Assembly: GCA_017553505.1 (NCBI GenBank)
Contig: JAFZLD010000015.1
Span: 84,964-148,963, forward strand
Origin: Lachnospiraceae bacterium
Lineage (GTDB): Bacteria > Bacillota > Clostridia > Lachnospirales > Lachnospiraceae
DNA length: 64,000 bases
Direction of reading: 5' to 3'
The notes beneath the pieces were generated by a model that had not been told where the DNA came from, made no database searches, and worked only from the letters and a program-made list of their open reading frames with translations. Shown here in pieces: positions 1 through 64,000 of this stretch; the stretch's first letter is position 1; each line of letters begins with the position of its first letter. The translations under genes and the position numbers were made by a program.

Positions 1-1506
1 AAGAGTAAGCTTGAGCATCACGGTTATCAGTTCTATTCACAGACAGATACCGAAGTGCTTATTAAGCTTGTTGATTATTATTACAAGAAATACAAGGTAG
101 GCCCTATCGATGCTCTTGCCAAGACCATAGTGCGTGTACGTGGTTCTTACGCCCTTGCGGTTATGTTTAAGAATCACCCCGGCAAGATTTTCGTGGCGAG
201 AAAAGACTCTCCCATGATTATCGGTCTTAACGACAAGGAAGCATTCCTTGCATCGGACGTACCCGCTATCCTTAACTACACCAGAAACGTTTATTATATC
301 GGCAACCTCGAGATGGCTGAGCTTTCCGCAGGTTCCGTTAACTTTTACAATCTCGACGGCGACATGATTGAGAAGGAGCTTACTGAGATAAGCTGGGATG
401 CCGAAGCTGCGCAGAAAGGCGGCTACGAGCATTTCATGATGAAGGAAATTCACGAGCAGCCCACAGTTGTAAGCGATACCCTTCACAAGTATGTTGACGA
501 GGATACCAAGAAGATTAACCTTTCCGAGGTAGGCCTTACCGCTGAAGATATTAAGAGTTTCTCCGAAGTTTACTTCGTAGCCTGCGGCTCAGCATGGCAC
601 GTAGGCATGCAGGCCAAGTACATCTTCGAAGACCTTGCGGACATTCCCGTAAGAGTTGAACTTGCTTCCGAGTTCAGATATTCAAAGGCTAAGGTAAGGC
701 AGGACGCCCTCGTTATCATCATTTCACAGTCGGGCGAGACTGCGGATTCTTTGGCTGCATTAAGAATATCCAAGGAGCGCGGCATCAAGACCCTTGCAAT
801 CGTTAACGTTGTGGGAAGCTCCATCGCAAGAGAAGCCGACTATGTAATGTACACCGTTGCCGGTCCCGAGATTTCCGTTGCAACTACCAAGGCATACAGC
901 TGCCAGCTTGTGTGCGCGGATTTGCTTGCACTTGAATTTGCAGTAGAGAGAGGTACTTTGACCTCTTATGAGACATATATTGACGAGCTCTTCACCATTC
1001 CCGAGAAGATTAACAAGATTCTTGATGACAAGGAACGCATTCAGTGGTTTGCGTCCAAGTACGCCAATGCCAAGGACGTTTTCTTTATCGGAAGAGGCGT
1101 TGACTATTCGATCTGCCTTGAAGGCTCCCTTAAGATGAAGGAAATCAGCTACATCCACTCCGAGGCTTATGCCGCAGGCGAGCTTAAGCACGGTACGATT
1201 TCCCTTATCGAGGACGGAACCCTTGTAATCGGTGTTCTTACCCAGAGCGACATCTATGAGAAGACCTTAAGCAACATGATGGAATGTAAGTCGAGAGGCG
1301 CCTTCTTAATGGGCGTCACCGCTTACGGCAAGTACGATGTTGAAGACAGCGTTAACTTCTCTGTATATGTACCGAAGGTCGATGAGCACTTTATCGGAAG
1401 CCTTGCGATTATTCCGCTTCAGCTTCTTGGCTACTACATCAGTGTTTCCAAGGGTCTCGACGTTGATAAGCCCAGAAACCTTGCCAAGAGTGTTACGGTA
1501 GAATAA
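1..1506 (+). CDS. glmS: Glucosamine-6-phosphate synthase, 3' part (partial)
   Basis: Glutamine:fructose-6-phosphate aminotransferase, making glucosamine-6-P for peptidoglycan precursors in the cytoplasm. The reading frame is open from base 1, so the start lies outside the window; the first visible residues (SQTDTEVLIKL) belong to the N-terminal glutaminase domain, and roughly the first 110 residues are missing. Two SIS sugar-isomerase domains follow, with the motifs SQSGETADSL and VATTKAYSCQ. The C-terminus DKPRNLAKSVTVE is the classic GlmS ending, so the 3' end is intact. No clear terminator separates it from the promoter of the aromatic operon about 10 bp downstream. Identification is by family motifs and is very secure. 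Confidence 0.97.
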   Translation, partial: KSKLEHHGYQFYSQTDTEVLIKLVDYYYKKYKVGPIDALAKTIVRVRGSYALAVMFKNHPGKIFVARKDSPMIIGLNDKEAFLASDVPAILNYTRNVYYIGNLEMAELSAGSVNFYNLDGDMIEKELTEISWDAEAAQKGGYEHFMMKEIHEQPTVVSDTLHKYVDEDTKKINLSEVGLTAEDIKSFSEVYFVACGSAWHVGMQAKYIFEDLADIPVRVELASEFRYSKAKVRQDALVIIISQSGETADSLAALRISKERGIKTLAIVNVVGSSIAREADYVMYTVAGPEISVATTKAYSCQLVCADLLALEFAVERGTLTSYETYIDELFTIPEKINKILDDKERIQWFASKYANAKDVFFIGRGVDYSICLEGSLKMKEISYIHSEAYAAGELKHGTISLIEDGTLVIGVLTQSDIYEKTLSNMMECKSRGAFLMGVTAYGKYDVEDSVNFSVYVPKVDEHFIGSLAIIPLQLLGYYISVSKGLDVDKPRNLAKSVTVE

Positions 1507-1514
1507 TTTGGGTA

Positions 1515-1544
1515 TTGACTTTATACAATTGAATATGGTATAGT
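1515..1544 (+). promoter_or_regulatory. Promoter of the aromatic operon leader
   Basis: TTGACT at 1515-1520 and TATAGT at 1539-1544, 18 bp apart. It starts a transcript about 55 nt before the leader peptide and makes the aro operon independent of glmS. Confidence 0.75.
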
Positions 1545-1599
1545 ACATCTAGTTTAGCGGTTTAAAGTGATAAAATCGCACGCTACGAAGGGACTAATC

Positions 1600-1716
1600 A
1601 TGAAAGGTTTAAAGCAGGTTAAGTATTATTACTACTTTACCAAGGCTTGTGTCTTTACAAGCTTTTATTATTATGCTTTTTACCGTAACAAATCAGTGTG
1701 TCCCGTAGGAGCGTAA
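1600..1716 (+). CDS. Tyr/Phe-rich leader peptide (attenuator)
   Basis: A 38-codon ORF too short for normal gene calling. It has a good ribosome-binding site (AAGGGA at 1588-1593, 6 nt spacing) and ATG start. Twelve of 38 residues are Tyr or Phe, clustered as YYYYF at residues 9-13 and FYYYAFY at 22-28; there is no Trp. The stop codon (1714-1716) lies 19 nt before an intrinsic terminator, and the next genes are pheA, aroA, tyrA and DAHP synthase. By analogy with enterobacterial pheA/pheS leaders, ribosomes stalling at uncharged Tyr/Phe codons would favour readthrough. The ORF and aromatic clusters are seen directly; the mechanism is inferred. Confidence 0.88.
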   Translation: MKGLKQVKYYYYFTKACVFTSFYYYAFYRNKSVCPVGA

Positions 1717-1735
1717 GTACGTATTAGGTATTTGA

Positions 1736-1766
1736 GCGTCGTTCCTTTCGGGAACGGCGCTTTTTG
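1736..1766 (+). terminator. Attenuator terminator of the aro operon
   Basis: Ten-pair stem GCGTCGTTCC (1736-1745) with GGAACGGCGC (1751-1760), 5-nt loop, then TTTTT. The 5' arm can instead pair with AGGAGCG at 1707-1713 (partner CGTTCCT, 1740-1746), directly before the leader stop codon. A ribosome finishing the leader would cover AGGAGCG and permit termination. A ribosome stalled at the upstream Tyr/Phe codons would leave it free to form the antiterminator. Confidence 0.85.
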
Positions 1767-1791
1767 TATGTATACCGACAGAGGACAAAGA

Positions 1792-2646
1792 ATGAGCAGT
1801 GAATCAACCAAGACAATTAAAGCATCATACAGCGGCATAGAAGGTTCTTTTGCCCACATTGCGACGACTAAGATTGCGCCGGATGCAGAGTACCTTCACT
1901 TTAAGAATTTCAAGGATGCCTACGAAGCAACTGTAAGCGGCAAGAGCGATTTGACGGTGCTTCCCATTGAGAACAGTATGGCCGGTGAGGTCGGACAGGT
2001 AATGGATATGCTTTTTACGGGACCGCTAATGGTTGACGGCATATACGAGCTTCCGGTAACACACTGTCTGCTGGGCGTAAAGGGCAGCAAGCTTGAAGGC
2101 ATCAAGCAGGTTATCAGCCATCCGCAGGCGCTTGAGCAGTGCGAGAAGTTTATAGAAGCTAACAAGCTTTTGAAGACGAGTTTCGAGAATACAGCCAGGG
2201 CGGCTCGCGAAGTTGCGAACCTTAAAGACAAGTCGGTAGCGGCCATAGCGAGCGTCGATACGGCGAAACTCTATGGACTTAAAGTGCTTAAGAAAGCTAT
2301 CAATGACAGCAAGGACAACACCACACGCTTCGCGGTTCTTAAGAGAAAAGAAGACGTGACACCCGACAGACCCGATCATGACTCGTTCATTCTTCTTTTT
2401 ACGGTTAAGCACGAAGCGGGCGCTCTTGCGAGAGCAATCGGCGTACTTGCGGTGTTTGGATACAACATGAGAGTGATAAGAAGCCGCTCTCTTAAAAAGA
2501 AAAACTGGCAGTACTATTTCTACACCGAAATCGAGGGCAAGGCAGATACCAAGAATGCCGAGAAGATGCTTAAGATTTTAAAGGGCGAATGTAAGAGCGT
2601 GAAGGTGCTCGGTACTTACAAGCCCGGATGCGTATTGAATCAGTGA
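1792..2646 (+). CDS. pheA: Prephenate dehydratase
   Basis: Converts prephenate to phenylpyruvate, the committed step to phenylalanine. At 284 aa it is a monofunctional PDT domain plus ACT domain. The N-terminus SYSGIEGSFAH matches the family's G-x-x-G-(S/T)-(F/Y) substrate loop, LPIENSMAGEV matches the PIENS region, and NTTRFAVL carries the catalytic TRF motif. The C-terminal ACT domain (from about residue 205) has the GAL motif (KHEAGALARA), but the usual ESRP Phe-binding motif reads RSRS. I chose ATG 1792 (AGAGG 7-8 nt upstream); the in-frame TTG at 1732 lies inside the attenuator hairpin. First gene after the attenuator, 12 bp before aroA. Confidence 0.93.
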   Translation: MSSESTKTIKASYSGIEGSFAHIATTKIAPDAEYLHFKNFKDAYEATVSGKSDLTVLPIENSMAGEVGQVMDMLFTGPLMVDGIYELPVTHCLLGVKGSKLEGIKQVISHPQALEQCEKFIEANKLLKTSFENTARAAREVANLKDKSVAAIASVDTAKLYGLKVLKKAINDSKDNTTRFAVLKRKEDVTPDRPDHDSFILLFTVKHEAGALARAIGVLAVFGYNMRVIRSRSLKKKNWQYYFYTEIEGKADTKNAEKMLKILKGECKSVKVLGTYKPGCVLNQ

Positions 2647-2658
2647 CGGGAGACTATA

Positions 2659-3873
2659 GTGAAAGTAAGGATTGAGCGGTCGAAAGCCGCGGGTACCATA
2701 AGTGCACCTCCCTCTAAGAGCATGGCTCACAGAGATATAATTGCGGCTGCGCTGGCTGACGGTACTTCGAAGGTTACAAATGTGGCTTACTCGGAAGATA
2801 TTAAGGCTACCATAGATTGCGTTAGAGAGCTGGGAGCCGAGGTTAAGGCAGACGAGGACAGCGTGACGGTCAGAGGCGCGTTCCCTTTTGACGAGACCGG
2901 CAGAGAGCGGAAGTTTATGTGTCGCGAGAGCGGCAGTACGCTTCGCTTCATGATGGGCATTGCACTGGGCCTTGGCGGAAGAAATTCTTTTTACGGAAGC
3001 GCCAAGCTCATGACGAGGCCGCTTGGTATCTACGAAGATATCTGCAAGGCAAACGGTATAGTGTTTAACCGGTTCGATGACAGAATAGAGACGGAGGGCA
3101 AACTTTCTTCCGGAGTGTACAAGATTCCCGGGGATGTGAGCAGCCAGTTCATTACGGGGCTTTTGTTCGTGCTTCCGCTTCTTAAGGGCGACAGCGTGAT
3201 ATTGCTGCTTCCGCCGGTTGAGAGCAGATCGTATATCAACCTGACGGTTAAGGCACTGAAGGATTTCGGTGTGGATATTGTCTGGCAGGATGACAACACG
3301 TTGTTCGTTAAAGGCGACAGCGCGTATATGTCACGCGATATCAGGGTTGAAGGCGATTATTCTAATGCGGCGTTCCTTGATGCATTTAACCTCTTAAGTG
3401 GCGACGTGAAGGTTACCGGACTTGCCGCAGACAGTCTTCAGGGCGACAGAGTATACGAAGCATATTATGAAGAAGTGTTACGCGGGCATGCCACATTAGA
3501 CTTGTCGGACTGCCCCGATCTGGCACCGGTACTGATGTCGCTTGCGGCTGCACTTCACGGAGCAAGATTCACCGGTACAAGACGATTAAAGGTCAAAGAA
3601 AGCGACCGCGGCGAGGCGATGGCTTCGGAACTTTTGAAGCTTGGCATCAAGACCGACTTATATGACAATGAGATAGAAGTTCACAGTGGCGCGCTGCAGG
3701 AGCCGACAGAGCCGATTGACGGTCACAATGACCACAGAATCGTAATGGCAATGAGCCTTCTTCTTACGCTTACGGGCGGCGAGATTGAGGGAGCCGAGGC
3801 AGTGGCGAAGAGCTATCCGAATTACTTTGAAGATATAGAAAAGCTTGGAATAAATGTAAAGAAGGAATGTTGA
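2659..3873 (+). CDS. aroA: EPSP synthase (3-phosphoshikimate 1-carboxyvinyltransferase)
   Basis: Transfers enolpyruvate from PEP to shikimate-3-phosphate in the shikimate pathway. 404 aa, near family length. APPSKSMAHR near the N-terminus is the conserved phosphate-binding PSKS region, ESGSTLRFM replaces the NAGTAMR of class I enzymes, and VKESDRGEAMA and DGHNDHRIVMA are the C-terminal active-site motifs. GTG start with GGGAGA upstream. It sits between pheA and tyrA with gaps of 12 and 1 bp, so it is co-transcribed and under the Tyr/Phe attenuator. Confidence 0.95.
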   Translation: MKVRIERSKAAGTISAPPSKSMAHRDIIAAALADGTSKVTNVAYSEDIKATIDCVRELGAEVKADEDSVTVRGAFPFDETGRERKFMCRESGSTLRFMMGIALGLGGRNSFYGSAKLMTRPLGIYEDICKANGIVFNRFDDRIETEGKLSSGVYKIPGDVSSQFITGLLFVLPLLKGDSVILLLPPVESRSYINLTVKALKDFGVDIVWQDDNTLFVKGDSAYMSRDIRVEGDYSNAAFLDAFNLLSGDVKVTGLAADSLQGDRVYEAYYEEVLRGHATLDLSDCPDLAPVLMSLAAALHGARFTGTRRLKVKESDRGEAMASELLKLGIKTDLYDNEIEVHSGALQEPTEPIDGHNDHRIVMAMSLLLTLTGGEIEGAEAVAKSYPNYFEDIEKLGINVKKEC

Positions 3874-3874
3874 A

Positions 3875-4732
3875 ATGGAATGGATCAGTGAGAAAAATGT
3901 ATTAATTGTGGGACTCGGACTTATGGGCGGAAGCTACGCGAGAGCGCTTAAGCGTATCGGTTACCACATTCACGCAATTGATGCCAACCCCGAGTCGATA
4001 GAGTTCGGCTTATCGAAGGGTATCATCAGCAAGGGCGCGGCTTTCGACGACCCTGAGCTTATAGGGGCTGCGGATTGCATTATCATGGCGCTTTACCCCA
4101 CAAAGGTTACAAAGTGGGTTGAGGACAACCAGAAGCACTTTAAGAGCGGTGTAATGATTACGGACGTGACCGGTGTTAAGAGCCCTGTTGTGTACGATAT
4201 ACAGAAGATTTTAAGACCCGATGCCGAGTTTATTGCGGCTCACCCCATGGCAGGACGTGAGGTATACGGTGTCAAGAACAGCGATGACAAGATTTTCAGA
4301 GATGCGAACTTTATCGTGGTTCCCACGGAAGCCAACAGCGGTGAGGCTATCAGATGGTGCGAGAACCTCGGCGGACTTCTTGGATTCAATCGTATATCCG
4401 TTCTTTCGCCGGAAGAGCATGACAGTATGATTGCGTATGTGTCTCAGCTTACTCACTGCATTGCGGTAGCGCTTATGACATGTGACGACGATGAGAACCT
4501 TGTGAACTACACAGGTGACTCCTTCAGAGACCTTACAAGAATTGCGAACATCAACGAGAATATGTGGTCGGAGCTTTTCTTTTTAAACAAAGAGGCGCTG
4601 CTTAAACGCATGAACGATTTCATGGATGAGATGAGCGAGCTTAAGTGCATGATTGAAGAAGAAGACGAGGCGGGCATCAAGGAAAAGATGAGACTGTCCA
4701 CCAAGAGAAGAGCGAGGTTTAATAAAGAATGA
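3875..4732 (+). CDS. tyrA: Prephenate dehydrogenase
   Basis: NAD(P)-dependent oxidative decarboxylation of prephenate to 4-hydroxyphenylpyruvate, the tyrosine branch. 285 aa. The Rossmann motif GLGLMGGSYARAL lies at residues 13-25; AAHPMAGRE (about 120) and SQLTHCIAVAL (about 190) are family active-site motifs. There is no C-terminal ACT domain, so allosteric Tyr control would have to come from elsewhere. Starts one base after the aroA stop and overlaps the DAHP synthase start by ATGA, implying translational coupling. Confidence 0.94.
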   Translation: MEWISEKNVLIVGLGLMGGSYARALKRIGYHIHAIDANPESIEFGLSKGIISKGAAFDDPELIGAADCIIMALYPTKVTKWVEDNQKHFKSGVMITDVTGVKSPVVYDIQKILRPDAEFIAAHPMAGREVYGVKNSDDKIFRDANFIVVPTEANSGEAIRWCENLGGLLGFNRISVLSPEEHDSMIAYVSQLTHCIAVALMTCDDDENLVNYTGDSFRDLTRIANINENMWSELFFLNKEALLKRMNDFMDEMSELKCMIEEEDEAGIKEKMRLSTKRRARFNKE

Positions 4733-5763
4733 ATATGAATTTTGAATTCGTAAGAAGGCTTGCGCTTCCCGCGGAGATTAAAGAGATGTGTCCGCTGACT
4801 TCCGAAGCTGAGAGGATAGTGGAGGAGAAAAAAACAGCACTGGAAGCTGTATTTTCGGGCAGAAGCGATAAGCTGATTCTTATCATAGGTCCTTGCTCCG
4901 CAGATAATGAGGACAGCGTAATAGACTATATTTCGAGACTTGTGCCGGTGCAGGAGAAGGTCAAGGATAAGATTCTTATCGTGCCTCGAATCTACACCAA
5001 TAAGCCCCGTACCACGGGCGAAGGCTATAAGGGAATGCTTCACCAGCCCAATCCCAATGAAAAGTCGGACCTTTTCAAGGGTATCATCGCTACGAGACAT
5101 ATGCATATGAGAGCGGTGGAGGAGACAGGCTTCGCGTGTGCGGATGAGATGCTTTATCCGGAGAATTATCAGTACCTTGATGACTTACTCGTATATGTGG
5201 CAGTCGGCGCAAGAAGCGTTGAGGACCAGCAGCACAGACTTACCGCCAGCGGAATATGTGCGCCCGTAGGTATGAAGAACCCTACCAGCGGCGATTATGA
5301 TGTAATGCTCAATGCCATACTTGCGGCTCAGCATCCGCATGCTTTTATCTACAGAGGCTGGGAGGTTAAGTCGACCGGTAACCCTTATGCACACGCTATA
5401 CTGCGCGGTTACACCAATAAGCACGGCGAGTCCCTTCCCAACTACCATTATGAGGATCTTACCAGACTGTTACGTCAGTACGGAGAGAGACAGCTTCAGA
5501 ACCCGGCAGTGATAATTGATACCAACCACGCCAATTCCGGCAAGGATCCTTTTGAACAGCCCCGTATTATTAACGATGTCATCAATTCCATGAAACACAA
5601 CGACGAGGTAAGAAAGCTGGTTAAAGGCTTCATGGTAGAAAGCTATATCGAGGACGGTCGCCAGGCAGTTAACGGCGGAGTGTACGGTAAGTCCATTACC
5701 GATGCGTGCCTTGGCTGGGAGAAGAGCGAGAGGCTTATACTTGAACTTGCAGAAAATTTGTAA
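4729..5763 (+). CDS. aroF: 3-deoxy-7-phosphoheptulonate (DAHP) synthase, class I AroF/G type
   Basis: Condenses PEP and erythrose-4-P, the first step of the shikimate pathway. 344 aa, the length of enterobacterial-type feedback-regulated class I enzymes. IIGPCSADN (about residue 52) is the PEP-binding motif and YTNKPRTTGEGYKG holds the invariant KPRTT; IDTNHANSGKDP and VESYIEDGRQ are also conserved. Whether it is Phe- or Tyr-sensitive cannot be told from sequence alone, so the symbol aroF is provisional. Placed last in the operon, the pathway's first enzyme is under the same Tyr/Phe attenuator as its two end branches. Confidence 0.94.
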   Translation: MNMNFEFVRRLALPAEIKEMCPLTSEAERIVEEKKTALEAVFSGRSDKLILIIGPCSADNEDSVIDYISRLVPVQEKVKDKILIVPRIYTNKPRTTGEGYKGMLHQPNPNEKSDLFKGIIATRHMHMRAVEETGFACADEMLYPENYQYLDDLLVYVAVGARSVEDQQHRLTASGICAPVGMKNPTSGDYDVMLNAILAAQHPHAFIYRGWEVKSTGNPYAHAILRGYTNKHGESLPNYHYEDLTRLLRQYGERQLQNPAVIIDTNHANSGKDPFEQPRIINDVINSMKHNDEVRKLVKGFMVESYIEDGRQAVNGGVYGKSITDACLGWEKSERLILELAENL

Positions 5764-5769
5764 TAATCC

Positions 5770-5799
5770 TTGACTTTTGTCTGTAAGCTATGCTATAAC
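5770..5799 (+). promoter_or_regulatory. Promoter of the Trp T-box / trpB unit
   Basis: TTGACT at 5770-5775 and TATAAC at 5794-5799, 18 bp apart, starting directly after the DAHP synthase stop. It drives a leader of about 310 nt. Confidence 0.75.
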
Positions 5800-5805
5800 A
5801 GTTTA

Positions 5806-6064
5806 AACCGATGAAGGAGAGAAGTAATCTCTTGGATATCAGTCACAGAGAATCGCAGGCGGTGAGATTGCGATACCAAGACAAGAGACGAATGGACTCC
5901 CGAGGGCCGAGGGAAAAGGTTACTTAGTATCGAGGCCGGGGTAAGATTCCCCGTAATCAAAAATCCGCATATGTATGTATGCATGAGCGGGTACGCGTTA
6001 GTACCAAGCAGGGTGGCACCGCAGGATAATTCCTGTCCCGGCAGAAACTGTCGGGACTTTTTTT
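5806..6064 (+). ncRNA. T-box riboswitch, tryptophan-specific
   Basis: The T-box sequence AGGGTGGCACCGC is at 6010-6022, followed by the terminator GTCCCGGCAG / CTGTCGGGAC (6035-6057) and T7. In Stem I the probable specifier codon is TGG at 5893-5895, followed by A, in the context GACGAATGGACTCC, pointing to tRNA-Trp. The tRNA end-pairing tetrad in the T-box is TGGC; its last base would pair with a G discriminator, as tRNA-Trp has. AGTAA near 5834 fits the Stem I S-turn. Uncharged tRNA-Trp should stabilise the antiterminator and switch on the following trpB. T-box identity is certain; the Trp specificity is strongly supported by agreement with the gene. Confidence 0.95.
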
Positions 6065-6115
6065 GTACTTAAAAGTATGATAGGTCCCGATCCACACGCG
6101 AAAGGAGACAGAAAA

Positions 6116-7486
6116 ATGTCAAAAGAAATCCCTTACAAAATTTATCTTGAAGAAAACGAAATGCCTAAGAGCTGGTACAACCTTCGTGCCGACATGAAGA
6201 AGAAACCGGCACCCTTACTTAATCCCGGCACTCATCAGCCCATGACTGCAGAGGAACTCTCCGTAGTATTCTGTGATGAGCTTGTTAAGCAGGAACTTGA
6301 CAACGACACAAGATTCTACGAGATTCCCGAAGAAATCAGAAACTTCTACAAGATGTATCGTCCCGCACCCTTGGTACGTGCATATTGCCTTGAAAAGAAA
6401 TTAGGCACCCCCGCACATATCTACTACAAGTTCGAGGGTAACAATACAAGCGGAAGCCACAAGCTTAATTCGGCAATCGCTCAGGCTTATTACGCTAAGA
6501 AGCAGGGCCTTAAGGGCGTTACCACAGAGACCGGTGCAGGTCAGTGGGGTACCGCTTTATCAATGGCTTGTTCATATTTTGACCTTGACTGTAAGGTATT
6601 CATGGTTAAGGTATCTTACGAGCAGAAGCCTTTCAGACGCGAAGTTATGCGTACTTACGGAGCTTCCGTAACACCTTCGCCTTCAGAGACCACAGAAGTA
6701 GGTAAGAAGATTCTTGCCGAGCATCCCGGTACCACAGGTTCCCTTGGATGTGCTATCTCCGAGGCTGTTGAAGTTGCAGTCGGAACTCCCGGCTACAGAT
6801 ACGTACTCGGAAGCGTTTTGAACCAGGTTTTACTCCACCAGTCCGTAATCGGTCTTGAGACCAAGGCCGCACTTGATAAATACGGCATCAAGGCTGACGT
6901 TGTAATCGGCTGCGCAGGCGGCGGTTCCAACCTCGGCGGACTTATCGCTCCTTTCATGGGCGAGAAGCTTCGCGGTGAGGCTGACTACCGGATTATTGCA
7001 GTTGAGCCCGCATCCTGTCCGAGTCTTACCAGAGGTGTATACGCTTACGACTTCTGCGATACCGGTATGGTTTGCCCTCTTGCCAAGATGTATACTTTAG
7101 GCAGCGACTTTATCCCCGCTCCCAATCACGCAGGCGGCTTAAGATACCACGGCATGAGCTCCATTCTTTCCGAGCTTTACGATCAGGGTCTTATGGAAGC
7201 AAGAAGCGTTAAGCAGACCGACGTATTCGAAGCTGCTGAGATGTTTGCCCGCGTTGAGGGTATCCTTCCCGCTCCCGAAAGCTCACACGCTATCCGCGCA
7301 GCAATCGACGAGGCGCTTAAGTGCAAGGAAACCGGCGAAGAAAAGAATATCGTCTTCGGCCTCACCGGCACCGGCTACTTTGACATGGTTGCTTATGAAA
7401 AGTTCCACGACGGCAAGATGGACGATTACATCCCCACCGATGAAGAACTTGCCAAATTCAGAGCAAGACTTCCCAAGGTTGATTAA
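6116..7486 (+). CDS. trpB: Tryptophan synthase beta chain, TrpB2 type
   Basis: PLP enzyme joining indole and serine to make tryptophan. At 456 aa and with an extended N-terminus it matches the TrpB2 subfamily (TIGR01415), not the ~400-aa TrpB1 that pairs with TrpA. SGSHKLNSA holds the PLP lysine, TETGAGQWG the catalytic glutamate, and GCAGGGSNLGG the cofactor phosphate loop. ATG 6116 has AAAGGAG about 8 nt upstream; an in-frame ATG at 6077 just follows the terminator and lacks a ribosome site. No trpA or other trp gene is adjacent, so it may salvage indole. The Trp T-box indicates induction by tryptophan starvation. Confidence 0.93.
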   Translation: MSKEIPYKIYLEENEMPKSWYNLRADMKKKPAPLLNPGTHQPMTAEELSVVFCDELVKQELDNDTRFYEIPEEIRNFYKMYRPAPLVRAYCLEKKLGTPAHIYYKFEGNNTSGSHKLNSAIAQAYYAKKQGLKGVTTETGAGQWGTALSMACSYFDLDCKVFMVKVSYEQKPFRREVMRTYGASVTPSPSETTEVGKKILAEHPGTTGSLGCAISEAVEVAVGTPGYRYVLGSVLNQVLLHQSVIGLETKAALDKYGIKADVVIGCAGGGSNLGGLIAPFMGEKLRGEADYRIIAVEPASCPSLTRGVYAYDFCDTGMVCPLAKMYTLGSDFIPAPNHAGGLRYHGMSSILSELYDQGLMEARSVKQTDVFEAAEMFARVEGILPAPESSHAIRAAIDEALKCKETGEEKNIVFGLTGTGYFDMVAYEKFHDGKMDDYIPTDEELAKFRARLPKVD

Positions 7487-7504
7487 TAAGAGAATAAAGC
7501 TTTT

Positions 7505-7537
7505 GAGCCCCGCCAAACCGGCAGGGCTCTTTTTTTG
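7505..7537 (+). terminator. Terminator after trpB
   Basis: Stem GAGCCC(C)GCC with GGC(A)GGGCTC around a short loop, followed by eight T. Confidence 0.85.
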
Positions 7538-7604
7538 ACCAAAGAAAGTTTCCGTAAATGGTGAAAAATGAGAAGTAAACAGCATTTTTTGATATGCGCG
7601 TTCT

Positions 7605-7633
7605 TTGACCGATGTGTTACCATACTGTAAAAT
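7605..7633 (+). promoter_or_regulatory. Promoter of the GH43 gene
   Basis: TTGACC at 7605-7610 and TAAAAT at 7628-7633 with an ideal 17-bp spacer, about 29 bp before the GH43 start codon. Confidence 0.7.
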
Positions 7634-7661
7634 TGCACAGAGTATTGATTAGGAGAAAAGT

Positions 7662-8648
7662 ATGAGTCAAGAGAGAAAACCTTTGGTTACACACATTTTC
7701 ACAGCAGATCCGTCGGCACATGTATTTGACGGTAAGATATACATCTATCCTTCGCACGACATCCCTCATGAAGGTGAGGACAATGACAGTGGCGATGAGT
7801 ACAGAATGGAAGATTATCACATTCTTTCCATGGATGACCTCGATGCCAAGTGCGTAGACAACGGCGAGGCTCTTCACGTAAGAGACGTTAAGTGGGCCAG
7901 CAAGCAGATGTGGGCTCCCGACGTTGCATTTAAGAACGACACTTATTATCTTTATTTCCCTGCACGTGACAAGGAAGGCTTATTCAGAATCGGCGTTGCC
8001 ACTTCCAAGTCTCCCGTAGGACCTTTCAAGGCAGAGGACAACTACATTCAGGGAAGCTACAGCATCGATCCCGCTTCTTTTGTAGATGAAGACGGACGTG
8101 CATATCTTTACTACGGCGGTCTCTGGGGAGGCCAGCTCGACAACTGGAAGAAGGGCTACTACGATGCCAAGGATTGCCAGTTAGAGGGTTCGATTAATCC
8201 CGACGAGGCAGCTCAGGGACCTATGTTCGCAGAGCTTAACGACGACATGGTTTCCTTTAAGACCGAGCCCAAGAATCTTACCATTCTTGATGAGAACGGC
8301 GAGCCAATCAAGGTAGGAGACGAGGACAGACGCTACTTCGAAGGTCCTTGGATGCACAAGTACAACGGCAAATATTATCTTTCATACTCAACCGGTACCA
8401 CACACTACCTTGTATACGCTACTTCCGACAGCCCCGCAGGTCCTTTCACCTACGGAGGACGTATCATGGAGCCTGTACTCGGCTGGACTACTCACCACTC
8501 AATCGTTGAATACAAGGGTAAGTGGTATTTGTTCTATCACGATTGCGAGCTTTCAAACGGTATCAACCACAGAAGATGCGTTAAGTTTACCGAGCTTAAG
8601 TACAATCCCGACGGAAGCATTATTACAATCAAGCCTTACGAAAAGTAA
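7662..8648 (+). CDS. GH43 family glycoside hydrolase (beta-xylosidase / arabinofuranosidase)
   Basis: Five-bladed beta-propeller hydrolase acting on xylo- or arabino-oligosaccharides. 328 aa, a single GH43 catalytic domain. The three catalytic acids are visible: general base D16 (FTADPSAHVF), pKa-modulating D136 (YSIDPASFVDEDG) and general acid E227 (RYFEGPWMH). No signal peptide or membrane segment, so it should be cytoplasmic and process imported oligomers. AGGAGAAAAGT precedes the ATG. It has its own promoter and terminator, but lies upstream of a sugar ABC importer with a YesMN sensor, a sensible partner set. Xylosidase and arabinofuranosidase specificity cannot be separated by eye. Confidence 0.9.
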   Translation: MSQERKPLVTHIFTADPSAHVFDGKIYIYPSHDIPHEGEDNDSGDEYRMEDYHILSMDDLDAKCVDNGEALHVRDVKWASKQMWAPDVAFKNDTYYLYFPARDKEGLFRIGVATSKSPVGPFKAEDNYIQGSYSIDPASFVDEDGRAYLYYGGLWGGQLDNWKKGYYDAKDCQLEGSINPDEAAQGPMFAELNDDMVSFKTEPKNLTILDENGEPIKVGDEDRRYFEGPWMHKYNGKYYLSYSTGTTHYLVYATSDSPAGPFTYGGRIMEPVLGWTTHHSIVEYKGKWYLFYHDCELSNGINHRRCVKFTELKYNPDGSIITIKPYEK

Positions 8649-8671
8649 AATTTTTACATATTGTACACATT

Positions 8672-8704
8672 GCCCCATTCTCATTGCGAGGATGGGGCTT
8701 TTTG
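8672..8704 (+). terminator. Terminator after GH43
   Basis: Stem GCCCCATTCTC / GAGGATGGGGC with loop ATTGC, then TTTTT. The next 245 bases up to the lipoprotein hold TTGACA at 8724-8729 without a convincing -10, and an AT-rich run of AAGTAAAAA-like repeats; no gene was seen there. Confidence 0.82.
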
Positions 8705-8950
8705 TATGTTTCTCAAGCATTTTATTGACACCTGTTGAACAGATTGCTATCGCAAGTAAAAATAATGCTTGTCGCGAGCGCGCAGATTGCACAAAAGTAA
8801 AACGTTTTTTAGTGAAAAAACGTACAATAAGTAAAAAATGTACTTGTAGAAGTAAAAAAATATCATTCACTTAAGACAAAATTTGTAACAAAATAAGACA
8901 TACAGTGCGGAATGAGTCCAATTGTGGGAAAATTTGAAGCAAAGCACCGA

Positions 8951-9508
8951 ATGTATATGAGGGTTAAAAAATCTTTAGTTCTTTTGCTGACATTTAGCAT
9001 AATGGTTGCAGTCTTTACAGGATGCTCCAAGAGTAATAGTCCTCTCACCGGAGAGTGGGCATACTTACATGACAAGGAAACCGCCGCATTCACGGTTACA
9101 TCCAAGGGCAAAGCGGTTTTGGACGGCACCGAGTATGATTGCAAATATGATGATTCCTTCATAACTTTGTCAGCTTCCGATTCCAACACTAAGAAACTCA
9201 GATACATACTTACGGACGAAGGTTTGATTCTTTACAAATCAACTGACTATACATATTCCGGTGAAGGCACTCCTACTGATGTAGTAGGCCACTGGGAAGA
9301 TACGAAAGACAGCTGGAGTTATGACTTTACTTCAGACGGTGCATTTGTCGAAGACGGTTTCTTTTCCGGAAAATACACGGTTAACACTTCGGAGGGCACG
9401 ATAGTCCTTGATTACAACGAAGACTTCGACGACACGACGATTTACTACACCTTATCGGGTAACACGATTACAATCGAGTACCCGTGGAAGATGGTAAAGC
9501 TTCACTAA
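8951..9508 (+). CDS. Small lipoprotein of unknown function
   Basis: About 185 aa. Residues 1-25 form a lipoprotein signal (basic MRVKK, a hydrophobic stretch, then lipobox FTGC), so the mature protein would be anchored on the outer face of the membrane. The mature part shows two similar beta-rich halves beginning LTGEWAYLHD and VVGHWEDTKD, like the lipocalin-like repeats common in Lachnospiraceae lipoproteins. I recognise no catalytic motif. The start is uncertain: ATGs at 8912, 8951 and 8957 all lack a strong ribosome site; 8951 gives a compact signal peptide. It lies 64 bp before the sugar-binding protein and may share its transcript, as no good promoter was seen between them. Confidence 0.7.
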   Translation: MYMRVKKSLVLLLTFSIMVAVFTGCSKSNSPLTGEWAYLHDKETAAFTVTSKGKAVLDGTEYDCKYDDSFITLSASDSNTKKLRYILTDEGLILYKSTDYTYSGEGTPTDVVGHWEDTKDSWSYDFTSDGAFVEDGFFSGKYTVNTSEGTIVLDYNEDFDDTTIYYTLSGNTITIEYPWKMVKLH

Positions 9509-9572
9509 TTTCGGATATAGGGGGCTGTCCCCTTTATCAATACAAACTTATTTTTTCTAAAGGAGGAAAATT

Positions 9573-10904
9573 ATGAAAAAATTTGTTGCTATGGTTTTAG
9601 CAGCAGCCATGGTATGCGGCCTTTGCGCATGTGGCGAAACTAAGACAGAAACAAGCACAAGCACAGCTACAAGCACCAGCACTGTAGAAGCCAGCACAGA
9701 GACTTCTACCGAGCCTGCTCCCGAACCCGCTACAGACGAGCAGATCTCTCTTAAGATGTGGTGTATCGCTACTGAGAGCGATTCCAACTACCCTGCTTAC
9801 AAGCAGGCTATCGAAGAGGTTACAGCAGCTCATCCCGAAATCAACTTCGAGTGGGAAGCTACCGAGAACGAAGCTTACAAGACAAAGATTAAGGCAGCTG
9901 CAGCAGCTAACGAGCTTCCTGACATCTTCTTTACTTGGGGCGGCGCATTCCTTGGCGATTTCGTTAAGGCTGATCGCGTTTACTGCTTAGACGATGCTTA
10001 CAAGGCATTCACAGCAGACCTTCCCGAGTCTATGCTTGACAACACCACATACGGTGGCAAGCACTACGGTGTTCCGCTTACCATGAACGTTGTTGGCTTA
10101 TTCGCTAACATGGACATGCTTGCAGAAGTTGGATACACAGAAGTACCCAAGACTTATGACGAACTCATCGATTGCTGCGATAAGCTTGTTGCAGCAGGCA
10201 AGATTCCTTTCGGATGCTCCGGTAAGGAAACATGGTGTGTAACCGAGTACATCGAGCCCCTTCTTGAGAAGACCATCGGTGCAGGCGAACTCGCTAAGAT
10301 TTTTGCAAAAGAATCTACTTGGAACAACGAAGACATCAAGAAAGCTATCGGCTACTTCCAGGAATGGATTGCTAAGGGCTACTTCGATCCTTCAGGTATT
10401 TCACTTGGTAACGACGAAGTTAAGAACAACTTCCTCCAGGGTAAGTACGCATTCTACCAGAATGGTACATGGAACTGTGGTGATGTTGCAGCAGCAAGCT
10501 TCAAGTCTGCAGTATCTGAGTTCCCTGTAATTGACTCCAGCAAGTCAGCTCTTGGTCAGCTCATCGGCGGACCTTCCGATACACTTGCAGTAGCAGCTTC
10601 TTCTCCTAACGCTGAAGTAGCAGCTAACTTCACATTCGAACTTGGTAGAGCAATCTGCCACTACAGCTATCTTGCAGGTTCAGGTCTTCCTTCTTGGAAG
10701 GTAGATTACGAGACTCCTGATGTTAACCCTCTTACTCAGGCAGTTGCAGAAATCTGTAACAAGGCTACCGGTTATGTTCTTTTCGGCGATACCGCTATGG
10801 ACGCTGATACCGCACAGATCTATCTTGACTACGTAAGCCAGATTTACGGCAGCGAGATTGACGGCGATGGATTTGTATCCGGCTTAACAGATGATATTGG
10901 CTAA
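9573..10904 (+). CDS. ABC sugar transporter, substrate-binding lipoprotein
   Basis: Extracellular solute-binding protein (family 1, MalE-like), 443 aa, capturing an oligosaccharide for the two permeases downstream. Signal peptide with lipobox LCAC (cysteine near residue 20), then a Ser/Thr-rich linker (about residues 22-45), then the binding fold (DIFFTWGGAFLGDF, GVPLTMNVVGLFANMDM, YAFYQNGTWN). A strong AAAGGAGG lies 6 nt before the ATG. The ligand is not evident; the GH43, GH10 and GH51 genes nearby suggest xylo- or arabino-oligosaccharide. A hairpin directly after the gene probably lets the binding protein be made in excess over the permeases. Confidence 0.93.
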   Translation: MKKFVAMVLAAAMVCGLCACGETKTETSTSTATSTSTVEASTETSTEPAPEPATDEQISLKMWCIATESDSNYPAYKQAIEEVTAAHPEINFEWEATENEAYKTKIKAAAAANELPDIFFTWGGAFLGDFVKADRVYCLDDAYKAFTADLPESMLDNTTYGGKHYGVPLTMNVVGLFANMDMLAEVGYTEVPKTYDELIDCCDKLVAAGKIPFGCSGKETWCVTEYIEPLLEKTIGAGELAKIFAKESTWNNEDIKKAIGYFQEWIAKGYFDPSGISLGNDEVKNNFLQGKYAFYQNGTWNCGDVAAASFKSAVSEFPVIDSSKSALGQLIGGPSDTLAVAASSPNAEVAANFTFELGRAICHYSYLAGSGLPSWKVDYETPDVNPLTQAVAEICNKATGYVLFGDTAMDADTAQIYLDYVSQIYGSEIDGDGFVSGLTDDIG

Positions 10905-10940
10905 TTGAAGCTTAAACATCAAAACATCTAAGTAAGATGT

Positions 10941-10988
10941 AGGCGGCCTTTTACGGACCGGTAAAGGTACGGAGAGGCCGCCTTTTTT
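10941..10988 (+). terminator. Intra-operon hairpin between binding protein and permease
   Basis: AGGCGGCC (10941-10948) pairs with GGCCGCCT (10976-10983), followed by a six-T run. It looks like a real terminator but lies inside an obvious importer operon, so partial readthrough is the likely role. Confidence 0.8.
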
Positions 10989-11004
10989 GAAAGGTAATAT
11001 TAGG

Positions 11005-11898
11005 ATGAATAAAAAAGTCAAAAACGGTATCAATATATTTTTGTTTTTGCTTCCCGGCTTGGCATTGTTCATTGGGGTTTTGATTGCTCCCATTTTCATG
11101 TCATTCAGATACAGTCTCCATGACATGAGTCTGTTAGACCCTTTGACCAAAGAAAATTATATTGGCTTTAATAACTACGTTAAATTATTTACAAGCGGAA
11201 GTATCCATTTCCCCAAAGCGCTGCTTAATTCACTGCTTCTTGCGGCATTATCGGTGTTTATTCAGTTACCTCTTTCTTTGGGCCTTGCGCTTTTACTCGG
11301 TAAAGGTATGAAAGGTGAAAGAGGATTCTTATCGGTATACTTTATGCCGGTACTTATTTCGACAATTATCATAGGTCAGTTATGGTTAAAAATATATAAT
11401 CCCGATTACGGTTTGCTCACCAGAGCTTTATGGGCTTTGCATATTTTGCCCAAAGGCCAGCTGATTCAGTGGTTGGGAGACAAGAAAATAGCGTTAGCAT
11501 CTGCGTTTGTGCCTATTTTGTGGCAGTACGTAGGCTATCACATGTTACTTATGTATGCAGGTGTTAAGGGTGTATCCCCCGACCTTCGTGAAGCTGCAAT
11601 GCTTGATGGCGCAACCGACGGTCAGATTAACAGATACATCGTTATCCCTTCCATTAAGCCCATCATTAAAGTCAGCGTTATTTTCGCAGTAACAGGTTCA
11701 CTTAAATCTTACGACCTTATCAAGGTTCTTACCGATGGTGGTCCTAACCATGCGACAGAAGTGCCTACCACAATTATGATCAACCAGTTGATTCTTCGTA
11801 ACAAAGCCGGAATGGGAAGTACGATTGCAGTTATGCTTATTGTGCTTTGCTTCTTCTTTGCACTAGTAATCAATAAGGTATTTAAGAAGGAGGATTAA
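11005..11898 (+). CDS. ABC sugar transporter permease, MalF-like
   Basis: 297-aa inner-membrane permease with six predicted segments starting at IFLFLLPGLALFIGVLIAP. The EAA loop that docks the ATPase is at LREAAMLDGATDGQINRYIVIPSIKP. ATG 11005 is chosen; an in-frame TTG at 10987 overlaps the terminator T-run, and GAAAGGT at 10989-10995 serves ATG. One base separates its stop from the next permease. No ATPase gene is in this operon; such importers often share an MsmX/UgpC-type ATPase encoded elsewhere. Confidence 0.92.
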   Translation: MNKKVKNGINIFLFLLPGLALFIGVLIAPIFMSFRYSLHDMSLLDPLTKENYIGFNNYVKLFTSGSIHFPKALLNSLLLAALSVFIQLPLSLGLALLLGKGMKGERGFLSVYFMPVLISTIIIGQLWLKIYNPDYGLLTRALWALHILPKGQLIQWLGDKKIALASAFVPILWQYVGYHMLLMYAGVKGVSPDLREAAMLDGATDGQINRYIVIPSIKPIIKVSVIFAVTGSLKSYDLIKVLTDGGPNHATEVPTTIMINQLILRNKAGMGSTIAVMLIVLCFFFALVINKVFKKED

Positions 11899-11899
11899 G

Positions 11900-12772
11900 A
11901 TGGCTAAAGAATCAAAGACTCCGATGACTATCGATGATTACTACATTAAGAAGACCAACCCCGTAGTTAAGGTGCTCATTTACATCTTCCTGGCATTTTG
12001 GCTCTTGGTTAACCTTTTCCCGCTTTACTGGATGTTTACTTTTTCCTTTAAGACCAATGAGGAAATATACGGTAAAAATGTAGCCGGTTTACCTCATGAA
12101 TGGAACTGGCAGTATTACAAAATAGCCATGGAAAGAGTTAACATGATTAAGCTCTTTGGTAACAGTATTCTTGTTGCGGTTATTACAATCGCAATAACAA
12201 TAATTGTTTCACTTATGGCTACATACGCACTTACACGTCTTAAATGGAGAGGTCGTACACTTGTAAACAGCTTCTTTATGCTGGGACTTACCATACCGCT
12301 TCATGCGGCGTTGGTTCCCCTTTATAAGGCTATCAAGCTTGCAGGCATATTTGATACAATGTGGGCTCTCATTATTCCTTATGCAGCGTTCTCACTTGCG
12401 ATGGGTATCCTTATCAGCACAGGATTTATGGGCGAGATTCCCATGGACCTTGACGAAGCTGCTTGTATCGACGGATGCGGTGTATGGGGCACATTCATAA
12501 GAATCATCTGCCCGCTTATGACACCCGCACTTGCTACTATCGGAATTTATACCTTCTTACAGTGCTGGAACGAGTTCCTTTTCGCAAGTACGTATACCAG
12601 CGCGTTTAAGACTATTCCCGTCGGCGTTCAGCAGTTCTTCGGTCAGCATACCACTGACTGGGGCGTTGTCGGTGCTGCACTTGTAATGGCAACTTTCCCT
12701 ACACTTCTTATCTACGTATTCTTAAGCAGAAAGATTCAGGAAAGCTTCATGGCAGGCGCTATCAAAGGTTAA
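11900..12772 (+). CDS. ABC sugar transporter permease, MalG-like
   Basis: 290-aa partner permease. N-terminal segment VLIYIFLAFWLLVNLFPLYWM, FSFKTNEEIYG (typical of MalG-type proteins), and the EAA loop LDEAACIDGCGVWGTFIRIICPLMTPAL. It should form a heterodimer with the preceding permease. AAGGAGGATTAAG precedes the ATG and overlaps the previous stop region, indicating tight coupling. Confidence 0.92.
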   Translation: MAKESKTPMTIDDYYIKKTNPVVKVLIYIFLAFWLLVNLFPLYWMFTFSFKTNEEIYGKNVAGLPHEWNWQYYKIAMERVNMIKLFGNSILVAVITIAITIIVSLMATYALTRLKWRGRTLVNSFFMLGLTIPLHAALVPLYKAIKLAGIFDTMWALIIPYAAFSLAMGILISTGFMGEIPMDLDEAACIDGCGVWGTFIRIICPLMTPALATIGIYTFLQCWNEFLFASTYTSAFKTIPVGVQQFFGQHTTDWGVVGAALVMATFPTLLIYVFLSRKIQESFMAGAIKG

Positions 12773-12786
12773 TAAAGATTTTAAAG

Positions 12787-12831
12787 AAGTCATCAGTCGA
12801 CGTTAAAACGTTTTGTCTGATGGCTTTTTTT
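12787..12831 (+). terminator. Terminator of the sugar importer operon
   Basis: AGTCATCAG pairs with CTGATGGCT (one G-U), with further weak pairing inside, followed by seven T. Confidence 0.82.
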
Positions 12832-12880
12832 GTCGTGTCGTGGTAAACTGTTTGTGTATTATTTCGGGGCGGTGGATTAA

Positions 12881-14671
12881 ATGGGAACAGGTAAAAGAAC
12901 TAAAGAAGATAAAAAGCGTTTTTTATCGGGCACGTCGCTGGCAGTAAAGGTATGGTACATTATTGGCGGCGTTTTTTTACTGTTTACCATTATGTTTTCG
13001 ATTTCGGCCCTTGTACTCAGGGAACGTTCCATCAGAGACTACGAAATAAGAGAATCTGAGACCATCCTTAATTCCATGTCCGGAAGTATCACCGCCAATA
13101 TAGAGAATTACAAAGACATTTCGCGACTGGTTATGCTTAACAAGCAGGTGACAGCTTTCTTAAGAGCCCCGGCAGAAGAGGTGGGGGCAGGTCTTAAGAA
13201 CGATACCATTTACGGTATCAACGATATTTTTATGGTTTCAGACTATGTCGATTCCGTATTTATATTCAGGTCAGACAATCATTACGTTACTACCGGTAAA
13301 GGTTTATACCATATTGATTACGATCTTATGGAAGATGAAACCTGGCATGCGCATATCAAGGAAAGGGAAGGCGGTGCGGCAATTTCTTTAAACGGTAACG
13401 GCGCTGTATACAGAGCTAACGGCAACCAGCTACTTACCATCGGCCGCGACATCTATGATATTTATTTGCAGAAGCCTGTAGGCCTGCTTCTTGTCAATAT
13501 TTCCACGGGTATGCTTAAAAGCGCCACCGAGAGTCAGAAGGGTTCAAAAGTCTGCATCGTATCCGAAGACGGCACGCTTCTTGCGGGCGATAAGTCTGTA
13601 AGTGAGTATTTTACCTCCGACATGGCCATCAGGTACACGATGGTTCATAAGTCCGTAAGAGGTAATAAAAATGTGCGAATGATTTCATCTATCAGGGTTC
13701 CCGATACGCCGATTATCGTAATGTGTGCATCCAATGCTTCGGCTCAGTCGATTCCCGTAGAGACCACCGCTGTAATGCTTCTTTTGTTTGTGACCTTTGT
13801 AGTATCGATTTCTTTTGCCGCAGTATTCATTTCAAGGAATATTACGCATCCCATATACACTCTTTCCGCCGAAATGGAGAAGACCAAAGAAGCGGGATGG
13901 CTTAAGAAGATTGACGCCGAGATGCCGCGTAACGAGCTTTCCATGCTCAAAGAAAGCTACAACAGCATTATCGATTACTTAAACGACCTCTTCACAAGGC
14001 TTATAGACAAAGAAAAATCAGTGCAAAAAGCGGAAATGCGAGTGCTTCATGAGCAGATTAAGCCGCACTTCCTGTATAATTCGCTTGAGACCATCAGTTT
14101 TATGGCGCTTGACGCGGGAGCCAAAGACGTTCATTCTGCGCTTGAAACACTCGGAAGCTTTTACAGGAATTTCTTAAGCAAAGGAAACCGAGAGATACCG
14201 CTTAGCCGTGAAATCAGCATTATCAAGGACTATCTGGCGCTTCAGAAGCTAAGGTACGGTGATATAATCAACGATGAGTATGACATTTCGGAGGATACGC
14301 TTGATATAAAGATTCCGAAACTTATTCTTCAGCCGCTTGTCGAGAACAGTATATATCACGGCATCAGGCTTACCGGCGAGCCCGGCACCATCAAGATCAC
14401 ATCGTATCTTGAGGATGACGATATTCATATTATTGTGCGGGATACGGGCGTTGGTATGAGTCAGGACACTATAGATGAATTGCTGGGACGTTCCGAAACA
14501 CCTGTAGAGGACCAGAATGCAAGTTTCGGATTGAAGGGTACCATTGAGAGAATTAAGTATTATTGCGATTATAAAGATGTAGTGAGAATCAGAAGCGAAA
14601 TAGGTGAGTTCACCGAGATAGAGCTTATTATTCCCACCAAGCTTAAGGAGGAAGAACGGGGTAATGTATAG
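12881..14671 (+). CDS. Sensor histidine kinase, YesM/LytS type
   Basis: 596 aa. Transmembrane segments at about residues 25-45 and 296-318 enclose a 250-residue extracellular sensor domain. A HAMP linker follows (RNITHPIYTLSAEM), then the His_kinase domain with the phospho-acceptor H396 in IKPHFLYNSLE, and a C-terminal HATPase domain with LQPLVENSIYHG (N box) and VRDTGVGMS (G1 box). It overlaps the response regulator by 8 bp. Position directly after the importer suggests it senses the imported sugar or its binding protein and controls this locus; that is inference from neighbourhood. Confidence 0.93.
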   Translation: MGTGKRTKEDKKRFLSGTSLAVKVWYIIGGVFLLFTIMFSISALVLRERSIRDYEIRESETILNSMSGSITANIENYKDISRLVMLNKQVTAFLRAPAEEVGAGLKNDTIYGINDIFMVSDYVDSVFIFRSDNHYVTTGKGLYHIDYDLMEDETWHAHIKEREGGAAISLNGNGAVYRANGNQLLTIGRDIYDIYLQKPVGLLLVNISTGMLKSATESQKGSKVCIVSEDGTLLAGDKSVSEYFTSDMAIRYTMVHKSVRGNKNVRMISSIRVPDTPIIVMCASNASAQSIPVETTAVMLLLFVTFVVSISFAAVFISRNITHPIYTLSAEMEKTKEAGWLKKIDAEMPRNELSMLKESYNSIIDYLNDLFTRLIDKEKSVQKAEMRVLHEQIKPHFLYNSLETISFMALDAGAKDVHSALETLGSFYRNFLSKGNREIPLSREISIIKDYLALQKLRYGDIINDEYDISEDTLDIKIPKLILQPLVENSIYHGIRLTGEPGTIKITSYLEDDDIHIIVRDTGVGMSQDTIDELLGRSETPVEDQNASFGLKGTIERIKYYCDYKDVVRIRSEIGEFTEIELIIPTKLKEEERGNV

Positions 14672-15395
14672 GGTTATGCTTATAGACGACGAGCAGTCTG
14701 CAAGAAGTCTGCTTAAAGCGTCCATCAACTGGGAACGCTACGATATGGAAGTGGCGGGCGAGGCCGCAAGCGGAATCGAAGCCATCAACATCATCGACGA
14801 AATCGTTCCGGACATAGCATTCGTAGACATCTCCATGCCCTTTATGAACGGCATAGAGTTTACGGAGGTTGCTACCAAAAGATATCCGGGACTCAAAATA
14901 ATCATCATGACTGCCTTCGATGAATTTGAATACGCAAGGCAGTGCATCAGGCTTCCTGTATTCGATTACATGCTTAAGCCTTTTGTACGTGCGGAGGTTG
15001 AGGAGAACCTTAAGAAGCTCAAAGATATTCTTGACCGTACAGTCAAAGACACGGAGCCTGCGGTAGAAATCGAACCGTCTTCAATCGGCCAGATTAAACG
15101 CTACATTGAAGACAACTACACCGATTCCAAGCTTAACCTTACATCGGTGGCCCAGATTTTCGGCTTCAGCGCCAGCTACTTAAGCCGAAAATTCAAGCAG
15201 GACACCGGCAAGAACTTCGTCGAGTACTTAACCGAGTGCCGCATGAAGCGCGCCATGGAGCTTGCCGCAAGCAACATGAAAATGTTCAGCGCCTCCACCG
15301 AGGTCGGCATCCCCGACCCCAACTACTTCGGCCGTTGCTTCAAAAAATACACCGGTCAAAGCTACTCCGACTACGCCTCCTCCGTCTCCAAATAA
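14664..15395 (+). CDS. Response regulator, YesN type (REC + AraC HTH)
   Basis: 243 aa. The receiver domain (residues 1-120) has the acidic pair DDEQSA, the phospho-acceptor Asp in IAFVDISMPFMNG and the conserved Lys in DYMLKPF. A short linker leads to an AraC-type double helix-turn-helix (from about residue 145; LTSVAQIFGFSASYLSRKFKQDTGKNF and VGIPDPNYFGRCFKKYTGQSYSDY). It is much shorter than the ~500-aa YesN proteins because it lacks their central region. Partner of the overlapping kinase; probable targets are the importer and nearby glycosidase promoters. Confidence 0.93.
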   Translation: MYRVMLIDDEQSARSLLKASINWERYDMEVAGEAASGIEAINIIDEIVPDIAFVDISMPFMNGIEFTEVATKRYPGLKIIIMTAFDEFEYARQCIRLPVFDYMLKPFVRAEVEENLKKLKDILDRTVKDTEPAVEIEPSSIGQIKRYIEDNYTDSKLNLTSVAQIFGFSASYLSRKFKQDTGKNFVEYLTECRMKRAMELAASNMKMFSASTEVGIPDPNYFGRCFKKYTGQSYSDYASSVSK

Positions 15396-15408
15396 CCCTC
15401 ACCCACCC

Positions 15409-15434
15409 GGGCCGACCCACGTCGGCCCTTTTTT
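15409..15434 (+). terminator. Terminator after the response regulator
   Basis: GGGCCGAC (15409-15416) pairs perfectly with GTCGGCCC (15421-15428), 4-nt loop, then six T. Confidence 0.9.
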
Positions 15435-15452
15435 ATTGCTGATGTTATTGGC

Positions 15453-15656
15453 AGCCCATCCCGGGGCGAATGAAAGGGTTCCCGACTGATCGAGACTCAC
15501 GCAAAAGAAAGTTTTACGAGCATCTTGTTTATCCGAGCTATAAAGGCGAGGCCGCTCGGACCGCTACCGCTTAAACTTCATGCGCGGAGTCTTTGGCTTT
15601 TTATTTGCTTCCGCTCGACACAGTCGTCCACCCTTTCATTCGCCCCGGGATGGGCT
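15453..15656 (+). repeat. Structured palindromic element, copy A (candidate ncRNA)
   Basis: A perfect 27-bp terminal inverted repeat (15453-15479 with 15630-15656; core CGGGGCGAATGAAAGGGT) encloses about 150 nt. A second copy (23922-24112, minus strand) aligns over its full length. Internal stems change in a paired way between copies: CCGAGC/GCTCGG here against TCGGGC/GCCCGA there; CTG-TCGA/TCGA-CAG against CTG-CCGA/TCGG-CAG; ACTTC/GGAGT against ACTTC/GAAGT. Loops stay constant (GAAAGTTTTACGA, CTATAAAGRCGAGGCC, CTACCGCTT). No convincing ORF. It lies between a terminator and another structured stretch. I do not recognise a named family; strand is set by alignment, not by known transcription. 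Confidence 0.8.
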
Positions 15657-15690
15657 CAATCTACTGTATGGCAAAGCAAGAGACAGCGAT

Positions 15691-15927
15691 TCGGCGCGGG
15701 CAAAAGTCTTTCACAAAAACTCTATCGGAGCGTCGGCGCTTAGCGGCTGTATTTTAGCCGCTTATGCACGAAAACACTTCTGTTTGAGTTGCAAAAAAGG
15801 GCTGTGCTGCCCCTCAAGCACCACTTTTTGCGTAGGGCAGACCGCAGTCTAAACGGAGCGTCTGACCGGCCGCTACGTGAGATCGAAACGGGAGGGGGTT
15901 TTTGTGGAAGACTTTTGCCCGCGGCGG
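15691..15927. repeat. Second long inverted-repeat structure (element C)
   Basis: A 25-bp stem with one G-U (15696-15720 with 15898-15922; core GGGCAAAAGTCTT) encloses about 177 nt. Inside are the hairpin AGCGGCT/AGCCGCT (742-762 of 15 kb), GCAAAAA/TTTTTGC around GGGC/GCCC (15791-15831), and CAGAC(C)GC/GCGTCTG (about 15837-15862). CGGAGCGTC occurs twice (about 15727 and 15855). It starts 34 bp after element A and ends before the GH10 terminator, so the whole ~560-bp gene-free stretch here is structured sequence. Short ORFs crossing it look incidental. Only one copy is seen, so there is no covariation support. Confidence 0.65.
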
Positions 15928-15956
15928 GGCGCGTCAGGGAGGCCAATATGAGGCAA

Positions 15957-15983
15957 TAAAAAAGGGCCGGCGGTGGCCGGCCT
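15957..15983 (-). terminator. Terminator of the GH10 xylanase gene
   Basis: Read on the minus strand: GGCCGGC, loop CACC, GCCGGCC, then CTTTTTT. It lies 20 bp beyond the xylanase stop codon. Confidence 0.88.
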
Positions 15984-16003
15984 GGGGTGGGCGTTAGGGG
16001 GTG

Positions 16004-18043
16004 TTAGGCGAGGGTGATGAAGAGGTCGTCGATGAACATGTCGGCGTTGCCGTTTGTTTCGACGAAGAGGGCGGCGGCGCGGAGGCCGGCGGGGACGGAG
16101 GCGGGGACGGTGATGTGGGTGAAAGAGCCTGCGGCGGAGGTGAACTCGCCGAGGGGCTCGTAGCCGTCTATGCCGACGCGGATAGTGGTATCCGCGGTTT
16201 TGACGTATAAGGATATGTTGATGTCGCGGCCGATGTAGGTGGAGACGTCGAACTTAACGGTGGCGTCTTTCTCCTGGCGGGATACGCGAAGAGACCTGGT
16301 GCCGGAGGTAACGGCTTCTGTATCCGTGACGGATAAGAAGGGTAAGTGGCCCATGCCACGGATGGCTGCGATGTTGGTGTCGCCTTCAAAGCTTTCTTTG
16401 AGACCGATGAGGTGAAGGGATACATCGTCTACGTAAATAGGGCTAAAGGTGCCTTCGGAAGCCTCTTCTGTGTAGAAGTATACCTTTACGGAGTGACAGT
16501 CTGAAGGAAGAGTGCATTCGCCTTCGAGGTAGCGCCATTCATCGTCGGAACTGTCGACAGTTGCGAAAGACTCAGCCTTGTCGGGGGCATTCGGGTGTTC
16601 GACGTTGAGGGTGACCTTCTTAGCGGGGCTCTTGACCCATGCGCCGATTTTGACGGTCTGGCCTATGAAATCGGAGACGTCAAGGAGTATGCCGCTCCAG
16701 CCGTCGAAACGAGTCTCGAGAGCAAGACAGTGGTTGCCTGAGTGTCCGTCGCCTTCTTTGAGAAGGTCTATGGGGAAGAGACCGCGGTTCTTAAAGCCGA
16801 CGGCAGCGTAATCGAATTTGGTGCCGCTTACGGGCTCGAAGTCGTAGAAGCGGTCAGAAAGATCGAGAACAACGGGCTCGGGCTCACCGAGGCTCTCGCC
16901 AGTAACTGCGTATTTGAGAGCGGTGCAGGCAAGCTTGGGAGATAAATCACCGTTGAAAAGCAGGGGATTGGCGCCGCGAATCCAGGAGTTGTCGTCAGTA
17001 AGACCCCAAACGGTTACGCTTGTAACCTTGCCGCCGTTTTTATTGGCCTTAAGGATTGCTTCAAATAATCTCTTGTAGAAGTCAGCCTGATAGTAGAAGG
17101 CATTGACTCCCGAAGAAGTGCATTTAACATCAAGCTCGGTGATATGAACTTCATCCACGAGAGCAGAGTAGTCCATAATGGCCTGATAATATAAATCTAT
17201 GTCGTTGGTATCGCTCAAATGACCCTGCATACCGATACCGTCGATTAAATGCTCGGAGAATACGCTTCCGTGTTCGGCGGTGGAACGGCCGAGGTTTGCA
17301 ATAATTGCTTTCTTTTTCTCGGGGTCAAACTCATTGTAATCGTTGTAGAAAAGAAGGGGCTTGCCGTAATCGTAACCTGCGGAAATCTCGTCCACAGCGT
17401 CGCGGGCGAAACGGAATGCCCAGTAGATGTAGTCGGGACCGATAATCTCGGACCAGTAGCTCTTGCGCACGCCGGTTTCGGTCTTGTCGGCAAGCTCGAT
17501 GGCTTCGTTGACCACGTCCCAGGCATAGATAATCTGTGCGAAGCCCGACTCATAGGTCCACTTCACGAGATTGTATATATAGCTCTTAATACGCTTAAGA
17601 AGCACTTCGCGGGATACGTAGCACTCGGGATTGAGCTTCTCGAAGAACTTAAGATGCGGGTTGGCTTTTAACTTTTCGGGGTCGGTGGGGATAGTTACGG
17701 CGTTGTAGCCCTTGGCAAAGATTTCCTTGGGACACTGGCTGTGCCATACCATAACGTGACCGCGCACCTTTAAACCGTTGTCTCTTGCAAAAGAAAGCAT
17801 TGCGACAGCGTTTTCATTGGGCACGAAGGGTAAGAATTCCTCGGTGGCATCGGGAGAGTTAAAGCCCATATTGTACATAGGCTTAAGCTCGTTGGCGCAG
17901 GTCATGCTGTTAAACTGCTCGGCCATAAGAGCTTCCTTGGCGGGATTGCCGATTTCGTGATTGGTGAATCGTCCGTTTATGCGCTCACAAGCAACACCGA
18001 TTTTGAAATAATCTTTGTAGATATCTTTGAGTTTAAAATCCAT
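16004..18043 (-). CDS. GH10 endo-1,4-beta-xylanase with two C-terminal CBM_4_9-like domains
   Basis: 679 aa. The GH10 TIM barrel spans about residues 1-380, with acid/base E180 in YAWDVVNEAI and nucleophile E303 in VHITELDVK. Two beta-sandwich domains of the CBM_4_9 type follow (about 405-540 and 545-679; both end in the IYVDDVSL / MFIDDLFI signature). There is no signal peptide: the protein starts MDFKLKDIYKDYFKIG, already in the catalytic fold, with AGGGGG 9 nt before the ATG. It should therefore act in the cytoplasm on imported xylo-oligosaccharides, although CBMs are more usual on secreted enzymes. The last ~250 bp of the gene are noticeably GC-rich. Divergent from the esterase gene. Confidence 0.93.
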   Translation of the reverse strand: MDFKLKDIYKDYFKIGVACERINGRFTNHEIGNPAKEALMAEQFNSMTCANELKPMYNMGFNSPDATEEFLPFVPNENAVAMLSFARDNGLKVRGHVMVWHSQCPKEIFAKGYNAVTIPTDPEKLKANPHLKFFEKLNPECYVSREVLLKRIKSYIYNLVKWTYESGFAQIIYAWDVVNEAIELADKTETGVRKSYWSEIIGPDYIYWAFRFARDAVDEISAGYDYGKPLLFYNDYNEFDPEKKKAIIANLGRSTAEHGSVFSEHLIDGIGMQGHLSDTNDIDLYYQAIMDYSALVDEVHITELDVKCTSSGVNAFYYQADFYKRLFEAILKANKNGGKVTSVTVWGLTDDNSWIRGANPLLFNGDLSPKLACTALKYAVTGESLGEPEPVVLDLSDRFYDFEPVSGTKFDYAAVGFKNRGLFPIDLLKEGDGHSGNHCLALETRFDGWSGILLDVSDFIGQTVKIGAWVKSPAKKVTLNVEHPNAPDKAESFATVDSSDDEWRYLEGECTLPSDCHSVKVYFYTEEASEGTFSPIYVDDVSLHLIGLKESFEGDTNIAAIRGMGHLPFLSVTDTEAVTSGTRSLRVSRQEKDATVKFDVSTYIGRDINISLYVKTADTTIRVGIDGYEPLGEFTSAAGSFTHITVPASVPAGLRAAALFVETNGNADMFIDDLFITLA

Positions 18044-18154
18044 TAATGTAATCCCCCTGATAAATGTTATTTAAATTGTATCCGCTGCATTTTCCGCTCA
18101 CTTATCAAATACCACAATTATCTTATCAACGCTTGCTAAATTTCTGCGCATTTG

Positions 18155-18184
18155 TTGACCGTTTTTGAGCCTCAAGAGTAAAGT
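18155..18184 (+). promoter_or_regulatory. Promoter in the xylanase-esterase divergent region
   Basis: TTGACC at 18155-18160 and TAAAGT at 18179-18184 (18 bp), facing the esterase. On the other strand TTGATA about 17 bp from GATAAG faces the xylanase. The shared 190-bp region would allow joint control, for example by the AraC-type regulators. Confidence 0.5.
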
Positions 18185-18234
18185 TAGGGTAGAAATAACG
18201 ATTTTGCAAATGTTAAAATAAAGGAGGATTCATC

Positions 18235-19827
18235 ATGGGGATGAAAGAGAGCCCGCGCGTTGTGACGATGACCGGGGCCAAGTATTGGGAACACGAATTT
18301 AAGAGTTTTAAAGCAGGCGTGTATGTGCCTGACTGTGATAAGATTTACGATGTCATTAACTTTGGATATAAGGCACCGTACCTGATTGTATTCGAGAAGA
18401 AAGAACAGACGGCTGAAGAGCGAGCTTCTTTGGCCGAGAAGACAGGACTGTCTAAGATTGCAAGTGCTAAGGGCGGCAGCGTAGTCTTTGTATTTCCTAC
18501 ATCGGGAGACTGGGACAGCGCATCACCCGATTTGTTCAAGGATTTGATTGCTGAGTCGAAGATTCACCAGTATTACAGAGACGGAATGGTTACTTTCAGA
18601 GACCGTTTTACGGGTGAGTACAAGGATTTCTTTATCCGCGGTGCCATCTTCAGAACTTGTATCTATGCAAGCGGCAAGAGCGCCGATTATGCGGCACGTA
18701 ACCTTCTTAAGAAGGTGGAAGGCGAGTACCTTTGGGGACCCGGTGATATTACGCCTGCGTGCCTTGTGCTTGAGAATCTGAGCGTTGCGGTAAGGGCTGA
18801 GAGAGACGATATTCCCGTGCTTTCTGTCGGTAATTCCGCAGAGGTAAATGCTACGCTTGAAAACTGCTGTAAGCATTTCCGTGCAGAGAAGACTGTTGAT
18901 TATATCAAGGCTTATGAAGAGTTTACCGGTACGTTTAAGCGCTGGTGCGGCGACCTTGAAATTGAGCCCGATTTGGCAGGAGAAGGCGTGGTTGAAGAGC
19001 CCGCGATTTGTGAGGTTAAGACTTCGCCGGATAACTGCGGTGACGATAAGGGTACAGAGAGACACAATGTCGGATATATCGCATATTACAACAAGGATTT
19101 GTTTGATAAAGGACCTGCGCCGTTGCTTCTTGCTTTTCACGGCGGCGGAGATTCTTCTTTGTACATAAGCTTCGTATCGGGATGGTGGAAGGTTGCGCAT
19201 CGTAACAACTTCCTGCTCGTTGCGATTGAGAATCACTTAAACAGCACCGCTACCGAGATGATGGAGCTTATAGAAGAACTTAAAAAGAAATATTCTATTG
19301 ATGAGCATCGTATCTATGCGAGCGGTTTCTCGATGGGCGGCTGTAAGTCATGGGATATGTTCCAGGAGTATCCGAAGGTTTTTGCGGGACTGGCTCCCAT
19401 GGACGCAACTTTCGAGGTGGGTCTTAATGTGTTCGGCAAGCCTGCGCCTACAGAGATTAATCATGATACGCCTGTGCCTGTATTCTATGCGGGCGGCGAG
19501 ATTACGCCTCTTCCGGAGCTTCCTTTCCAGGCTGAGAAGTGCCATGACCGAATCAAGTATGTTTTTGAAGTAAATAAGCTTGTAACGCCTTATAATGTTA
19601 AGTACGAAGACCGCGAGAACTGGCCTAATAAGATCTGGGGCATCGATGGCGACAGAGTTGAAAAGTTCTATGATGAGACGAGAGACAGTTATCTCACTGT
19701 CAATTATTTCAAGGATGCGGCCGGCGTTGAGACGACTGCTTTGGCAAGTATAAGCGGTCAGGGACATGAGTGCAGAGAGCATACCTGCGAGCATGCTTGG
19801 CAGTTCCTGTCCAAGTTTACACGATAA
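18235..19827 (+). CDS. Alpha/beta-hydrolase esterase (feruloyl/acetyl esterase-like)
   Basis: 530 aa. The C-terminal ~260 residues form an alpha/beta hydrolase related to PHB-depolymerase/feruloyl-esterase proteins: oxyanion region LLLAFHGGGDSS, nucleophile elbow YASGFSMGGCKSW, and a terminal histidine in ISGQGHECREH. The N-terminal ~270 residues (beginning VVTMTGAKYWEHEFKSFKAGVYVP) are a domain I do not recognise. No signal peptide, so cytoplasmic. AAAGGAGGATTCATC gives a strong start at ATG 18235. Being divergent from a xylanase, it probably removes acyl or feruloyl groups from imported xylo-oligosaccharides; the exact ester is inference. Confidence 0.8.
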   Translation: MGMKESPRVVTMTGAKYWEHEFKSFKAGVYVPDCDKIYDVINFGYKAPYLIVFEKKEQTAEERASLAEKTGLSKIASAKGGSVVFVFPTSGDWDSASPDLFKDLIAESKIHQYYRDGMVTFRDRFTGEYKDFFIRGAIFRTCIYASGKSADYAARNLLKKVEGEYLWGPGDITPACLVLENLSVAVRAERDDIPVLSVGNSAEVNATLENCCKHFRAEKTVDYIKAYEEFTGTFKRWCGDLEIEPDLAGEGVVEEPAICEVKTSPDNCGDDKGTERHNVGYIAYYNKDLFDKGPAPLLLAFHGGGDSSLYISFVSGWWKVAHRNNFLLVAIENHLNSTATEMMELIEELKKKYSIDEHRIYASGFSMGGCKSWDMFQEYPKVFAGLAPMDATFEVGLNVFGKPAPTEINHDTPVPVFYAGGEITPLPELPFQAEKCHDRIKYVFEVNKLVTPYNVKYEDRENWPNKIWGIDGDRVEKFYDETRDSYLTVNYFKDAAGVETTALASISGQGHECREHTCEHAWQFLSKFTR

Positions 19828-19846
19828 ATTTTTTAGGGGATTTCAG

Positions 19847-20959
19847 ATGTTAAAGAAGGTAATCATTATTCCGGACAGTTTCAAAGGAAGTTTGTCGTCT
19901 GCGGAAGCTGCCGGAATTCTGAATGACGTAATATTGCAAAAAGAAGGACACGAAACGCTTTGCGTTCCAATGGCTGACGGCGGAGAGGGCAGTACCGACT
20001 GTATCATCAAGGCTATGGGCGGCGTGATTAAGAAGGCTAAAGTGCACGCGCCCGACAGCAAGATTATTACGGCAAGGTACGGCATAACTCTTAATAAGAC
20101 CGCGGTAGTGGAGATTGCCGAATCAAGCGGTATCACGAAAGTGGAAGATAACAGTGCGCCGGACGCCACGACGTATGGCTTCGGTGAGCTGATTCTTAAA
20201 TGCCTGGATGAAGGACTTAAGGACTTTTTACTATGCCTCGGCGGCAGTGCCACAACCGACTGCGGTTGCGGAATGGCCGCGGCTCTCGGCATTAAGTTCT
20301 TAGATGCTTCGGGGCAGGCTTTTGTTCCGACAGGAAGAACGCTTAAGAAAGTAGCTGAGATTGATACATCTGAAATTGACAAGAGAATATGGCAGAGCAG
20401 ATTCACGGTCATGAGTGACGTCGAGAACCCGCTGTTTGGCCCGCTTGGAGCCGCATGCATCTACGGACCGCAGAAAGGCGCCACGAAGGATGAAGTGGCT
20501 ATGCTGGACGCGGGTCTCATGCACATAAGCAACGTCTGCCGCCGCGCCGGGTTCAAGGACTCCGGCAGCGTCAAAGGCGCCGGTGCCGCCGGCGGTGCGG
20601 GCTACGGCTGTGTGGCGTTTCTTAACGCCACCATCGAAAGTGGCATCGACGCTATGCTCGACATCTGCCACTTCGACGAAGCCCTCAAGAACACCGCCTA
20701 CATCGTCACCGGCGAGGGCAAACTCGATGAGCAGAGCTTCATGGGCAAGGTGATAGGCGGGATTCGCAAGCGCTCCATGGGCAAGCCGCTCTACGTATTC
20801 TGCGGCAGAAACGAGGTGCCCGAAGAGCGCCTCAAATCCCTTGGCATCACCGCCATCGAGATTGCTCCCGGCGTACCCGCCGAGGAATCGATAAAGCATG
20901 CCGAGAAGTATCTCAGAGAAGCGGCAACAGATTTTCTGAAAGAGAACCCCGAATTATAA
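19847..20959 (+). CDS. Glycerate 2-kinase (GarK/GlxK family)
   Basis: Phosphorylates D-glycerate, feeding it into glycolysis. 370 aa, the family length. The N-terminus IIPDSFKGSLSSAEAA and MADGGEGSTDCI are the family signatures; LCLGGSATTDCGCGMAAALG and GAGAAGGAGYG are the glycine-rich nucleotide loops, and GEGKLDEQSFMGKV is near the C-terminus. ATG 19847 has AGGGGA 7 nt upstream; an in-frame start at 19766 would overlap the esterase by 60 bp. The second half is clearly GC-richer than the first. Co-directional with the esterase (19-bp gap), it may be in the same operon. Confidence 0.92.
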   Translation: MLKKVIIIPDSFKGSLSSAEAAGILNDVILQKEGHETLCVPMADGGEGSTDCIIKAMGGVIKKAKVHAPDSKIITARYGITLNKTAVVEIAESSGITKVEDNSAPDATTYGFGELILKCLDEGLKDFLLCLGGSATTDCGCGMAAALGIKFLDASGQAFVPTGRTLKKVAEIDTSEIDKRIWQSRFTVMSDVENPLFGPLGAACIYGPQKGATKDEVAMLDAGLMHISNVCRRAGFKDSGSVKGAGAAGGAGYGCVAFLNATIESGIDAMLDICHFDEALKNTAYIVTGEGKLDEQSFMGKVIGGIRKRSMGKPLYVFCGRNEVPEERLKSLGITAIEIAPGVPAEESIKHAEKYLREAATDFLKENPEL

Positions 20960-20972
20960 TATGTGACATAGA

Positions 20973-21006
20973 AAAGGGCATAAACCCGACCGGGTTTATG
21001 CCCTTT
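20973..21006. terminator. Bidirectional terminator
   Basis: Perfect 16-bp stem AAAGGGCATAAACCCG (20973-20988) with its complement (20991-21006). It serves glycerate kinase on plus and the CPBP-like gene on minus. Confidence 0.88.
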
Positions 21007-21028
21007 AAATTCTGCCTTTTCTTAAAGT

Positions 21029-21694
21029 TTATGCCGCTTTGGCTTCTTCCTTTTCTTCGACCTGAACCTTTCCGACATTACCTGCATTGCTCAAAATTCT
21101 CTCAAGCGCATGGAACACAATCGGAACAAGAATACAGCCGGTTGCGTAGAATGCATAGCCGATACCAAGAGAGAAGATAAGCGCCGGAATCATTTCGCTG
21201 ACTACGGTCTTGCCGCTAAAGTTCTTGTTCATGAGAACCGACTGGAAAATCATACCTGCGAGCCAGACAAGAGCGGTGATAACCACACTCCAAATCGTAT
21301 TGAGGCCGCGCTTCTCAAGAAGCATGATGACAAAAGGCATCATCATCGCACGCTGAGGCACTTCCATCAATGCACCTGCCAGGCACTGGAGCTTCAATTC
21401 TTCGCCGGATATTTTCTTTGACTTATCGCGGGTAATGATGACAATAATGCTTGATACGATTACCGCAGCAACAGCTATGCCCCATACAGAAAGGTCGCCC
21501 AGCTTATCGAAATGAAAAGGATGATCCTTTACAATCAAATAAATGATGAGAGCGGGAATCGCTCCCGAAATTGCGGGTGATGTAACCCAGAAATTCTTAA
21601 TCTTTTTGTTAAGAGCGCCGTACAAAAATGTGTTAAGCGCAATCCAAACCCCACTTAATGTGAATCCCAATAAAAAAACCACTATTGCTTTCAT
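21029..21694 (-). CDS. CPBP-like integral membrane protein
   Basis: 221 aa with about six to seven hydrophobic segments. The motif MEVPQR (near residue 112) resembles the E-E-x-x-x-R active site of CPBP (CAAX/bacteriocin-processing) intramembrane proteases, with the first Glu replaced by Met. IVFHALERILSNAG near the C-terminus provides the late histidine. The C-terminal tail is charged (VEEKEEAKAA). AAAGGAGAAAAC precedes ATG 21694. Substrate unknown. The altered Glu pair makes protease activity uncertain. Confidence 0.6.
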   Translation of the reverse strand: MKAIVVFLLGFTLSGVWIALNTFLYGALNKKIKNFWVTSPAISGAIPALIIYLIVKDHPFHFDKLGDLSVWGIAVAAVIVSSIIVIITRDKSKKISGEELKLQCLAGALMEVPQRAMMMPFVIMLLEKRGLNTIWSVVITALVWLAGMIFQSVLMNKNFSGKTVVSEMIPALIFSLGIGYAFYATGCILVPIVFHALERILSNAGNVGKVQVEEKEEAKAA

Positions 21695-21725
21695 GTTTTC
21701 TCCTTTAAATAGTTTCTACCATTCC

Positions 21726-22925
21726 CTACATTAACTTCTCTACGTCGCGGCAATCGTTGAACTTGCCGAAATTTGCAAGCGCCTTATCAAGCGCCGCACT
21801 AAGCTTCTTGGTCTGCCTGATACCTCCTTCCCACCACATTCCTCTTACATAAAGTACATTTTTCTTTCGGTCCGGCACAGCCTCGATGCGCCCCACAAAT
21901 CCGTCTCCGTAGAGAATCGGAAGAGTGTAGTAGCCATACTTACGCTTGTCCGCAGGAGTGTAAATCTCCCACGAATACTTGAAATCAAACAGCTGAAGAA
22001 TAAGCGCCTTATCCCACATAAGCGGGTCAAGCGGCGCGATAAAGGACATCCGGGGCTTCACATCCGCTAAGCCACTGACCACCGCCTGCATCAGTTTCTC
22101 ATCCTCAGCACGGTAAAAGAAAGCGGGTTTCATTCCCTCAATCGTAACTGATTTAATCTTGCCCTCTGATTCAAGCTTCGCAAGGATTTCTTGGCGCTTC
22201 GCTGCCTTTAAATCGATACCGAGAAAAGCAGTACTGTTTTTATCCCACAACAAGCCCACGGCTCCGATGCGCCTGAGTACGCGCCACGCCGTGAACTCAT
22301 CATCGTTCTTACAAGGGTTCGAAGCTTCAAGCACCGATTTCGGAAGATGACGCTCAGCGAGGTCATAATACTTACGGCTTCCCTGCTTATGATGAACCAC
22401 AAGAACTCCGTCGGTATAAAGCTGTTCAAGTACCGACCTTGCGGCAAGAGATTTCTTGTGCCAGTTGCCGCTCCAGTGCATGGAAGAGTGCCAGAAAATC
22501 TCGCCCTCTATGGGGAGCGAATCGCTCGACACGGGACCATGCTCACGAATATAATCAACAGCCTGCCCGGTTAACGGTTCAAGCTCACCAAAAGTCTCGC
22601 CCAGCTTGCGGCTTCTTTCTCTGTAAGAAGAGAAGTAAGGCCAGTCCTCGGCAGGCCAGATGGAGAGCTCCTTATCGGCATAGTCCACAAGCTTTCGATC
22701 CTTGTACAAAAGATCCTGAAGCATCGACTTCTTGAACCCCTTGACTCTCGATTGGAGAGTAAGCTCTGCGTTTTTACCGCATACATCCACCGGATCGAAC
22801 TGAATACAACCCGCCTGACGCACATATTCGTATGCACCTTCCTTACCCACGAAACGGTAAGAACCGAGTAATCCCTGCTTTATAAGTATAAATTGACGCG
22901 CTTGCTGTTTGGTAATAGTCTGCAT
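21726..22925 (-). CDS. YcaQ/AlkX-type winged-helix DNA glycosylase
   Basis: 399 aa, full length for the HTH_42 (formerly DUF1006) family, whose studied members AlkZ and E. coli YcaQ unhook DNA crosslinks and remove alkylated bases. The Q-x-D catalytic motif is present (AGCIQFDPVDV, about residues 37-47). Family motifs DYADKELSIWPAEDWPYF and FIAPLDPLMWDKALILQLFDFKYSWEIYTP are also seen. CGGAG lies 8 nt before ATG. It shares a strand with the CPBP-like gene (31-bp gap), possibly as one transcript. Confidence 0.85.
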   Translation of the reverse strand: MQTITKQQARQFILIKQGLLGSYRFVGKEGAYEYVRQAGCIQFDPVDVCGKNAELTLQSRVKGFKKSMLQDLLYKDRKLVDYADKELSIWPAEDWPYFSSYRERSRKLGETFGELEPLTGQAVDYIREHGPVSSDSLPIEGEIFWHSSMHWSGNWHKKSLAARSVLEQLYTDGVLVVHHKQGSRKYYDLAERHLPKSVLEASNPCKNDDEFTAWRVLRRIGAVGLLWDKNSTAFLGIDLKAAKRQEILAKLESEGKIKSVTIEGMKPAFFYRAEDEKLMQAVVSGLADVKPRMSFIAPLDPLMWDKALILQLFDFKYSWEIYTPADKRKYGYYTLPILYGDGFVGRIEAVPDRKKNVLYVRGMWWEGGIRQTKKLSAALDKALANFGKFNDCRDVEKLM

Positions 22926-22946
22926 TTAAAACTCCGGACGATTGAC

Positions 22947-23216
22947 TTATTTGTTCGTTAGTGATTCAAAAACTTCTATAAAGCGCTTTTTGTTAAAAAT
23001 CAAAAAAGAATACTTGTTGCCCGACTTCAATGTGATAGTGGCAATAATACCTTTCCACGTAAGGCTCGCGATATCCGCGACATCCATCTTAAGATTCCGG
23101 ATACGATCGTCCACGGTTACTTTGCCGGTCTTATAAGTAATCGAATTATCATCGACGAACAAACCTCCGCCCAATACGCCGCCGTAAATGATACTGCACA
23201 TAAACTGAGTTTTCAT
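22947..23216 (-). CDS. Small hypothetical protein, PH/GRAM-like
   Basis: 89 aa. ATG 23216 is chosen because AAAGGAGGG lies 6 nt upstream; an in-frame ATG 30 bases earlier precedes that site. A short glycine-rich beta region (IYGGVLGGGLFVDDNSITYKTGKV) leads to alternating strands and a terminal helix (FNKKRFIEVFESLT), which resembles a bacterial pleckstrin-like or GRAM fold. No catalytic residues recognised. It lies between YcaQ and a GNAT gene on one strand. Confidence 0.7.
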   Translation of the reverse strand: MKTQFMCSIIYGGVLGGGLFVDDNSITYKTGKVTVDDRIRNLKMDVADIASLTWKGIIATITLKSGNKYSFLIFNKKRFIEVFESLTNK

Positions 23217-23249
23217 GTTATACCCTCCTTTATTAACCCAATGCATTAT

Positions 23250-23777
23250 TTATAAATCAAAAAGATATGAGACTATGGCGTAGTCCTTAACGCCCCACTT
23301 GTGAAGACTGATTCTGTACTCACGACCTCCCATTTTCTCATAGAACTTTCTTGATTCATGATTATCCTTTAAACACCACACAATCATGCTTTTCTTGCCA
23401 AGCCCCCTGAAATGCTTGAAAGCATGCTCCATTAAAATTCTGCCGATACCGTTCTTTCTCTGATTGTACCTTACGTACAAAGCAATAACCTCGCAATCCG
23501 CCGCCTCATCATCAGCCCCTTCTAACCACGAGTACCCAAGAACTCTAACACCATCAGTCGCAACAAACTGCTTATCATACCTCTTAACTTCAATCTGATA
23601 TCGATCCTCAACATTCATGGAATCAAGAAAATCATCGCCTATAATCCCCTTATACGCAATCTTCCAATCCTCAACGCAAATCTCCGCAATATCCCTGACA
23701 TCGTCCTTCATTGCAGGTCTTACGTAGATTTTGTTTTTTGATTCGCTATTTGCAGTTGCGTTATTAAAATCAGACAT
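23250..23777 (-). CDS. GNAT-family N-acetyltransferase
   Basis: 175 aa. The acetyl-CoA binding motif A is visible as VIALYVRYNQRKNGIGRILMEHAFKHF (about residues 95-120; the Q/R-x-x-G-x-G/A pyrophosphate loop reads QRKNGIG). RPAMKDDVRDIAEICVEDWKIAYKG is a typical GNAT start and RKFYEKMGGREYR the C-terminal motif B. AAAGGAAAATGAC precedes ATG. Substrate unknown. The 144-bp stretch between this start and element B is AT-rich and could hold its promoter. Confidence 0.85.
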   Translation of the reverse strand: MSDFNNATANSESKNKIYVRPAMKDDVRDIAEICVEDWKIAYKGIIGDDFLDSMNVEDRYQIEVKRYDKQFVATDGVRVLGYSWLEGADDEAADCEVIALYVRYNQRKNGIGRILMEHAFKHFRGLGKKSMIVWCLKDNHESRKFYEKMGGREYRISLHKWGVKDYAIVSYLFDL

Positions 23778-23921
23778 GTCATTTTCCTTTGCATTTATTC
23801 GCTATTATTAAATCATACTATATTTCACATCAAAATCCAAACATTTATTGCTCAAATACAAGCACTATTCGCAAATAATTATTTACATGTGCTCGAATCC
23901 TGACATTGAGCAATCCGTTGA

Positions 23922-24112
23922 GCCGCGGGGCGAATATAAAGAGATTAGCTGGGCCGAAGCGGGAGCGATAAAAAACCACAGACTTCGCTCGTGAAGTTCA
24001 AGCGGTAGAGTGTCGGGCGGCCTCGTCTTTATAGCCCGACTGAACAAAACGATCGTAAAACTTTCTTCGAGGGAGTCTCGGTCAGTTAATCTCTTTATAT
24101 TCGCCCCGTGGT
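23922..24112 (-). repeat. Structured palindromic element, copy B (candidate ncRNA)
   Basis: Perfect 22-bp terminal inverted repeat (23926-23947 with 24087-24108), extending to 25 bp with G-U pairs. Read on the minus strand it aligns with copy A over the whole length. The outermost bases CGGGGCGAAT are identical, but the inner stem differs (ATAAAGAGATTA against GAAAGGGT) and both copies remain fully paired. The hairpin TCGGGC/GCCCGA with loop TATAAAGACGAGGCC matches A's CCGAGC/GCTCGG. It lies in a gene-free gap of about 490 bp (23778-24267), 145 bp upstream of the GNAT gene and 100 bp upstream of the HDOD promoter. Confidence 0.8.
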
Positions 24113-24212
24113 GGAATGGAGGGTAATCGCAATAGAGAAGGATTTGCGTGAATTTAGCAAGAATCGGAAAAATTCAAGTTATTAGAAAATATTCGGACAA
24201 TAAAAAAATATT

Positions 24213-24241
24213 TTGTTAATTCTCTAAATGTAATGTATAAT
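24213..24241 (+). promoter_or_regulatory. Promoter of the HDOD gene
   Basis: TTGTTA at 24213-24218 and consensus TATAAT at 24236-24241, spacer 17 bp. It rules out a translation start at TTG 24241. Confidence 0.8.
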
Positions 24242-24267
24242 TGAAATACAATGAAGGGAGAATGCGC

Positions 24268-25491
24268 ATGTTTGCAACACTTATACCTTTGTTTGATGAA
24301 AATATGGCGGTTAAGGCCTTTTCGCTTTTCTCTCAGAAGGAGAACTTCCTGCTAAATCCCCATATGCTTGGAACCGGTGCATATTCGGGAGTGGGAACCA
24401 TAAACGGCCTTGAGGTTATCGAGAATACGGGCATCGAAACATTGTCTAAAGATGCCGACATTTTCGTGCCGGTTAATAATGCATCCATATTTGCGGACAT
24501 AGAGGACCAGTGTAAGGCGCCCGCTAAGCGAATTGTTATTTTGATGGACAATACCGTTAAGCCGGAGACCGAATACTTAAGACGAATAGATGAACTGAAA
24601 AAGAAAGGCTACAGATTCGCAATAAGAAAGCTTCTTGTGGCAGACTTTGAAGCATACAGAGATATTATCGGAAAGCTTGATTTCATTCTCCTTGATCACA
24701 AAAGAATTGATATTTCAAAGGCGAAGATTTATTTTACCAAGCTGTTTCCTAACGTTAAACTGTGCGCCATCAATATCGAGACGCAGGAAATATTTAACGA
24801 ATTAAAGGCTCAGGGCGGATATACATATTACGAGGGCGAATTCTACAGAATTCCCATTACCGCAGGCGTTACGGAAGTTGCACCCGTTAAGATGACTTAC
24901 ATAGAGCTTATGAACGTGGTAAACGCTCCCGACTTTGACCTTACAAAGGCAGCCGATGTTATCGGGCGAGATACCGCGCTTGTTGTGTCGCTCTTAAAGA
25001 TGGTTAACAGGATGAGCGTTAACTCGGAGATTACGTCGATAAGACATGCTGCGGCAATGTTAGGCCAGAAGGAACTTAAGCGTTGGATTAATACAGCTGT
25101 TGCCAATAAACTCTGTGAAGACAGTCCCGGCGAAGTTACCAGACTTTCTCTTATCAGAGCTAAATTTGCCGAGAATCTGGCACCGCTTTTCGACCAGGCA
25201 GGCCAGGCACAGGAACTCTTCCTTATGGGACTTTTCTCAATCCTTGATGTGGTACTCAATAAGTCCATGGAAGAAGCGTTAAAGATAGTTCACATATCCA
25301 AAGCAATCGAGAAGGCTCTCGTAAAAGGCGAAGGCGACTTCGGCGAAGTGCTTAAATTTATGCGTGCATACGAAGATGCCAACTGGACCGAAGTATCACG
25401 TGTTATGGTACTTAAAAACATTGATATGAACGCAACTTACGCCGCATACCTCGATGCACTCAAGTGGTATAAGACCATTTATGCCGCATAA
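24268..25491 (+). CDS. Degenerate EAL - HDOD domain signalling protein (YuxH-like)
   Basis: 407 aa, cytoplasmic. The N-terminal half (about 1-200) has the fold pattern of EAL phosphodiesterases of the YuxH type (FATLIPLFDENMAVKAFSLFSQKE, LDFILLDHKRIDI) but lacks the EAL signature and metal ligands, so it should not cleave c-di-GMP. The C-terminal half is an HDOD domain (MTYIELMNVVNAPDFDLTKAADVIGRDTALVVSLLKMVN, then SIRHAAAMLGQKELKRWI). GAAGGGA 8 nt before ATG 24268 sets the start. Transcribed alone, with its own promoter and terminator. Likely a signalling scaffold. Confidence 0.85.
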   Translation: MFATLIPLFDENMAVKAFSLFSQKENFLLNPHMLGTGAYSGVGTINGLEVIENTGIETLSKDADIFVPVNNASIFADIEDQCKAPAKRIVILMDNTVKPETEYLRRIDELKKKGYRFAIRKLLVADFEAYRDIIGKLDFILLDHKRIDISKAKIYFTKLFPNVKLCAINIETQEIFNELKAQGGYTYYEGEFYRIPITAGVTEVAPVKMTYIELMNVVNAPDFDLTKAADVIGRDTALVVSLLKMVNRMSVNSEITSIRHAAAMLGQKELKRWINTAVANKLCEDSPGEVTRLSLIRAKFAENLAPLFDQAGQAQELFLMGLFSILDVVLNKSMEEALKIVHISKAIEKALVKGEGDFGEVLKFMRAYEDANWTEVSRVMVLKNIDMNATYAAYLDALKWYKTIYAA

Positions 25492-25537
25492 TTAGCGCAA
25501 TTTATGGCAAAATAACAGCAATACATAATAAGTTTAT

Positions 25538-25577
25538 AAAAAAGACTGCATGCTAACATTTTCATGTAGTCTTTTCT
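25538..25577 (+). terminator. Terminator after the HDOD gene
   Basis: AAAAGACTGCATG pairs with CATGTAGTCTTTT (one mismatch/wobble). Possible early starts for the next gene inside it are therefore rejected. Confidence 0.82.
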
Positions 25578-25612
25578 TATGTTTATTTTTATGTGTTTAT
25601 AGAGGCAAAATA

Positions 25613-27022
25613 ATGAAATTATACAAGAAAGATCCCGCGTTTTACGGGAAAGTATTTACCATAGCTATTCCGATAGCTTTGCAGAGCTTAATAAGTATCG
25701 GTGTCAACATGTTAGACACCATCATGGTAGGTAAGCTTGGTGAGAATTCACTTTCCGCCACATCGCTTGCCAATTCTTTTATCAGTATCTATCACATCTT
25801 CTGTATGGGTCTTGGTATGGGAGCTTCGGTGCTCGTATCAAGATACTGGGGTATGAAAAGCTCCGTATCGGAAGATAAGAGCATAGTCGGTGAGAGTGCC
25901 AATGCCGGTCATGCTCTTAAGCAGACAGTGGCATTGATGCTTAGAATTACGCTTATACTTGCATCACTCTTTGCACTGGCAACGCTGTTCTTCCCGGGAA
26001 CACTTATGAAGATGTACACTCCCGACGCAGAGATAATAAGGCTTGGTTCTGTTTATTTTAAATATTCGGTTATTACTTATTTCTTCCTCGGAACTTCTTT
26101 GGTAAGTACGATTGTATTAAGAAGTGTAGGAGAGGTAAGATTCCCTCTGCTTGTATCAATCGGTGCTTTCTTTGTGAACTTAGGCGCCAATTATATCTTT
26201 ATCTTCGGTAAATTAGGGGCTCCCCGTATGGAAGTTGCGGGTGCTGCACTCGGAACACTTATAGCGCGTATTTTTGAAGCAACACTTATTCTGTTTTACT
26301 TATTTGTGGTTGATAAGAGGATTGCCTTTAAGGTTAAAGACCTCTTTATGAAGACAAGCTCACTTATCGGCGAGTACATAAGAATCAGTATTCCCGTACT
26401 TATAAGCGATGCTATTCTTGCATTGGGCTCGAACTCTGTTGCCATGGTAATAGGCCGACTCGGAGCTACCTTCGTAGCGGCCAATGCCATCACTGCGGTT
26501 ACGCAGCAGTTAAGTACCGTGGTTATTCAGGGCGTAAGCCAGGCAGGAGCTATCGTTACCGGCCAGACACTCGGCACGGGTAACAAAGAAAAAACAATGG
26601 AGCAAGGCTGGCTCTTTCTGGGCCTCGGCTTCGGACTCGGTGCAATTTCGGCGCTCTTTATCATGATTGCCAAGAATCCGATTATCAGTTTCTACAGTGA
26701 TGTAAGTGCGGAGACTCAGACAATTGCGGGACAGCTTATGGTGGCTATCAGTATTATTATTATCTTTCAGGCTACCAACAGTATCATGACCAAGGGAGTG
26801 CTAAGAGGCGGCGGAGATACGAAGGTGCTGATGCTTGCCGACAATATCTTTCTTTGGGCGGTAGCGATTCCGCTTGGTATCCTTGCGGGATTCGTATTAC
26901 ATCTGCCTGCATTCTGGATATATGTATGCCTTAAGTCCGACCAGATTATCAAGACATTCTGGTGTGTAATCAGACTGCAAAGCGGCAAATGGATTAAGAA
27001 GATTTCAACAGGTAAACATTAA
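25613..27022 (+). CDS. MATE family efflux transporter
   Basis: 469 aa, twelve transmembrane segments as expected of MATE cation/drug antiporters in the cytoplasmic membrane. It opens with FTIAIPIALQSLISIGVNMLDTIMVGKLGENSLSA, the classic first helix, and repeats it in the second half (ISIPVLISDAILALGSNSVAMVIGRLG). GAGGC precedes ATG 25613. The natural substrate cannot be read from sequence. Twenty bases separate it from the GH51 gene, so they may be co-transcribed. Confidence 0.92.
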   Translation: MKLYKKDPAFYGKVFTIAIPIALQSLISIGVNMLDTIMVGKLGENSLSATSLANSFISIYHIFCMGLGMGASVLVSRYWGMKSSVSEDKSIVGESANAGHALKQTVALMLRITLILASLFALATLFFPGTLMKMYTPDAEIIRLGSVYFKYSVITYFFLGTSLVSTIVLRSVGEVRFPLLVSIGAFFVNLGANYIFIFGKLGAPRMEVAGAALGTLIARIFEATLILFYLFVVDKRIAFKVKDLFMKTSSLIGEYIRISIPVLISDAILALGSNSVAMVIGRLGATFVAANAITAVTQQLSTVVIQGVSQAGAIVTGQTLGTGNKEKTMEQGWLFLGLGFGLGAISALFIMIAKNPIISFYSDVSAETQTIAGQLMVAISIIIIFQATNSIMTKGVLRGGGDTKVLMLADNIFLWAVAIPLGILAGFVLHLPAFWIYVCLKSDQIIKTFWCVIRLQSGKWIKKISTGKH

Positions 27023-27042
27023 TTTTCAGGGGGTTATAAATT

Positions 27043-28641
27043 ATGGCTAAAAAAGCTAAAATCACAGTTCATCCCGAGTTTCAGATCGGGGACATTTCGG
27101 AGAGATTATTCTCTGCATTCTTAGAGCCTATCGGAACCATGGTCAACGGTACCATGTTCAATCCCAAGCATCCCACGGCGGATGAGCAGGGCTTCAGACG
27201 CGACTTCATCGACGGCCTTAAGGACACAGGCCTTCCCGCAGTGCGTCTTCCCGGCGGTAACTTCGTATCCGCATGGCAGTGGAAGGATTCCATCGGACCC
27301 AAGGACCAGAGAAAGGTTCACTTAGATCCCGCATGGTATCAGTACATCACCAATGAAGTGGGTCACGACGAATATCTTCAGTGGGCTGAGAAGGTCGGTA
27401 CAGAAAGCTTGTACACCATCAATCTCGGCACTCATAGAGAAATGCAGGATGCAATGGACCTTGTAGAATACACCAATCATCCGTGCGGAACCTACTGGTC
27501 AGACCTTCGTCGCAAGAACGGTCACGAAGACCCTTACAAGGTTAAGCTTTATTACCTCGGCAACGAAATGGACGGTCCCTGGCAGTTAGGCTCCTGGGAG
27601 AAAGACCCTTCAGGCTACGGCGTATTGTGCAACGAAGCTTCCAAGGCCATGAAGTGGATTGACGCGTCCATCGAGACTGCAGTATGCGGTTCTTCCGCGC
27701 CTTTCATGGAGCATTTCCCCGAGTGGGACGAGAAAGTACTCGACCAGTGTTATGACACCGTAGATTACCTTTCCGTTCATCATTATCACAGCGCTCAGCC
27801 CGGCGATATCAAGTCGCTTCTCGGCGGTTCGCTTTACTATGAAGACTTTATCAATACCGAAGCTGCCATGATTGAATACGTGGCTTCCAAGCACCGTTCA
27901 CCCAAGAAAGTGAAGATTTCTTTTGACGAATACGGCGCAATGGTAAGACCTTTCTCACCGCTTAATCCCGGCTACGGCCGTTACAATATGGCTCGCAGCC
28001 ATTACAAATTCGATCCCGAGAGAAGATACATTCTTCACGATCCCGACAAAATGACCGACAGAGCATTCCCGGGCGGAGATATGTTGCACCTTCTTTCGAT
28101 GGCATCGATTCAGCTTGCACTGCTTCGTCATGCCGATGTGGTTAAGGTAGGCTGTATGACAGGCGGTTTGGGAGCATTATGTGCTTCCAATCACGACCAC
28201 GTATGGAAGGCTGCTTCACACTATGCATTCAAACAGCTTATCGATTATGCCCGCGGTATTTCAATGGAGACCAAGGTCGACAGCGAGACCTACGACATGC
28301 CCGGCTACGCCATCGACGACACTTCGCAGTACACCGGCAAAGAAGGCGTTAACTACATCGATTCCGCATCCGCATGGGATAAAGAACACGACAGACTCAC
28401 TGTTTTCGTGATAAACAGAAGCGAAACGGAAGAGTATCCGATTGACCTTGATATTAAGGGCTTTGAGGGTTATAATTCATATGAGCATGTTGAGATTTAT
28501 TCTCCTGATTTTGATGCGAAGAATGCCTATGGAGAGGACATCATCGTACCTAAGGAGAATAAGGAAGGTAAGCTTGAAGACGGAGTGTTTACCACTCACG
28601 TTAAGCCTCTTTCCTGGAATGTGATTACTTTCACCAAGTAA
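27043..28641 (+). CDS. GH51 alpha-L-arabinofuranosidase
   Basis: Removes alpha-L-arabinofuranose side chains from arabinoxylan or arabinan oligomers. 532 aa: TIM barrel followed by a C-terminal beta domain, no signal peptide, hence cytoplasmic. The acid/base E175 is in YYLGNEMDGPW and the nucleophile E296 in KISFDEYGAM. RLPGGNFVSAWQWKDSIGP is the conserved N-terminal strand motif. GGGGG lies 9 nt before ATG. Followed at 42 bp by the sensor-GGDEF gene, which may be in the same transcript. Confidence 0.94.
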   Translation: MAKKAKITVHPEFQIGDISERLFSAFLEPIGTMVNGTMFNPKHPTADEQGFRRDFIDGLKDTGLPAVRLPGGNFVSAWQWKDSIGPKDQRKVHLDPAWYQYITNEVGHDEYLQWAEKVGTESLYTINLGTHREMQDAMDLVEYTNHPCGTYWSDLRRKNGHEDPYKVKLYYLGNEMDGPWQLGSWEKDPSGYGVLCNEASKAMKWIDASIETAVCGSSAPFMEHFPEWDEKVLDQCYDTVDYLSVHHYHSAQPGDIKSLLGGSLYYEDFINTEAAMIEYVASKHRSPKKVKISFDEYGAMVRPFSPLNPGYGRYNMARSHYKFDPERRYILHDPDKMTDRAFPGGDMLHLLSMASIQLALLRHADVVKVGCMTGGLGALCASNHDHVWKAASHYAFKQLIDYARGISMETKVDSETYDMPGYAIDDTSQYTGKEGVNYIDSASAWDKEHDRLTVFVINRSETEEYPIDLDIKGFEGYNSYEHVEIYSPDFDAKNAYGEDIIVPKENKEGKLEDGVFTTHVKPLSWNVITFTK

Positions 28642-28683
28642 TACATTTTGCTCAAATGAGGCGGGGGAAATACAAAAGGAAGT

Positions 28684-30621
28684 ATGATGAAGGATACTGT
28701 GAAATTTTCCACTAACCGGGATACAAGGGTCATCGCTTTATGCATGGCCAAATTCAACGGTCTCGATCAGATCAGTTTCTTGAAAGCCTTTAACCAGGCC
28801 TGTGAGCGGAAGAAATATAAGCTTTTTGTTTTTTCTTCGTCCATAGACTTTTTGACAGATTTTAATACGGAGCCCGAAGAGGCAATTTTCGACCTGATGA
28901 ATCCGGCCCGGTTTGATGCGGTTGTTATTATGACCAATTCTTTTAAGGACCATAAGATTCCGGACAGGATTGCCGCCAGAGCTCATGAAGCGGGAACTTT
29001 CTGTGTGTCTCTTAATGAAGACATAAAGGATTGCGTTACCGTAAGAATTGACTTTGCCAATTCTTTTGAGCTTGTGGTGCGTCATATTATCGAGTACCAC
29101 GGCGTTAAGAACGTTAACTTTATCGCAGGTCAGAAGGGAAATCCTTATTCGGAGGAGAGACTTGCGGTATTCAGACGCGTAATGGCGGAGAATAACCTTC
29201 CCGTTGAGGAAGACCGCATAGGATACGGCGATTTCTGGGAGATTCCCACCGACAAGGTTATGGACAAGTTCCTTGCATCAGGTAAGAAGATAGACGCCAT
29301 AATCTGCGCCAATGACTTAATGGCCATGGAAGTGTGCCGTAAGCTCAGAAATGCGGGTCTTAACGTTCCCGATGATGTTTTGGTATCCGGCTTTGACGGT
29401 ATCGAACTTGAAAAGTTCCACTATCCGAGACTTGCTACGTCCATTTATAACGTTGACGAGGCTGCCGAGGTGGCTGTCGACCTTATGGACAGACACTTAC
29501 GCGGCGAGAGAGTCGACGATGAGTATATCGTAAGCTGTAAGTTCAGAGAGGGTCAGTCCTGCGGATGCCTTTATCACAACGTATTCCTTGAAGGCATCAG
29601 AAACGTGGGTATTAAGGCTTTCGAAGCTCACAGAAGCCAGAGAGACTTAGAGGCCAACATTCAGTTATTGTGGGAGAAGATTTCACGTCTTTCTTCGCTT
29701 AACGATTTATACGGTTGCTGGGGAGAGCTTTACTACATTGCCGACAGATATTTCCCTGCAGACTTTGACTTATACATGAATGACGATTTTCTGCGTGAAG
29801 ATCTCGAAATCTGGCCTACGGTACCGATAGGAGACAGAGAGAACGCAGTTCAGCATTATACGGACAATCTTCGCGTAGCCATGACGATTCGAAATGGTTC
29901 TTTTACCAATCAGCTTGCTGCTACCAGAGAGAACCTTGTATACGATCCCGATGTGATTATTAAGAAAAGCGGCATAGCCCTTTTCGTACCGATATATGCG
30001 CAGGGTTCGACCATCGGCTATGCAATGTGCAACTTTAATCCCGAGAACATGCAGTACTTCTTGCTGCTTGCTTTTGTCAACAACATAAATCAGGTATTTG
30101 AGTCGCACAAAGAAAAGATAGATCAGCAGAACAAATTCTGCATCGACCAGCTTACGAAACTGCTTAACCGTCGTGGATTCTACCGTCACATGGAAGAGAT
30201 AATGAGTGATGCCATTGAGTCGGGGAAGACGCTTTGCGCCATTTCCATCGATATGAACGGACTTAAGGGCATTAACGATACTTACGGACACACCGAGGGA
30301 GATTTCGCACTCTCGAAGATTGGCGAGATTCTTCTTGATTCAAGAGCTAAGAGAAGTGTGTGCGCCCGTTTCGGCGGAGATGAGTTTGCAATGGTCTTTG
30401 CGGCAGATGATGCCGAGGAAAAGAGCAGGGCGGTTATTGAGGAGATTCGAAGCGAGATTGACAAGGCCAATGCCACCGACGGTAAGCCTTACAAGCTTGA
30501 ATGCGGAATAGGCACTGCGTTCTGCGTTCCGAAGAACTGGGACGATTTGGAGAAGGTTCTTTTGGAAGCAGACAGAAAAATGTATAGCAACAAGAGAGAT
30601 TTAAAAGCCAGGAAGAATTAA
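28684..30621 (+). CDS. LacI-like sugar-sensor / diguanylate cyclase fusion
   Basis: 645 aa, soluble. Residues about 10-300 match the periplasmic-binding-like effector domain of LacI regulators (RVIALCMAKFNGLDQISF, FDAVVIMTN, AIICANDLMAMEVCRKLRNAGLNVPDDVLVSGFDG) but without the N-terminal DNA-binding helix-turn-helix. A central ~170-residue region follows, then GGDEF from about 475 (LLNRRGFYRHM; RFGGDEFAMVF with GGDEF at 564-568), predicted active. The upstream RxxD inhibitory site is absent. ATGs at 28684 and 28687 are both possible after AAAGGA. A cytoplasmic sugar would thus set c-di-GMP; next to GH51, arabinose or an arabino-oligosaccharide is a plausible ligand. Confidence 0.88.
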   Translation: MMKDTVKFSTNRDTRVIALCMAKFNGLDQISFLKAFNQACERKKYKLFVFSSSIDFLTDFNTEPEEAIFDLMNPARFDAVVIMTNSFKDHKIPDRIAARAHEAGTFCVSLNEDIKDCVTVRIDFANSFELVVRHIIEYHGVKNVNFIAGQKGNPYSEERLAVFRRVMAENNLPVEEDRIGYGDFWEIPTDKVMDKFLASGKKIDAIICANDLMAMEVCRKLRNAGLNVPDDVLVSGFDGIELEKFHYPRLATSIYNVDEAAEVAVDLMDRHLRGERVDDEYIVSCKFREGQSCGCLYHNVFLEGIRNVGIKAFEAHRSQRDLEANIQLLWEKISRLSSLNDLYGCWGELYYIADRYFPADFDLYMNDDFLREDLEIWPTVPIGDRENAVQHYTDNLRVAMTIRNGSFTNQLAATRENLVYDPDVIIKKSGIALFVPIYAQGSTIGYAMCNFNPENMQYFLLLAFVNNINQVFESHKEKIDQQNKFCIDQLTKLLNRRGFYRHMEEIMSDAIESGKTLCAISIDMNGLKGINDTYGHTEGDFALSKIGEILLDSRAKRSVCARFGGDEFAMVFAADDAEEKSRAVIEEIRSEIDKANATDGKPYKLECGIGTAFCVPKNWDDLEKVLLEADRKMYSNKRDLKARKN

Positions 30622-30624
30622 AAT

Positions 30625-30669
30625 GAGCCCGTGAGTGCATTTGTTTCTAAAGTGGATTCACGGGCTTTA
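30625..30669 (+). terminator. Terminator after the GGDEF gene
   Basis: GAGCCCGTGA with TCACGGGCTT across a 23-nt loop; the T-tract is weak (TTTAAAAG). Confidence 0.65.
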
Positions 30670-30739
30670 AAAGTATAAACAATAGATTTAATTCAGATTT
30701 TTTAGAATTAATTTCGAGTTAATTTGCTGTTTCCTTTGC

Positions 30740-30816
30740 GATAATGGGGTACGTTTAATATGTGTGTATAACGAATATAAACGTCCGGCTATCGAGGGGA
30801 TAAGCCGGGCGTTTTT
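30740..30816 (+). promoter_or_regulatory. Leader with competing hairpins before dtd
   Basis: GATAAT at 30740-30745 may be a -10 box (its -35 is poor). Downstream, AACGTCCGGCT (30780-30790) pairs with AGCCGGGCGTT (30803-30813) followed by TTTTTG, a strong terminator 46 bp before dtd. ACGTTTAATAT at 30751-30761 can instead pair with ATATAAACGT ending at 30784, which would disrupt it. This is the layout of a small attenuator; no known riboswitch was recognised. It may equally be a short terminated RNA. Confidence 0.5.
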
Positions 30817-30861
30817 GATTGCGCAAAAACATTCTCAATCTGATTTAAGAGGTATAATGAT

Positions 30862-31317
30862 ATGAGACTTCTCATTCAGCTTGTTAACCACGCATCCGTC
30901 ACGGTGGATGGCAGGGCTACGGGTTCAATCGATAAGGGTTATCTTGTGTTTGTGGGCGTGTCCGATTCGGATACGGTTGATATTGCCGACAAGATGCTTA
31001 AGAAGCTTGTGAACTTAAGAATATTTAAGGATGAGAACGACAAGACCAATTTGTCGATTAACGATGTGGGTGGATCCCTTCTTTGGGTATCGCAGTTTAC
31101 GCTTTATGCGGATGCGAGAAAGGGCAACAGGCCTTCTTTTACCGGAGCAGGTGCGCCGGATCATGCCAATGCATTGTATGAGCACATGATTTCGGAGGCG
31201 AGAAACACCTATTCACTTAATACGCAAACAGGCGAGTTCGGAGCTGATATGAAGGTTAGTCTTGAGAATGAAGGACCATTTACGATTATGCTCGATTCGG
31301 ACGAAATACTTAAATAA
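30862..31317 (+). CDS. dtd: D-aminoacyl-tRNA deacylase
   Basis: Hydrolyses D-amino acids wrongly attached to tRNA. 151 aa, the standard length. The active-site motif SQFTLYADARKGNRPSF is intact; the second motif, usually GPVT, reads GPFTIMLDS. LLIQLVNHASVTVDG is the family's start. AAGAGGTATAATGAT precedes ATG with AGAGG as ribosome site. Nineteen bases to the next gene suggests co-transcription. Confidence 0.94.
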   Translation: MRLLIQLVNHASVTVDGRATGSIDKGYLVFVGVSDSDTVDIADKMLKKLVNLRIFKDENDKTNLSINDVGGSLLWVSQFTLYADARKGNRPSFTGAGAPDHANALYEHMISEARNTYSLNTQTGEFGADMKVSLENEGPFTIMLDSDEILK

Positions 31318-31335
31318 ATTTTGGGAGGATTTTTT

Positions 31336-32592
31336 ATGGACAAGGCATTTGTGGTAGGAGCGATTAATGCGTTCTTAACCGGAGAGACGGGAGTCTACGC
31401 TATTGAAGGAAAGGCAACCGGATTCGTAACACCGGGCGAGAACCTCTTGCTTACGGATCCCGGCAAGGACAAGGACCGTGTGCATCGCGTAACGGTTACC
31501 AAAGTATGCTTAAGAAGAGGCAAGGAGCTCGAGGCAGTAAGCAAAGCAGGCGAGTGTAACCTCTTAATATATTTTGAGTGTGAGGATAGTTTATCGCTTA
31601 GAAACGGTGTTGTGGTTCACTCAGAGAGCGCGGCACCCGAGGAAATAAGAAAAGCATATCTTAACGTTCTCGGTAATGTATTTGTAGTGGCAAGAGACTT
31701 AGACCTTAACGAGAAGGACTACAAGAATCTCGAACTTTCGGACCTTGCGGAGATTTGGATGTGCTTTTGGCGCTATCAGCTTAACAAGTCCAATAAGAAG
31801 GATGACGGGGACAAGTACTCCAAGCGTCTTGAAGGCCTTATGGATGCGGTATGCACTAAGCTTTTTGAACTTGACGGACTCAATGTAGTGTACTCGAAAC
31901 GTACCAATGAGCCTTTCATGTTTAACCGTATCATAAATCACAAGGACAAGGCATACTCAGCTACCATGCCCGATATTATGGTGCTTACAGAGGCTGTCAA
32001 GAATCGTGTTATGGCAGAGTTCAATCCTGAACTATACGAGGTGAGACACATATCCAAGGACAATATGGTTCCTTTCCTCGGCGGATGCTTCTACATTAAC
32101 GGTGCGGCAGGTGTGCGTATTAACAATACTGACGTAAGAATTCCTGCTGAGATGCTTGTGGAGAAGCCTGAAGATGACGGTACGGAGGCCGGCAATATCA
32201 GTAACCCGGATCTTGTGAAGTGGATTCTTTTGCTTAATCAGATGGCTGATGCGGAGAGAAACGAGGAGTCGATTGCTTTCGGAATTTATGAGGGATACAT
32301 GGAAGCTGAGCTTATGAAGGCTAAGTTCCTTATTCCCGCCAAGGATGAAGACGGCAAGCTCGGCGTGGCTGCTCAGAACGGACGCGGTGAGAGACCTGCG
32401 GCAAGACTTTATACAGACTGGGGCAAGCTTCGTCTGCTTTACGATCCTTCGTGGGCATGCCTTGTGCAGACGCTTGAAGAGGCTGAGGTCAGCTATGATG
32501 CGATAATTAACTATACCGGCGAGAACCGTATGGCGCTTTATGTATCGGAGGAGGACTTTAACCGTATTAAAGCAGGCTTTGTCAAGAAATGA
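31336..32592 (+). CDS. Unknown protein with beta-barrel N-terminus and SseB-like C-terminus
   Basis: 418 aa, soluble. ATG 31336 follows GGGAGG. The N-terminal ~90 residues (AIEGKATGFVTPGENLLLTD, VTKVCLRRGKELEAVSKAGECNLLIYF) resemble the small beta-barrel domain 2 of translation GTPases. A helical middle follows. The C-terminal ~100 residues (AKFLIPAKDEDGKL, ARLYTDWGKLRLLYD, AIINYTGENRMALYVSEEDFNRI) resemble SseB domains. No catalytic motif seen and I do not know the function. It lies between dtd and a glycosidase with gaps of 18 and 7 bp, so it is part of that operon. Confidence 0.75.
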   Translation: MDKAFVVGAINAFLTGETGVYAIEGKATGFVTPGENLLLTDPGKDKDRVHRVTVTKVCLRRGKELEAVSKAGECNLLIYFECEDSLSLRNGVVVHSESAAPEEIRKAYLNVLGNVFVVARDLDLNEKDYKNLELSDLAEIWMCFWRYQLNKSNKKDDGDKYSKRLEGLMDAVCTKLFELDGLNVVYSKRTNEPFMFNRIINHKDKAYSATMPDIMVLTEAVKNRVMAEFNPELYEVRHISKDNMVPFLGGCFYINGAAGVRINNTDVRIPAEMLVEKPEDDGTEAGNISNPDLVKWILLLNQMADAERNEESIAFGIYEGYMEAELMKAKFLIPAKDEDGKLGVAAQNGRGERPAARLYTDWGKLRLLYDPSWACLVQTLEEAEVSYDAIINYTGENRMALYVSEEDFNRIKAGFVKK

Positions 32593-32599
32593 GGCGCTG

Positions 32600-34129
32600 A
32601 TGATTAAGGACATTTCCAAGGTTAAAAAGTATGATGTGTTTGAAAGGGTGTTTACCGGCAAGACTGACGGCAATCCTTTCATCGATTACGATATTAAGGC
32701 TGTTTTTAAAGGCGAGCACGAGGAGGTAGAAGTAAACGGCTTCTACGATGGCTTCGGCAATTACGTGGTTCGTTTTATGCCTTCCTATGAGGGTATGTAC
32801 GAGTATACCGTGACAGGTTCTTTTGCCGATGAAGCTTACAGCGGGACGATTAAAGTAACTGCGGCGGATAAGAAGAATCACGGACCGGTGCGGGTTACCG
32901 ATAAGTTCCACTTTTCCTATGATGACGGAACGCCTTATTACAGCGTGGGCACTACGTGCTATGTGTGGGAGTTAAGAGAGGACAAACTCATCGCAGAGAC
33001 ACTTAAGAGCCTCGACAAAGCAGGCTTTAACAAGATTCGTTTCTGCATATTCCCCAAGCACTACGTGTACAATCTTGATGAGCCGAGGTCATATCCTTTT
33101 GAGGGTACGCCTGTGGGCAGTTATCTCATTACGCCTGAGAACTTTATGGATTATGATTATAAGACCGTCGGCAATAACTGGGATTTTGACAGATTCAATC
33201 CCGCGCACTTTCAGCATATCGAGAAGTGCATTAAGGAGCTTAAGAAAATCGGTGTGGAAGCGGATTTAATAGTATTCCACCCTTACGACAGATGGGGCTT
33301 TTCGAATCTCCCACGTGAGGTTGAGGTAAGGTACCTTGACTATATAATCAACAGATTCGCGGCGTACTCAAATGTCTGGTGGTCCATGGCCAATGAATTC
33401 GACATACTGCCTAACCGTGATGATTCCGTATGGAACTTCTACGGCAATTATTTCAAGGAGCATGATCCTTACGGACACCTTCGTTCGATTCATAATTGTC
33501 TTAGGGTATTCGACCACAGTGAGCCCTGGATTACACATGTAAGCTACCAGCGCACCGACCTTTACAAGACGGCCGAGGATACCGACGGACTCAGAGACAA
33601 GTACGGTAAGCCTGTGGTACTTGATGAGATAGCTTATGAAGGCAACATTCAGTGCGGCTGGGGTAACATCCCCGGCGAGGAGATGGTCAGACGTTTCTGG
33701 GAAGGAGCTATGCGCGGAGGCTATCCGGGCCATGGTGAGACATTCCTTAATGACGAGGGCATCCTCTGGTGGTCGCACGGCGGCAAGCTTCGAGGCGAGA
33801 GCTGGAAGAGAGTTAAGTTCTTACTTAAGATTCTCAGTGAGACTCCGGGCCACGGACTTAAGAAAGTTCCCGCCGAGTGGGACTGCGTTACGGCCGTATG
33901 CGAGGATGATGCGATAGAGGCAGAGACCGGCTATCGCATAGACTATTACAGCTTCATGCGCCCGGGCTACAGAGAGTTTAACATAAAGGACGACTACCTC
34001 TACGAAGTCGAGGTAATAGATACATGGGACATGACTGTTAAGAAAGTCGGCACGTTCTCCGGTAAGTTCAAGATTGAGCTTCCCGGCAAGCCTTATATGG
34101 CAATAAGACTTAAGAAGGTATTGAAATAA
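32600..34129 (+). CDS. DUF5060/DUF4038-like glycoside hydrolase
   Basis: 509 aa, no signal peptide. Residues about 8-80 (YDVFERVFTGKTDGNPFIDYDIKAVFKGEHEEVEVNGFYDG) form a DUF5060-type beta-sandwich. A TIM barrel related to apiosidase-like DUF4038 enzymes follows, with candidate catalytic glutamates in VWWSMANEFDI (acid/base) and KPVVLDEIAYEGN (nucleophile), as in clan GH-A. A C-terminal DUF5605-type beta domain completes it. ATG 32600 follows GAGGCG; an upstream in-frame start would overlap the previous gene by 53 bp. The substrate is probably a plant cell-wall side chain; it cannot be named more precisely. Confidence 0.85.
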   Translation: MIKDISKVKKYDVFERVFTGKTDGNPFIDYDIKAVFKGEHEEVEVNGFYDGFGNYVVRFMPSYEGMYEYTVTGSFADEAYSGTIKVTAADKKNHGPVRVTDKFHFSYDDGTPYYSVGTTCYVWELREDKLIAETLKSLDKAGFNKIRFCIFPKHYVYNLDEPRSYPFEGTPVGSYLITPENFMDYDYKTVGNNWDFDRFNPAHFQHIEKCIKELKKIGVEADLIVFHPYDRWGFSNLPREVEVRYLDYIINRFAAYSNVWWSMANEFDILPNRDDSVWNFYGNYFKEHDPYGHLRSIHNCLRVFDHSEPWITHVSYQRTDLYKTAEDTDGLRDKYGKPVVLDEIAYEGNIQCGWGNIPGEEMVRRFWEGAMRGGYPGHGETFLNDEGILWWSHGGKLRGESWKRVKFLLKILSETPGHGLKKVPAEWDCVTAVCEDDAIEAETGYRIDYYSFMRPGYREFNIKDDYLYEVEVIDTWDMTVKKVGTFSGKFKIELPGKPYMAIRLKKVLK

Positions 34130-34140
34130 TATATGGATTA

Positions 34141-34165
34141 AGGCACCGCGAACCGGTGTCTTTTT
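34141..34165 (+). terminator. Terminator after the glycosidase operon
   Basis: AGGCACCG, loop CGAAC, CGGTGTCT, then TTTTC. Confidence 0.82.
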
Positions 34166-34239
34166 CTTTGAATTAGACGGCAAAAGAAGGTACTCGTTGC
34201 GAAAATATTAAAGATTTGTTTAAATTGACAGATAATTTG

Positions 34240-34267
34240 TTGACTAACCTTCATATTGTGGTAAAAT
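34240..34267 (+). promoter_or_regulatory. Promoter of the phosphoribosyltransferase-like gene
   Basis: TTGACT at 34240-34245 and TAAAAT at 34262-34267 with 16-bp spacer. The ~65-nt leader (34275-34336) shows no strong hairpin. Confidence 0.68.
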
Positions 34268-34336
34268 GGAATCAAGGACAGAGGTACAATCTCATACCGA
34301 GAACGGGGTAAACTTTTCACATACGGAGGATACAGC

Positions 34337-34981
34337 ATGGAACAACGCATGACATCTATTTATTCTAAGAAGTTTCCCGACATCAAAATCAGGGTAATTC
34401 CCGGACATTTCGTTACTTCGCACTCCCACATCAATTACTACATCGATATGACTATGACCAAGATGAGAGCCAGCGAAGCCAAGAATGTAGCCAAAGCCAT
34501 TGCTTCCAAGTACTCATCCAACACCATCGTGGACACCATCGTATGTATGGACGGAAGCGAAGTTATCGGCGCTTATCTTGCCGATGAGCTTACCAGAGCC
34601 GGCATCATTTCCATGAACGCCCACAAGACGATTTACGTTGTAAGCCCCGAGTTTAACTCGACAGGTCAGATTATCTTCAGACAGAATCTGGTTCCCATGA
34701 TTGAAGGCAAGAACGTATTCCTGCTTCTTGCATCCACCACCACCGGTATGACGCTTCACAGATGTCTTGAGTGTATCAACTACTACGGTGGCCACATTAC
34801 AGGTATCACGTCCGTATTCAGCATGATTAATTCAATCTGCGGCATCCACGTTTCATCGCTGTTTAAAGCAGGCGACCTTCCGGACTACAAAGCATACAAT
34901 CACGGCGAGTGCCCGATGTGCGACGCTAAGGTTCCGATTGATGCATTTGTAAATGGTTACGGATACTCGCAACTTAAGTAA
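34337..34981 (+). CDS. Phosphoribosyltransferase-like protein
   Basis: 214 aa, soluble, overall pattern of type I PRTases related to orotate phosphoribosyltransferase (HFVTSHSHINYYIDM near the N-terminus; MDGSEVIGAYLADEL; NVFLLLASTTTGMTLHRCLECI). The PRPP loop normally has two acidic residues (VDDVVTTG); here it reads LASTTTG, so catalysis is doubtful and a regulatory or binding role is possible. Two cysteines near the end (GECPMCDAK) could bind metal. CGGAGGATACAGC precedes ATG. Transcribed alone. Confidence 0.75.
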   Translation: MEQRMTSIYSKKFPDIKIRVIPGHFVTSHSHINYYIDMTMTKMRASEAKNVAKAIASKYSSNTIVDTIVCMDGSEVIGAYLADELTRAGIISMNAHKTIYVVSPEFNSTGQIIFRQNLVPMIEGKNVFLLLASTTTGMTLHRCLECINYYGGHITGITSVFSMINSICGIHVSSLFKAGDLPDYKAYNHGECPMCDAKVPIDAFVNGYGYSQLK

Positions 34982-34999
34982 AAAGAAAGAATAGGATTG

Positions 35000-35037
35000 G
35001 AGCTACTTAGGAGAATAACCTGAGTAGCTCTTTTTTT
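35000..35037 (+). terminator. Terminator after the PRTase-like gene
   Basis: GAGCTACTTAGG pairs with CCTGAGTAGCTC (one G-U) across AGAATAA, then seven T. Confidence 0.9.
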
Positions 35038-35330
35038 GCGGGTTTTTAAAATTAGTTCAGTCTTGATAGAAGAGTGAAGTGATTTGTGCGCGCTGCTCAG
35101 ATGAAAATGTTGGTGAATGATTGACATAATAGCGGATGAATGAAAGAAATGCGACAGATATGGTGCGAGAATGTGTAATAGTGGTGTAATAGGGTCAATA
35201 ATGTGCGAAAAAATATAAAAATGTAGCATATTGATATTTACAAACTGCAGAAAATGGTGCAAACTAATAGTAGCGGAGTTGCATTAGGACATAATAATAC
35301 ACATAACATCTAGAAAAGGAGAATATTGTT
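35038..35330. other. AT-rich gene-free stretch before the secreted-protein cassette
   Basis: 293 bases with clearly lower GC than the preceding genes. TTGATATTTACAAAC-like sequence near 35230 may be part of the promoter for the cassette. A minus-strand frame of 101 codons crosses it but has a repetitive His/Ser/Leu-rich composition and no ribosome site. No other structure seen. The drop in GC marks the left edge of a probable acquired segment. Confidence 0.5.
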
Positions 35331-35753
35331 ATGAAAAAAGTTTTATCACTGGTGCTTGTTGTTTTAACTCTTGTATTTATTGTTTCAACACCACTAACCT
35401 CAAATGCCAGTCAACATGGCTCGCATTCGGTATCTTTCTCTTATTGGTTTGGAAGTGTTACAACTACAATAGACTGGGATTACGAATATGGTGTAAAAAT
35501 TAAGGAAAGCACCGGATATTCTGCAGCTACTGGATTGTGCATTCTTGCATACACATATCGGTATAAGAATTGGGAAGATATAACTCACTATTTTAAAACG
35601 ATAGTATACAGGAGCCTTACAGCAGGTATTTCTATAGGGGATGTTGTAGGTGGTACTGTAGGAGGAGATTTAGTTTGGATATCGGATACGTACTATTCCT
35701 TTGTGACAAACAAAGGTAATGCCGCCTCTTCGCATGATGAGACTTTTGAATAG
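35331..35753 (+). CDS. Secreted protein of unknown family (bacteriocin or toxin candidate)
   Basis: 140 aa. Residues 1-27 form a signal peptide (KK, then LSLVLVVLTLVFIV, cleavage probably after SNA). The mature ~113 residues are rich in Tyr, Trp, Ser and Thr (SYWFGSV, DWDYEYGV, LAYTYRYKNW), with one cysteine and a glycine-rich stretch (ISIGDVVGGTVGGDLVW). AAAAGGAG lies 9 nt before ATG. It ends in its own terminator, and an ABC ATPase with two membrane proteins follows at once, so it may be a secreted peptide with cognate export or immunity. It resembles no bacteriocin family I can name; codon use is AT-rich like its cassette. Confidence 0.75.
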   Translation: MKKVLSLVLVVLTLVFIVSTPLTSNASQHGSHSVSFSYWFGSVTTTIDWDYEYGVKIKESTGYSAATGLCILAYTYRYKNWEDITHYFKTIVYRSLTAGISIGDVVGGTVGGDLVWISDTYYSFVTNKGNAASSHDETFE

Positions 35754-35784
35754 CTACATTACGGTATAGAAAAACAATTATAGA

Positions 35785-35823
35785 ATCTATCTCAGCAGGC
35801 AATATTGCTGAGATAGATTTTTT
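35785..35823 (+). terminator. Terminator between secreted protein and ABC genes
   Basis: Perfect 13-bp stem ATCTATCTCAGCA (35785-35797) with its complement (35806-35818), then T6. Partial readthrough would give much more secreted protein than transporter. Confidence 0.9.
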
Positions 35824-35832
35824 GGGGTGAAT

Positions 35833-36498
35833 ATGGTTACTTTAACTGATTTTGAAAAGAAATATGGAAATAAAATCATAATTAGATGTGATTCACTTTG
35901 CTTTAATAGTGGCAAAATTTCGTTTTTGATGGCACCAAATGGAGCGGGAAAAACTACCCTGTTGAAATGCATTACTGCACTTGAACAATATGAAGGACAA
36001 ATAATGATAAATGATAAAGAGAACACAGATAATTTGGAAGAGTGCCTTGTTATTTGGGATGATTGCCCCTTCATTGATACACTATCAGGGCTTAAAAACT
36101 TGCTAATTCTTTCGGAAAATAAAAAGAGCAATAAGGAAATATTTGATATAGCTATTAAACATCTTAACGAGGAACTTCTAAGAAGACGTGTACGGACTTA
36201 TTCATACGGGCAACGCAAGAGACTTGCTTTAGCTTTAGCAGAGATATTAAATCCGACAGTGCTGATAATGGATGAGATTTCAAACGGTTTGGACTTTGAT
36301 ACTATGCAGGAGTTACAAAAAAAATTGAAAGAGTTATCTGTCAACAGAACGATAATACTAACGGGACATCAATTCGGATTTTACGAGAAGATATATGACG
36401 ATCTATACATAATCAAGGATGGCGTGATTATAAAAGAGAATTCTGTTGGCAGAAAATCATTAGAGGAGGTATATTGTGAAACTCTCCATATTAACTGA
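35833..36498 (+). CDS. ABC transporter ATP-binding protein
   Basis: 221 aa, a single nucleotide-binding domain. Walker A is APNGAGKTTLL (near residue 35; the usual leading Gly is Ala), signature YSYGQRKRLALA, Walker B VLIMDEISNGLD, H-loop TGHQF. ATG 35833 is preferred to GTG 35827 because the ribosome site GGGG at 35824-35827 covers the GTG. It overlaps the first membrane protein by 23 bp. Short ATPases of this kind drive peptide exporters or LanFEG-like immunity pumps; with the secreted protein upstream, that is the leading guess. Confidence 0.88.
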   Translation: MVTLTDFEKKYGNKIIIRCDSLCFNSGKISFLMAPNGAGKTTLLKCITALEQYEGQIMINDKENTDNLEECLVIWDDCPFIDTLSGLKNLLILSENKKSNKEIFDIAIKHLNEELLRRRVRTYSYGQRKRLALALAEILNPTVLIMDEISNGLDFDTMQELQKKLKELSVNRTIILTGHQFGFYEKIYDDLYIIKDGVIIKENSVGRKSLEEVYCETLHIN

Positions 36499-37399
36499 TT
36501 TAAAAGCTTGGATTTATTCGGGTAGAATAATGATGCCGTTAGCTATAGTTGCTTTTCTGTTTTCATTATCTGTTTTGGGTTCGTATAGGTTTTTTGTCGC
36601 CGGTAACAATTTTTTCCTTCGTGAGGAAGAGGATGCGATTGAACAGGGCTTGTATGATGAATATGTATCGGCATTTAGCAAAACATCGGATAATACATTG
36701 TATGATAATGAACTGCTTGTCAGTGATTTAGAAAAAACTGGATCTAATCTTCACGCGTTGAGTCCTAAACACGCCTTATCGTATTGTATGGAGATGGGAT
36801 ATTTCTTTTTTCCTTTTTTAATGACTGTCTTTGGAGCGTATACGGTAAAGGCTGATATGAGCAGTAAGATTATGCGGTTTAGAGCGGCAAGAGAAGGACG
36901 TTGGGCCTATTTCTGGGGAAAGCAGATTGTTCTTTTTGTTTTGATAATTGGATGTGTAATAGTGGGGATTATAACAGATTTTTGTATTTCGCTGGTAACC
37001 TTTGCAGGCATTAATAAGAAACAAGTTTTTAGTCTGATAGATATTTCGGGTAATAAATATCCGAATCTGGGAAACAACCTGGGGCAAGTGGCTTTTTTTG
37101 TTTTCTTTATTTTACTCTTCTTGGAACTTGGCTTTAGTTTGGCTTTCATTTCAAAGTCACTTTTAATTCCGACGGTGATAGCAATTTTTGTATTTTATGT
37201 AATGCCCATGTATAAATACAGCCCTCTTAATGCACTGACAAATGTTTTTGCTCCATTATGCGATTTTCAGGGAATTGTACATTTTAAGTGCATCCCTATT
37301 GATTCACTTTCAGCTTTTTCTATTATACTATTGTTACTAATCATCCCGCTTTTTTCGGCTGTATTGTTTAATAAATTTAGAAGCATGTATAAGTTTTGA
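36476..37399 (+). CDS. ABC-2-like membrane protein, paralogue 1
   Basis: 307 aa with about six transmembrane segments: one near the N-terminus, then a ~90-residue outside loop, then five. GTG start with GGAGGT 6 nt upstream, inside the end of the ATPase gene. It is a diverged duplicate of the next gene: both carry LHALSP--AL--C-E-G---FP--MT--GA before the second segment, and a basic loop (RFRAAREGRWAYFWGKQ / RVRVSREGKWKYFVAKQ) after it. It should form the membrane channel with the ATPase. Confidence 0.85.
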   Translation: MKLSILTDLKAWIYSGRIMMPLAIVAFLFSLSVLGSYRFFVAGNNFFLREEEDAIEQGLYDEYVSAFSKTSDNTLYDNELLVSDLEKTGSNLHALSPKHALSYCMEMGYFFFPFLMTVFGAYTVKADMSSKIMRFRAAREGRWAYFWGKQIVLFVLIIGCVIVGIITDFCISLVTFAGINKKQVFSLIDISGNKYPNLGNNLGQVAFFVFFILLFLELGFSLAFISKSLLIPTVIAIFVFYVMPMYKYSPLNALTNVFAPLCDFQGIVHFKCIPIDSLSAFSIILLLLIIPLFSAVLFNKFRSMYKF

Positions 37400-37408
37400 G
37401 AGGGCTAA

Positions 37409-38326
37409 ATGCGTAATTCATTTAAAGCAGAACTTAAAATGTGGTTTCATACGGGAAGAATTATTGTTACATTAGGTGTGCTTTTGGGGGCAGATGTTTT
37501 TTTTACTGCATTAGGCATTTCATCAATTGAGGAGAAGATAAAAGCGTTTACTTTTTCGATAAATATGATTTCTTCCGATACGGAAATTTATAGAATTCTT
37601 CAGGAGCCACTTATTTACGAAGACGGAAGTGTAAATGCTGTTCTTAAAAATAAGATGGATATTGAAATGACATTACATGCTTTATCCCCTCATAATGCAC
37701 TGTTATTTTGTACAGAAGTGGGGTTTTATCTATTTCCGGTAATAATGACTATCTTAGGGGCGCAAGCAGTATGTCAGGAATATTCAACCGGTGTGATGCG
37801 AGTAAGAGTATCAAGGGAAGGAAAATGGAAGTATTTTGTTGCAAAGCAGACTGTAATGATTTTAGTAGCAATTGGATTGATTTCTATGGCAACGTTACTA
37901 TACAGAATAGGTTCAAAGTTTTTCTTTGATATTGCAAAAAAACATGCGTATTTGAAGTATATTGATACTTCCGAGGGGAACTATTCAGATACTGGAAATA
38001 TATTGTATCTGGTATTGTTTTTTGCCTTATGCATTATTATATTTTTGGAAATTGGATTTAGTATAGGTTATCTTTTTAAATCATCTATAATTCCTAGTGC
38101 TATTGTTGGCTTCTTATGGTTCATAAATATTATACCGCTAGACTATGGTCCTAAGAATGCAATATATAATGTCGCAAATAGGTTGTCACGTTTTGATGGA
38201 TTTGTGCCAAATGGAATGGTGTCGGTAATTACTAATTTTTCGGCAAGTATTGTCATTGTGATTACGCTCATGCTCCCATTGATAGTGGCATTTTTTACGT
38301 GGAATAAAAGAAGTTTCTATAAATAG
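37409..38326 (+). CDS. ABC-2-like membrane protein, paralogue 2
   Basis: 305 aa, same layout as the preceding paralogue, from which it is separated by 9 bp with GAGAGGG as ribosome site. The pair probably make a heterodimeric permease. AT-rich codon use matches the cassette and differs from the flanking genes. The 209 bases that follow (38327-38535) hold a promoter for the histidine kinase and no other clear feature; no strong terminator was seen after this gene. Confidence 0.85.
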   Translation: MRNSFKAELKMWFHTGRIIVTLGVLLGADVFFTALGISSIEEKIKAFTFSINMISSDTEIYRILQEPLIYEDGSVNAVLKNKMDIEMTLHALSPHNALLFCTEVGFYLFPVIMTILGAQAVCQEYSTGVMRVRVSREGKWKYFVAKQTVMILVAIGLISMATLLYRIGSKFFFDIAKKHAYLKYIDTSEGNYSDTGNILYLVLFFALCIIIFLEIGFSIGYLFKSSIIPSAIVGFLWFINIIPLDYGPKNAIYNVANRLSRFDGFVPNGMVSVITNFSASIVIVITLMLPLIVAFFTWNKRSFYK

Positions 38327-38456
38327 AAAGGGAGAGAAAAAGTTGCAAGGGTCGCAATCGAGAATTGCTTTTGCGGCTTAAAATACTTCAGAACATAGAT
38401 GTGGTCCAAAATGCTTTAAATATATGGAAAAATCAATCAACTCAAACTCTTTTGTG

Positions 38457-38485
38457 TTGATTTCTGAAAACTTTATTTGTATAAT
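38457..38485 (+). promoter_or_regulatory. Promoter of the hybrid histidine kinase
   Basis: TTGATT at 38457-38462 and consensus TATAAT at 38480-38485, 17-bp spacer. Confidence 0.78.
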
Positions 38486-38535
38486 ATACTCACATTGGTG
38501 TATATGGGTTCTACTTTTGTTACATCGGAGAACCT

Positions 38536-40680
38536 ATGAGAAAGTACGAAGCACATCGTAAAAGCGAAGATGCGTTGAGACGAAGCATTGATGCCATATA
38601 TAGGGAAAAAGATACTGACGCGGCAGTGGAAAGAGTGCTTTCTATTACTGCGCGTTTTTATAGTGCGGATCGTTGCTATCTCTATGAGCTCTACGAAGAC
38701 GAAGAGTGCTACAAGAATACCTATGAGTGGTGCCGTGAGGGACTTAGCCCCATAGACAAGACCATGACCTATCCGCAGGACATTATTTCTACCTGGCTTG
38801 AAGAGTACGGCAAGGAAGGTGAGGTCTGGATTGCATCCGTAGAAGATGAAATCAGGGGCGGCTACGTCTACGACACACTTATTTCTCAGAAAGTTGAAAG
38901 TATTATCTTAAGCCCCATCAAAAACGGTAAGACCATTGTGGGTTTCTTAGGTCTTGATAATCCCAAGAAATCCGTGGACGACAGATTCCTGCTTCGTTCC
39001 GTTTCGGTAATTATATACAGTGAAATCGCAAGAAGAAGACAGGCTAAACTTCAGGAAAGAGAAGCCGAGAAACAAAAGCGCCAGCTCGAACTTGATAAGT
39101 CCATTATCGAAGTCCTGGCCAATGAATACTCGTCTGCTTTTTACGTAGACCTTGATACGGATTCCCTTACCCCCATCCGAACAGACTCGGCCATGGAGGC
39201 GCATTTCGGCGAGTTTTTCAAGGATAAGATCAATTATTCACCCGCATACAGAATATATGTGAATACGGTTGTGCAAGAAGACGACAGAGAGGATATGTTC
39301 TTTGCCGGAAGCGTTACGCATTTGAGAGAAGCGCTAAGGGAGACCAGCCTTGTAATTAAGAGGTTCAGGTGCTTAATCAACGGCTCTGAAGAAATATTCG
39401 AGGCTAAATGCGTTAAGGTCGGTAACGTTAACGCGCGTCCGAAGATTATCGTAATCGGTATAGCAAACAGAGAGATAGAAACAAGAGAAGAGCAGAACCG
39501 CCGAATCGAACTTATCGAGGCCAATAAACGCGCCGAGGAAGCAAGTAAGGCCAAGAGTACTTTTCTTTTTAACATGAGCCACGATATAAGAACGCCTATG
39601 AACGCTATTATAGGCTACACCGACATGGCGGAGAGCAATGCGGGTAATCCCGAGAAGAGAGACGAGTGCCTTCAGAAGGTTAAGCTTGCCAGCCATCAAC
39701 TGCTAAGTCTTGTTAACGACGTCCTTGATATGGCGCGAATCGAAAACGGTAAAATCGCCATAGAAGAGATGCCCAACGACATTAAGGTTACGACGGGAAA
39801 CTGCTTCCAGTTATCCAAGCAGGACGGGGTGGCTCACGGCCTTAATATGACAATCGAATATCGTGATATAGAACACAACATGATATTCTGTGACGCGGCG
39901 CGCCTTAACAGGATATTTACGAATATTATCAGTAACTCGGTTAAATATACGAAGCCCGGCGGTAATATCAGCTTCATCGTGGAAGAGCTTCCCGGAAAGC
40001 GGCTGGGATACGCAAGATTTAAGTTCACGGTTACGGACACCGGTATCGGTATGAGTGAGGAGTTCGTAAAGCACATTTTCGAATCCTTTTCGCGCGAACG
40101 TTCCACGACCGCAAGCGGCGTAGAAGGCGCGGGCCTCGGTATGGCTATTACCAAGGAACTGGTGGACATGATGGGTGGCACCATAGATGTTAAGAGTGAG
40201 CTTGGTACCGGAACAATCGTATCCATAAGAATCGACTTTAGAATTGCCGAGAACGTATCGCCCGATTCCGCGGACGAAGAAGTGGATTACGATAAGGGCC
40301 TTGAGTTCAAGCGCGTTCTTCTTGCTGAAGATAATGACATGAACAGAGAGATTGCCAAGCATATCTTAGAGAGTCGCGGGCTTATAGTCGAAGAAGCCAA
40401 CGACGGTTCGGTGGCGGTCGAGATGGTGCTTCAGAAGGCTCCCGATTACTACGACTACGTGCTCATGGATGTGCAGATGCCGTACATGGACGGATACAAG
40501 GCGACGGGCGCCATCAGAAGTTTCGCGGATTCCAAGTACGCTAAGCTACCCATCATTGCAATGACGGCGAATGCCTTCGAGGAAGACCGTAAGAAAGCTC
40601 TCATGGCGGGCATGGACGCTCATCTGGCTAAGCCGATTAACGTCAAAGATCTCTTCAGAACCCTTCAGAGATTTGCATAA
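38536..40680 (+). CDS. Cytoplasmic hybrid sensor histidine kinase (GAF-PAS-HisKA-HATPase-REC)
   Basis: 714 aa without transmembrane segments. The N-terminal ~165 residues form a GAF domain (VERVLSITARFYSADRCYLYELYEDEE, ILSPIKNGKTIVGFLGLDNP). A PAS-like region precedes HisKA with the phospho-acceptor His in FLFNMSHDIRTPMNAIIGY. The HATPase domain has ARLNRIFTNIISNSVKYTKPGG, VTDTGIGMS and GAGLGMAITKELV. The receiver (from about 590) has VLLAEDND and the acceptor Asp in YVLMDVQMPYMDG. No output domain or partner adjacent, so the target is unknown. Start after GGAGAACCT. Confidence 0.92.
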   Translation: MRKYEAHRKSEDALRRSIDAIYREKDTDAAVERVLSITARFYSADRCYLYELYEDEECYKNTYEWCREGLSPIDKTMTYPQDIISTWLEEYGKEGEVWIASVEDEIRGGYVYDTLISQKVESIILSPIKNGKTIVGFLGLDNPKKSVDDRFLLRSVSVIIYSEIARRRQAKLQEREAEKQKRQLELDKSIIEVLANEYSSAFYVDLDTDSLTPIRTDSAMEAHFGEFFKDKINYSPAYRIYVNTVVQEDDREDMFFAGSVTHLREALRETSLVIKRFRCLINGSEEIFEAKCVKVGNVNARPKIIVIGIANREIETREEQNRRIELIEANKRAEEASKAKSTFLFNMSHDIRTPMNAIIGYTDMAESNAGNPEKRDECLQKVKLASHQLLSLVNDVLDMARIENGKIAIEEMPNDIKVTTGNCFQLSKQDGVAHGLNMTIEYRDIEHNMIFCDAARLNRIFTNIISNSVKYTKPGGNISFIVEELPGKRLGYARFKFTVTDTGIGMSEEFVKHIFESFSRERSTTASGVEGAGLGMAITKELVDMMGGTIDVKSELGTGTIVSIRIDFRIAENVSPDSADEEVDYDKGLEFKRVLLAEDNDMNREIAKHILESRGLIVEEANDGSVAVEMVLQKAPDYYDYVLMDVQMPYMDGYKATGAIRSFADSKYAKLPIIAMTANAFEEDRKKALMAGMDAHLAKPINVKDLFRTLQRFA

Positions 40681-40703
40681 ATTTTACAAAGGATAAGTTG
40701 ACT

Positions 40704-42035
40704 ATGAAAAAAAGAAAATGGCTCAAAAGGTTATGTATCACATTAGGGGTAATTGTGGCACTGTATCTGGTGCTCTTCCTTGTGAACGTGTTAGTGAATG
40801 TAAGTCTTCGCAAGTACATTAAGACTTTTGCACCGGTTGAATATTCCGCCGACCGTATTGTTCCGGTAGAAGAAAACGGATACATCACCATCACTACAGA
40901 CGGCGACCTTCGCATCATGCATATTACAGATGTGCACCTGGGCGGTGGATTCTGGACTTACAAGAACGATAAGAAGACCATCTACGAAGTTATTACCATG
41001 TTGCAAAAAGAAAAGCCCGACATAGTAATCTGCGGCGGCGACAACACCTATTGCCTTATCCCGCCCGGATACAACGGAAGCGGTACTTTCAACAACAAGA
41101 TGGTAGCTAAGACTTTCATAGACATTTTCGACCACGAGCAGGTTTATTTTACCACCGTATTCGGTAACCATGACACCGAGGCCATGGACTACGCAAGCAG
41201 ACAGGACATCGGTGATTTGTACGCAAGCGACTACTCGAAGTACTGTTTCTTTAAGCAGGATTTCACAGACCTTGATGCCCCGTCGGTTCCGAGCGTAACC
41301 AACCAATTTATTCGCGTCAAGAACACTGCCGGCGAGGTTGTGAAGCTTATAATGCTCATAGACTCCAATGATTACGTGGACAAGTCCTTCATGGCGACTG
41401 TTAAGGGTAAGTATGATGTAATTCACGACGCTCAGGTAGACTGGGCAGCAGAGACGGTTAAGAAGCTTTCACTCGAGGCAGGTCTTCCGGAAGGCGAGTA
41501 TGTTCCGACCATTACATTCATGCACATTCCGATCGGCGAGTACAGAACAGCCCTTGACGATTTAATCGAAGAGGTTAAGGACGATAAGGGCAACATCATT
41601 GAGTTTAAGCAAAAGAACAATCCGGTCGACACCGAATTCATATCGGGTGTCTGGGATGAGAAGGTATGCTACGGCGGACTGAATCGAACCGACAAAACGC
41701 CCGATAAGCTCGACAACTTCTTTGAAGTGCTGTGTGAGGATATGGGTGCGGTGGAAGCGATTTTCTGCGGACACGACCACGTGAACAATGCTGTGGTTAA
41801 GTATAAAGGCGTTCTTTTGGCATACGGTTATTCCGTTGACAATGAAGCGTATGGTGACAAGATTATGAAGTCCGGAAGCCAGCGAGGCGCATGCGTGATT
41901 ACATTGAAGCCTGACGGATCGTTTACGCAGCAGTACAAGAACGCATATACCGATTACGGTGTGGAGCGTGATAAGTTCGTGGATGTGTACATGGACAAGC
42001 CTTTGTATCCGGATGATTTAAGAACGGTTAAATAG
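40704..42035 (+). CDS. Membrane-anchored metallophosphoesterase
   Basis: 443 aa. One N-terminal transmembrane segment (LCITLGVIVALYLVLFLVNVLVNV, residues 10-33) after a basic MKKRKWLKR places the catalytic domain outside the cell. The dinuclear metal-site motifs are complete: MHITDVHLGGG, ICGGDNTYC, VFGNHDTEAM, MHIPIGE and CGHDHVNN. The substrate may be a nucleotide or phosphodiester; not decidable here. ATG 40704 is chosen over TTG 40698. Twenty-three bases after the kinase gene, so probably co-transcribed with it. Confidence 0.87.
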   Translation: MKKRKWLKRLCITLGVIVALYLVLFLVNVLVNVSLRKYIKTFAPVEYSADRIVPVEENGYITITTDGDLRIMHITDVHLGGGFWTYKNDKKTIYEVITMLQKEKPDIVICGGDNTYCLIPPGYNGSGTFNNKMVAKTFIDIFDHEQVYFTTVFGNHDTEAMDYASRQDIGDLYASDYSKYCFFKQDFTDLDAPSVPSVTNQFIRVKNTAGEVVKLIMLIDSNDYVDKSFMATVKGKYDVIHDAQVDWAAETVKKLSLEAGLPEGEYVPTITFMHIPIGEYRTALDDLIEEVKDDKGNIIEFKQKNNPVDTEFISGVWDEKVCYGGLNRTDKTPDKLDNFFEVLCEDMGAVEAIFCGHDHVNNAVVKYKGVLLAYGYSVDNEAYGDKIMKSGSQRGACVITLKPDGSFTQQYKNAYTDYGVERDKFVDVYMDKPLYPDDLRTVK

Positions 42036-42040
42036 AGTAA

Positions 42041-42080
42041 AAAATAGCCGCGGAGCTTTGTTAAGAGCCCCGCGGCTTTA
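42041..42080. terminator. Bidirectional terminator
   Basis: AGCCGCGG(a)GCT pairs with AG(a)GCCCCGCGGCT. T-rich on both sides (TTTATC on plus; ATTTTTTAC on minus), so it serves both convergent genes. Confidence 0.85.
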
Positions 42081-42092
42081 TCATGCCTGAAA

Positions 42093-43592
42093 TTACAGAT
42101 TGTAAATCTTGGTGTACTTATCGGTAAAGTACTTAAGAATAGGCTCGGCGCTTACCTCGCGACCGCATACTGCCTGAATGACTTCTTTGGGCTTTCTGGT
42201 GCTTCCGTACTGATGGATGTGCTCGTTAAGCCACTTGGTAATGTCCTTGATACGACCTTCGGCAAGTACTGTGTCAACAGGGCCGAGATCCTTCTCAACA
42301 GCCTCTAAGAACATACCGTCATAGATGGTACCGAGAAGGTATGTGGGAAAGTAACCGAAGCTACCGTCGCTCCAGTGCATATCCTGTAAGATACCGTCTG
42401 CATCGGAAGGAGGAGTGATGTGAAGGTATTCCTCCATTTTCTTGTTCCAGAGAGCGGGAAGCTTAGAAACGGGTGTGTTGTTTCTAAAGATTTCTTTCTC
42501 GATTTCATAACGTACGATAACGTGGAGGCAATAGGTAACCTCGTCGGCAGCGGTACGGATGAGAGAGTTCTTAACGCTGTTAATATAACGGTAGAATTCA
42601 TCAATTGTGATGTCCTTAAAGTCGGGAGCGATTTCCTGAAGCTTAGCGTAAATGGGCTTCCAGAAGTTAATGTTACGGCCGAGTACGTTCTCGTAGAAAC
42701 GTGACTGGCTTTCGTGGAGGCCTAAGTAATTGCAGGAGCCCGCTACGGTATCGTCGAGACGTTCGGCTACATTCTGCTCGAAGATTGCGTGACCACCTTC
42801 GTGGATAGCAGAGAACATAGGGTCAACCGCATTGTCGGTTCTGAAGTGGTTGGATACGCGAACGTCCTTTGAGTTAAAGTTAAGTGTGAAGGGATGCTCG
42901 GTCTCGCCGGTGCAGCCTTTGTCAAAAGAAAATCCGATGTATTCAAGCAGGAACTTTTCAACCGCTTTCTGGGCGGGAATGTCGTATTCTTTGTTGAATT
43001 TGGACTCGTCGTAGGGAGTGGCTGCAAGAATCTTGTTAAGAAGAGGGAGAAGTCCTTCTTTTAACGAATTAAAGATTCTGTCGTAGGTAGCGGAGTCCAT
43101 GCCTTCTTCGTAGGAGTCGAGGAGAGCGTCGTAGACTTCCTTGTCGGGGCGCATGTAGCCCATCATTTTCTTGGAGAAATCAATCATCTTCTCAAGGTGG
43201 GGAGCAAAGATTGAAAAGTCGTCTTTGGCCTTTGCTTCCTGCCATGCTACACCGGCTTCGTTCTGAGCTACGATGAAGTCGTGGTAGAAGTCTGCGGGAA
43301 CGCGCTTGTTTTCGTCGTAATTCTTCTTCATTTCTTTGACAATGTATTTCCAGTCTGCGTCAAGAGCGTCAAACTCTTCGGGAGCGCTGAGCTTATCAAG
43401 AAACTCGCCCATCTCTGAGGAAGTGCTGCGCTTAAAGCTTTCGGTGGAAAGATAAGCGAGGGCATCGGAGTGACCTTTGAAGCCTGCCTTGGGCATTGAG
43501 GTCTCCATATCCCAGTATAAAAGAGTGGAAGCGTGGCCTAAATTTCTGCCTTCTTCGAGGTATGCTTTGAATTTGTTAAGTAATTCACTCAT
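42093..43592 (-). CDS. M32 family carboxypeptidase (Taq type)
   Basis: Cytoplasmic zinc carboxypeptidase, 499 aa, the family length. The zinc motif HEGGH is at residues 264-268 (FSAIHEGGHAIFEQ), followed by the conserved HESQSRFYENVLGRN with the third ligand Glu and IRTAADEVTYCLHVIVRYEIE. AAAGGA lies 11 nt before ATG. It probably recycles peptides taken up or released by turnover. Convergent with the phosphoesterase and divergent from the symporter. Confidence 0.95.
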   Translation of the reverse strand: MSELLNKFKAYLEEGRNLGHASTLLYWDMETSMPKAGFKGHSDALAYLSTESFKRSTSSEMGEFLDKLSAPEEFDALDADWKYIVKEMKKNYDENKRVPADFYHDFIVAQNEAGVAWQEAKAKDDFSIFAPHLEKMIDFSKKMMGYMRPDKEVYDALLDSYEEGMDSATYDRIFNSLKEGLLPLLNKILAATPYDESKFNKEYDIPAQKAVEKFLLEYIGFSFDKGCTGETEHPFTLNFNSKDVRVSNHFRTDNAVDPMFSAIHEGGHAIFEQNVAERLDDTVAGSCNYLGLHESQSRFYENVLGRNINFWKPIYAKLQEIAPDFKDITIDEFYRYINSVKNSLIRTAADEVTYCLHVIVRYEIEKEIFRNNTPVSKLPALWNKKMEEYLHITPPSDADGILQDMHWSDGSFGYFPTYLLGTIYDGMFLEAVEKDLGPVDTVLAEGRIKDITKWLNEHIHQYGSTRKPKEVIQAVCGREVSAEPILKYFTDKYTKIYNL

Positions 43593-43675
43593 GTTAAGGT
43601 AATCCTTTCTCTGTTCTCTTTATTTTGCCGCTAAAAGTATAACATATCGGGGTTTTTACGCAAACTGTTTTTCTC

Positions 43676-43704
43676 GACATAAATGCGTAGAAATGGTATA
43701 CTCG
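43676..43704 (+). promoter_or_regulatory. Promoter of the SNF symporter gene
   Basis: TCGACA at 43676-43681 and TATACT at 43699-43704 with 17-bp spacer. On the minus strand, TTGCGT with TATACT 16 bp away (within 43630-43665) faces the carboxypeptidase. Confidence 0.65.
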
Positions 43705-43738
43705 ATAAGGATTTTTTGTTCTAAAAGGAGAAAGTTAG

Positions 43739-45106
43739 ATGGAAAGAGAACATTTGGGGAGCAGACTGGGATTCATTCTGCTTAGTGCGGGTTGCGCCAT
43801 AGGTCTTGGCAACGTGTACAGATTCCCTATGAAAGCGGGTCAGTACGGCGGTGGCGCGTTTGTGCTTGTGTATGTGTTGTGTCTTGTTTTGCTGGGACTT
43901 CCCGTTATGGTTATGGAGTTTTCGCTCGGGCGCGCGGCTCAAAAGAGTCCCGTTTATATTTATAAGACTTTAACGCCCGAGAAGAAGTGGTGGAACATTC
44001 ACGGATTTGTGACGCCTTTCGGCAACATTTTGCTGATGATGTTTTACACGACGATTGCGGGATGGATTTTAAGATATTTCTTTAAGGCGGCTGCGGGCGT
44101 GTTTACGGGTATGGATTCGGATGCGGTTACGGGCGAGTTTGTAAGTATGCTCGGTAATCCCTGGAGCATGCTTGCTTACACGGCGGTGATTGCTTTTCTT
44201 GCCTGCCTTGTATGTTCTTTCAGCCTTCAAAAGGGCCTTGAGAGAATTACGAAGTATATGATGGTTGCGCTTTTGGTGCTTATGGTTGCTTTGGCTGTTT
44301 ACGGTCTTACCCTTGACGGGGCAAGAGAAGGTATTAAGTTCTATCTTGAGCCTGACTTTAGCAAGATTAACGCTAATGTGGTGTCGGAAGCTATGAACCA
44401 GGCGTTCTTTACACTTAGCCTCGGTATCGGTTCCATGGCTATTTTCGGAAGTTATCTTGGCAAGGAGCGTTCGCTTACGGGCGAGTCGGTAAGCATTATT
44501 TTGCTAGATACCTTTGTAGCGCTTACTGCGGGACTTATTGTATTCCCTGCATGCTTCTCGTATGGTATTGAGCCTAATGAAGGTGCGGGACTTTTGTTCC
44601 TGACACTTCCCAACGTATTTAACGGTATTCCCGGAGGAAGATTCTGGGGTGCGTTGTTCTTTATTTTTATGACTTTTGCGGCGTTTTCGACGGTGCTTGC
44701 GGTGTATGAGAATATCATCGCCTGTGGCTCGGAAGTGTTCAAGTGGTCACGTAAGAAGACCGCATGGATTGTATGCGTGATGATGATTGTGCTTAATATT
44801 CCTTTTATCCTCGGCAACAACGTTTGGTCTGGCTTCCATGCTTTCGGTATCGAGGGCAAGGATGTGTCGGATCTTGAAGACTTCTTTGTATCGACTTTGA
44901 TGCTGCCCCTCGGTTCGTTAACTTATGTGCTGTATTGTACACGTAAGTGGGGCTGGGGCTTTAAGAACTTTACGGATGAAGCCAATGCGGGTAAGGGTCT
45001 TAAGTTCCCCAAGTGGATGAAGGGATATGTTACTTTCGTGCTTCCCGTAATCATTTTGATTGTATTTGTACTCGGTATATTGTCATACTTTGGTATCGGT
45101 AAGTAA
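43739..45106 (+). CDS. Sodium:neurotransmitter symporter family (SNF) amino-acid transporter
   Basis: 455 aa, about eleven transmembrane segments, LeuT fold. The first helix GSRLGFILLSAGCAIGLGNVYRFPMKAGQYGGGAF is the family signature for sodium and substrate binding, and GLPVMVMEFSLGRAAQKS follows. The bacterial 11-segment subgroup (TnaT/MhsT-like) takes up amino acids, often aromatic, with sodium; the exact substrate is inference. AAAGGAG precedes ATG by 10 nt. The HAD gene follows at 12 bp. Confidence 0.93.
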   Translation: MEREHLGSRLGFILLSAGCAIGLGNVYRFPMKAGQYGGGAFVLVYVLCLVLLGLPVMVMEFSLGRAAQKSPVYIYKTLTPEKKWWNIHGFVTPFGNILLMMFYTTIAGWILRYFFKAAAGVFTGMDSDAVTGEFVSMLGNPWSMLAYTAVIAFLACLVCSFSLQKGLERITKYMMVALLVLMVALAVYGLTLDGAREGIKFYLEPDFSKINANVVSEAMNQAFFTLSLGIGSMAIFGSYLGKERSLTGESVSIILLDTFVALTAGLIVFPACFSYGIEPNEGAGLLFLTLPNVFNGIPGGRFWGALFFIFMTFAAFSTVLAVYENIIACGSEVFKWSRKKTAWIVCVMMIVLNIPFILGNNVWSGFHAFGIEGKDVSDLEDFFVSTLMLPLGSLTYVLYCTRKWGWGFKNFTDEANAGKGLKFPKWMKGYVTFVLPVIILIVFVLGILSYFGIGK

Positions 45107-45118
45107 TATGAGGAGCCT

Positions 45119-45754
45119 ATGAAGAATCTTATTTTTGATATTGACGGAACTTTGTGGAATACCACCGGAGTGGTGGCAGGTGCGTGGAATAAGGCAATTC
45201 GCAAGATGGCAGTGCCGGAACTTGCAAGCCTTAACGTTACCGCAGACATGCTCAAGAAAGAATTCGGTAAGCCCATGGATGTAATCGCGGACGATTTGTT
45301 CGGCGATATCGATGCGGGTGTTAAGGCAGAGCTTCTTTCGCTGTGCTGTGAGTATGAACAGGCGGCTCTTTCGGAGTGTGATGAAGACCTTACGTATCAA
45401 GGTATGAATGATACGCTTCATAAGCTTTCTAAGAATCACAACCTTTTCATAGTGAGCAACTGTCAGGACGGATATATCGAGCTTGTTATCAGAAAGACCG
45501 GACTTACGGGACTTATCAAGGATTTTGAGTGTTTCGGCCGCACGGAGCTTCAGAAGGATGAGAACATTAAGCTTGTGATGGAGCGTAACGGCCTTTCGCC
45601 TCTTGACACCGTTTATATCGGTGATACAATGGGAGACTGTATTGCCACTAAGAAGGCGGGTATTAAGTTTGTCTTTGCCGAGTATGGATTCGGCGATGTT
45701 CCTGAAAAGGATTACAGCATTAAGACAATAGGGGAGCTGCTTTCTTTGGCTTAA
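45119..45754 (+). CDS. HAD-family phosphatase
   Basis: 211 aa. Motif I is IFDIDGTLWNT (nucleophile and acid Asp), motif II IVSNCQDG, motif IV VYIGDTMGDCIATKKAG. A small helical cap lies between I and II, as in phosphoglycolate-phosphatase-like members. GAGGAG precedes ATG. Probably co-transcribed with the symporter; substrate unknown. Confidence 0.9.
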   Translation: MKNLIFDIDGTLWNTTGVVAGAWNKAIRKMAVPELASLNVTADMLKKEFGKPMDVIADDLFGDIDAGVKAELLSLCCEYEQAALSECDEDLTYQGMNDTLHKLSKNHNLFIVSNCQDGYIELVIRKTGLTGLIKDFECFGRTELQKDENIKLVMERNGLSPLDTVYIGDTMGDCIATKKAGIKFVFAEYGFGDVPEKDYSIKTIGELLSLA

Positions 45755-45824
45755 GGCATACAATTTGTTAATTGGGTTGCGTTAAGATTGATTCAAGTGG
45801 GCACTTAAGAAATGGAGAATAAAT

Positions 45825-46148
45825 ATGGGCGATCTTGAAAATTTAGCAGCACTTAAGAAAATGCTTGAAAGAAAAGATGAGGAAGAAGCGGCGTCTAAGC
45901 TTGAGCAGGAGAAGACTTTTATAGCCGATGCCACCAAGGCGTATCTTGGACACAGCACTCCCGTAACGGGAATTCAGGCATATGACCCCGACGAGATGAT
46001 TGCGTTTTTAAACTTACCGGCCAAGGAAGTTCAGAGACGTATGGGCGGACGTTGGGCAGAAATGGACTTTGGTGAGTTTGATACATTCTGCTACCATATG
46101 AAGCAGAAGATTCAAAAATCCACAACTCTCCTTGACTGGAAGTCATAA
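45825..46148 (+). CDS. Small hypothetical protein
   Basis: 107 aa, soluble, highly charged. The N-terminal third is a predicted helix (LAALKKMLERKDEEEAASKLEQEKTF); the rest (PDEMIAFLNLPAKEVQRRMGGRWAEMDFGEFDTFC) is mixed. I do not recognise it. ATG preceded by TGGAGAATAAAT. Its 3' end overlaps a promoter for the following riboswitch. Confidence 0.75.
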   Translation: MGDLENLAALKKMLERKDEEEAASKLEQEKTFIADATKAYLGHSTPVTGIQAYDPDEMIAFLNLPAKEVQRRMGGRWAEMDFGEFDTFCYHMKQKIQKSTTLLDWKS

Positions 46149-46160
46149 AAGATATAAACT
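46132..46160 (+). promoter_or_regulatory. Promoter of the riboswitch-transporter unit
   Basis: TTGACT at 46132-46137 with TATAAA at 46153-46158 (15 bp) or TAAACT at 46155-46160 (17 bp), inside the end of the preceding gene. Confidence 0.6.
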
Positions 46161-46170
46161 TTTATTGTTT

Positions 46171-46260
46171 CATGAGGGAGTAGCAGGCGGGTAACCGTAG
46201 GAAGTCACCAGCACGATCGAAAGATCTGGCATACTTTAAATTGCAAGACTCATGTATAGC
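46171..46260 (+). ncRNA. Probable yybP-ykoY (Mn2+) riboswitch aptamer
   Basis: P1 is CATGAG (46171-46176) with CTCATG (46249-46254). Directly inside it are AGGGAGTAGC and, at the other end, GCAAGACT, which resemble the conserved loops of the yybP-ykoY manganese riboswitch. The 3' strand of P1 also belongs to a perfect alternative hairpin, CATGTATAG/CTATACATG (46251-46275), so the two folds exclude each other, and a terminator follows. Family assignment is from remembered consensus and the first loop has one deviation, so it is probable, not certain. Confidence 0.68.
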
Positions 46261-46292
46261 GTTCACTATACATGGGAGTATCATGAAGATTT

Positions 46293-46328
46293 ACCGGGTG
46301 TAGTGAGAGCTGTGCCCGGTTTTATTAT
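46293..46328 (+). terminator. Riboswitch-controlled terminator
   Basis: ACCGGGTGTAG pairs with CTGTGCCCGGT (three G-U), loop TGAGAG, then TTTTATTAT, 71 bp before the transporter start. Confidence 0.78.
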
Positions 46329-46398
46329 GCTTAAGGGGCTTCGTTGCGGCTTCTTTGGCAGTGGGGCCGGAGTATTGTAATTAAGAGAGGATAGTAAC

Positions 46399-47670
46399 AT
46401 GATAGCAGCACTTATTATTTTTGTACTGATGTATATTGGAATGCTTGCTTTTTCCAAGTACAGAGTGTGGTTCGCCCTCGGCGGAGCGGTGGCCATGGTG
46501 GTGACCGGAGTATTGTCCGTAACGAAGGTTCCCTCAGCGATTAACTGGAACGTAATCATGATGATTGCGGGCACGATGGGTCTTGTGACACTGTTCATTG
46601 AGACGGGAATGCCTGCGCGACTTGCGGACCTTATGCTTAAGAAGATGCCCAATGCCTGCGCGGCGATTATTGCGTTGTGCGTATTTTCGGGCGTTGTGTC
46701 GGCATTTGTTGATAACGTTGCGACCGTTTTAATGGTTGCGCCCGTAGGCCTTGCGATTTGTAAGAAGTTAAAGATTAATCCCGTGCCGGTAATTATTTCT
46801 ATTGCCGTGTCTTCTAACCTGCAGGGAGCTGCGACGCTGGTAGGCGATACCACGTCGATTCTTCTCGGCGGATATGCGGGAATGAGCTTCATAGATTTCC
46901 TGTTCTGGCAGGGTAAGTTCTCCATTTTCTGGGCGGTTGAGTTCGGAGCTTTGGGAACTGTAGTGATTCTTTATTTTATATTCAGAAAGCAAAAGCAGCC
47001 CGTTACAGCTGAGCGCCTCACACCTGTAACCGACCACGTACCCGGCATTATGCTTGCGATGGTTGTTGTATGCCTGATTATTGCGTCATTCTTCGAGATT
47101 CCCGTGATTGACGATATTAAGAACGGTCTTATCTGCATGACAATCTTTATTATCGAACTCGTGCGCAATATGTTGTCTCGCAAGAGCACCGCGCCTTTGA
47201 AACTCGTGCTCAAGGAACTCGACTACCAGACATTGCTTATGCTCTGCGGACTCTTTACCGTAATCGCAGGTATTACCGAGGCAGGCATCATTGATAAGAT
47301 TGCCGACTGGTTCTCAGGCCTCGGCGGCGGTAACCTGTTTGTACTTTATACGATTATCGTATTCGGCTCCGTAGTGATTTCTGCTTTTGTCGACAATATT
47401 CCTTACGTGGCAGCGATGCTTCCCGTTGTACAGGGTATTTCGCTTAAGCTTGGAATCAACCCTGTTGTATTGTACTTTGGACTCCTTACCGGCGCGACCC
47501 TCGGCGGCAATATCACACCTTTCGGCGCTTCCGCGAACGTTGCGGGTATCGGTATCCTTAAGAAGGAAGGATATACTGTTAAGAATTCAGATTTCTTTAA
47601 AATCGGTATTCCTTTCACCTTTACCGCCGTAATAATCGGCTATGTATTTATCTGGTTGGTTTGGGCATAA
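46399..47670 (+). CDS. ArsB/NhaD/SLC13-type ion transporter
   Basis: 423 aa, about eleven transmembrane segments. The two inverted-repeat signatures of the ion-transporter superfamily are visible: GVVSAFVDNVATVLMVAPVGLAI and SAFVDNIPYVAAMLPVVQGIS, plus LQGAATLVGDTTSILLGGYAGM and GATLGGNITPFGASANVAGIGI. Members carry arsenite, Na+/H+, or dicarboxylates; the ion is not evident. If the upstream aptamer senses Mn2+, export or homeostasis of a divalent cation is a possibility. Start ATG with GAGAGGATAGTAAC. Confidence 0.88.
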   Translation: MIAALIIFVLMYIGMLAFSKYRVWFALGGAVAMVVTGVLSVTKVPSAINWNVIMMIAGTMGLVTLFIETGMPARLADLMLKKMPNACAAIIALCVFSGVVSAFVDNVATVLMVAPVGLAICKKLKINPVPVIISIAVSSNLQGAATLVGDTTSILLGGYAGMSFIDFLFWQGKFSIFWAVEFGALGTVVILYFIFRKQKQPVTAERLTPVTDHVPGIMLAMVVVCLIIASFFEIPVIDDIKNGLICMTIFIIELVRNMLSRKSTAPLKLVLKELDYQTLLMLCGLFTVIAGITEAGIIDKIADWFSGLGGGNLFVLYTIIVFGSVVISAFVDNIPYVAAMLPVVQGISLKLGINPVVLYFGLLTGATLGGNITPFGASANVAGIGILKKEGYTVKNSDFFKIGIPFTFTAVIIGYVFIWLVWA

Positions 47671-47697
47671 GCTTAATAGTGGCTATTTGATTAATGT

Positions 47698-47726
47698 GGG
47701 CTCCGCTTCGTGCGGGGTCCTTTTTT
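47698..47726 (+). terminator. Terminator after the transporter
   Basis: GGGCTCCGC, loop TTCGT, GCGGGGTCC, then T6. Confidence 0.85.
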
Positions 47727-47821
47727 ATACCAGTGCGGAAGACTTGTTGGGACTGTTAATTGACTTTTTTTCGCGAATATGCCTATATTAATTTGGAAAT
47801 CATGATTTGTGGGGGGAATAT

Positions 47822-48505
47822 ATGAAAATCAAGAGTCTATTCAGCGCAATATTCTATACTAAGTCAGTTTACGTTAATTTCAAATTGTTTGATTTCAAGA
47901 CGGCGCTTCATATGCCGATTATTGTTTCCAACAAAGTTAAATGTATAGGATTAAGACGCGGCGCGGTTTCTTTTTCCGAACCTATACGCAGAGGCATGGT
48001 TAAGCTTGGGGTTAAAGAAGGCACCACAGGAATCTGGCATTACGACAGATGTCACGGAATAATTGATTTTACCGGCGGTAATGTGGTATTTGGCGATAAT
48101 GTCAGTATTGCTCGAGGTTTTTCGCTTAAATGTGTGTCCGGCGGACGCTTGACAATCGGAAGGAATTTTACCGCAAACAGCTACACAACCATCCTGTGCG
48201 CGGAAGAGATTACCATCGGAGAAGGCTGTCTTTTCGCACATCACACCTTTTTGAATTGCGGTGACGGTCATAAGGTTGTATCAACAGTTACCGACGAAGT
48301 TACGAACAAAAGAAAACCGGTGATTATAGGTAATCATGTATGGGTGGGTGCTTATTCTTCGATTTTGAAAGGAAGCAGTATTGCAGACAATTCTATAGTA
48401 GGATTTGGATCCATAGTCGGCAAATCGTTTGAAGAACCAAACTGCGTAATTGCCGGCCCCTTCCCCGGTCGGGTGGTCAAGAGAGAGACTACATGGAAGC
48501 ATTAA
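47822..48505 (+). CDS. Hexapeptide-repeat O-acetyltransferase
   Basis: 227 aa. Left-handed beta-helix repeats from about residue 90 (VFGDNVSIARG, LTIGRNFTANS, ITIGEGCLFAHH) and the C-terminal acetyltransferase signature VIIGNHVWVGAYSSILKGSSIADNSIVGFGSIV. It probably acetylates a cell-surface sugar. ATG 47822 follows GGGGGG; an in-frame TTG at 47807 precedes that ribosome site. Transcribed alone, with no polysaccharide genes beside it. Confidence 0.88.
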   Translation: MKIKSLFSAIFYTKSVYVNFKLFDFKTALHMPIIVSNKVKCIGLRRGAVSFSEPIRRGMVKLGVKEGTTGIWHYDRCHGIIDFTGGNVVFGDNVSIARGFSLKCVSGGRLTIGRNFTANSYTTILCAEEITIGEGCLFAHHTFLNCGDGHKVVSTVTDEVTNKRKPVIIGNHVWVGAYSSILKGSSIADNSIVGFGSIVGKSFEEPNCVIAGPFPGRVVKRETTWKH

Positions 48506-48509
48506 TGAA

Positions 48510-48536
48510 GGCTCCGCTTTGCGCGGAGCCTTTTTT
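48510..48536 (+). terminator. Terminator after the acetyltransferase
   Basis: GGCTCCGC with GCGGAGCC, loop TTTGC, then T6. Confidence 0.88.
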
Positions 48537-48540
48537 ATGC

Positions 48541-48660
48541 GGTCAATATTTTGATAGACTGAAACAGGAGCGATACGACATCGTGAGAGATACAGAGCGC
48601 TTCAAAGCTGTTCTGGGTAAGATTACTCCCTATGTTGACGATACAGCAAAACAGAACTGA
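48541..48660 (+). pseudogene. 3' remnant of an unidentified gene
   Basis: An open frame (GQYFDRLKQERYDIV, then RDTERFKAVLGKITP, ending TAKQN) runs to TGA at 48658-48660 with protein-like composition, but it emerges directly from the preceding terminator and has no ribosome site or ATG. It looks like the tail of a larger gene whose front was lost. The parent protein was not recognised. A weak hairpin (GGGCTTCTC / GGAGGCCC, 48682-48708) followed by TTTTTCTTTT lies shortly after, as expected for a former gene end. Confidence 0.5.
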
Positions 48661-48748
48661 TTTAATTGTCCAATAGGCATAGAGGGCTTCTCGTATTAAG
48701 GGAGGCCCTTTTTCTTTTGCAATGCATAAAAAGAAGAATTGGCCGATT

Positions 48749-49041
48749 TTATCCTTTGTTTTACTCGCAACATTTTGCGAGACAATGGATAACTATAGGA
48801 AAAAGAAGAAAATTATCCTTTGTTTATGTATGCTAAATAGGCAGTAAGGGTCTGGAAAGAAGCGTCGGAGCGAAAAACAATGGATAAAAATGCTGAAATT
48901 CTTTAATTATCCATTACTCCACGAAATAGAGAAGAAGAAATAAAGGATAAAAACTCAAAAAACGAAAAATTATCCATTGTACCTCAAAATACCTGTGCGA
49001 AAACAATGGATAAAATCTAAAAATCGGCGAATTTATCCATT
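48749..49041. repeat. Array of alternating inverted TTATCCATTGT half-sites
   Basis: Nine half-sites: TTATCC(A/T)TT(GT) at 48749, 48813, 48907, 48970 and 49033; the complement (ACA)AT/AGGATAA at 48782, 48877, 48942 and 49003. Three of the four inverted pairs are exactly 44 nt end to end. Successive forward sites are 64, 94, 63 and 63 bp apart, close to 6, 9, 6 and 6 helical turns. The first pair has an extra inner stem CTCGCAA/TTGCGAG. The region is AT-rich and gene-free, between a gene remnant and the groESL promoter. Confidence 0.82.
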
Positions 49042-49142
49042 CCGCGGCCTAAGAGCGATAAGAAATTGAACTGCCGGGCAGGTCGTCCGGGCGAAGCGGC
49101 AGAAAGCAAATATAAAAAAACAATAAAAAGCCAAAATAACAC

Positions 49143-49171
49143 TTGCATATATCCCACCTTAAGCGTATAAA
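49143..49171 (+). promoter_or_regulatory. groESL promoter
   Basis: TTGCAT at 49143-49148 and TATAAA at 49166-49171, 17-bp spacer, with CIRCE just downstream around the expected start point. Confidence 0.85.
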
Positions 49172-49188
49172 TGTATATGTGATAAAAA

Positions 49189-49215
49189 TTAGCACTCGGG
49201 CATACTGAGTGCTAA
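49189..49215 (+). promoter_or_regulatory. CIRCE operator (HrcA binding site)
   Basis: Exact consensus TTAGCACTC - 9 nt - GAGTGCTAA. Repression of groESL by HrcA, relieved on heat shock, is expected. Confidence 0.98.
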
Positions 49216-49239
49216 CAATATAAATTAGGAGGCTAAGTC

Positions 49240-51151
<1,912 letters not shown>

Positions 51152-51172
51152 GACCCATATAGCTTAATACAC

Positions 51173-51214
51173 AGGCACTTGTCTTAAAAAGTAAGGCAAG
51201 TGCCTTATTTTTTG
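51173..51214 (+). terminator. Terminator of groESL
   Basis: AGGCACTTG pairs with CAAGTGCCT around TCTTAAAAAGTAAGG (inner CTTA/TAAG), then TTATTTTTT. Confidence 0.88.
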
Positions 51215-51244
51215 CACAAAAAGCAATGATTTGTCATATTTGTG

Positions 51245-51350
51245 TTGAAATATTATGTTAATCAGATTATAATAAAAACGACCAAAAAGCAGTGAAAAAG
51301 GGGCACTCAGCGTTAAGGTTTTAAACGCTATGCCCTGTTTTTTTGCGCAA
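51245..51350 (+). promoter_or_regulatory. Promoter plus terminator-like leader of the first chemoreceptor gene
   Basis: TTGAAA (51245-51250), 17 bp, TATAAT (51268-51273). About 20 nt into the transcript, GGGC with GCCC and AGCGTT with AACGCT form a stem followed by TTTTTTT, 27 bp before the gene. A promoter followed at once by a terminator suggests conditional readthrough. It matches no c-di-GMP aptamer I know and is too short for one. Confidence 0.6.
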
Positions 51351-51376
51351 AATTTTATTATGTGGGGTATACATTC

Positions 51377-53089
51377 ATGAAAAATCTCAAAATTGGCTTC
51401 AAAATCTTCCTTACCATTTTTCCACTTGAGATACTTCTGATTCTTTCTTTGGTAATGTTGGGAATAAATGTGCGTAATGCTGTAGATGATTCCAGGGCTG
51501 TCTACTATGACACTCTTTATAATGTGAATCACAACCTTTTATCTGCCGACAGGGAGCTTTACAGAGCGCAGCTTTCTTTTACCAGATACATTGAGACGCA
51601 GAATGCTGAGAAAGAACAGATGGAGGAGTACAAAGAAAGTACGGCGGCGTGCCTTGACTATGCGACCAAAGCAAGCGAGATAGCGGCTCTTGACAATTCG
51701 CTGTTTAAAGATACGACAGTGGACGGAGTCAATTTTGAGGAAGCTTTCAACATTTTTTCGGAGAACCTGATATCATATACCGGCGCCTATGTACTTGAGT
51801 TTCGTATAGGAGATGTCAATAAGCAAAAACAAAGCTTTGAAACCGCCAGAAGTTCTTTGGCAAGGCTTCAGGCCATTACAGAGAGCTGGGCGCTTAAGCA
51901 GGGCGATGCCATGACTGCCAGAACAGACGCACAGATTAAGGGAATAAGCTTAATCTACCTTGTGGTTATAGCGGTAATAACAATTGTGGTGTTCTTTATT
52001 TCACACTCCATAGGTAAGGGCATCAGAAAGACCAAAGAACGCCTGGATATTCTTGCGACCAACGACTTAACCACGGCGGTTCCCGATACAAAGGCCAAGG
52101 ATGAAGTGGGCCAGATGACGAGGTCATTTAAGACTATGCAGGACAATCTTAAGAATGTTATCGGTGTGCTGTATGCGCAGTCCGATGAGCTGGCGGGTTC
52201 CTGCGAAAGTATGAGTAACGCCACCCGTGAGGCCGCATCCAGCATGGAAGCCATTAATACGGCGGCGGAAGAACTTGCGGAGACAGCATCTCAGACCGCT
52301 TCAGATGTGGAAGAGATTGCTTCGGATATGACGAGACTGTCCGATGTTATGAACAGATCCGTTGAATCTACCGACTCCATTACAAAGGCCGGCGAAAAGA
52401 TTAACAAGGCTACAGGCGAGGGAATGGAAAAAGTAGCGGGACTTATAGAGATTAACAAACAGTGTATAGATGCTTTCGGAAGCGTATTTGACGGAATAGC
52501 ATCGATAGAGGAGAGCTCAAATCGAATAAGCGAGGTATCCGGACTTATTTCAGCCATAGCGGGGCAGACCAATCTGTTGTCGCTTAACGCAAGCATCGAG
52601 GCGGCAAGAGCCGGCGAGTACGGCAGAGGATTCAACGTAGTGGCTGAAGAAATCAGAAAGCTTTCGGTTCAGTCGGCAGATAATGTGAACACCATAAACG
52701 CACTTTTGGAAGAGCTTGAAACGAACACCGCCAAGGCCACAGCTTCCTCCAGAAGAGTAAAAGAATTCGTGGAGAGACAAAACATAAGCGTAGAAGAAAC
52801 CAAGGGAAGCTTTGAAGGAATCGTAAACAGCATTGACGACGTCAATTACGCGGTAGACGGTCTTAAAGAGGTTAACTCGGAGCTGGCCAAAGGCTTTGAA
52901 AACATAAACGGACTTGTGGCTGGCCTTTCCGCAGTGTCCCAGGAAAACGCCGCCACTGCCGAGGAACTGTCGGCAACAGCGGATCAGGTTTCGGAAAATG
53001 TTGCGGCACTTAATGAAACGGAGAAGCAAATAGACAGTGCCTCCGAAAAACTTGCGGAAATTGTTAAAAACTTCAAAGTGGAAGATTAG
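51377..53089 (+). CDS. Methyl-accepting chemotaxis protein
   Basis: 570 aa. TM1 at about 8-30, an extracellular four-helix-type sensor (about 31-190), TM2 near 195-215, HAMP ([38 protein letters not shown]), then the coiled-coil signalling domain with hairpin tip near [40 protein letters not shown] 51377 follows GTGGGG. Ligand unknown. No other chemotaxis gene adjacent except the next receptor. Confidence 0.94.
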
Positions 53090-53095
53090 TCATTT

Positions 53096-53135
53096 AAAGG
53101 GCATCGATGCATAAGTATCGGTGCCTTTCTTTGTT
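53096..53135 (+). terminator. Terminator after the first chemoreceptor
   Basis: AAAGGGCATCGAT pairs imperfectly with ATCGGTGCCTTT, then CTTTG. Confidence 0.75.
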
Positions 53136-53220
53136 ATTCATAGGGTAATTTGCGCATGATACGATTAAAAAAATGTGGTACACCCGCAATTTTTGATAAT
53201 CCATATCACAGGAGGGGAAA

Positions 53221-54921
53221 ATGAAAGGATTTTTAACGATTTCTTCTGAGCGCATTAAAGAACTCAAAGTAGAAGACAAATTTAAGGCTGTATTTAAAAA
53301 GATTTTGAGATTTTTTGCGGTAGCGGTAATTGTTTTGATTTTTACAATTGCGATAAGCCTTACGGCCATCAGTGCGATGCAGAAGAACTATGAAATCGGT
53401 AATGTGCAGGGCGAAATTCGTATCGATATTCAGGCGCTTTCCAAAGCTTTTCTTTGGGCAATGGCGGCTCCGGATCCTGCCATTAAGGAAGAGCAGCTCG
53501 GAAAGGCAATGGATAAGTTTGGTGAGTTTGACGCCAACCTTAAGACTTTTTCGGGGCTGTATTCGAATCAGGCCAATTTAAACAAAGTAAGCACCGATTT
53601 AAAAACAGTTCAAGCTAACGGGGAAAAGTTAGGAGAAATGTTTAATAGCGGAAGCAGCAATGAGGAAGTATTCTATTTCTTTAATGATACGCTTTATCCT
53701 TCCATTGATGCGGTGGTTAAGGATTTGAAGGCGGTTTCCACAGAAACCGGAGCTTCGGCCGCTTCGGTTTATAAGACCAGTATGCTGGTAGTTGTTATTA
53801 TGATAATTGTTTCTGCGTTAATCGTAGTTGCGATATTGATATTTATTGTGAATGCAAGGAGGGTTTTCAGTAACGCTATTCTTGAACCCGTAAATGAAAT
53901 CTCCGAAGCGGCAGGCTCAATGGCCAAGGGAAGAATGAAGATTTCAATTGCTTATGATGCTAAGGATGAACTCGGACAGCTTGCCAAAGACCTTGACCAT
54001 TCAACGACGGTTATAGAAAATGTAGTCTCTGATATAAGCACATCGCTTGACAGAGTTGCGTCCGGCGACTTCTCAAAGAGCACCGATCATCCGGAACTTT
54101 ACGTAGAAGACTTTGCACCGATAAAAGAATCTGTAGATCGCATAGTATCACAGCTTTCCGGTACTATCAGAGACGTTAAGACTGCATCTTCAAAGGTTGC
54201 ACAGGATGCATCCAACTTAGCCCACGGAGCACAGGACCTGGCAGAAGGTGCTACAGATCAGGCAGCTGCGATTGAAGAGCTTACAGCAAGTGTTGAAAGC
54301 GTTAACAATCAGACCAAGGATATGGCAGCTTCAGCAGAAAAGGGTGTAGACCTTGCCAAGCAGGTACGACGTGAAGCCGAAGTCAGCGCCGAAAGAATGC
54401 AGGAAGTTACGAGCGCCATGGAGCGTATTACCGATGCTTCTCACCAGATCGAGCAGGTTACCAATGCCATCGAAGGTATTGCCAAGCAGACACAGCTCCT
54501 TGCCCTTAACGCTTCAATCGAAGCCGCAAGAGCAGGCGAAATGGGTAAAGGCTTCGCCGTTGTTGCAGACGAAATCAGTTCACTTGCCAATGAAAGTTCA
54601 GAGGCTGTTAAGAATACACACGAACTTATCGCAGGTACCATTCAGGAAATCGAAAACGGTAACCGCGTAGTTGAAATGACCACCGAAGCTCTCGGAAGAG
54701 TGCAGGATTCTGTCAACAGCATTGCGGAAATCGTTCAGGAGTCCGGAGAACTTGCAAGGTCACAGGCTCAGAACATGGACGAAATCAGCAAGGGCATCGA
54801 GCAGATTGCAGTGGTAGTACAGAACAACACCGCAACCGCTCAGGAGTCAAGCGCCGTATCCACCGAGCTTTCGACCCAGTCCGAAGAACTGAACACTTTG
54901 GTAAGTCAGTTCGTAGTTTAA
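53221..54921 (+). CDS. Methyl-accepting chemotaxis protein
   Basis: 566 aa. A ~35-residue N-terminal cytoplasmic tail precedes TM1 ([20 protein letters not shown]), then an extracellular sensor (about 58-185), TM2 ([23 protein letters not shown]), HAMP, and signalling domain with tip [47 protein letters not shown] precedes ATG. It belongs to a different subtype from the preceding receptor ([25 protein letters not shown]). Ligand unknown. Confidence 0.94.
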
Positions 54922-54935
54922 TAATGTGCAATACC

Positions 54936-54972
54936 CCGCCTTTCGAGATGTATGCTCGGAAGGCGGTTTTGT
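54936..54972 (+). terminator. Terminator after the second chemoreceptor
   Basis: CCGCCTTTCGAG pairs with CTCGGAAGGCGG, loop ATGTATG, then TTTTG. Confidence 0.85.
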
Positions 54973-54986
54973 GATATAATACCCCC

Positions 54987-56039
54987 ATGAGTGCAAAGAT
55001 TAGGGGAATAGGCAAAAGAATAAGTGTACTTATCTTAGGAGCAGCGATGCTCCTTCTTAGTGCGTGCAGGCAAAGCGAGCGAAGCGCGCTTATCTCCGAA
55101 ATATCCGATAAATACAGTGTTCCCAAAGACAAGCAGCTCATAGTCTATACTTCCCACAAAGAAGAAGTATACCTTCCCATCATCAGAGAATTTGAAAACC
55201 GCACCGGCATATGGGTCGAGATTCATGCGGGCGGAACCACCGAGATGTTTAAAGAAGTAAAAGAAGCGGCTGAAGAAGGCGCTTGTGACATAATGTTCGG
55301 CGGCGGTATCGAGTCTTTTGAAGCCGGTAAGGACATGTTCATGCCTTATGAGGTTTCGAGCATAGAGAGCCTCGATGCGCACTATCTTTCAGAGGGCGAC
55401 TACTGGACACCTTTCACGGAACTTCCCCTGGTGTTTATTTATAATAACAAACTGGTTCCCGAGGCCGAAGCGCCTGCTACATGGGCGGAACTTACGGAAG
55501 GTAAATGGAAGGGGCAGATTGCTTTTGCCGACCTTCACAGCTCCGGTACCAGTTATACGATATTATCGACGATTTCCCAGATGAGCGACAAAACGCTCAA
55601 AGAATCTATGACGGAGTTTCTTAACAACCTCGACGGTCGAGTGCTGACTTCTTCGGGCCAGATTATCGAGCAGGTTTCGGACGGCTCGTTTTTAATGGGT
55701 ATTACCCTGGAAGAAACCGCCAAAAAAGCGATTCTTGCAGGCTACGATATTACGATGGTCTACCCGCAGGACGGTACCGGCGCGGTACCCGACGGTGTCG
55801 CTATGGTTAAGAATGCTCCGCACAGCTATAATGCGGGCCTGTTCATAGATTTTGTGACGGATTACGATACTCAGGCTTACGCGATGTATGAGTTCTACAG
55901 ACGTCCGGTTCGCACGGATATTATCCTTCCGGAAGGCACTGAGGCTATCGACCAGATTGATTTTGATATAGAGAAATCTGCCGCGGAGGAAGAGGACATC
56001 TTCAACCTCTGGGACGAGATTATCGGTAAGGAGGACTGA
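54987..56039 (+). CDS. Iron(III)-type solute-binding lipoprotein, sensor-linked
   Basis: 350 aa, lipoprotein signal with lipobox LSAC (cysteine near residue 28). The mature protein follows the Fe3+/AfuA-like family: LIVYTSHKEEVYLPIIREFENRTGIWVEIHAGGTTEMF, DIMFGGGIESFEAGK, and PLVFIYNNKLV. It ends one base before the start of a YesM-type kinase, and its importer genes lie after the kinase-regulator pair with a different binding protein of their own. A role as extracellular ligand sensor for the kinase is therefore likely (inference). The ligand need not be iron; this family also binds sugar phosphates and other anions. Confidence 0.88.
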   Translation: MSAKIRGIGKRISVLILGAAMLLLSACRQSERSALISEISDKYSVPKDKQLIVYTSHKEEVYLPIIREFENRTGIWVEIHAGGTTEMFKEVKEAAEEGACDIMFGGGIESFEAGKDMFMPYEVSSIESLDAHYLSEGDYWTPFTELPLVFIYNNKLVPEAEAPATWAELTEGKWKGQIAFADLHSSGTSYTILSTISQMSDKTLKESMTEFLNNLDGRVLTSSGQIIEQVSDGSFLMGITLEETAKKAILAGYDITMVYPQDGTGAVPDGVAMVKNAPHSYNAGLFIDFVTDYDTQAYAMYEFYRRPVRTDIILPEGTEAIDQIDFDIEKSAAEEEDIFNLWDEIIGKED

Positions 56040-56040
56040 C

Positions 56041-57771
56041 ATGGGCTTTATCAGACACTCCTTTAAAAGAAGACTTTTCTTTATCATTCTTTCGGTAACA
56101 TTGGTTCTTGTTATCTTCGGAGGAATCCTTACGATTCAGGGCTTCCAGGCCAGAATCCGCGCCGATCACGAGAGAGAAGATTACGAGCAGGAAGTAGCAA
56201 TCGTCGACAAGGTAGATGAGATTCTGAAACTTTCCGAAAGCGTCCTTGATAAGATATCCGAGAACGATGCCCTTAAGAAAGCACTTATGCCGGGTCCCAA
56301 GAACGACCTTGACACATATTCCGCACTGTATGAAGTGACTGCGGATATACGCGATTATGCTGTGGTGGACCTGTACCTTGGCGGTAACAGCAAGTTCAGT
56401 ACCAGAAGAGGTGTGGTGTCCGAAGAGCTGCCGACCAATTACGCTGTGCTTAGAGAAGCAGACAAGGCTGAGGGCGCGACAGTATATGCAATGGATCCTT
56501 ACGATGCTACCGAAGACGGCGCCACCATGATAATCGCAAGAAAGATTACCGACGTGGGTGCCAAGGGCTACGCGGTAATTAGGATTACTCAGACGGAGCT
56601 TAGGCGAATCCTGGCAGGTTCTTTTAACGCAAGGGACGGTTTCATGCTTACCGATAAGTATTTCAGGCCGTTCTGCCTTATGGGAACTGCAGAGAGTAAG
56701 AATAACCTGTCCGTCATCCGCAAGAATCTTTTTAAGAACGATTTATACAATAAGGACATAGAAGAAAACGTTTATATTTCCGAAGTGGGCGACAGCAGTC
56801 TTATCAGCATTTATATTACACCGCCTGCTTTTGAGAAGTCTGCTGTGCATGCGGGCTACCAGATTGTGCTGATGCAGGTGGTAATCAGCGTGCTGTTGTG
56901 TCTGCTTGTGGCTTCGTACCTCAGTACTTCTTTTGCCAAGCCCATCAATACGTTGAGCGTGGCGATGAAGCAGTTTAGAAAAGGAGATTTCGATACCAAG
57001 ATAGACCTTAACCGCGAGGACGAATTCGGACAGCTGGCGTCGGGTTTTAACAAGATGACGGCGCGCCTTAAGGATACCATGCGCGAGCGTGTGGAAGCGG
57101 AGAGAAAGGTTAATGAAGCCCGCATAGAGCTTATGCAGGCGCAGCTTAATCCGCACTTCCTCTACAACACTCTCGACACCATCAAATGGGTGGCCAAGGC
57201 CAATCAGGTGCCGGAAGTGGCGACACTTTCTTCATCGCTTGCGACTATACTGCGCACGGGTATTTCCGAGAATCAGTTTTGTATGCTCGAAAGCGAACTC
57301 GATTTGGTGCGCAACTACTGCGACATTCAAAAGATTCGTTTCGACGACTGCTTCGACCTTGAGGTTGATGTCGCCGACAGCATCGCGAAGGCCTACGTAC
57401 CCAAGCTTATCCTGCAGCCACTTGTGGAGAATTCGATTATCCACGGACTTGAAGGCAGGAGCGACGGCCGCATCAAGATTACGGCCGACAGAATCTTTGA
57501 TGCAAAAGAAAACGGCGAGAGTACGCTTGTGATTACCGTAACGGATAACGGTAAGGGCATAAGCGACGAAATGATTAAGCTTATCGAGACCGACGACCCC
57601 GAGGCACTAAAGGGCCATCTGGGACTTAAGAACGTTAACACAATAATCCGTCTGTACTACGGAAGAGAGTACGGGGTAAGCGCCAAGCGCACGGATACAG
57701 GTACAGAGATGACTGTCCGTCTTCCTTTTTCCACGGAGACGCCGGTCAAAGAACGGGAGATTACACCATGA
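56041..57771 (+). CDS. Sensor histidine kinase, YesM/LytS type
   Basis: 576 aa. TM1 at about 12-33, a ~240-residue extracellular sensor, TM2 (VVISVLLCLLVASYLSTSFA), HAMP (KPINTLSVAMKQFRKGDFDTKIDLNREDEFGQLASGFN), then LNPHFLYNTLDTIKWVAKAN with the phospho-acceptor His, and HATPase motifs LQPLVENSIIHG and VTDNGKGIS. GTAAGGAGGACTGAC precedes ATG within the end of the binding protein. Overlaps the regulator by 4 bp. Confidence 0.93.
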   Translation: MGFIRHSFKRRLFFIILSVTLVLVIFGGILTIQGFQARIRADHEREDYEQEVAIVDKVDEILKLSESVLDKISENDALKKALMPGPKNDLDTYSALYEVTADIRDYAVVDLYLGGNSKFSTRRGVVSEELPTNYAVLREADKAEGATVYAMDPYDATEDGATMIIARKITDVGAKGYAVIRITQTELRRILAGSFNARDGFMLTDKYFRPFCLMGTAESKNNLSVIRKNLFKNDLYNKDIEENVYISEVGDSSLISIYITPPAFEKSAVHAGYQIVLMQVVISVLLCLLVASYLSTSFAKPINTLSVAMKQFRKGDFDTKIDLNREDEFGQLASGFNKMTARLKDTMRERVEAERKVNEARIELMQAQLNPHFLYNTLDTIKWVAKANQVPEVATLSSSLATILRTGISENQFCMLESELDLVRNYCDIQKIRFDDCFDLEVDVADSIAKAYVPKLILQPLVENSIIHGLEGRSDGRIKITADRIFDAKENGESTLVITVTDNGKGISDEMIKLIETDDPEALKGHLGLKNVNTIIRLYYGREYGVSAKRTDTGTEMTVRLPFSTETPVKEREITP

Positions 57772-58532
57772 CATCCGTTATGATAGTGGACGATGAAAAA
57801 TACGTAAGAATGGGTATCAAAGAGGAGACCGACTGGGCTTTAATAGGCTGCGAAGTGGTAGCCGAGGCATCTAACGGCGAGGAAGCTCTTGAGAAGGCGG
57901 AAGCAACCCGACCGGACCTTGTAATATCCGACATAAGAATGCCTAAGATGGATGGAATCGAGCTTGCGGAGAAGCTGCTTGAGAAGTATCCAGCTACGAA
58001 GGTTATATTCCTTACCGCCTACAACGAATTTGAATATGCGCGCCAGGCAGTGCGAATCGGCGTAAGCGACTACCTATTGAAGCCTTTTAAGGACGGCGAA
58101 CTGGAGGCTTCGGTGCAGAGGCTTCTTCACTTACATCCCAACACCCCCGCTTCGGTCAAAGAACTCGAGAACACGCTTATTCCCCTCAAAGACAAGGCAG
58201 AGATTTCGAACAGATACGTTCAGACCGCTCTTACCTACATAGAAGAGCATTTCGCAGACCTTGATTTCTCCATAGGCAAGCTTGCGGAATCCATGGGCGT
58301 AAGCGAAGGCCACATAAGCCGACTTTTCAAAGCCGAGACGGATGTGGGAATCAACAACTACCTCACAAGGTTTCGTATCAGAAAAGCCATGGACTACCTT
58401 AAGGACGTTCAGGTGAAGGTATACGAAGTGGCCGAGAAGGTGGGATACCAGGATATTGCTTATTTTTCCAACACATTTAAAAAGCTCGTAGGCAAGTCCC
58501 CCTCGGACTACCAGAGCAACGGTCTTGAATAA
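57768..58532 (+). CDS. Response regulator, YesN type (REC + AraC HTH)
   Basis: 254 aa, partner of the overlapping kinase. Receiver motifs MIVDDEKYVR, LVISDIRMPKMDG (acceptor Asp) and DYLLKPFKDG. AraC-type DNA-binding domain from about residue 150 (SIGKLAESMGVSEGHISRLFKAETDVGINNYL, then VAEKVGYQDIAYFSNTFKKLVGKSPSDY). Likely target: the importer operon starting 160 bp downstream. Confidence 0.93.
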   Translation: MTSVMIVDDEKYVRMGIKEETDWALIGCEVVAEASNGEEALEKAEATRPDLVISDIRMPKMDGIELAEKLLEKYPATKVIFLTAYNEFEYARQAVRIGVSDYLLKPFKDGELEASVQRLLHLHPNTPASVKELENTLIPLKDKAEISNRYVQTALTYIEEHFADLDFSIGKLAESMGVSEGHISRLFKAETDVGINNYLTRFRIRKAMDYLKDVQVKVYEVAEKVGYQDIAYFSNTFKKLVGKSPSDYQSNGLE

Positions 58533-58599
58533 AGATGTGAATTTTTTACAAAAAATATCAGTTTTGTCCTCTGCAAATTAAAAACATGCACAAGTAGAA

Positions 58600-58642
58600 T
58601 GTACTTATCAGGAAGCAATAACACAGATAAGTACATTTTTTT
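58600..58642 (+). terminator. Terminator after the response regulator
   Basis: Perfect 10-bp stem TGTACTTATC (58600-58609) with GATAAGTACA (58626-58635), then T7. Confidence 0.9.
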
Positions 58643-58695
58643 GTTGCCGTAGTGGCATTATCTGTGCAAATTGCGTAAAGGAGGAAGCACATACT

Positions 58696-60093
58696 ATGAA
58701 AAAGAGATTGTTAGCAACACTTTTGGCTTGCACACTCGTTGTATCCGGCTTAACAGGATGCGGTAAGAGCGAGCCCGCTGCAAGCAACACCCCCGCTTCT
58801 AAAGAAGCAACAACAGAAGTAACACAGACTAAGGAAGAAACTCCTGTAGAAGAACTTACAGGTATCGACTTAATCATCAAAGAAGCTGAAGGCATGTCAA
58901 TGGAAGAACTTGCCAAGAAGGCTATCGAAGAATCCAACGGTAAGACATTCTACGGCGTAGGTAACTCGAGCCGCGGCAAGTCAGCACTTCCCAAGTTCAT
59001 CGAGTACTTACAGTCAATCGATGCAAGCTACACAATGGAATTCGAATGGCAGCAGCCCAAGAACAACAAGATCTTCGAACAGCTCACTTCCGACTCTTTA
59101 AAGAGCACCGGAACATTCGCAATGACCCTTATCCAGGATGGTAACCAGATTCAGAGCAAGATGGTTGACACAGGTATCTTAAAGACCTTCGTTCCCAAGG
59201 AATGGGCAGAAGCTAACGGTACTACCGCAGATGCTTTCACAGGTTTCTTACCTCTTCAGACACTTAACAAAGTATTCATGTTCAACTGCACAGGTGATGC
59301 AACATTCACCAACTGCTGGGATTTCGTATACGAAGGTTCGCACCCCTTATTCATGGGCGTTGACTCCGAAATCGTAGGTAAGAACTTCCTTATGATGCTT
59401 ACCCAGGATAAGTACGCAGGATGGCTTAAGGACGCATACGACAAGTTAGACGCTACCAAGAAGGCTTACTTCGAGCCCACCATTCAGGCTATGCAGTCTG
59501 ACGCTCAGGACTTGGGTCTCGGCGCTAACGGCGCTTACGCACTTGCATGGATTAAGCTTTGGGTTAACAACTACAACGAGCAGACCGATGACGGCCCTAT
59601 CTGCAACACCCTTGTAGATGCATCCGCTACCAATCAGTCAGGTCTTCTTGTATACTCCAAGCTTCGTTCCGTAGAAGAATCCGCATCCGTATCTGTTAAC
59701 AACATCAAGGTTGCAGCTTACGAAGACGGTTACACCGGTATCGGCGGTTATGGTTACTGCCACTACTTATTCCTTACCAAGAACAGTCCTCTTCCTTGGA
59801 CAGCATGTGCATTCATCGCATACATGACCTGTACAGAAGACGGTTTCGAAGCATGGGGCAAGGACATGGGCGGTTACTCAGCTAACCCTAACGTAGCTAA
59901 AGAAATCGAAGATAAGTTCCAGCACTCTCAGGGTGGCGGCGATGAATTCCTCGCTAAGAACGACAGAGGTTATGACTGGTGGACAGGCGAAGGCAAAGGC
60001 GAACTCGTACTTGAAGATCCCCTTTACTGCTCGGAAGTATCATTCACAGTAGGAAGCTGGATCGATGTACTCGATCACTATAAGCCCGAGTAA
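58696..60093 (+). CDS. ABC transporter substrate-binding lipoprotein
   Basis: 465 aa. Signal peptide with lipobox LTGC (cysteine near residue 22), a Thr/Glu-rich linker, then a large binding domain (TFYGVGNSSRGKSALPKFIEYLQSIDASYTMEFEW) of the family paired with FbpB-like permeases in Firmicutes. AAAGGAGGAAGC precedes ATG. It is not close in sequence to the sensor-linked binding protein upstream. The ligand is unknown. A hairpin follows it before the permease. Confidence 0.88.
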   Translation: MKKRLLATLLACTLVVSGLTGCGKSEPAASNTPASKEATTEVTQTKEETPVEELTGIDLIIKEAEGMSMEELAKKAIEESNGKTFYGVGNSSRGKSALPKFIEYLQSIDASYTMEFEWQQPKNNKIFEQLTSDSLKSTGTFAMTLIQDGNQIQSKMVDTGILKTFVPKEWAEANGTTADAFTGFLPLQTLNKVFMFNCTGDATFTNCWDFVYEGSHPLFMGVDSEIVGKNFLMMLTQDKYAGWLKDAYDKLDATKKAYFEPTIQAMQSDAQDLGLGANGAYALAWIKLWVNNYNEQTDDGPICNTLVDASATNQSGLLVYSKLRSVEESASVSVNNIKVAAYEDGYTGIGGYGYCHYLFLTKNSPLPWTACAFIAYMTCTEDGFEAWGKDMGGYSANPNVAKEIEDKFQHSQGGGDEFLAKNDRGYDWWTGEGKGELVLEDPLYCSEVSFTVGSWIDVLDHYKPE

Positions 60094-60105
60094 GTTATAG
60101 CTACC

Positions 60106-60145
60106 CCCGGGGGTGTCGCTTCCCACAAGTGGCATCCCCTTTTAT
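60106..60145 (+). terminator. Intra-operon hairpin between binding protein and permease
   Basis: GGGGGTGTCGCTT with AAGTGGCATCCCC followed by TTTTATT. Same position and likely role as the hairpin at 10941-10988 in the other importer. Confidence 0.72.
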
Positions 60146-60163
60146 TAAAAGAAGGAGCATCCT

Positions 60164-61990
60164 ATGCAGGAAAATATTAAACCTGACAGGGTGGCAATAT
60201 TTAAGAACAAGGTAAAGACATGGTTTTCCCAGCCGCAAAATATCATTCTTTTGCTGTTCGGAATAGTACTTACCTTTAGCACGGTTGCCCCCATTGTCGC
60301 TATTGTCAAAGACACATTTTCGATACATCCGGGCACCATTGACCAGCATTTAACCAAGCGTGCATCGGGGTATACGATAGTCAATTACATCGACTTGTTT
60401 ACGAGTAAACTTGCGAAGACCAACCTATGGAATCCGCTTGTAAATACCGTATTCCTGTCGATACTTACATGTATCATATCCATTCTTTTCGGCGGACTTT
60501 TTGCATTCCTTGTTACAAGAACGGATATGAAGTTCAAAAAATACTTAAGTTCGATATTCATTTTCCCTTATATCATGCCTCAGTGGACACTGGCTGTAGT
60601 ATGGCAGCATATGTTCTACTCGAATAAGGTGACGGGTACTTCGGACGGGTTACTCGCATCAATATTCCACGTATACTTCCCTCACTGGTGGTGCCAGGGA
60701 TTATTTCCGAGTGCAATGGTATTGGGACTTCACTACGCACCTTTCGCATACATCTTAATCGGCGGAATATTCAAGAACATGGACGCTAACCTTGAAGAGG
60801 CTGCAACCATTCTTGATACACCAAAGACTAAGATTATGTTCAAGGTAACGCTTCCTATGATTAAACCCGCTATTTTGTCGACTATCCTTCTGGTATTCGG
60901 CAGTGCGATGGGAAGTTATCCCGTTCCTCATTATCTAAACCTTACGACTCTTTCGACCAAGTACATTTCCATGAACAGTAAGTACACCGGCGAAGCAAGT
61001 ATCCTTGCGATTATCATGATGATATTCGGTGTAATCATTCTCGGAATGAACCAGTTAAGCCTTAAGAGCCGCAAGAATTACACCACTGTAACGGGTAAGT
61101 CGGGACAGCTTACTAAGCTTCGAATCGGTAAGATAGGAAAGTATCTTGTGGGTATTATCTTTATCCTTATTACTTTCTTTACCAGTATCTGGCCGATACT
61201 CTTATTCGCGCTCGAAACCTTCTTGCCTAACCCCGGTGACTACAGTTTCTTGTATTCCGGAAACCTTGCTCACCTGACTACAAAGTGGTGGGTTACCAAC
61301 GAGAATATTACAGAAAACGGTATGTACGGCCAGCCCGGTATTCTTTACAACAACACAATCTGGCATGCGTTCTTAGGAACCTTGTTACTTGCTGTTGTAT
61401 GTGCGCTCATCGCAGGTACCATCGGAACCTTAATCGGTTATGCGGTTGCCAAGAAGAGAAGAAACAAGTGGGCCAACTACGTTAATAACGTAGCATTCCT
61501 GCCTTACTTAATGCCTTCAATCGCAGTCGGCGCAGCTTTCTTTATACTGTTTTCGAATGAGAGGATTAACCTTTTCAATACATATACGCTCCTCATCATA
61601 GCGGGTGTTGTCAAATACATACCGTTTGCATCGAGAAGCTCGCTTAACTCAATGCTTCAGATAAGCGGTGAGCTTGAAGAAGCGGCACTGATTCAGAACG
61701 CATCGTGGTTTAAGCGAATGACGAGGATCATAATCCCGATTCAGAAATCCTCTATCATTAGCGGATATCTGCTTCCGTTTATGACCTGCTTAAGAGAATT
61801 GTCACTGTTCCTGCTTTTGTGTACTCAGGGATTCATTCTTTCGACGACCCTTGATTACTTTGACGAGATGGGACTGTACGCATTCTCGAGTGCGATTAAC
61901 TTAATCTTAATCGTAACAATCTTAGTGTTTAACACACTTGTTAACAAACTCACCGGGGCGAGCCTGGACGACGGCATAGGAGGTAAATAA
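60164..61990 (+). CDS. ABC transporter permease, fused double FbpB-like
   Basis: 608 aa, about twelve transmembrane segments: two permease domains in one chain. Each has an EAA ATPase-docking loop, EEAATILDTPKTKIMFKVTLPMIKP and EEAALIQNASWFKRMTRIIIPIQKS. Architecture is that of FbpB/AfuB-type permeases, so a single chain suffices. AGAAGGAGCATCCT precedes ATG. One base before the ATPase gene. Confidence 0.92.
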   Translation: MQENIKPDRVAIFKNKVKTWFSQPQNIILLLFGIVLTFSTVAPIVAIVKDTFSIHPGTIDQHLTKRASGYTIVNYIDLFTSKLAKTNLWNPLVNTVFLSILTCIISILFGGLFAFLVTRTDMKFKKYLSSIFIFPYIMPQWTLAVVWQHMFYSNKVTGTSDGLLASIFHVYFPHWWCQGLFPSAMVLGLHYAPFAYILIGGIFKNMDANLEEAATILDTPKTKIMFKVTLPMIKPAILSTILLVFGSAMGSYPVPHYLNLTTLSTKYISMNSKYTGEASILAIIMMIFGVIILGMNQLSLKSRKNYTTVTGKSGQLTKLRIGKIGKYLVGIIFILITFFTSIWPILLFALETFLPNPGDYSFLYSGNLAHLTTKWWVTNENITENGMYGQPGILYNNTIWHAFLGTLLLAVVCALIAGTIGTLIGYAVAKKRRNKWANYVNNVAFLPYLMPSIAVGAAFFILFSNERINLFNTYTLLIIAGVVKYIPFASRSSLNSMLQISGELEEAALIQNASWFKRMTRIIIPIQKSSIISGYLLPFMTCLRELSLFLLLCTQGFILSTTLDYFDEMGLYAFSSAINLILIVTILVFNTLVNKLTGASLDDGIGGK

Positions 61991-61991
61991 C

Positions 61992-63638
61992 ATGCCAGAG
62001 ATTAAATTAGAGAACATAACCAAGCGCTGGGGTAAATTCTTTGGTGTTGATAATGTCAGCCTTGATATCCCCAACAATTCATTCATAACACTTCTTGGTC
62101 CCTCCGGCTGCGGTAAGACCACAATCCTTCGTATGATTGCGGGTCTTGAGACTCCCACGGAAGGACGTATCACAATCGGCGACAAGGTAGTATTCGATTC
62201 CAATGCCGGAATCAACGTACCTGCCAACAAAAGAAAGGTCGGATTCTTATTCCAGAACTACGCTTTGTGGCCTAACATGACGGTTTACGAGAATATTTCT
62301 TTTGGCCTTAAGAACATCAATGAAGAAATGCCCGTAGTGGACGTTGAAGCCAAGCGCGCAGCTGATATGTGCAGAGCGTTAAGCAACGGCGCCAAGGTCA
62401 AAGAAGTCATCGAAGAGTGCCGCGACAAGAACGGCAAGCTTGATGAGAAGAAGGCATACGTTAAGTTAATCGATAACTTCACGCTTTCGATTTATACCGC
62501 CAAGGACCTCTTTAACTTAAAGGTACACGAGGCTTCCGACCCGAATGCTTTTGCCAAAGGTAAGGCAGCTACATACGCAGAGAAGCTTGAGAGCATCAAG
62601 ACCAAGTACCGCAGCGAAGGCAAGGATTTAAACGATGCTTTCGAAGTGACAAAGGACGGCGCTCCCATCATTGAGAAGCGTAAACTCACCAAAGAAGAGA
62701 TTGACTCTCAGGTAAGAGCTTGCTCAAGAATCGTTAAAATCGGCATGTTCATGGACCGTTATCCCGCAGAGCTTTCGGGTGGTCAGCAGCAGAGAGTTGC
62801 CATTGCAAGAACTTTGGCTCCGAAGCCGCAGGTTCTTTTTATGGACGAGCCGTTGTCTAACCTTGATGCGAAGTTACGTCTCGAGATGAGATACGAGCTT
62901 CAGAGACTTCATGTGGAGACAGGAAGCACCTTCGTATACGTTACGCACGACCAGATGGAAGCTATGACTCTTGCCACCAGAATCTGTCTTGTAAACAACG
63001 GTGTGCTTCAGCAGTATGCGGCTCCTCTTGAAGTGTATAACAGACCCGCGAACCTTTTTGTGGCAGACTTCGTAGGCAATCCTTCCATGAACTTTGTGGA
63101 TGCGAAGGGTAAGCAGAACGAGGACGGCAGCGTTTCTCTTGAAATCTTAGACGGAATCAAGGCACGTTTCGTACCAGGCAAGCCTTTAAGTATCTCTGAG
63201 TGGAAGGCAAACCGAGACAAAGAAGCTCTTGAGAAGGCTGAAGAAGAGAAGAAGCGTCTCGCCCGCAAGGGTGCCGTTGAGAAGACCAACAAGGACGAGG
63301 TATTCAAGTACCACGTTCAGAAGGTTGAAGAGGAAGACGACAGCTTAATGGATGCTCCCGTTATCACTGAGGATGATTATGTAATCGGTATTCGCCCCGA
63401 AGCAATCGATATTGAGCCGGACGGTCACACCGAAGCTACCATCTACGGTGCGATGCCCACAGGTATGGAGTCCACACTTAAGTTAAGAGTCGGCGAATAT
63501 CTCCTTACAAGCGTGGTATTCGGTAACAGCATCTACTCAATCGACCAGAAGGAGAAGATTAATATAAATGGCGAAGATATCCTGCTCTTTGACCGCAAGT
63601 CAGGCAAGCTTATCACCGCCGGCAGGCTTGAAATTTAA
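61992..63638 (+). CDS. ABC transporter ATPase, FbpC/PotA-like with large insertion
   Basis: 548 aa, long for a family usually near 350. Walker A GPSGCGKTT at 36-44, Q-loop Q88, signature LSGGQQ at 261-266, Walker B VLFMDEP at 281-287, then a C-terminal TOBE-like regulatory part (VIGIRPEAIDIEPDG). Q-loop to signature is 173 residues instead of about 50, so an insertion of ~115 residues lies in the helical subdomain (about 112-245, charged: KEVIEECRDKNGKLDEKK). A second charged stretch interrupts the C-terminal domain (about 397-450). The conserved motifs are intact, so ATPase activity is expected. AGGAGGTAAATAAC precedes ATG. Confidence 0.9.
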   Translation: MPEIKLENITKRWGKFFGVDNVSLDIPNNSFITLLGPSGCGKTTILRMIAGLETPTEGRITIGDKVVFDSNAGINVPANKRKVGFLFQNYALWPNMTVYENISFGLKNINEEMPVVDVEAKRAADMCRALSNGAKVKEVIEECRDKNGKLDEKKAYVKLIDNFTLSIYTAKDLFNLKVHEASDPNAFAKGKAATYAEKLESIKTKYRSEGKDLNDAFEVTKDGAPIIEKRKLTKEEIDSQVRACSRIVKIGMFMDRYPAELSGGQQQRVAIARTLAPKPQVLFMDEPLSNLDAKLRLEMRYELQRLHVETGSTFVYVTHDQMEAMTLATRICLVNNGVLQQYAAPLEVYNRPANLFVADFVGNPSMNFVDAKGKQNEDGSVSLEILDGIKARFVPGKPLSISEWKANRDKEALEKAEEEKKRLARKGAVEKTNKDEVFKYHVQKVEEEDDSLMDAPVITEDDYVIGIRPEAIDIEPDGHTEATIYGAMPTGMESTLKLRVGEYLLTSVVFGNSIYSIDQKEKININGEDILLFDRKSGKLITAGRLEI

Positions 63639-63651
63639 GACTAATGCGCGG

Positions 63652-63686
63652 AAGGCGCCGCTCTCGTGAGAGAGTGGCGCTTTTTG
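63652..63686 (+). terminator. Terminator of the FbpABC-like operon
   Basis: AGGCGCCGCTCTC with GAGAGAGTGGCGCT, then TTTTTG. Confidence 0.88.
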
Positions 63687-63779
63687 CGTTACTAAAACAA
63701 TATCACAAACAATTAGGATAAATAGTGATAAAAAGTTGCTAAAATAATGCAAAATGGTGCTAATAGAGCACATTTGTAA

Positions 63780-63827
63780 TTTACAAAGTCATATATAGGG
63801 GCTATTATATATACAATCACGTGATTG
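63780..63827 (+). promoter_or_regulatory. Promoter with overlapping palindromic operator-like site
   Basis: TTTACA (63780-63785), 17 bp, TATTAT (63803-63808), then the perfect 14-bp palindrome CAATCACGTGATTG (63814-63827) where the transcript would begin. The pairing of promoter and palindrome suggests a repressor site; the protein is unknown. Confidence 0.55.
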
Positions 63828-63858
63828 CAAAATGATAATGAGAGAATGGAGGTATTTC

Positions 63859-63873
63859 ATGGCTGAGTTGTAA
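63859..63873 (+). other. Four-codon ORF after a strong ribosome site
   Basis: GGAGG at 63848-63852 and ATG at 63859 read only MAEL before TAA. Either a gene start cut off by the repeat array that begins 3 bp later, or a minimal leader. Nothing else can be said from the bases available. Confidence 0.4.
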
Positions 63874-63876
63874 TCC

Positions 63877-64000
63877 GAGGTGCCAGTTTGTAAGGCGAAA
63901 TGCTTGTTTGTAAATTGAAAACTGCATATTTGTAAACGAAACGCCAGTTTTGTACGCCAGATGCCATTTTTGTAAACGAGATGCATCGTTTGTATACGAA
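63877..64000. repeat. Degenerate 20-21-bp tandem repeat, running off the window
   Basis: Six units start at 63877, 63897, 63917, 63938, 63959 and 63978 (lengths 20, 20, 21, 21, 19, 20), with a seventh beginning at 63998. Consensus GAAATGCCAGTTTTGTAAAC; the TTTGTA core is present in all six. Every unit has a plus-strand stop (TGTAA/TGTAT contexts), and the minus-strand frame is repetitive, so it is probably non-coding. Confidence 0.75.

What the first reader, a model, noticed from the sequence alone, without database searches (positions are those of the whole stretch)
15453..15656. Undescribed structured element, copy A: terminal stem and internal hairpins covary with a second copy
The element has a perfect 27-bp terminal stem and at least three internal helices. 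Aligned with copy B (23922-24112, minus strand) it shows compensatory changes at several pairs: CCGAGC/GCTCGG against TCGGGC/GCCCGA, TCGA/TCGA against CCGA/TCGG, GGAGT against GAAGT opposite ACTTC, and a wholly different yet fully paired inner terminal stem. Loop sequences (GAAAGTTTTACGA, CTATAAAGRCGAGGCC, CTACCGCTT) are nearly unchanged. Conserved loops with changing but paired stems are the mark of a selected RNA fold. I cannot match it to a known class.
Basis: partly seen in the sequence, partly recalled or inferred. Interest (0 to 1): 0.88.

Follow-up and report, generated by a model that had tools for sequence, protein, structure and literature searches.

The report
Dispersed RNA-like hairpin repeat, variable arms
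A 200-base hairpin between genes of a Lachnospiraceae bacterium belongs to a small set of repeated, probably mobile, hairpin elements whose cores stay alike while their outer arms differ from site to site yet still pair, which may tell more about how long hairpins evolve than about gene regulation.

Summary
Copy A has a perfect 27-bp terminal stem and shares internal helices with copy B. Nine intact copies give 35 of 62 pairs changed on both sides (0/500 shuffles); nothing in Rfam matches. 'A selected RNA class' is only partly right. It is one family ('type I', 14 loci) of dispersed intergenic hairpin repeats, found in 3 of 18 genomes of the genus and in no other genus searched. It often sits beside a commoner repeat ('type II', window 15690-15935), whose apical hairpin recurs in 13 of 299 Lachnospiraceae genomes. 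Cores are exchanged between loci, blocks invert, and one clean element-free site lacks the arms too. Arms are locus-specific (mean identity 54% against 89% for cores), yet 240 of 255 arm positions are Watson-Crick and none is G-U. Paired changes outnumber one-sided ones about 24:1; SRP RNA gives 2:1. That fits stems rewritten as pairs by DNA-level copying (template switching) or block exchange; strand biases also point to RNA-level selection. Best reading: a non-autonomous, MITE-like hairpin element whose transcript would fold, a new variant of a known kind. Its mobiliser and its transcription are not shown.

The parts
15453..15656 (.). Type I hairpin element, copy A (whole)
   Evidence: CM R1 match 15447-15662
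15453..15479 (.). copy-specific left arm (P1), 27 nt; identical 27 nt stand alone at the orthologous site G002:C71:21720-21746
15630..15656 (.). copy-specific right arm (P1), perfect complement
15484..15494 (.). helix 2, 5' side (GACTGATCGAG), partner 15614-15625
15614..15625 (.). helix 2, 3' side
15501..15511 (.). helix 3, 5' side (GCAAAAGAAAG), partner 15597-15608; two invariant G-U pairs if read on plus
15597..15608 (.). helix 3, 3' side
15532..15560 (.). helix 6 hairpin with near-invariant loop (TATAAAGRCGAGGCC region)
15561..15570 (.). conserved CCGCTACCGC 3' of the hairpin; CCGCTAC or a near variant also follows the apical hairpin in many relatives of type II
   Evidence: by eye
23922..24112 (.). 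Type I hairpin element, copy B (aligned with A when read on the minus strand), no type II beside it
15690..15935 (+). Type II hairpin element adjoining copy A; further copies in G000, G002 and G013
15409..15428 (+). terminator-like hairpin downstream of the left gene; with 15965-15982 an inverted pair around the block
15965..15982 (-). terminator-like hairpin downstream of the right (convergent) gene

Best explanation
It is a non-autonomous, MITE-like palindromic interspersed repeat. A folded core of about 120 nt with near-invariant loops is framed by 25-33 bp arms that differ from locus to locus but pair almost perfectly. It occurs alone or beside a second hairpin repeat (type II), in intergenic regions and often next to terminators. 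Shown: dispersal, presence/absence between sister species, opposite orientation at the same locus, mosaic cores, an element-free site that lacks the arms as well, and pairing of arms far beyond chance. Inferred: (i) an enzyme acting in trans inserts it at the DNA level, recognising the folded core rather than arm sequence; (ii) replication template switching across the hairpin, plus block exchange, rewrites both sides of a stem at once and so keeps the arms paired while they drift; (iii) when transcribed by read-through it folds in the RNA, and RNA-level selection adds a strand bias. No further function is needed to explain it, though none is excluded.
For: 14 type I loci: G000 4, G002 5 (one degenerate, one truncated), G013 5 (one split over two contigs). 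Orthologous loci carry I, II, I+II or nothing. Element-free site: G000:C5 near 103979 lacks the block that G013 C37/C44 carries, arms included; G002:C59 lacks it too. The C7 copy is a mosaic: its core is nearer B (86/92) than its ortholog (82/92), while the segments just outside the core match the ortholog (18/22, 32/34) and not B (8/22, 16/34). At locus 3 the same type II arms frame two different interiors. Arms of 9 intact copies: 240 of 255 Watson-Crick, 8 A-C, 7 other, 0 G-U; mean arm identity 0.54 (shuffled baseline 0.39), core 0.89. Pairs changed on both sides against one side: 197:8 in the arm helix and 142:6 in helices 3-7 over 36 copy pairs. SRP RNA control: 3117:1538 over 30 loci of relatives, 341:290 within the genus, no difference among the three host species. 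Template switching as a maker of perfect stems: PMC8794818 (abstract and start of the text); arm homogenisation and spacer inversion: PMC8604942 (abstract).
Against: No transposase or autonomous parent was found, and no convincing target-site duplication. Arms are not conserved between copies, unlike ordinary terminal inverted repeats. The strand bias of arm mismatches (type I A-C 8, G-U 0; type II G-U 21, A-C 1) and of energies (minus better in 9 of 9 type I, plus better in 22 of 22 type II) points to RNA-level selection, which pure DNA copying would not give. Copy-pair counts are not independent events. Arms of different loci may not be homologous: 210 of 797 arm-helix comparisons had no standard pair in at least one copy, a sign of poor alignment, and this inflates 'both changed'. 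Whether an element-free site is ancestral or a loss was not established with an outgroup.
Confidence: 0.55

Rival explanations
1. A functional structured RNA family (regulatory or stand-alone): selection keeps the fold while sequence drifts.
For: 93.1% of cells paired, 35 of 62 pairs changed on both sides, 0/500 shuffles. Strand bias of mismatches and energies. Conserved loops. The apical hairpin of type II changes as pairs across genera.
Against: Narrow distribution of type I. No sigma-70-like promoter match within 15350-16050 (weak test). Different element types stand at the same locus in sister species. Double to one-sided changes about 24:1 against 2:1 in SRP RNA. Strand conflict: helix 3 has two G-U pairs in all nine copies only on plus, arms favour minus.
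Confidence: 0.25
2. The terminal stem is made at insertion: one arm is host target DNA and the other an inverted copy of it (a guide or snap-back copy).
For: G002:C71 has exactly one 27-nt arm of copy A and no other part of it. At locus 6 the outer 16 nt of the G013 left arm also stand in G000, which lacks type I there.
Against: At G000:C5 against G013 C37/C44 no arm is present in the element-free site. By eye none is present at G013:C7 and G002:C25 (locus 3) or at the G002 site of copy B, though those flanks are diverged. Several arms share an inner motif near GAATATAAAGG. Single arms can be remnants of deletion.
Confidence: 0.07
3. Ordinary bidirectional terminator or 3'-end hairpins, not mobile.
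For: Several copies lie just downstream of terminator-like hairpins, copy A between convergent genes.
Against: Copy B lies between divergent ORFs. A conserved multi-helix core of about 120 nt is not needed for termination. Presence/absence and mosaic cores.
Confidence: 0.08

Closest known systems
bcr1-bcr18 repeats of the Bacillus cereus group (PMC3446304, passages read; the primary papers not read)
   Same: Families of intergenic repeats in Gram-positive genomes; some MITE-like (bcr1-3), some with conserved secondary structure thought to act as RNA (bcr10, bcr18); 84 of 165 and 62 of 155 copies in two strains were part of an mRNA.
   Different: No sequence link was tested. Here arms are locus-specific while the core is conserved, and two families stand side by side. 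Transcription is unknown.
ERIC/IRU, NEMIS/Correia, RUP and other bacterial MITEs (PMC2229807, passages read)
   Same: About 100-200 bp, multi-copy, transcripts predicted to fold into long stem-loops; for ERIC the orientation matters for effects on mRNA.
   Different: Most of those have short terminal inverted repeats, TA ends and target duplications; here the arms are long and not conserved and no clear duplication was seen.
Template-switch-maintained RNA hairpins (PMC8794818, abstract and start of the text read)
   Same: Perfect stems and multibase compensatory changes made in one event.
   Different: Described there for RNA genes with reconstructed ancestral histories; here it would act on dispersed repeats, and no ancestral reconstruction was done.
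REP elements (PMC3733652, search listing only; the RAYT link is recalled)
   Same: Dispersed extragenic palindromes.
   Different: REPs are 20-40 bp with sequence tags at one end; here about 200 nt with a structured core. Y1 transposase domains in G000 and G013 but none in G002.

Membership tests
Bacterial MITE (ERIC/NEMIS/RUP/bcr1 kind) | short, non-coding, multi-copy, intergenic | tested here: met
   14 type I loci, about 200 nt; coding was judged only by eye from ORF lists at copies A, B, C51a, C51b, C5 and C121
Bacterial MITE (ERIC/NEMIS/RUP/bcr1 kind) | terminal inverted repeats conserved between copies | tested here: not met
   arms pair within a copy but average 54% identity between nine copies
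Bacterial MITE (ERIC/NEMIS/RUP/bcr1 kind) | target-site duplication / TA ends | tested here: inconclusive
   looked for by eye: a possible CTATG repeat at locus 11 only; none clear at locus 3 or at G000:C5 against G013 C37/C44
Bacterial MITE (ERIC/NEMIS/RUP/bcr1 kind) | presence/absence polymorphism between close relatives | tested here: met
   G000:C5 and G002:C59 lack the block of G013 C37/C44
Bacterial MITE (ERIC/NEMIS/RUP/bcr1 kind) | related autonomous element with the same ends | not tested
   only Y1_Tnp and RVT_1 were sought; DDE transposases and recombinases were not
Known Rfam family | match at or above a gathering score | tested here: not met
   the whole window and six further loci give one T-box each in the window and in L139 and nothing on the elements; permissive scans give only hits below the gathering score
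Retroelement / SINE-like | reverse transcriptase in the genome | tested here: not met
   RVT_1 in 0 of 3 host genomes, controls ring in 3 of 14
REP/RAYT | Y1 transposase present with the repeats (recalled feature) | tested here: not met
   Y1_Tnp in 2 of 3 host genomes, none found in G002, a draft with 5 type I loci
Structured RNA under selection | strand-specific tolerance of G-U over A-C | tested here: inconclusive
   G-U:A-C on plus: type I arms 0:8 (minus-like), helix 3 20:0 (plus-like); type II arms 21:1 (plus); other genera 13:6; SRP control 150:2
Structured RNA under selection | transcript | not testable with these tools
   no expression data

The most novel reading that the evidence does not exclude
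A widespread Lachnospiraceae class of hairpin elements (type I, type II and the CTTAGCG-hairpin repeats of other genera) whose outer stems are rewritten as matched pairs in single DNA-level events. Each locus then gets its own paired arm: an ongoing natural demonstration of template-switch evolution of stems, or of a locus-specific tag, and a warning that covariation alone does not prove RNA selection.
Probability: 0.3. Interest if true: 0.72.

Novelty: new variant of a known kind. Interest (0 to 1): 0.5.

Why it matters
Covariation is the usual proof of a selected RNA structure. Here is a natural set of hairpins in which paired changes are nearly all double, cores look exchanged between loci, and the arms of type I carry no G-U pair on the strand given, so the usual proof could mislead without a control. 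Two of the host species are named assemblies (RGIG6987, YSD2013), close enough to the window's genome to look for single events, which makes a template-switch origin of long stems testable. If the elements are mobile by an unknown route, recognition of a conserved folded core with free arms would also be new.

Tried and rejected
Inverted target duplication (guide-like arm): suggested by G002:C71, dropped as a general rule. Retroelement: no RT domain found. Y1 mobilisation: not consistent. Phage or plasmid origin: only 26-38-nt matches in the apical-hairpin region of type II in 4 of 50,697 phage records, none in plasmids; the single IMG/VR pattern hit lies inside a long ORF and looks like chance. 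The C5 copy first looked like a 5-kb element because its nearest exact repeat motif lay 5 kb off; the ORFs between look like ordinary genes by eye. Assigning type I to one strand: not settled. Literature: one search found 0 papers; 56 listed 3 of 3 and 58 listed 10 of 33, none about these repeats by title and start of abstract; one search listed 8 of 32,443 and gave nothing of use; one search gave the MITE review. Only an open-access library was searched. PMC2267715 (passages) lists stem-loop repeat families in 40 bacterial genomes; I saw no Lachnospiraceae among the lines shown.

Rows dropped before counts: arms and strand energies of type I use 9 of 14 loci (dropped: C121 degenerate, C62 truncated, C49, C47 and C37/C44 cut by contig ends). 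One search also printed C121 (5 matched bases), which I subtracted; its shuffled identity baseline includes C121. Type II arms use 21 of 28 matched stretches and energies 22 of 28; the rest are cut by contig ends or failed the anchor search; one of the 21 (L029_5385) did not align on its true arms. About half of the 21 type II G-U cells look like one inherited site. Other-genera arms keep only alignments scoring 13 or more. SRP control: the 30 loci returned, of 39 matches in 37 of 40 genomes.

Full report
What is there. Copy A (15453-15656) lies in the 608-bp gap between two convergent ORFs (14664-15395 plus and 16004-18043 minus). Its outer 27 bases on each side are exact complements, and the fold is far below shuffles on both strands. 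Copy B (23922-24112) folds likewise and lies between two divergent ORFs. Rfam has no match there on either strand, at gathering or permissive threshold beyond chance-level scores (the permissive scan was run on copy A only).

More copies. blastn over 97 genomes finds matches in three, all of the window's genus: G000 (the window's own), G002 and G013, that is 3 of the 18 genus members. With a covariance model built from nine copies, the fetched stretches and the own genome give 14 loci: 4 in G000, 5 in G002 (one degenerate, one truncated) and 5 in G013, where two contig ends are halves of one element (inferred from their arms and from the contiguous G000 locus). Over 397 genomes of the family, searched with stricter filters, only the window's own has a match (G002 and G013 were apparently not in that draw). 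A pattern scan of GTDB contigs hits only Lachnospiraceae bacterium RGIG6987 (sheep rumen MAG) and Lachnospiraceae bacterium YSD2013 (which may omit the window's own records). Several G013 contigs end inside the core, as expected of a repeat.

A second repeat beside it. Right of copy A lies another hairpin, type II (15690-15935; -126.7 kcal/mol, z -7.25). It is commoner in the same three genomes; 7 of 60 relatives match at E 0.001, but the four others match only over 26-39 nt in or next to the apical hairpin. That apical hairpin belongs to multi-copy hairpin elements of other genera. As a pattern with up to 2 mismatches it occurs in 13 of 299 family genomes, against 0 for the reversed control, and its stem changes as pairs (GCGGCU/AGCCGC, GCGCCU/AGGCGC, GCGACU/AGUCGC). 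Many of those relatives also have long, mostly complementary outer arms that differ from copy to copy. In type I and in many of these relatives the hairpin is followed by CCGCTAC or a near variant, so type I may be a distant cousin; that is read by eye and is not a test.

Mobility and exchange. Flanks were matched between the three species. At orthologous loci one species may have type I, another type II, another both or neither. The clearest case: G000:C5 near 103979 is contiguous where G013 has a block with type I and what looks like a degenerate type II; the whole block, arms included, is absent, and G002:C59 lacks it as well. No outgroup was used to tell gain from loss. At the copy A locus, G002 has neither repeat but keeps one 27-nt arm; in G013 two contig ends show type II in the opposite orientation between the two terminators and no type I, as far as they reach. 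Blocks are also inverted relative to flanks in C7 against C51a and C45, and in C11a against G013:C51. At locus 3 identical type II arms frame two different interiors in G000 and G013. Copy C7 has a core nearer to B (86 of 92) than to its ortholog in G013 (82 of 92), while the segments just outside the core match its ortholog (18 of 22 and 32 of 34) and not B (8 of 22 and 16 of 34). So cores seem to move between loci while arms stay. In G002 C51b the composite of I and II is itself enclosed by an inverted repeat matching in 37 of 39 columns; at copy A the enclosing pair is the two terminators; 4 of the 6 composites tested show no such outer pair above shuffles.

The arms. In nine intact copies, 240 of 255 arm positions are Watson-Crick, 8 are A-C, 7 other, none G-U; two copies (A and C45) are perfect. 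A copy's left arm never pairs comparably with another copy's right arm (best score 13, own scores 21 to 27). Mean arm identity between copies is 0.54, shuffled baseline 0.39, core 0.89. Even copies at one locus differ: G013 C45 and G002 C51a, whose left flanks are 97.8% identical, share 97% of the core but 47% of the left-arm columns.

How do they stay paired? On the plus-strand consensus 93.1% of cells pair and 35 of 62 pairs change on both sides (0 of 500 shuffles). Over 36 copy pairs, changes on both sides outnumber one-sided changes 197 to 8 in the arm helix and 142 to 6 in helices 3-7; a further 210 arm comparisons had no standard pair in one copy or both. As a yardstick I took SRP RNA from 30 loci of relatives: 3117 to 1538 overall, 341 to 290 in 14 members of the genus, and no difference among the three host species. 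The elements therefore seem to change almost only in matched pairs, and fast. That is what template switching across a hairpin, or exchange of whole hairpins, would give; PMC8794818 (abstract and start of text) describes it for RNA genes, and PMC8604942 (abstract) adds spacer inversion. Caution: copy pairs are not independent, B and C7 share one block of core changes, and arms of different loci may not be homologous.

RNA-level selection is not excluded. Mismatches are strand-biased: type I arms 0 G-U to 8 A-C (the minus-strand RNA would see 8 G-U), type II arms 21 to 1, other genera 13 to 6. Energies agree: minus is better in 9 of 9 type I copies and beyond the shuffle mean in 9 of 9 (barely for copy A); plus is better in 22 of 22 type II copies and beyond the shuffle mean in 19 of 22. 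The SRP control shows 150 G-U to 2 A-C. Some of these cells are inherited, so the type I test rests on about six events (my estimate). Helix 3 speaks the other way, with two G-U pairs in all nine copies that would be broken on minus; over the whole structure plus pairs 93.1% and minus 90.9% of cells. So type I's strand is open, and type II looks like a plus-strand RNA.

Partners. No reverse transcriptase domain in the three genomes. Y1 transposase domains in G000 and G013 but none found in G002. No plasmid match and only short apical matches in phage records. DDE transposases and tyrosine recombinases were not searched.

Verdict. The best account is a MITE-like hairpin repeat, often composite, that would fold as RNA and whose locus-specific arms are kept paired by more than ordinary point mutation. 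It resembles bcr and ERIC/NEMIS elements (PMC3446304 and PMC2229807, passages read) in kind, but fails the conserved-terminal-repeat test, so I file it as a variant, not a member. Function beyond persistence is not shown.

Noticed in passing
window 15690-15935 and G000/G002/G013 loci: Type II hairpin repeat; an alternative interior (IIb, extra hairpins) is framed by the same arms at locus 3.
   Followed up: partly
L113-L116, L117-L146: Hairpins with CTTAGCGNCTGTATTTTAGNCGCTTA in 13 of 299 Lachnospiraceae genomes, with similar ends (CAGTTGTG ... CACAACGTCCG or near) in several G025 and G097 copies and other flanks in G019, G032, G101, G316.
   Followed up: partly
window 15409-15982 against G013 C12/C22: The stretch between two convergent, similar terminators appears inverted between species, which suggests recombination through terminator hairpins.
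   Followed up: partly
window 5802-6043: T-box leader just above the Rfam gathering score (93.4 against 93 bits).
   Followed up: no
L158 (G002:C59): G002 has other palindromic stretches (near ACACACATTTTGTGG and ATGCTCGACATCATGAACC) where G013 carries type I, so the same gap hosts different hairpins.
   Followed up: no
L101, L108, L110, L107: Type II copies with quite different arm sequences (for example CAAGCGCCGGGGGCCGGCCGGCATTGT), still with 26 or more paired positions.
   Followed up: partly
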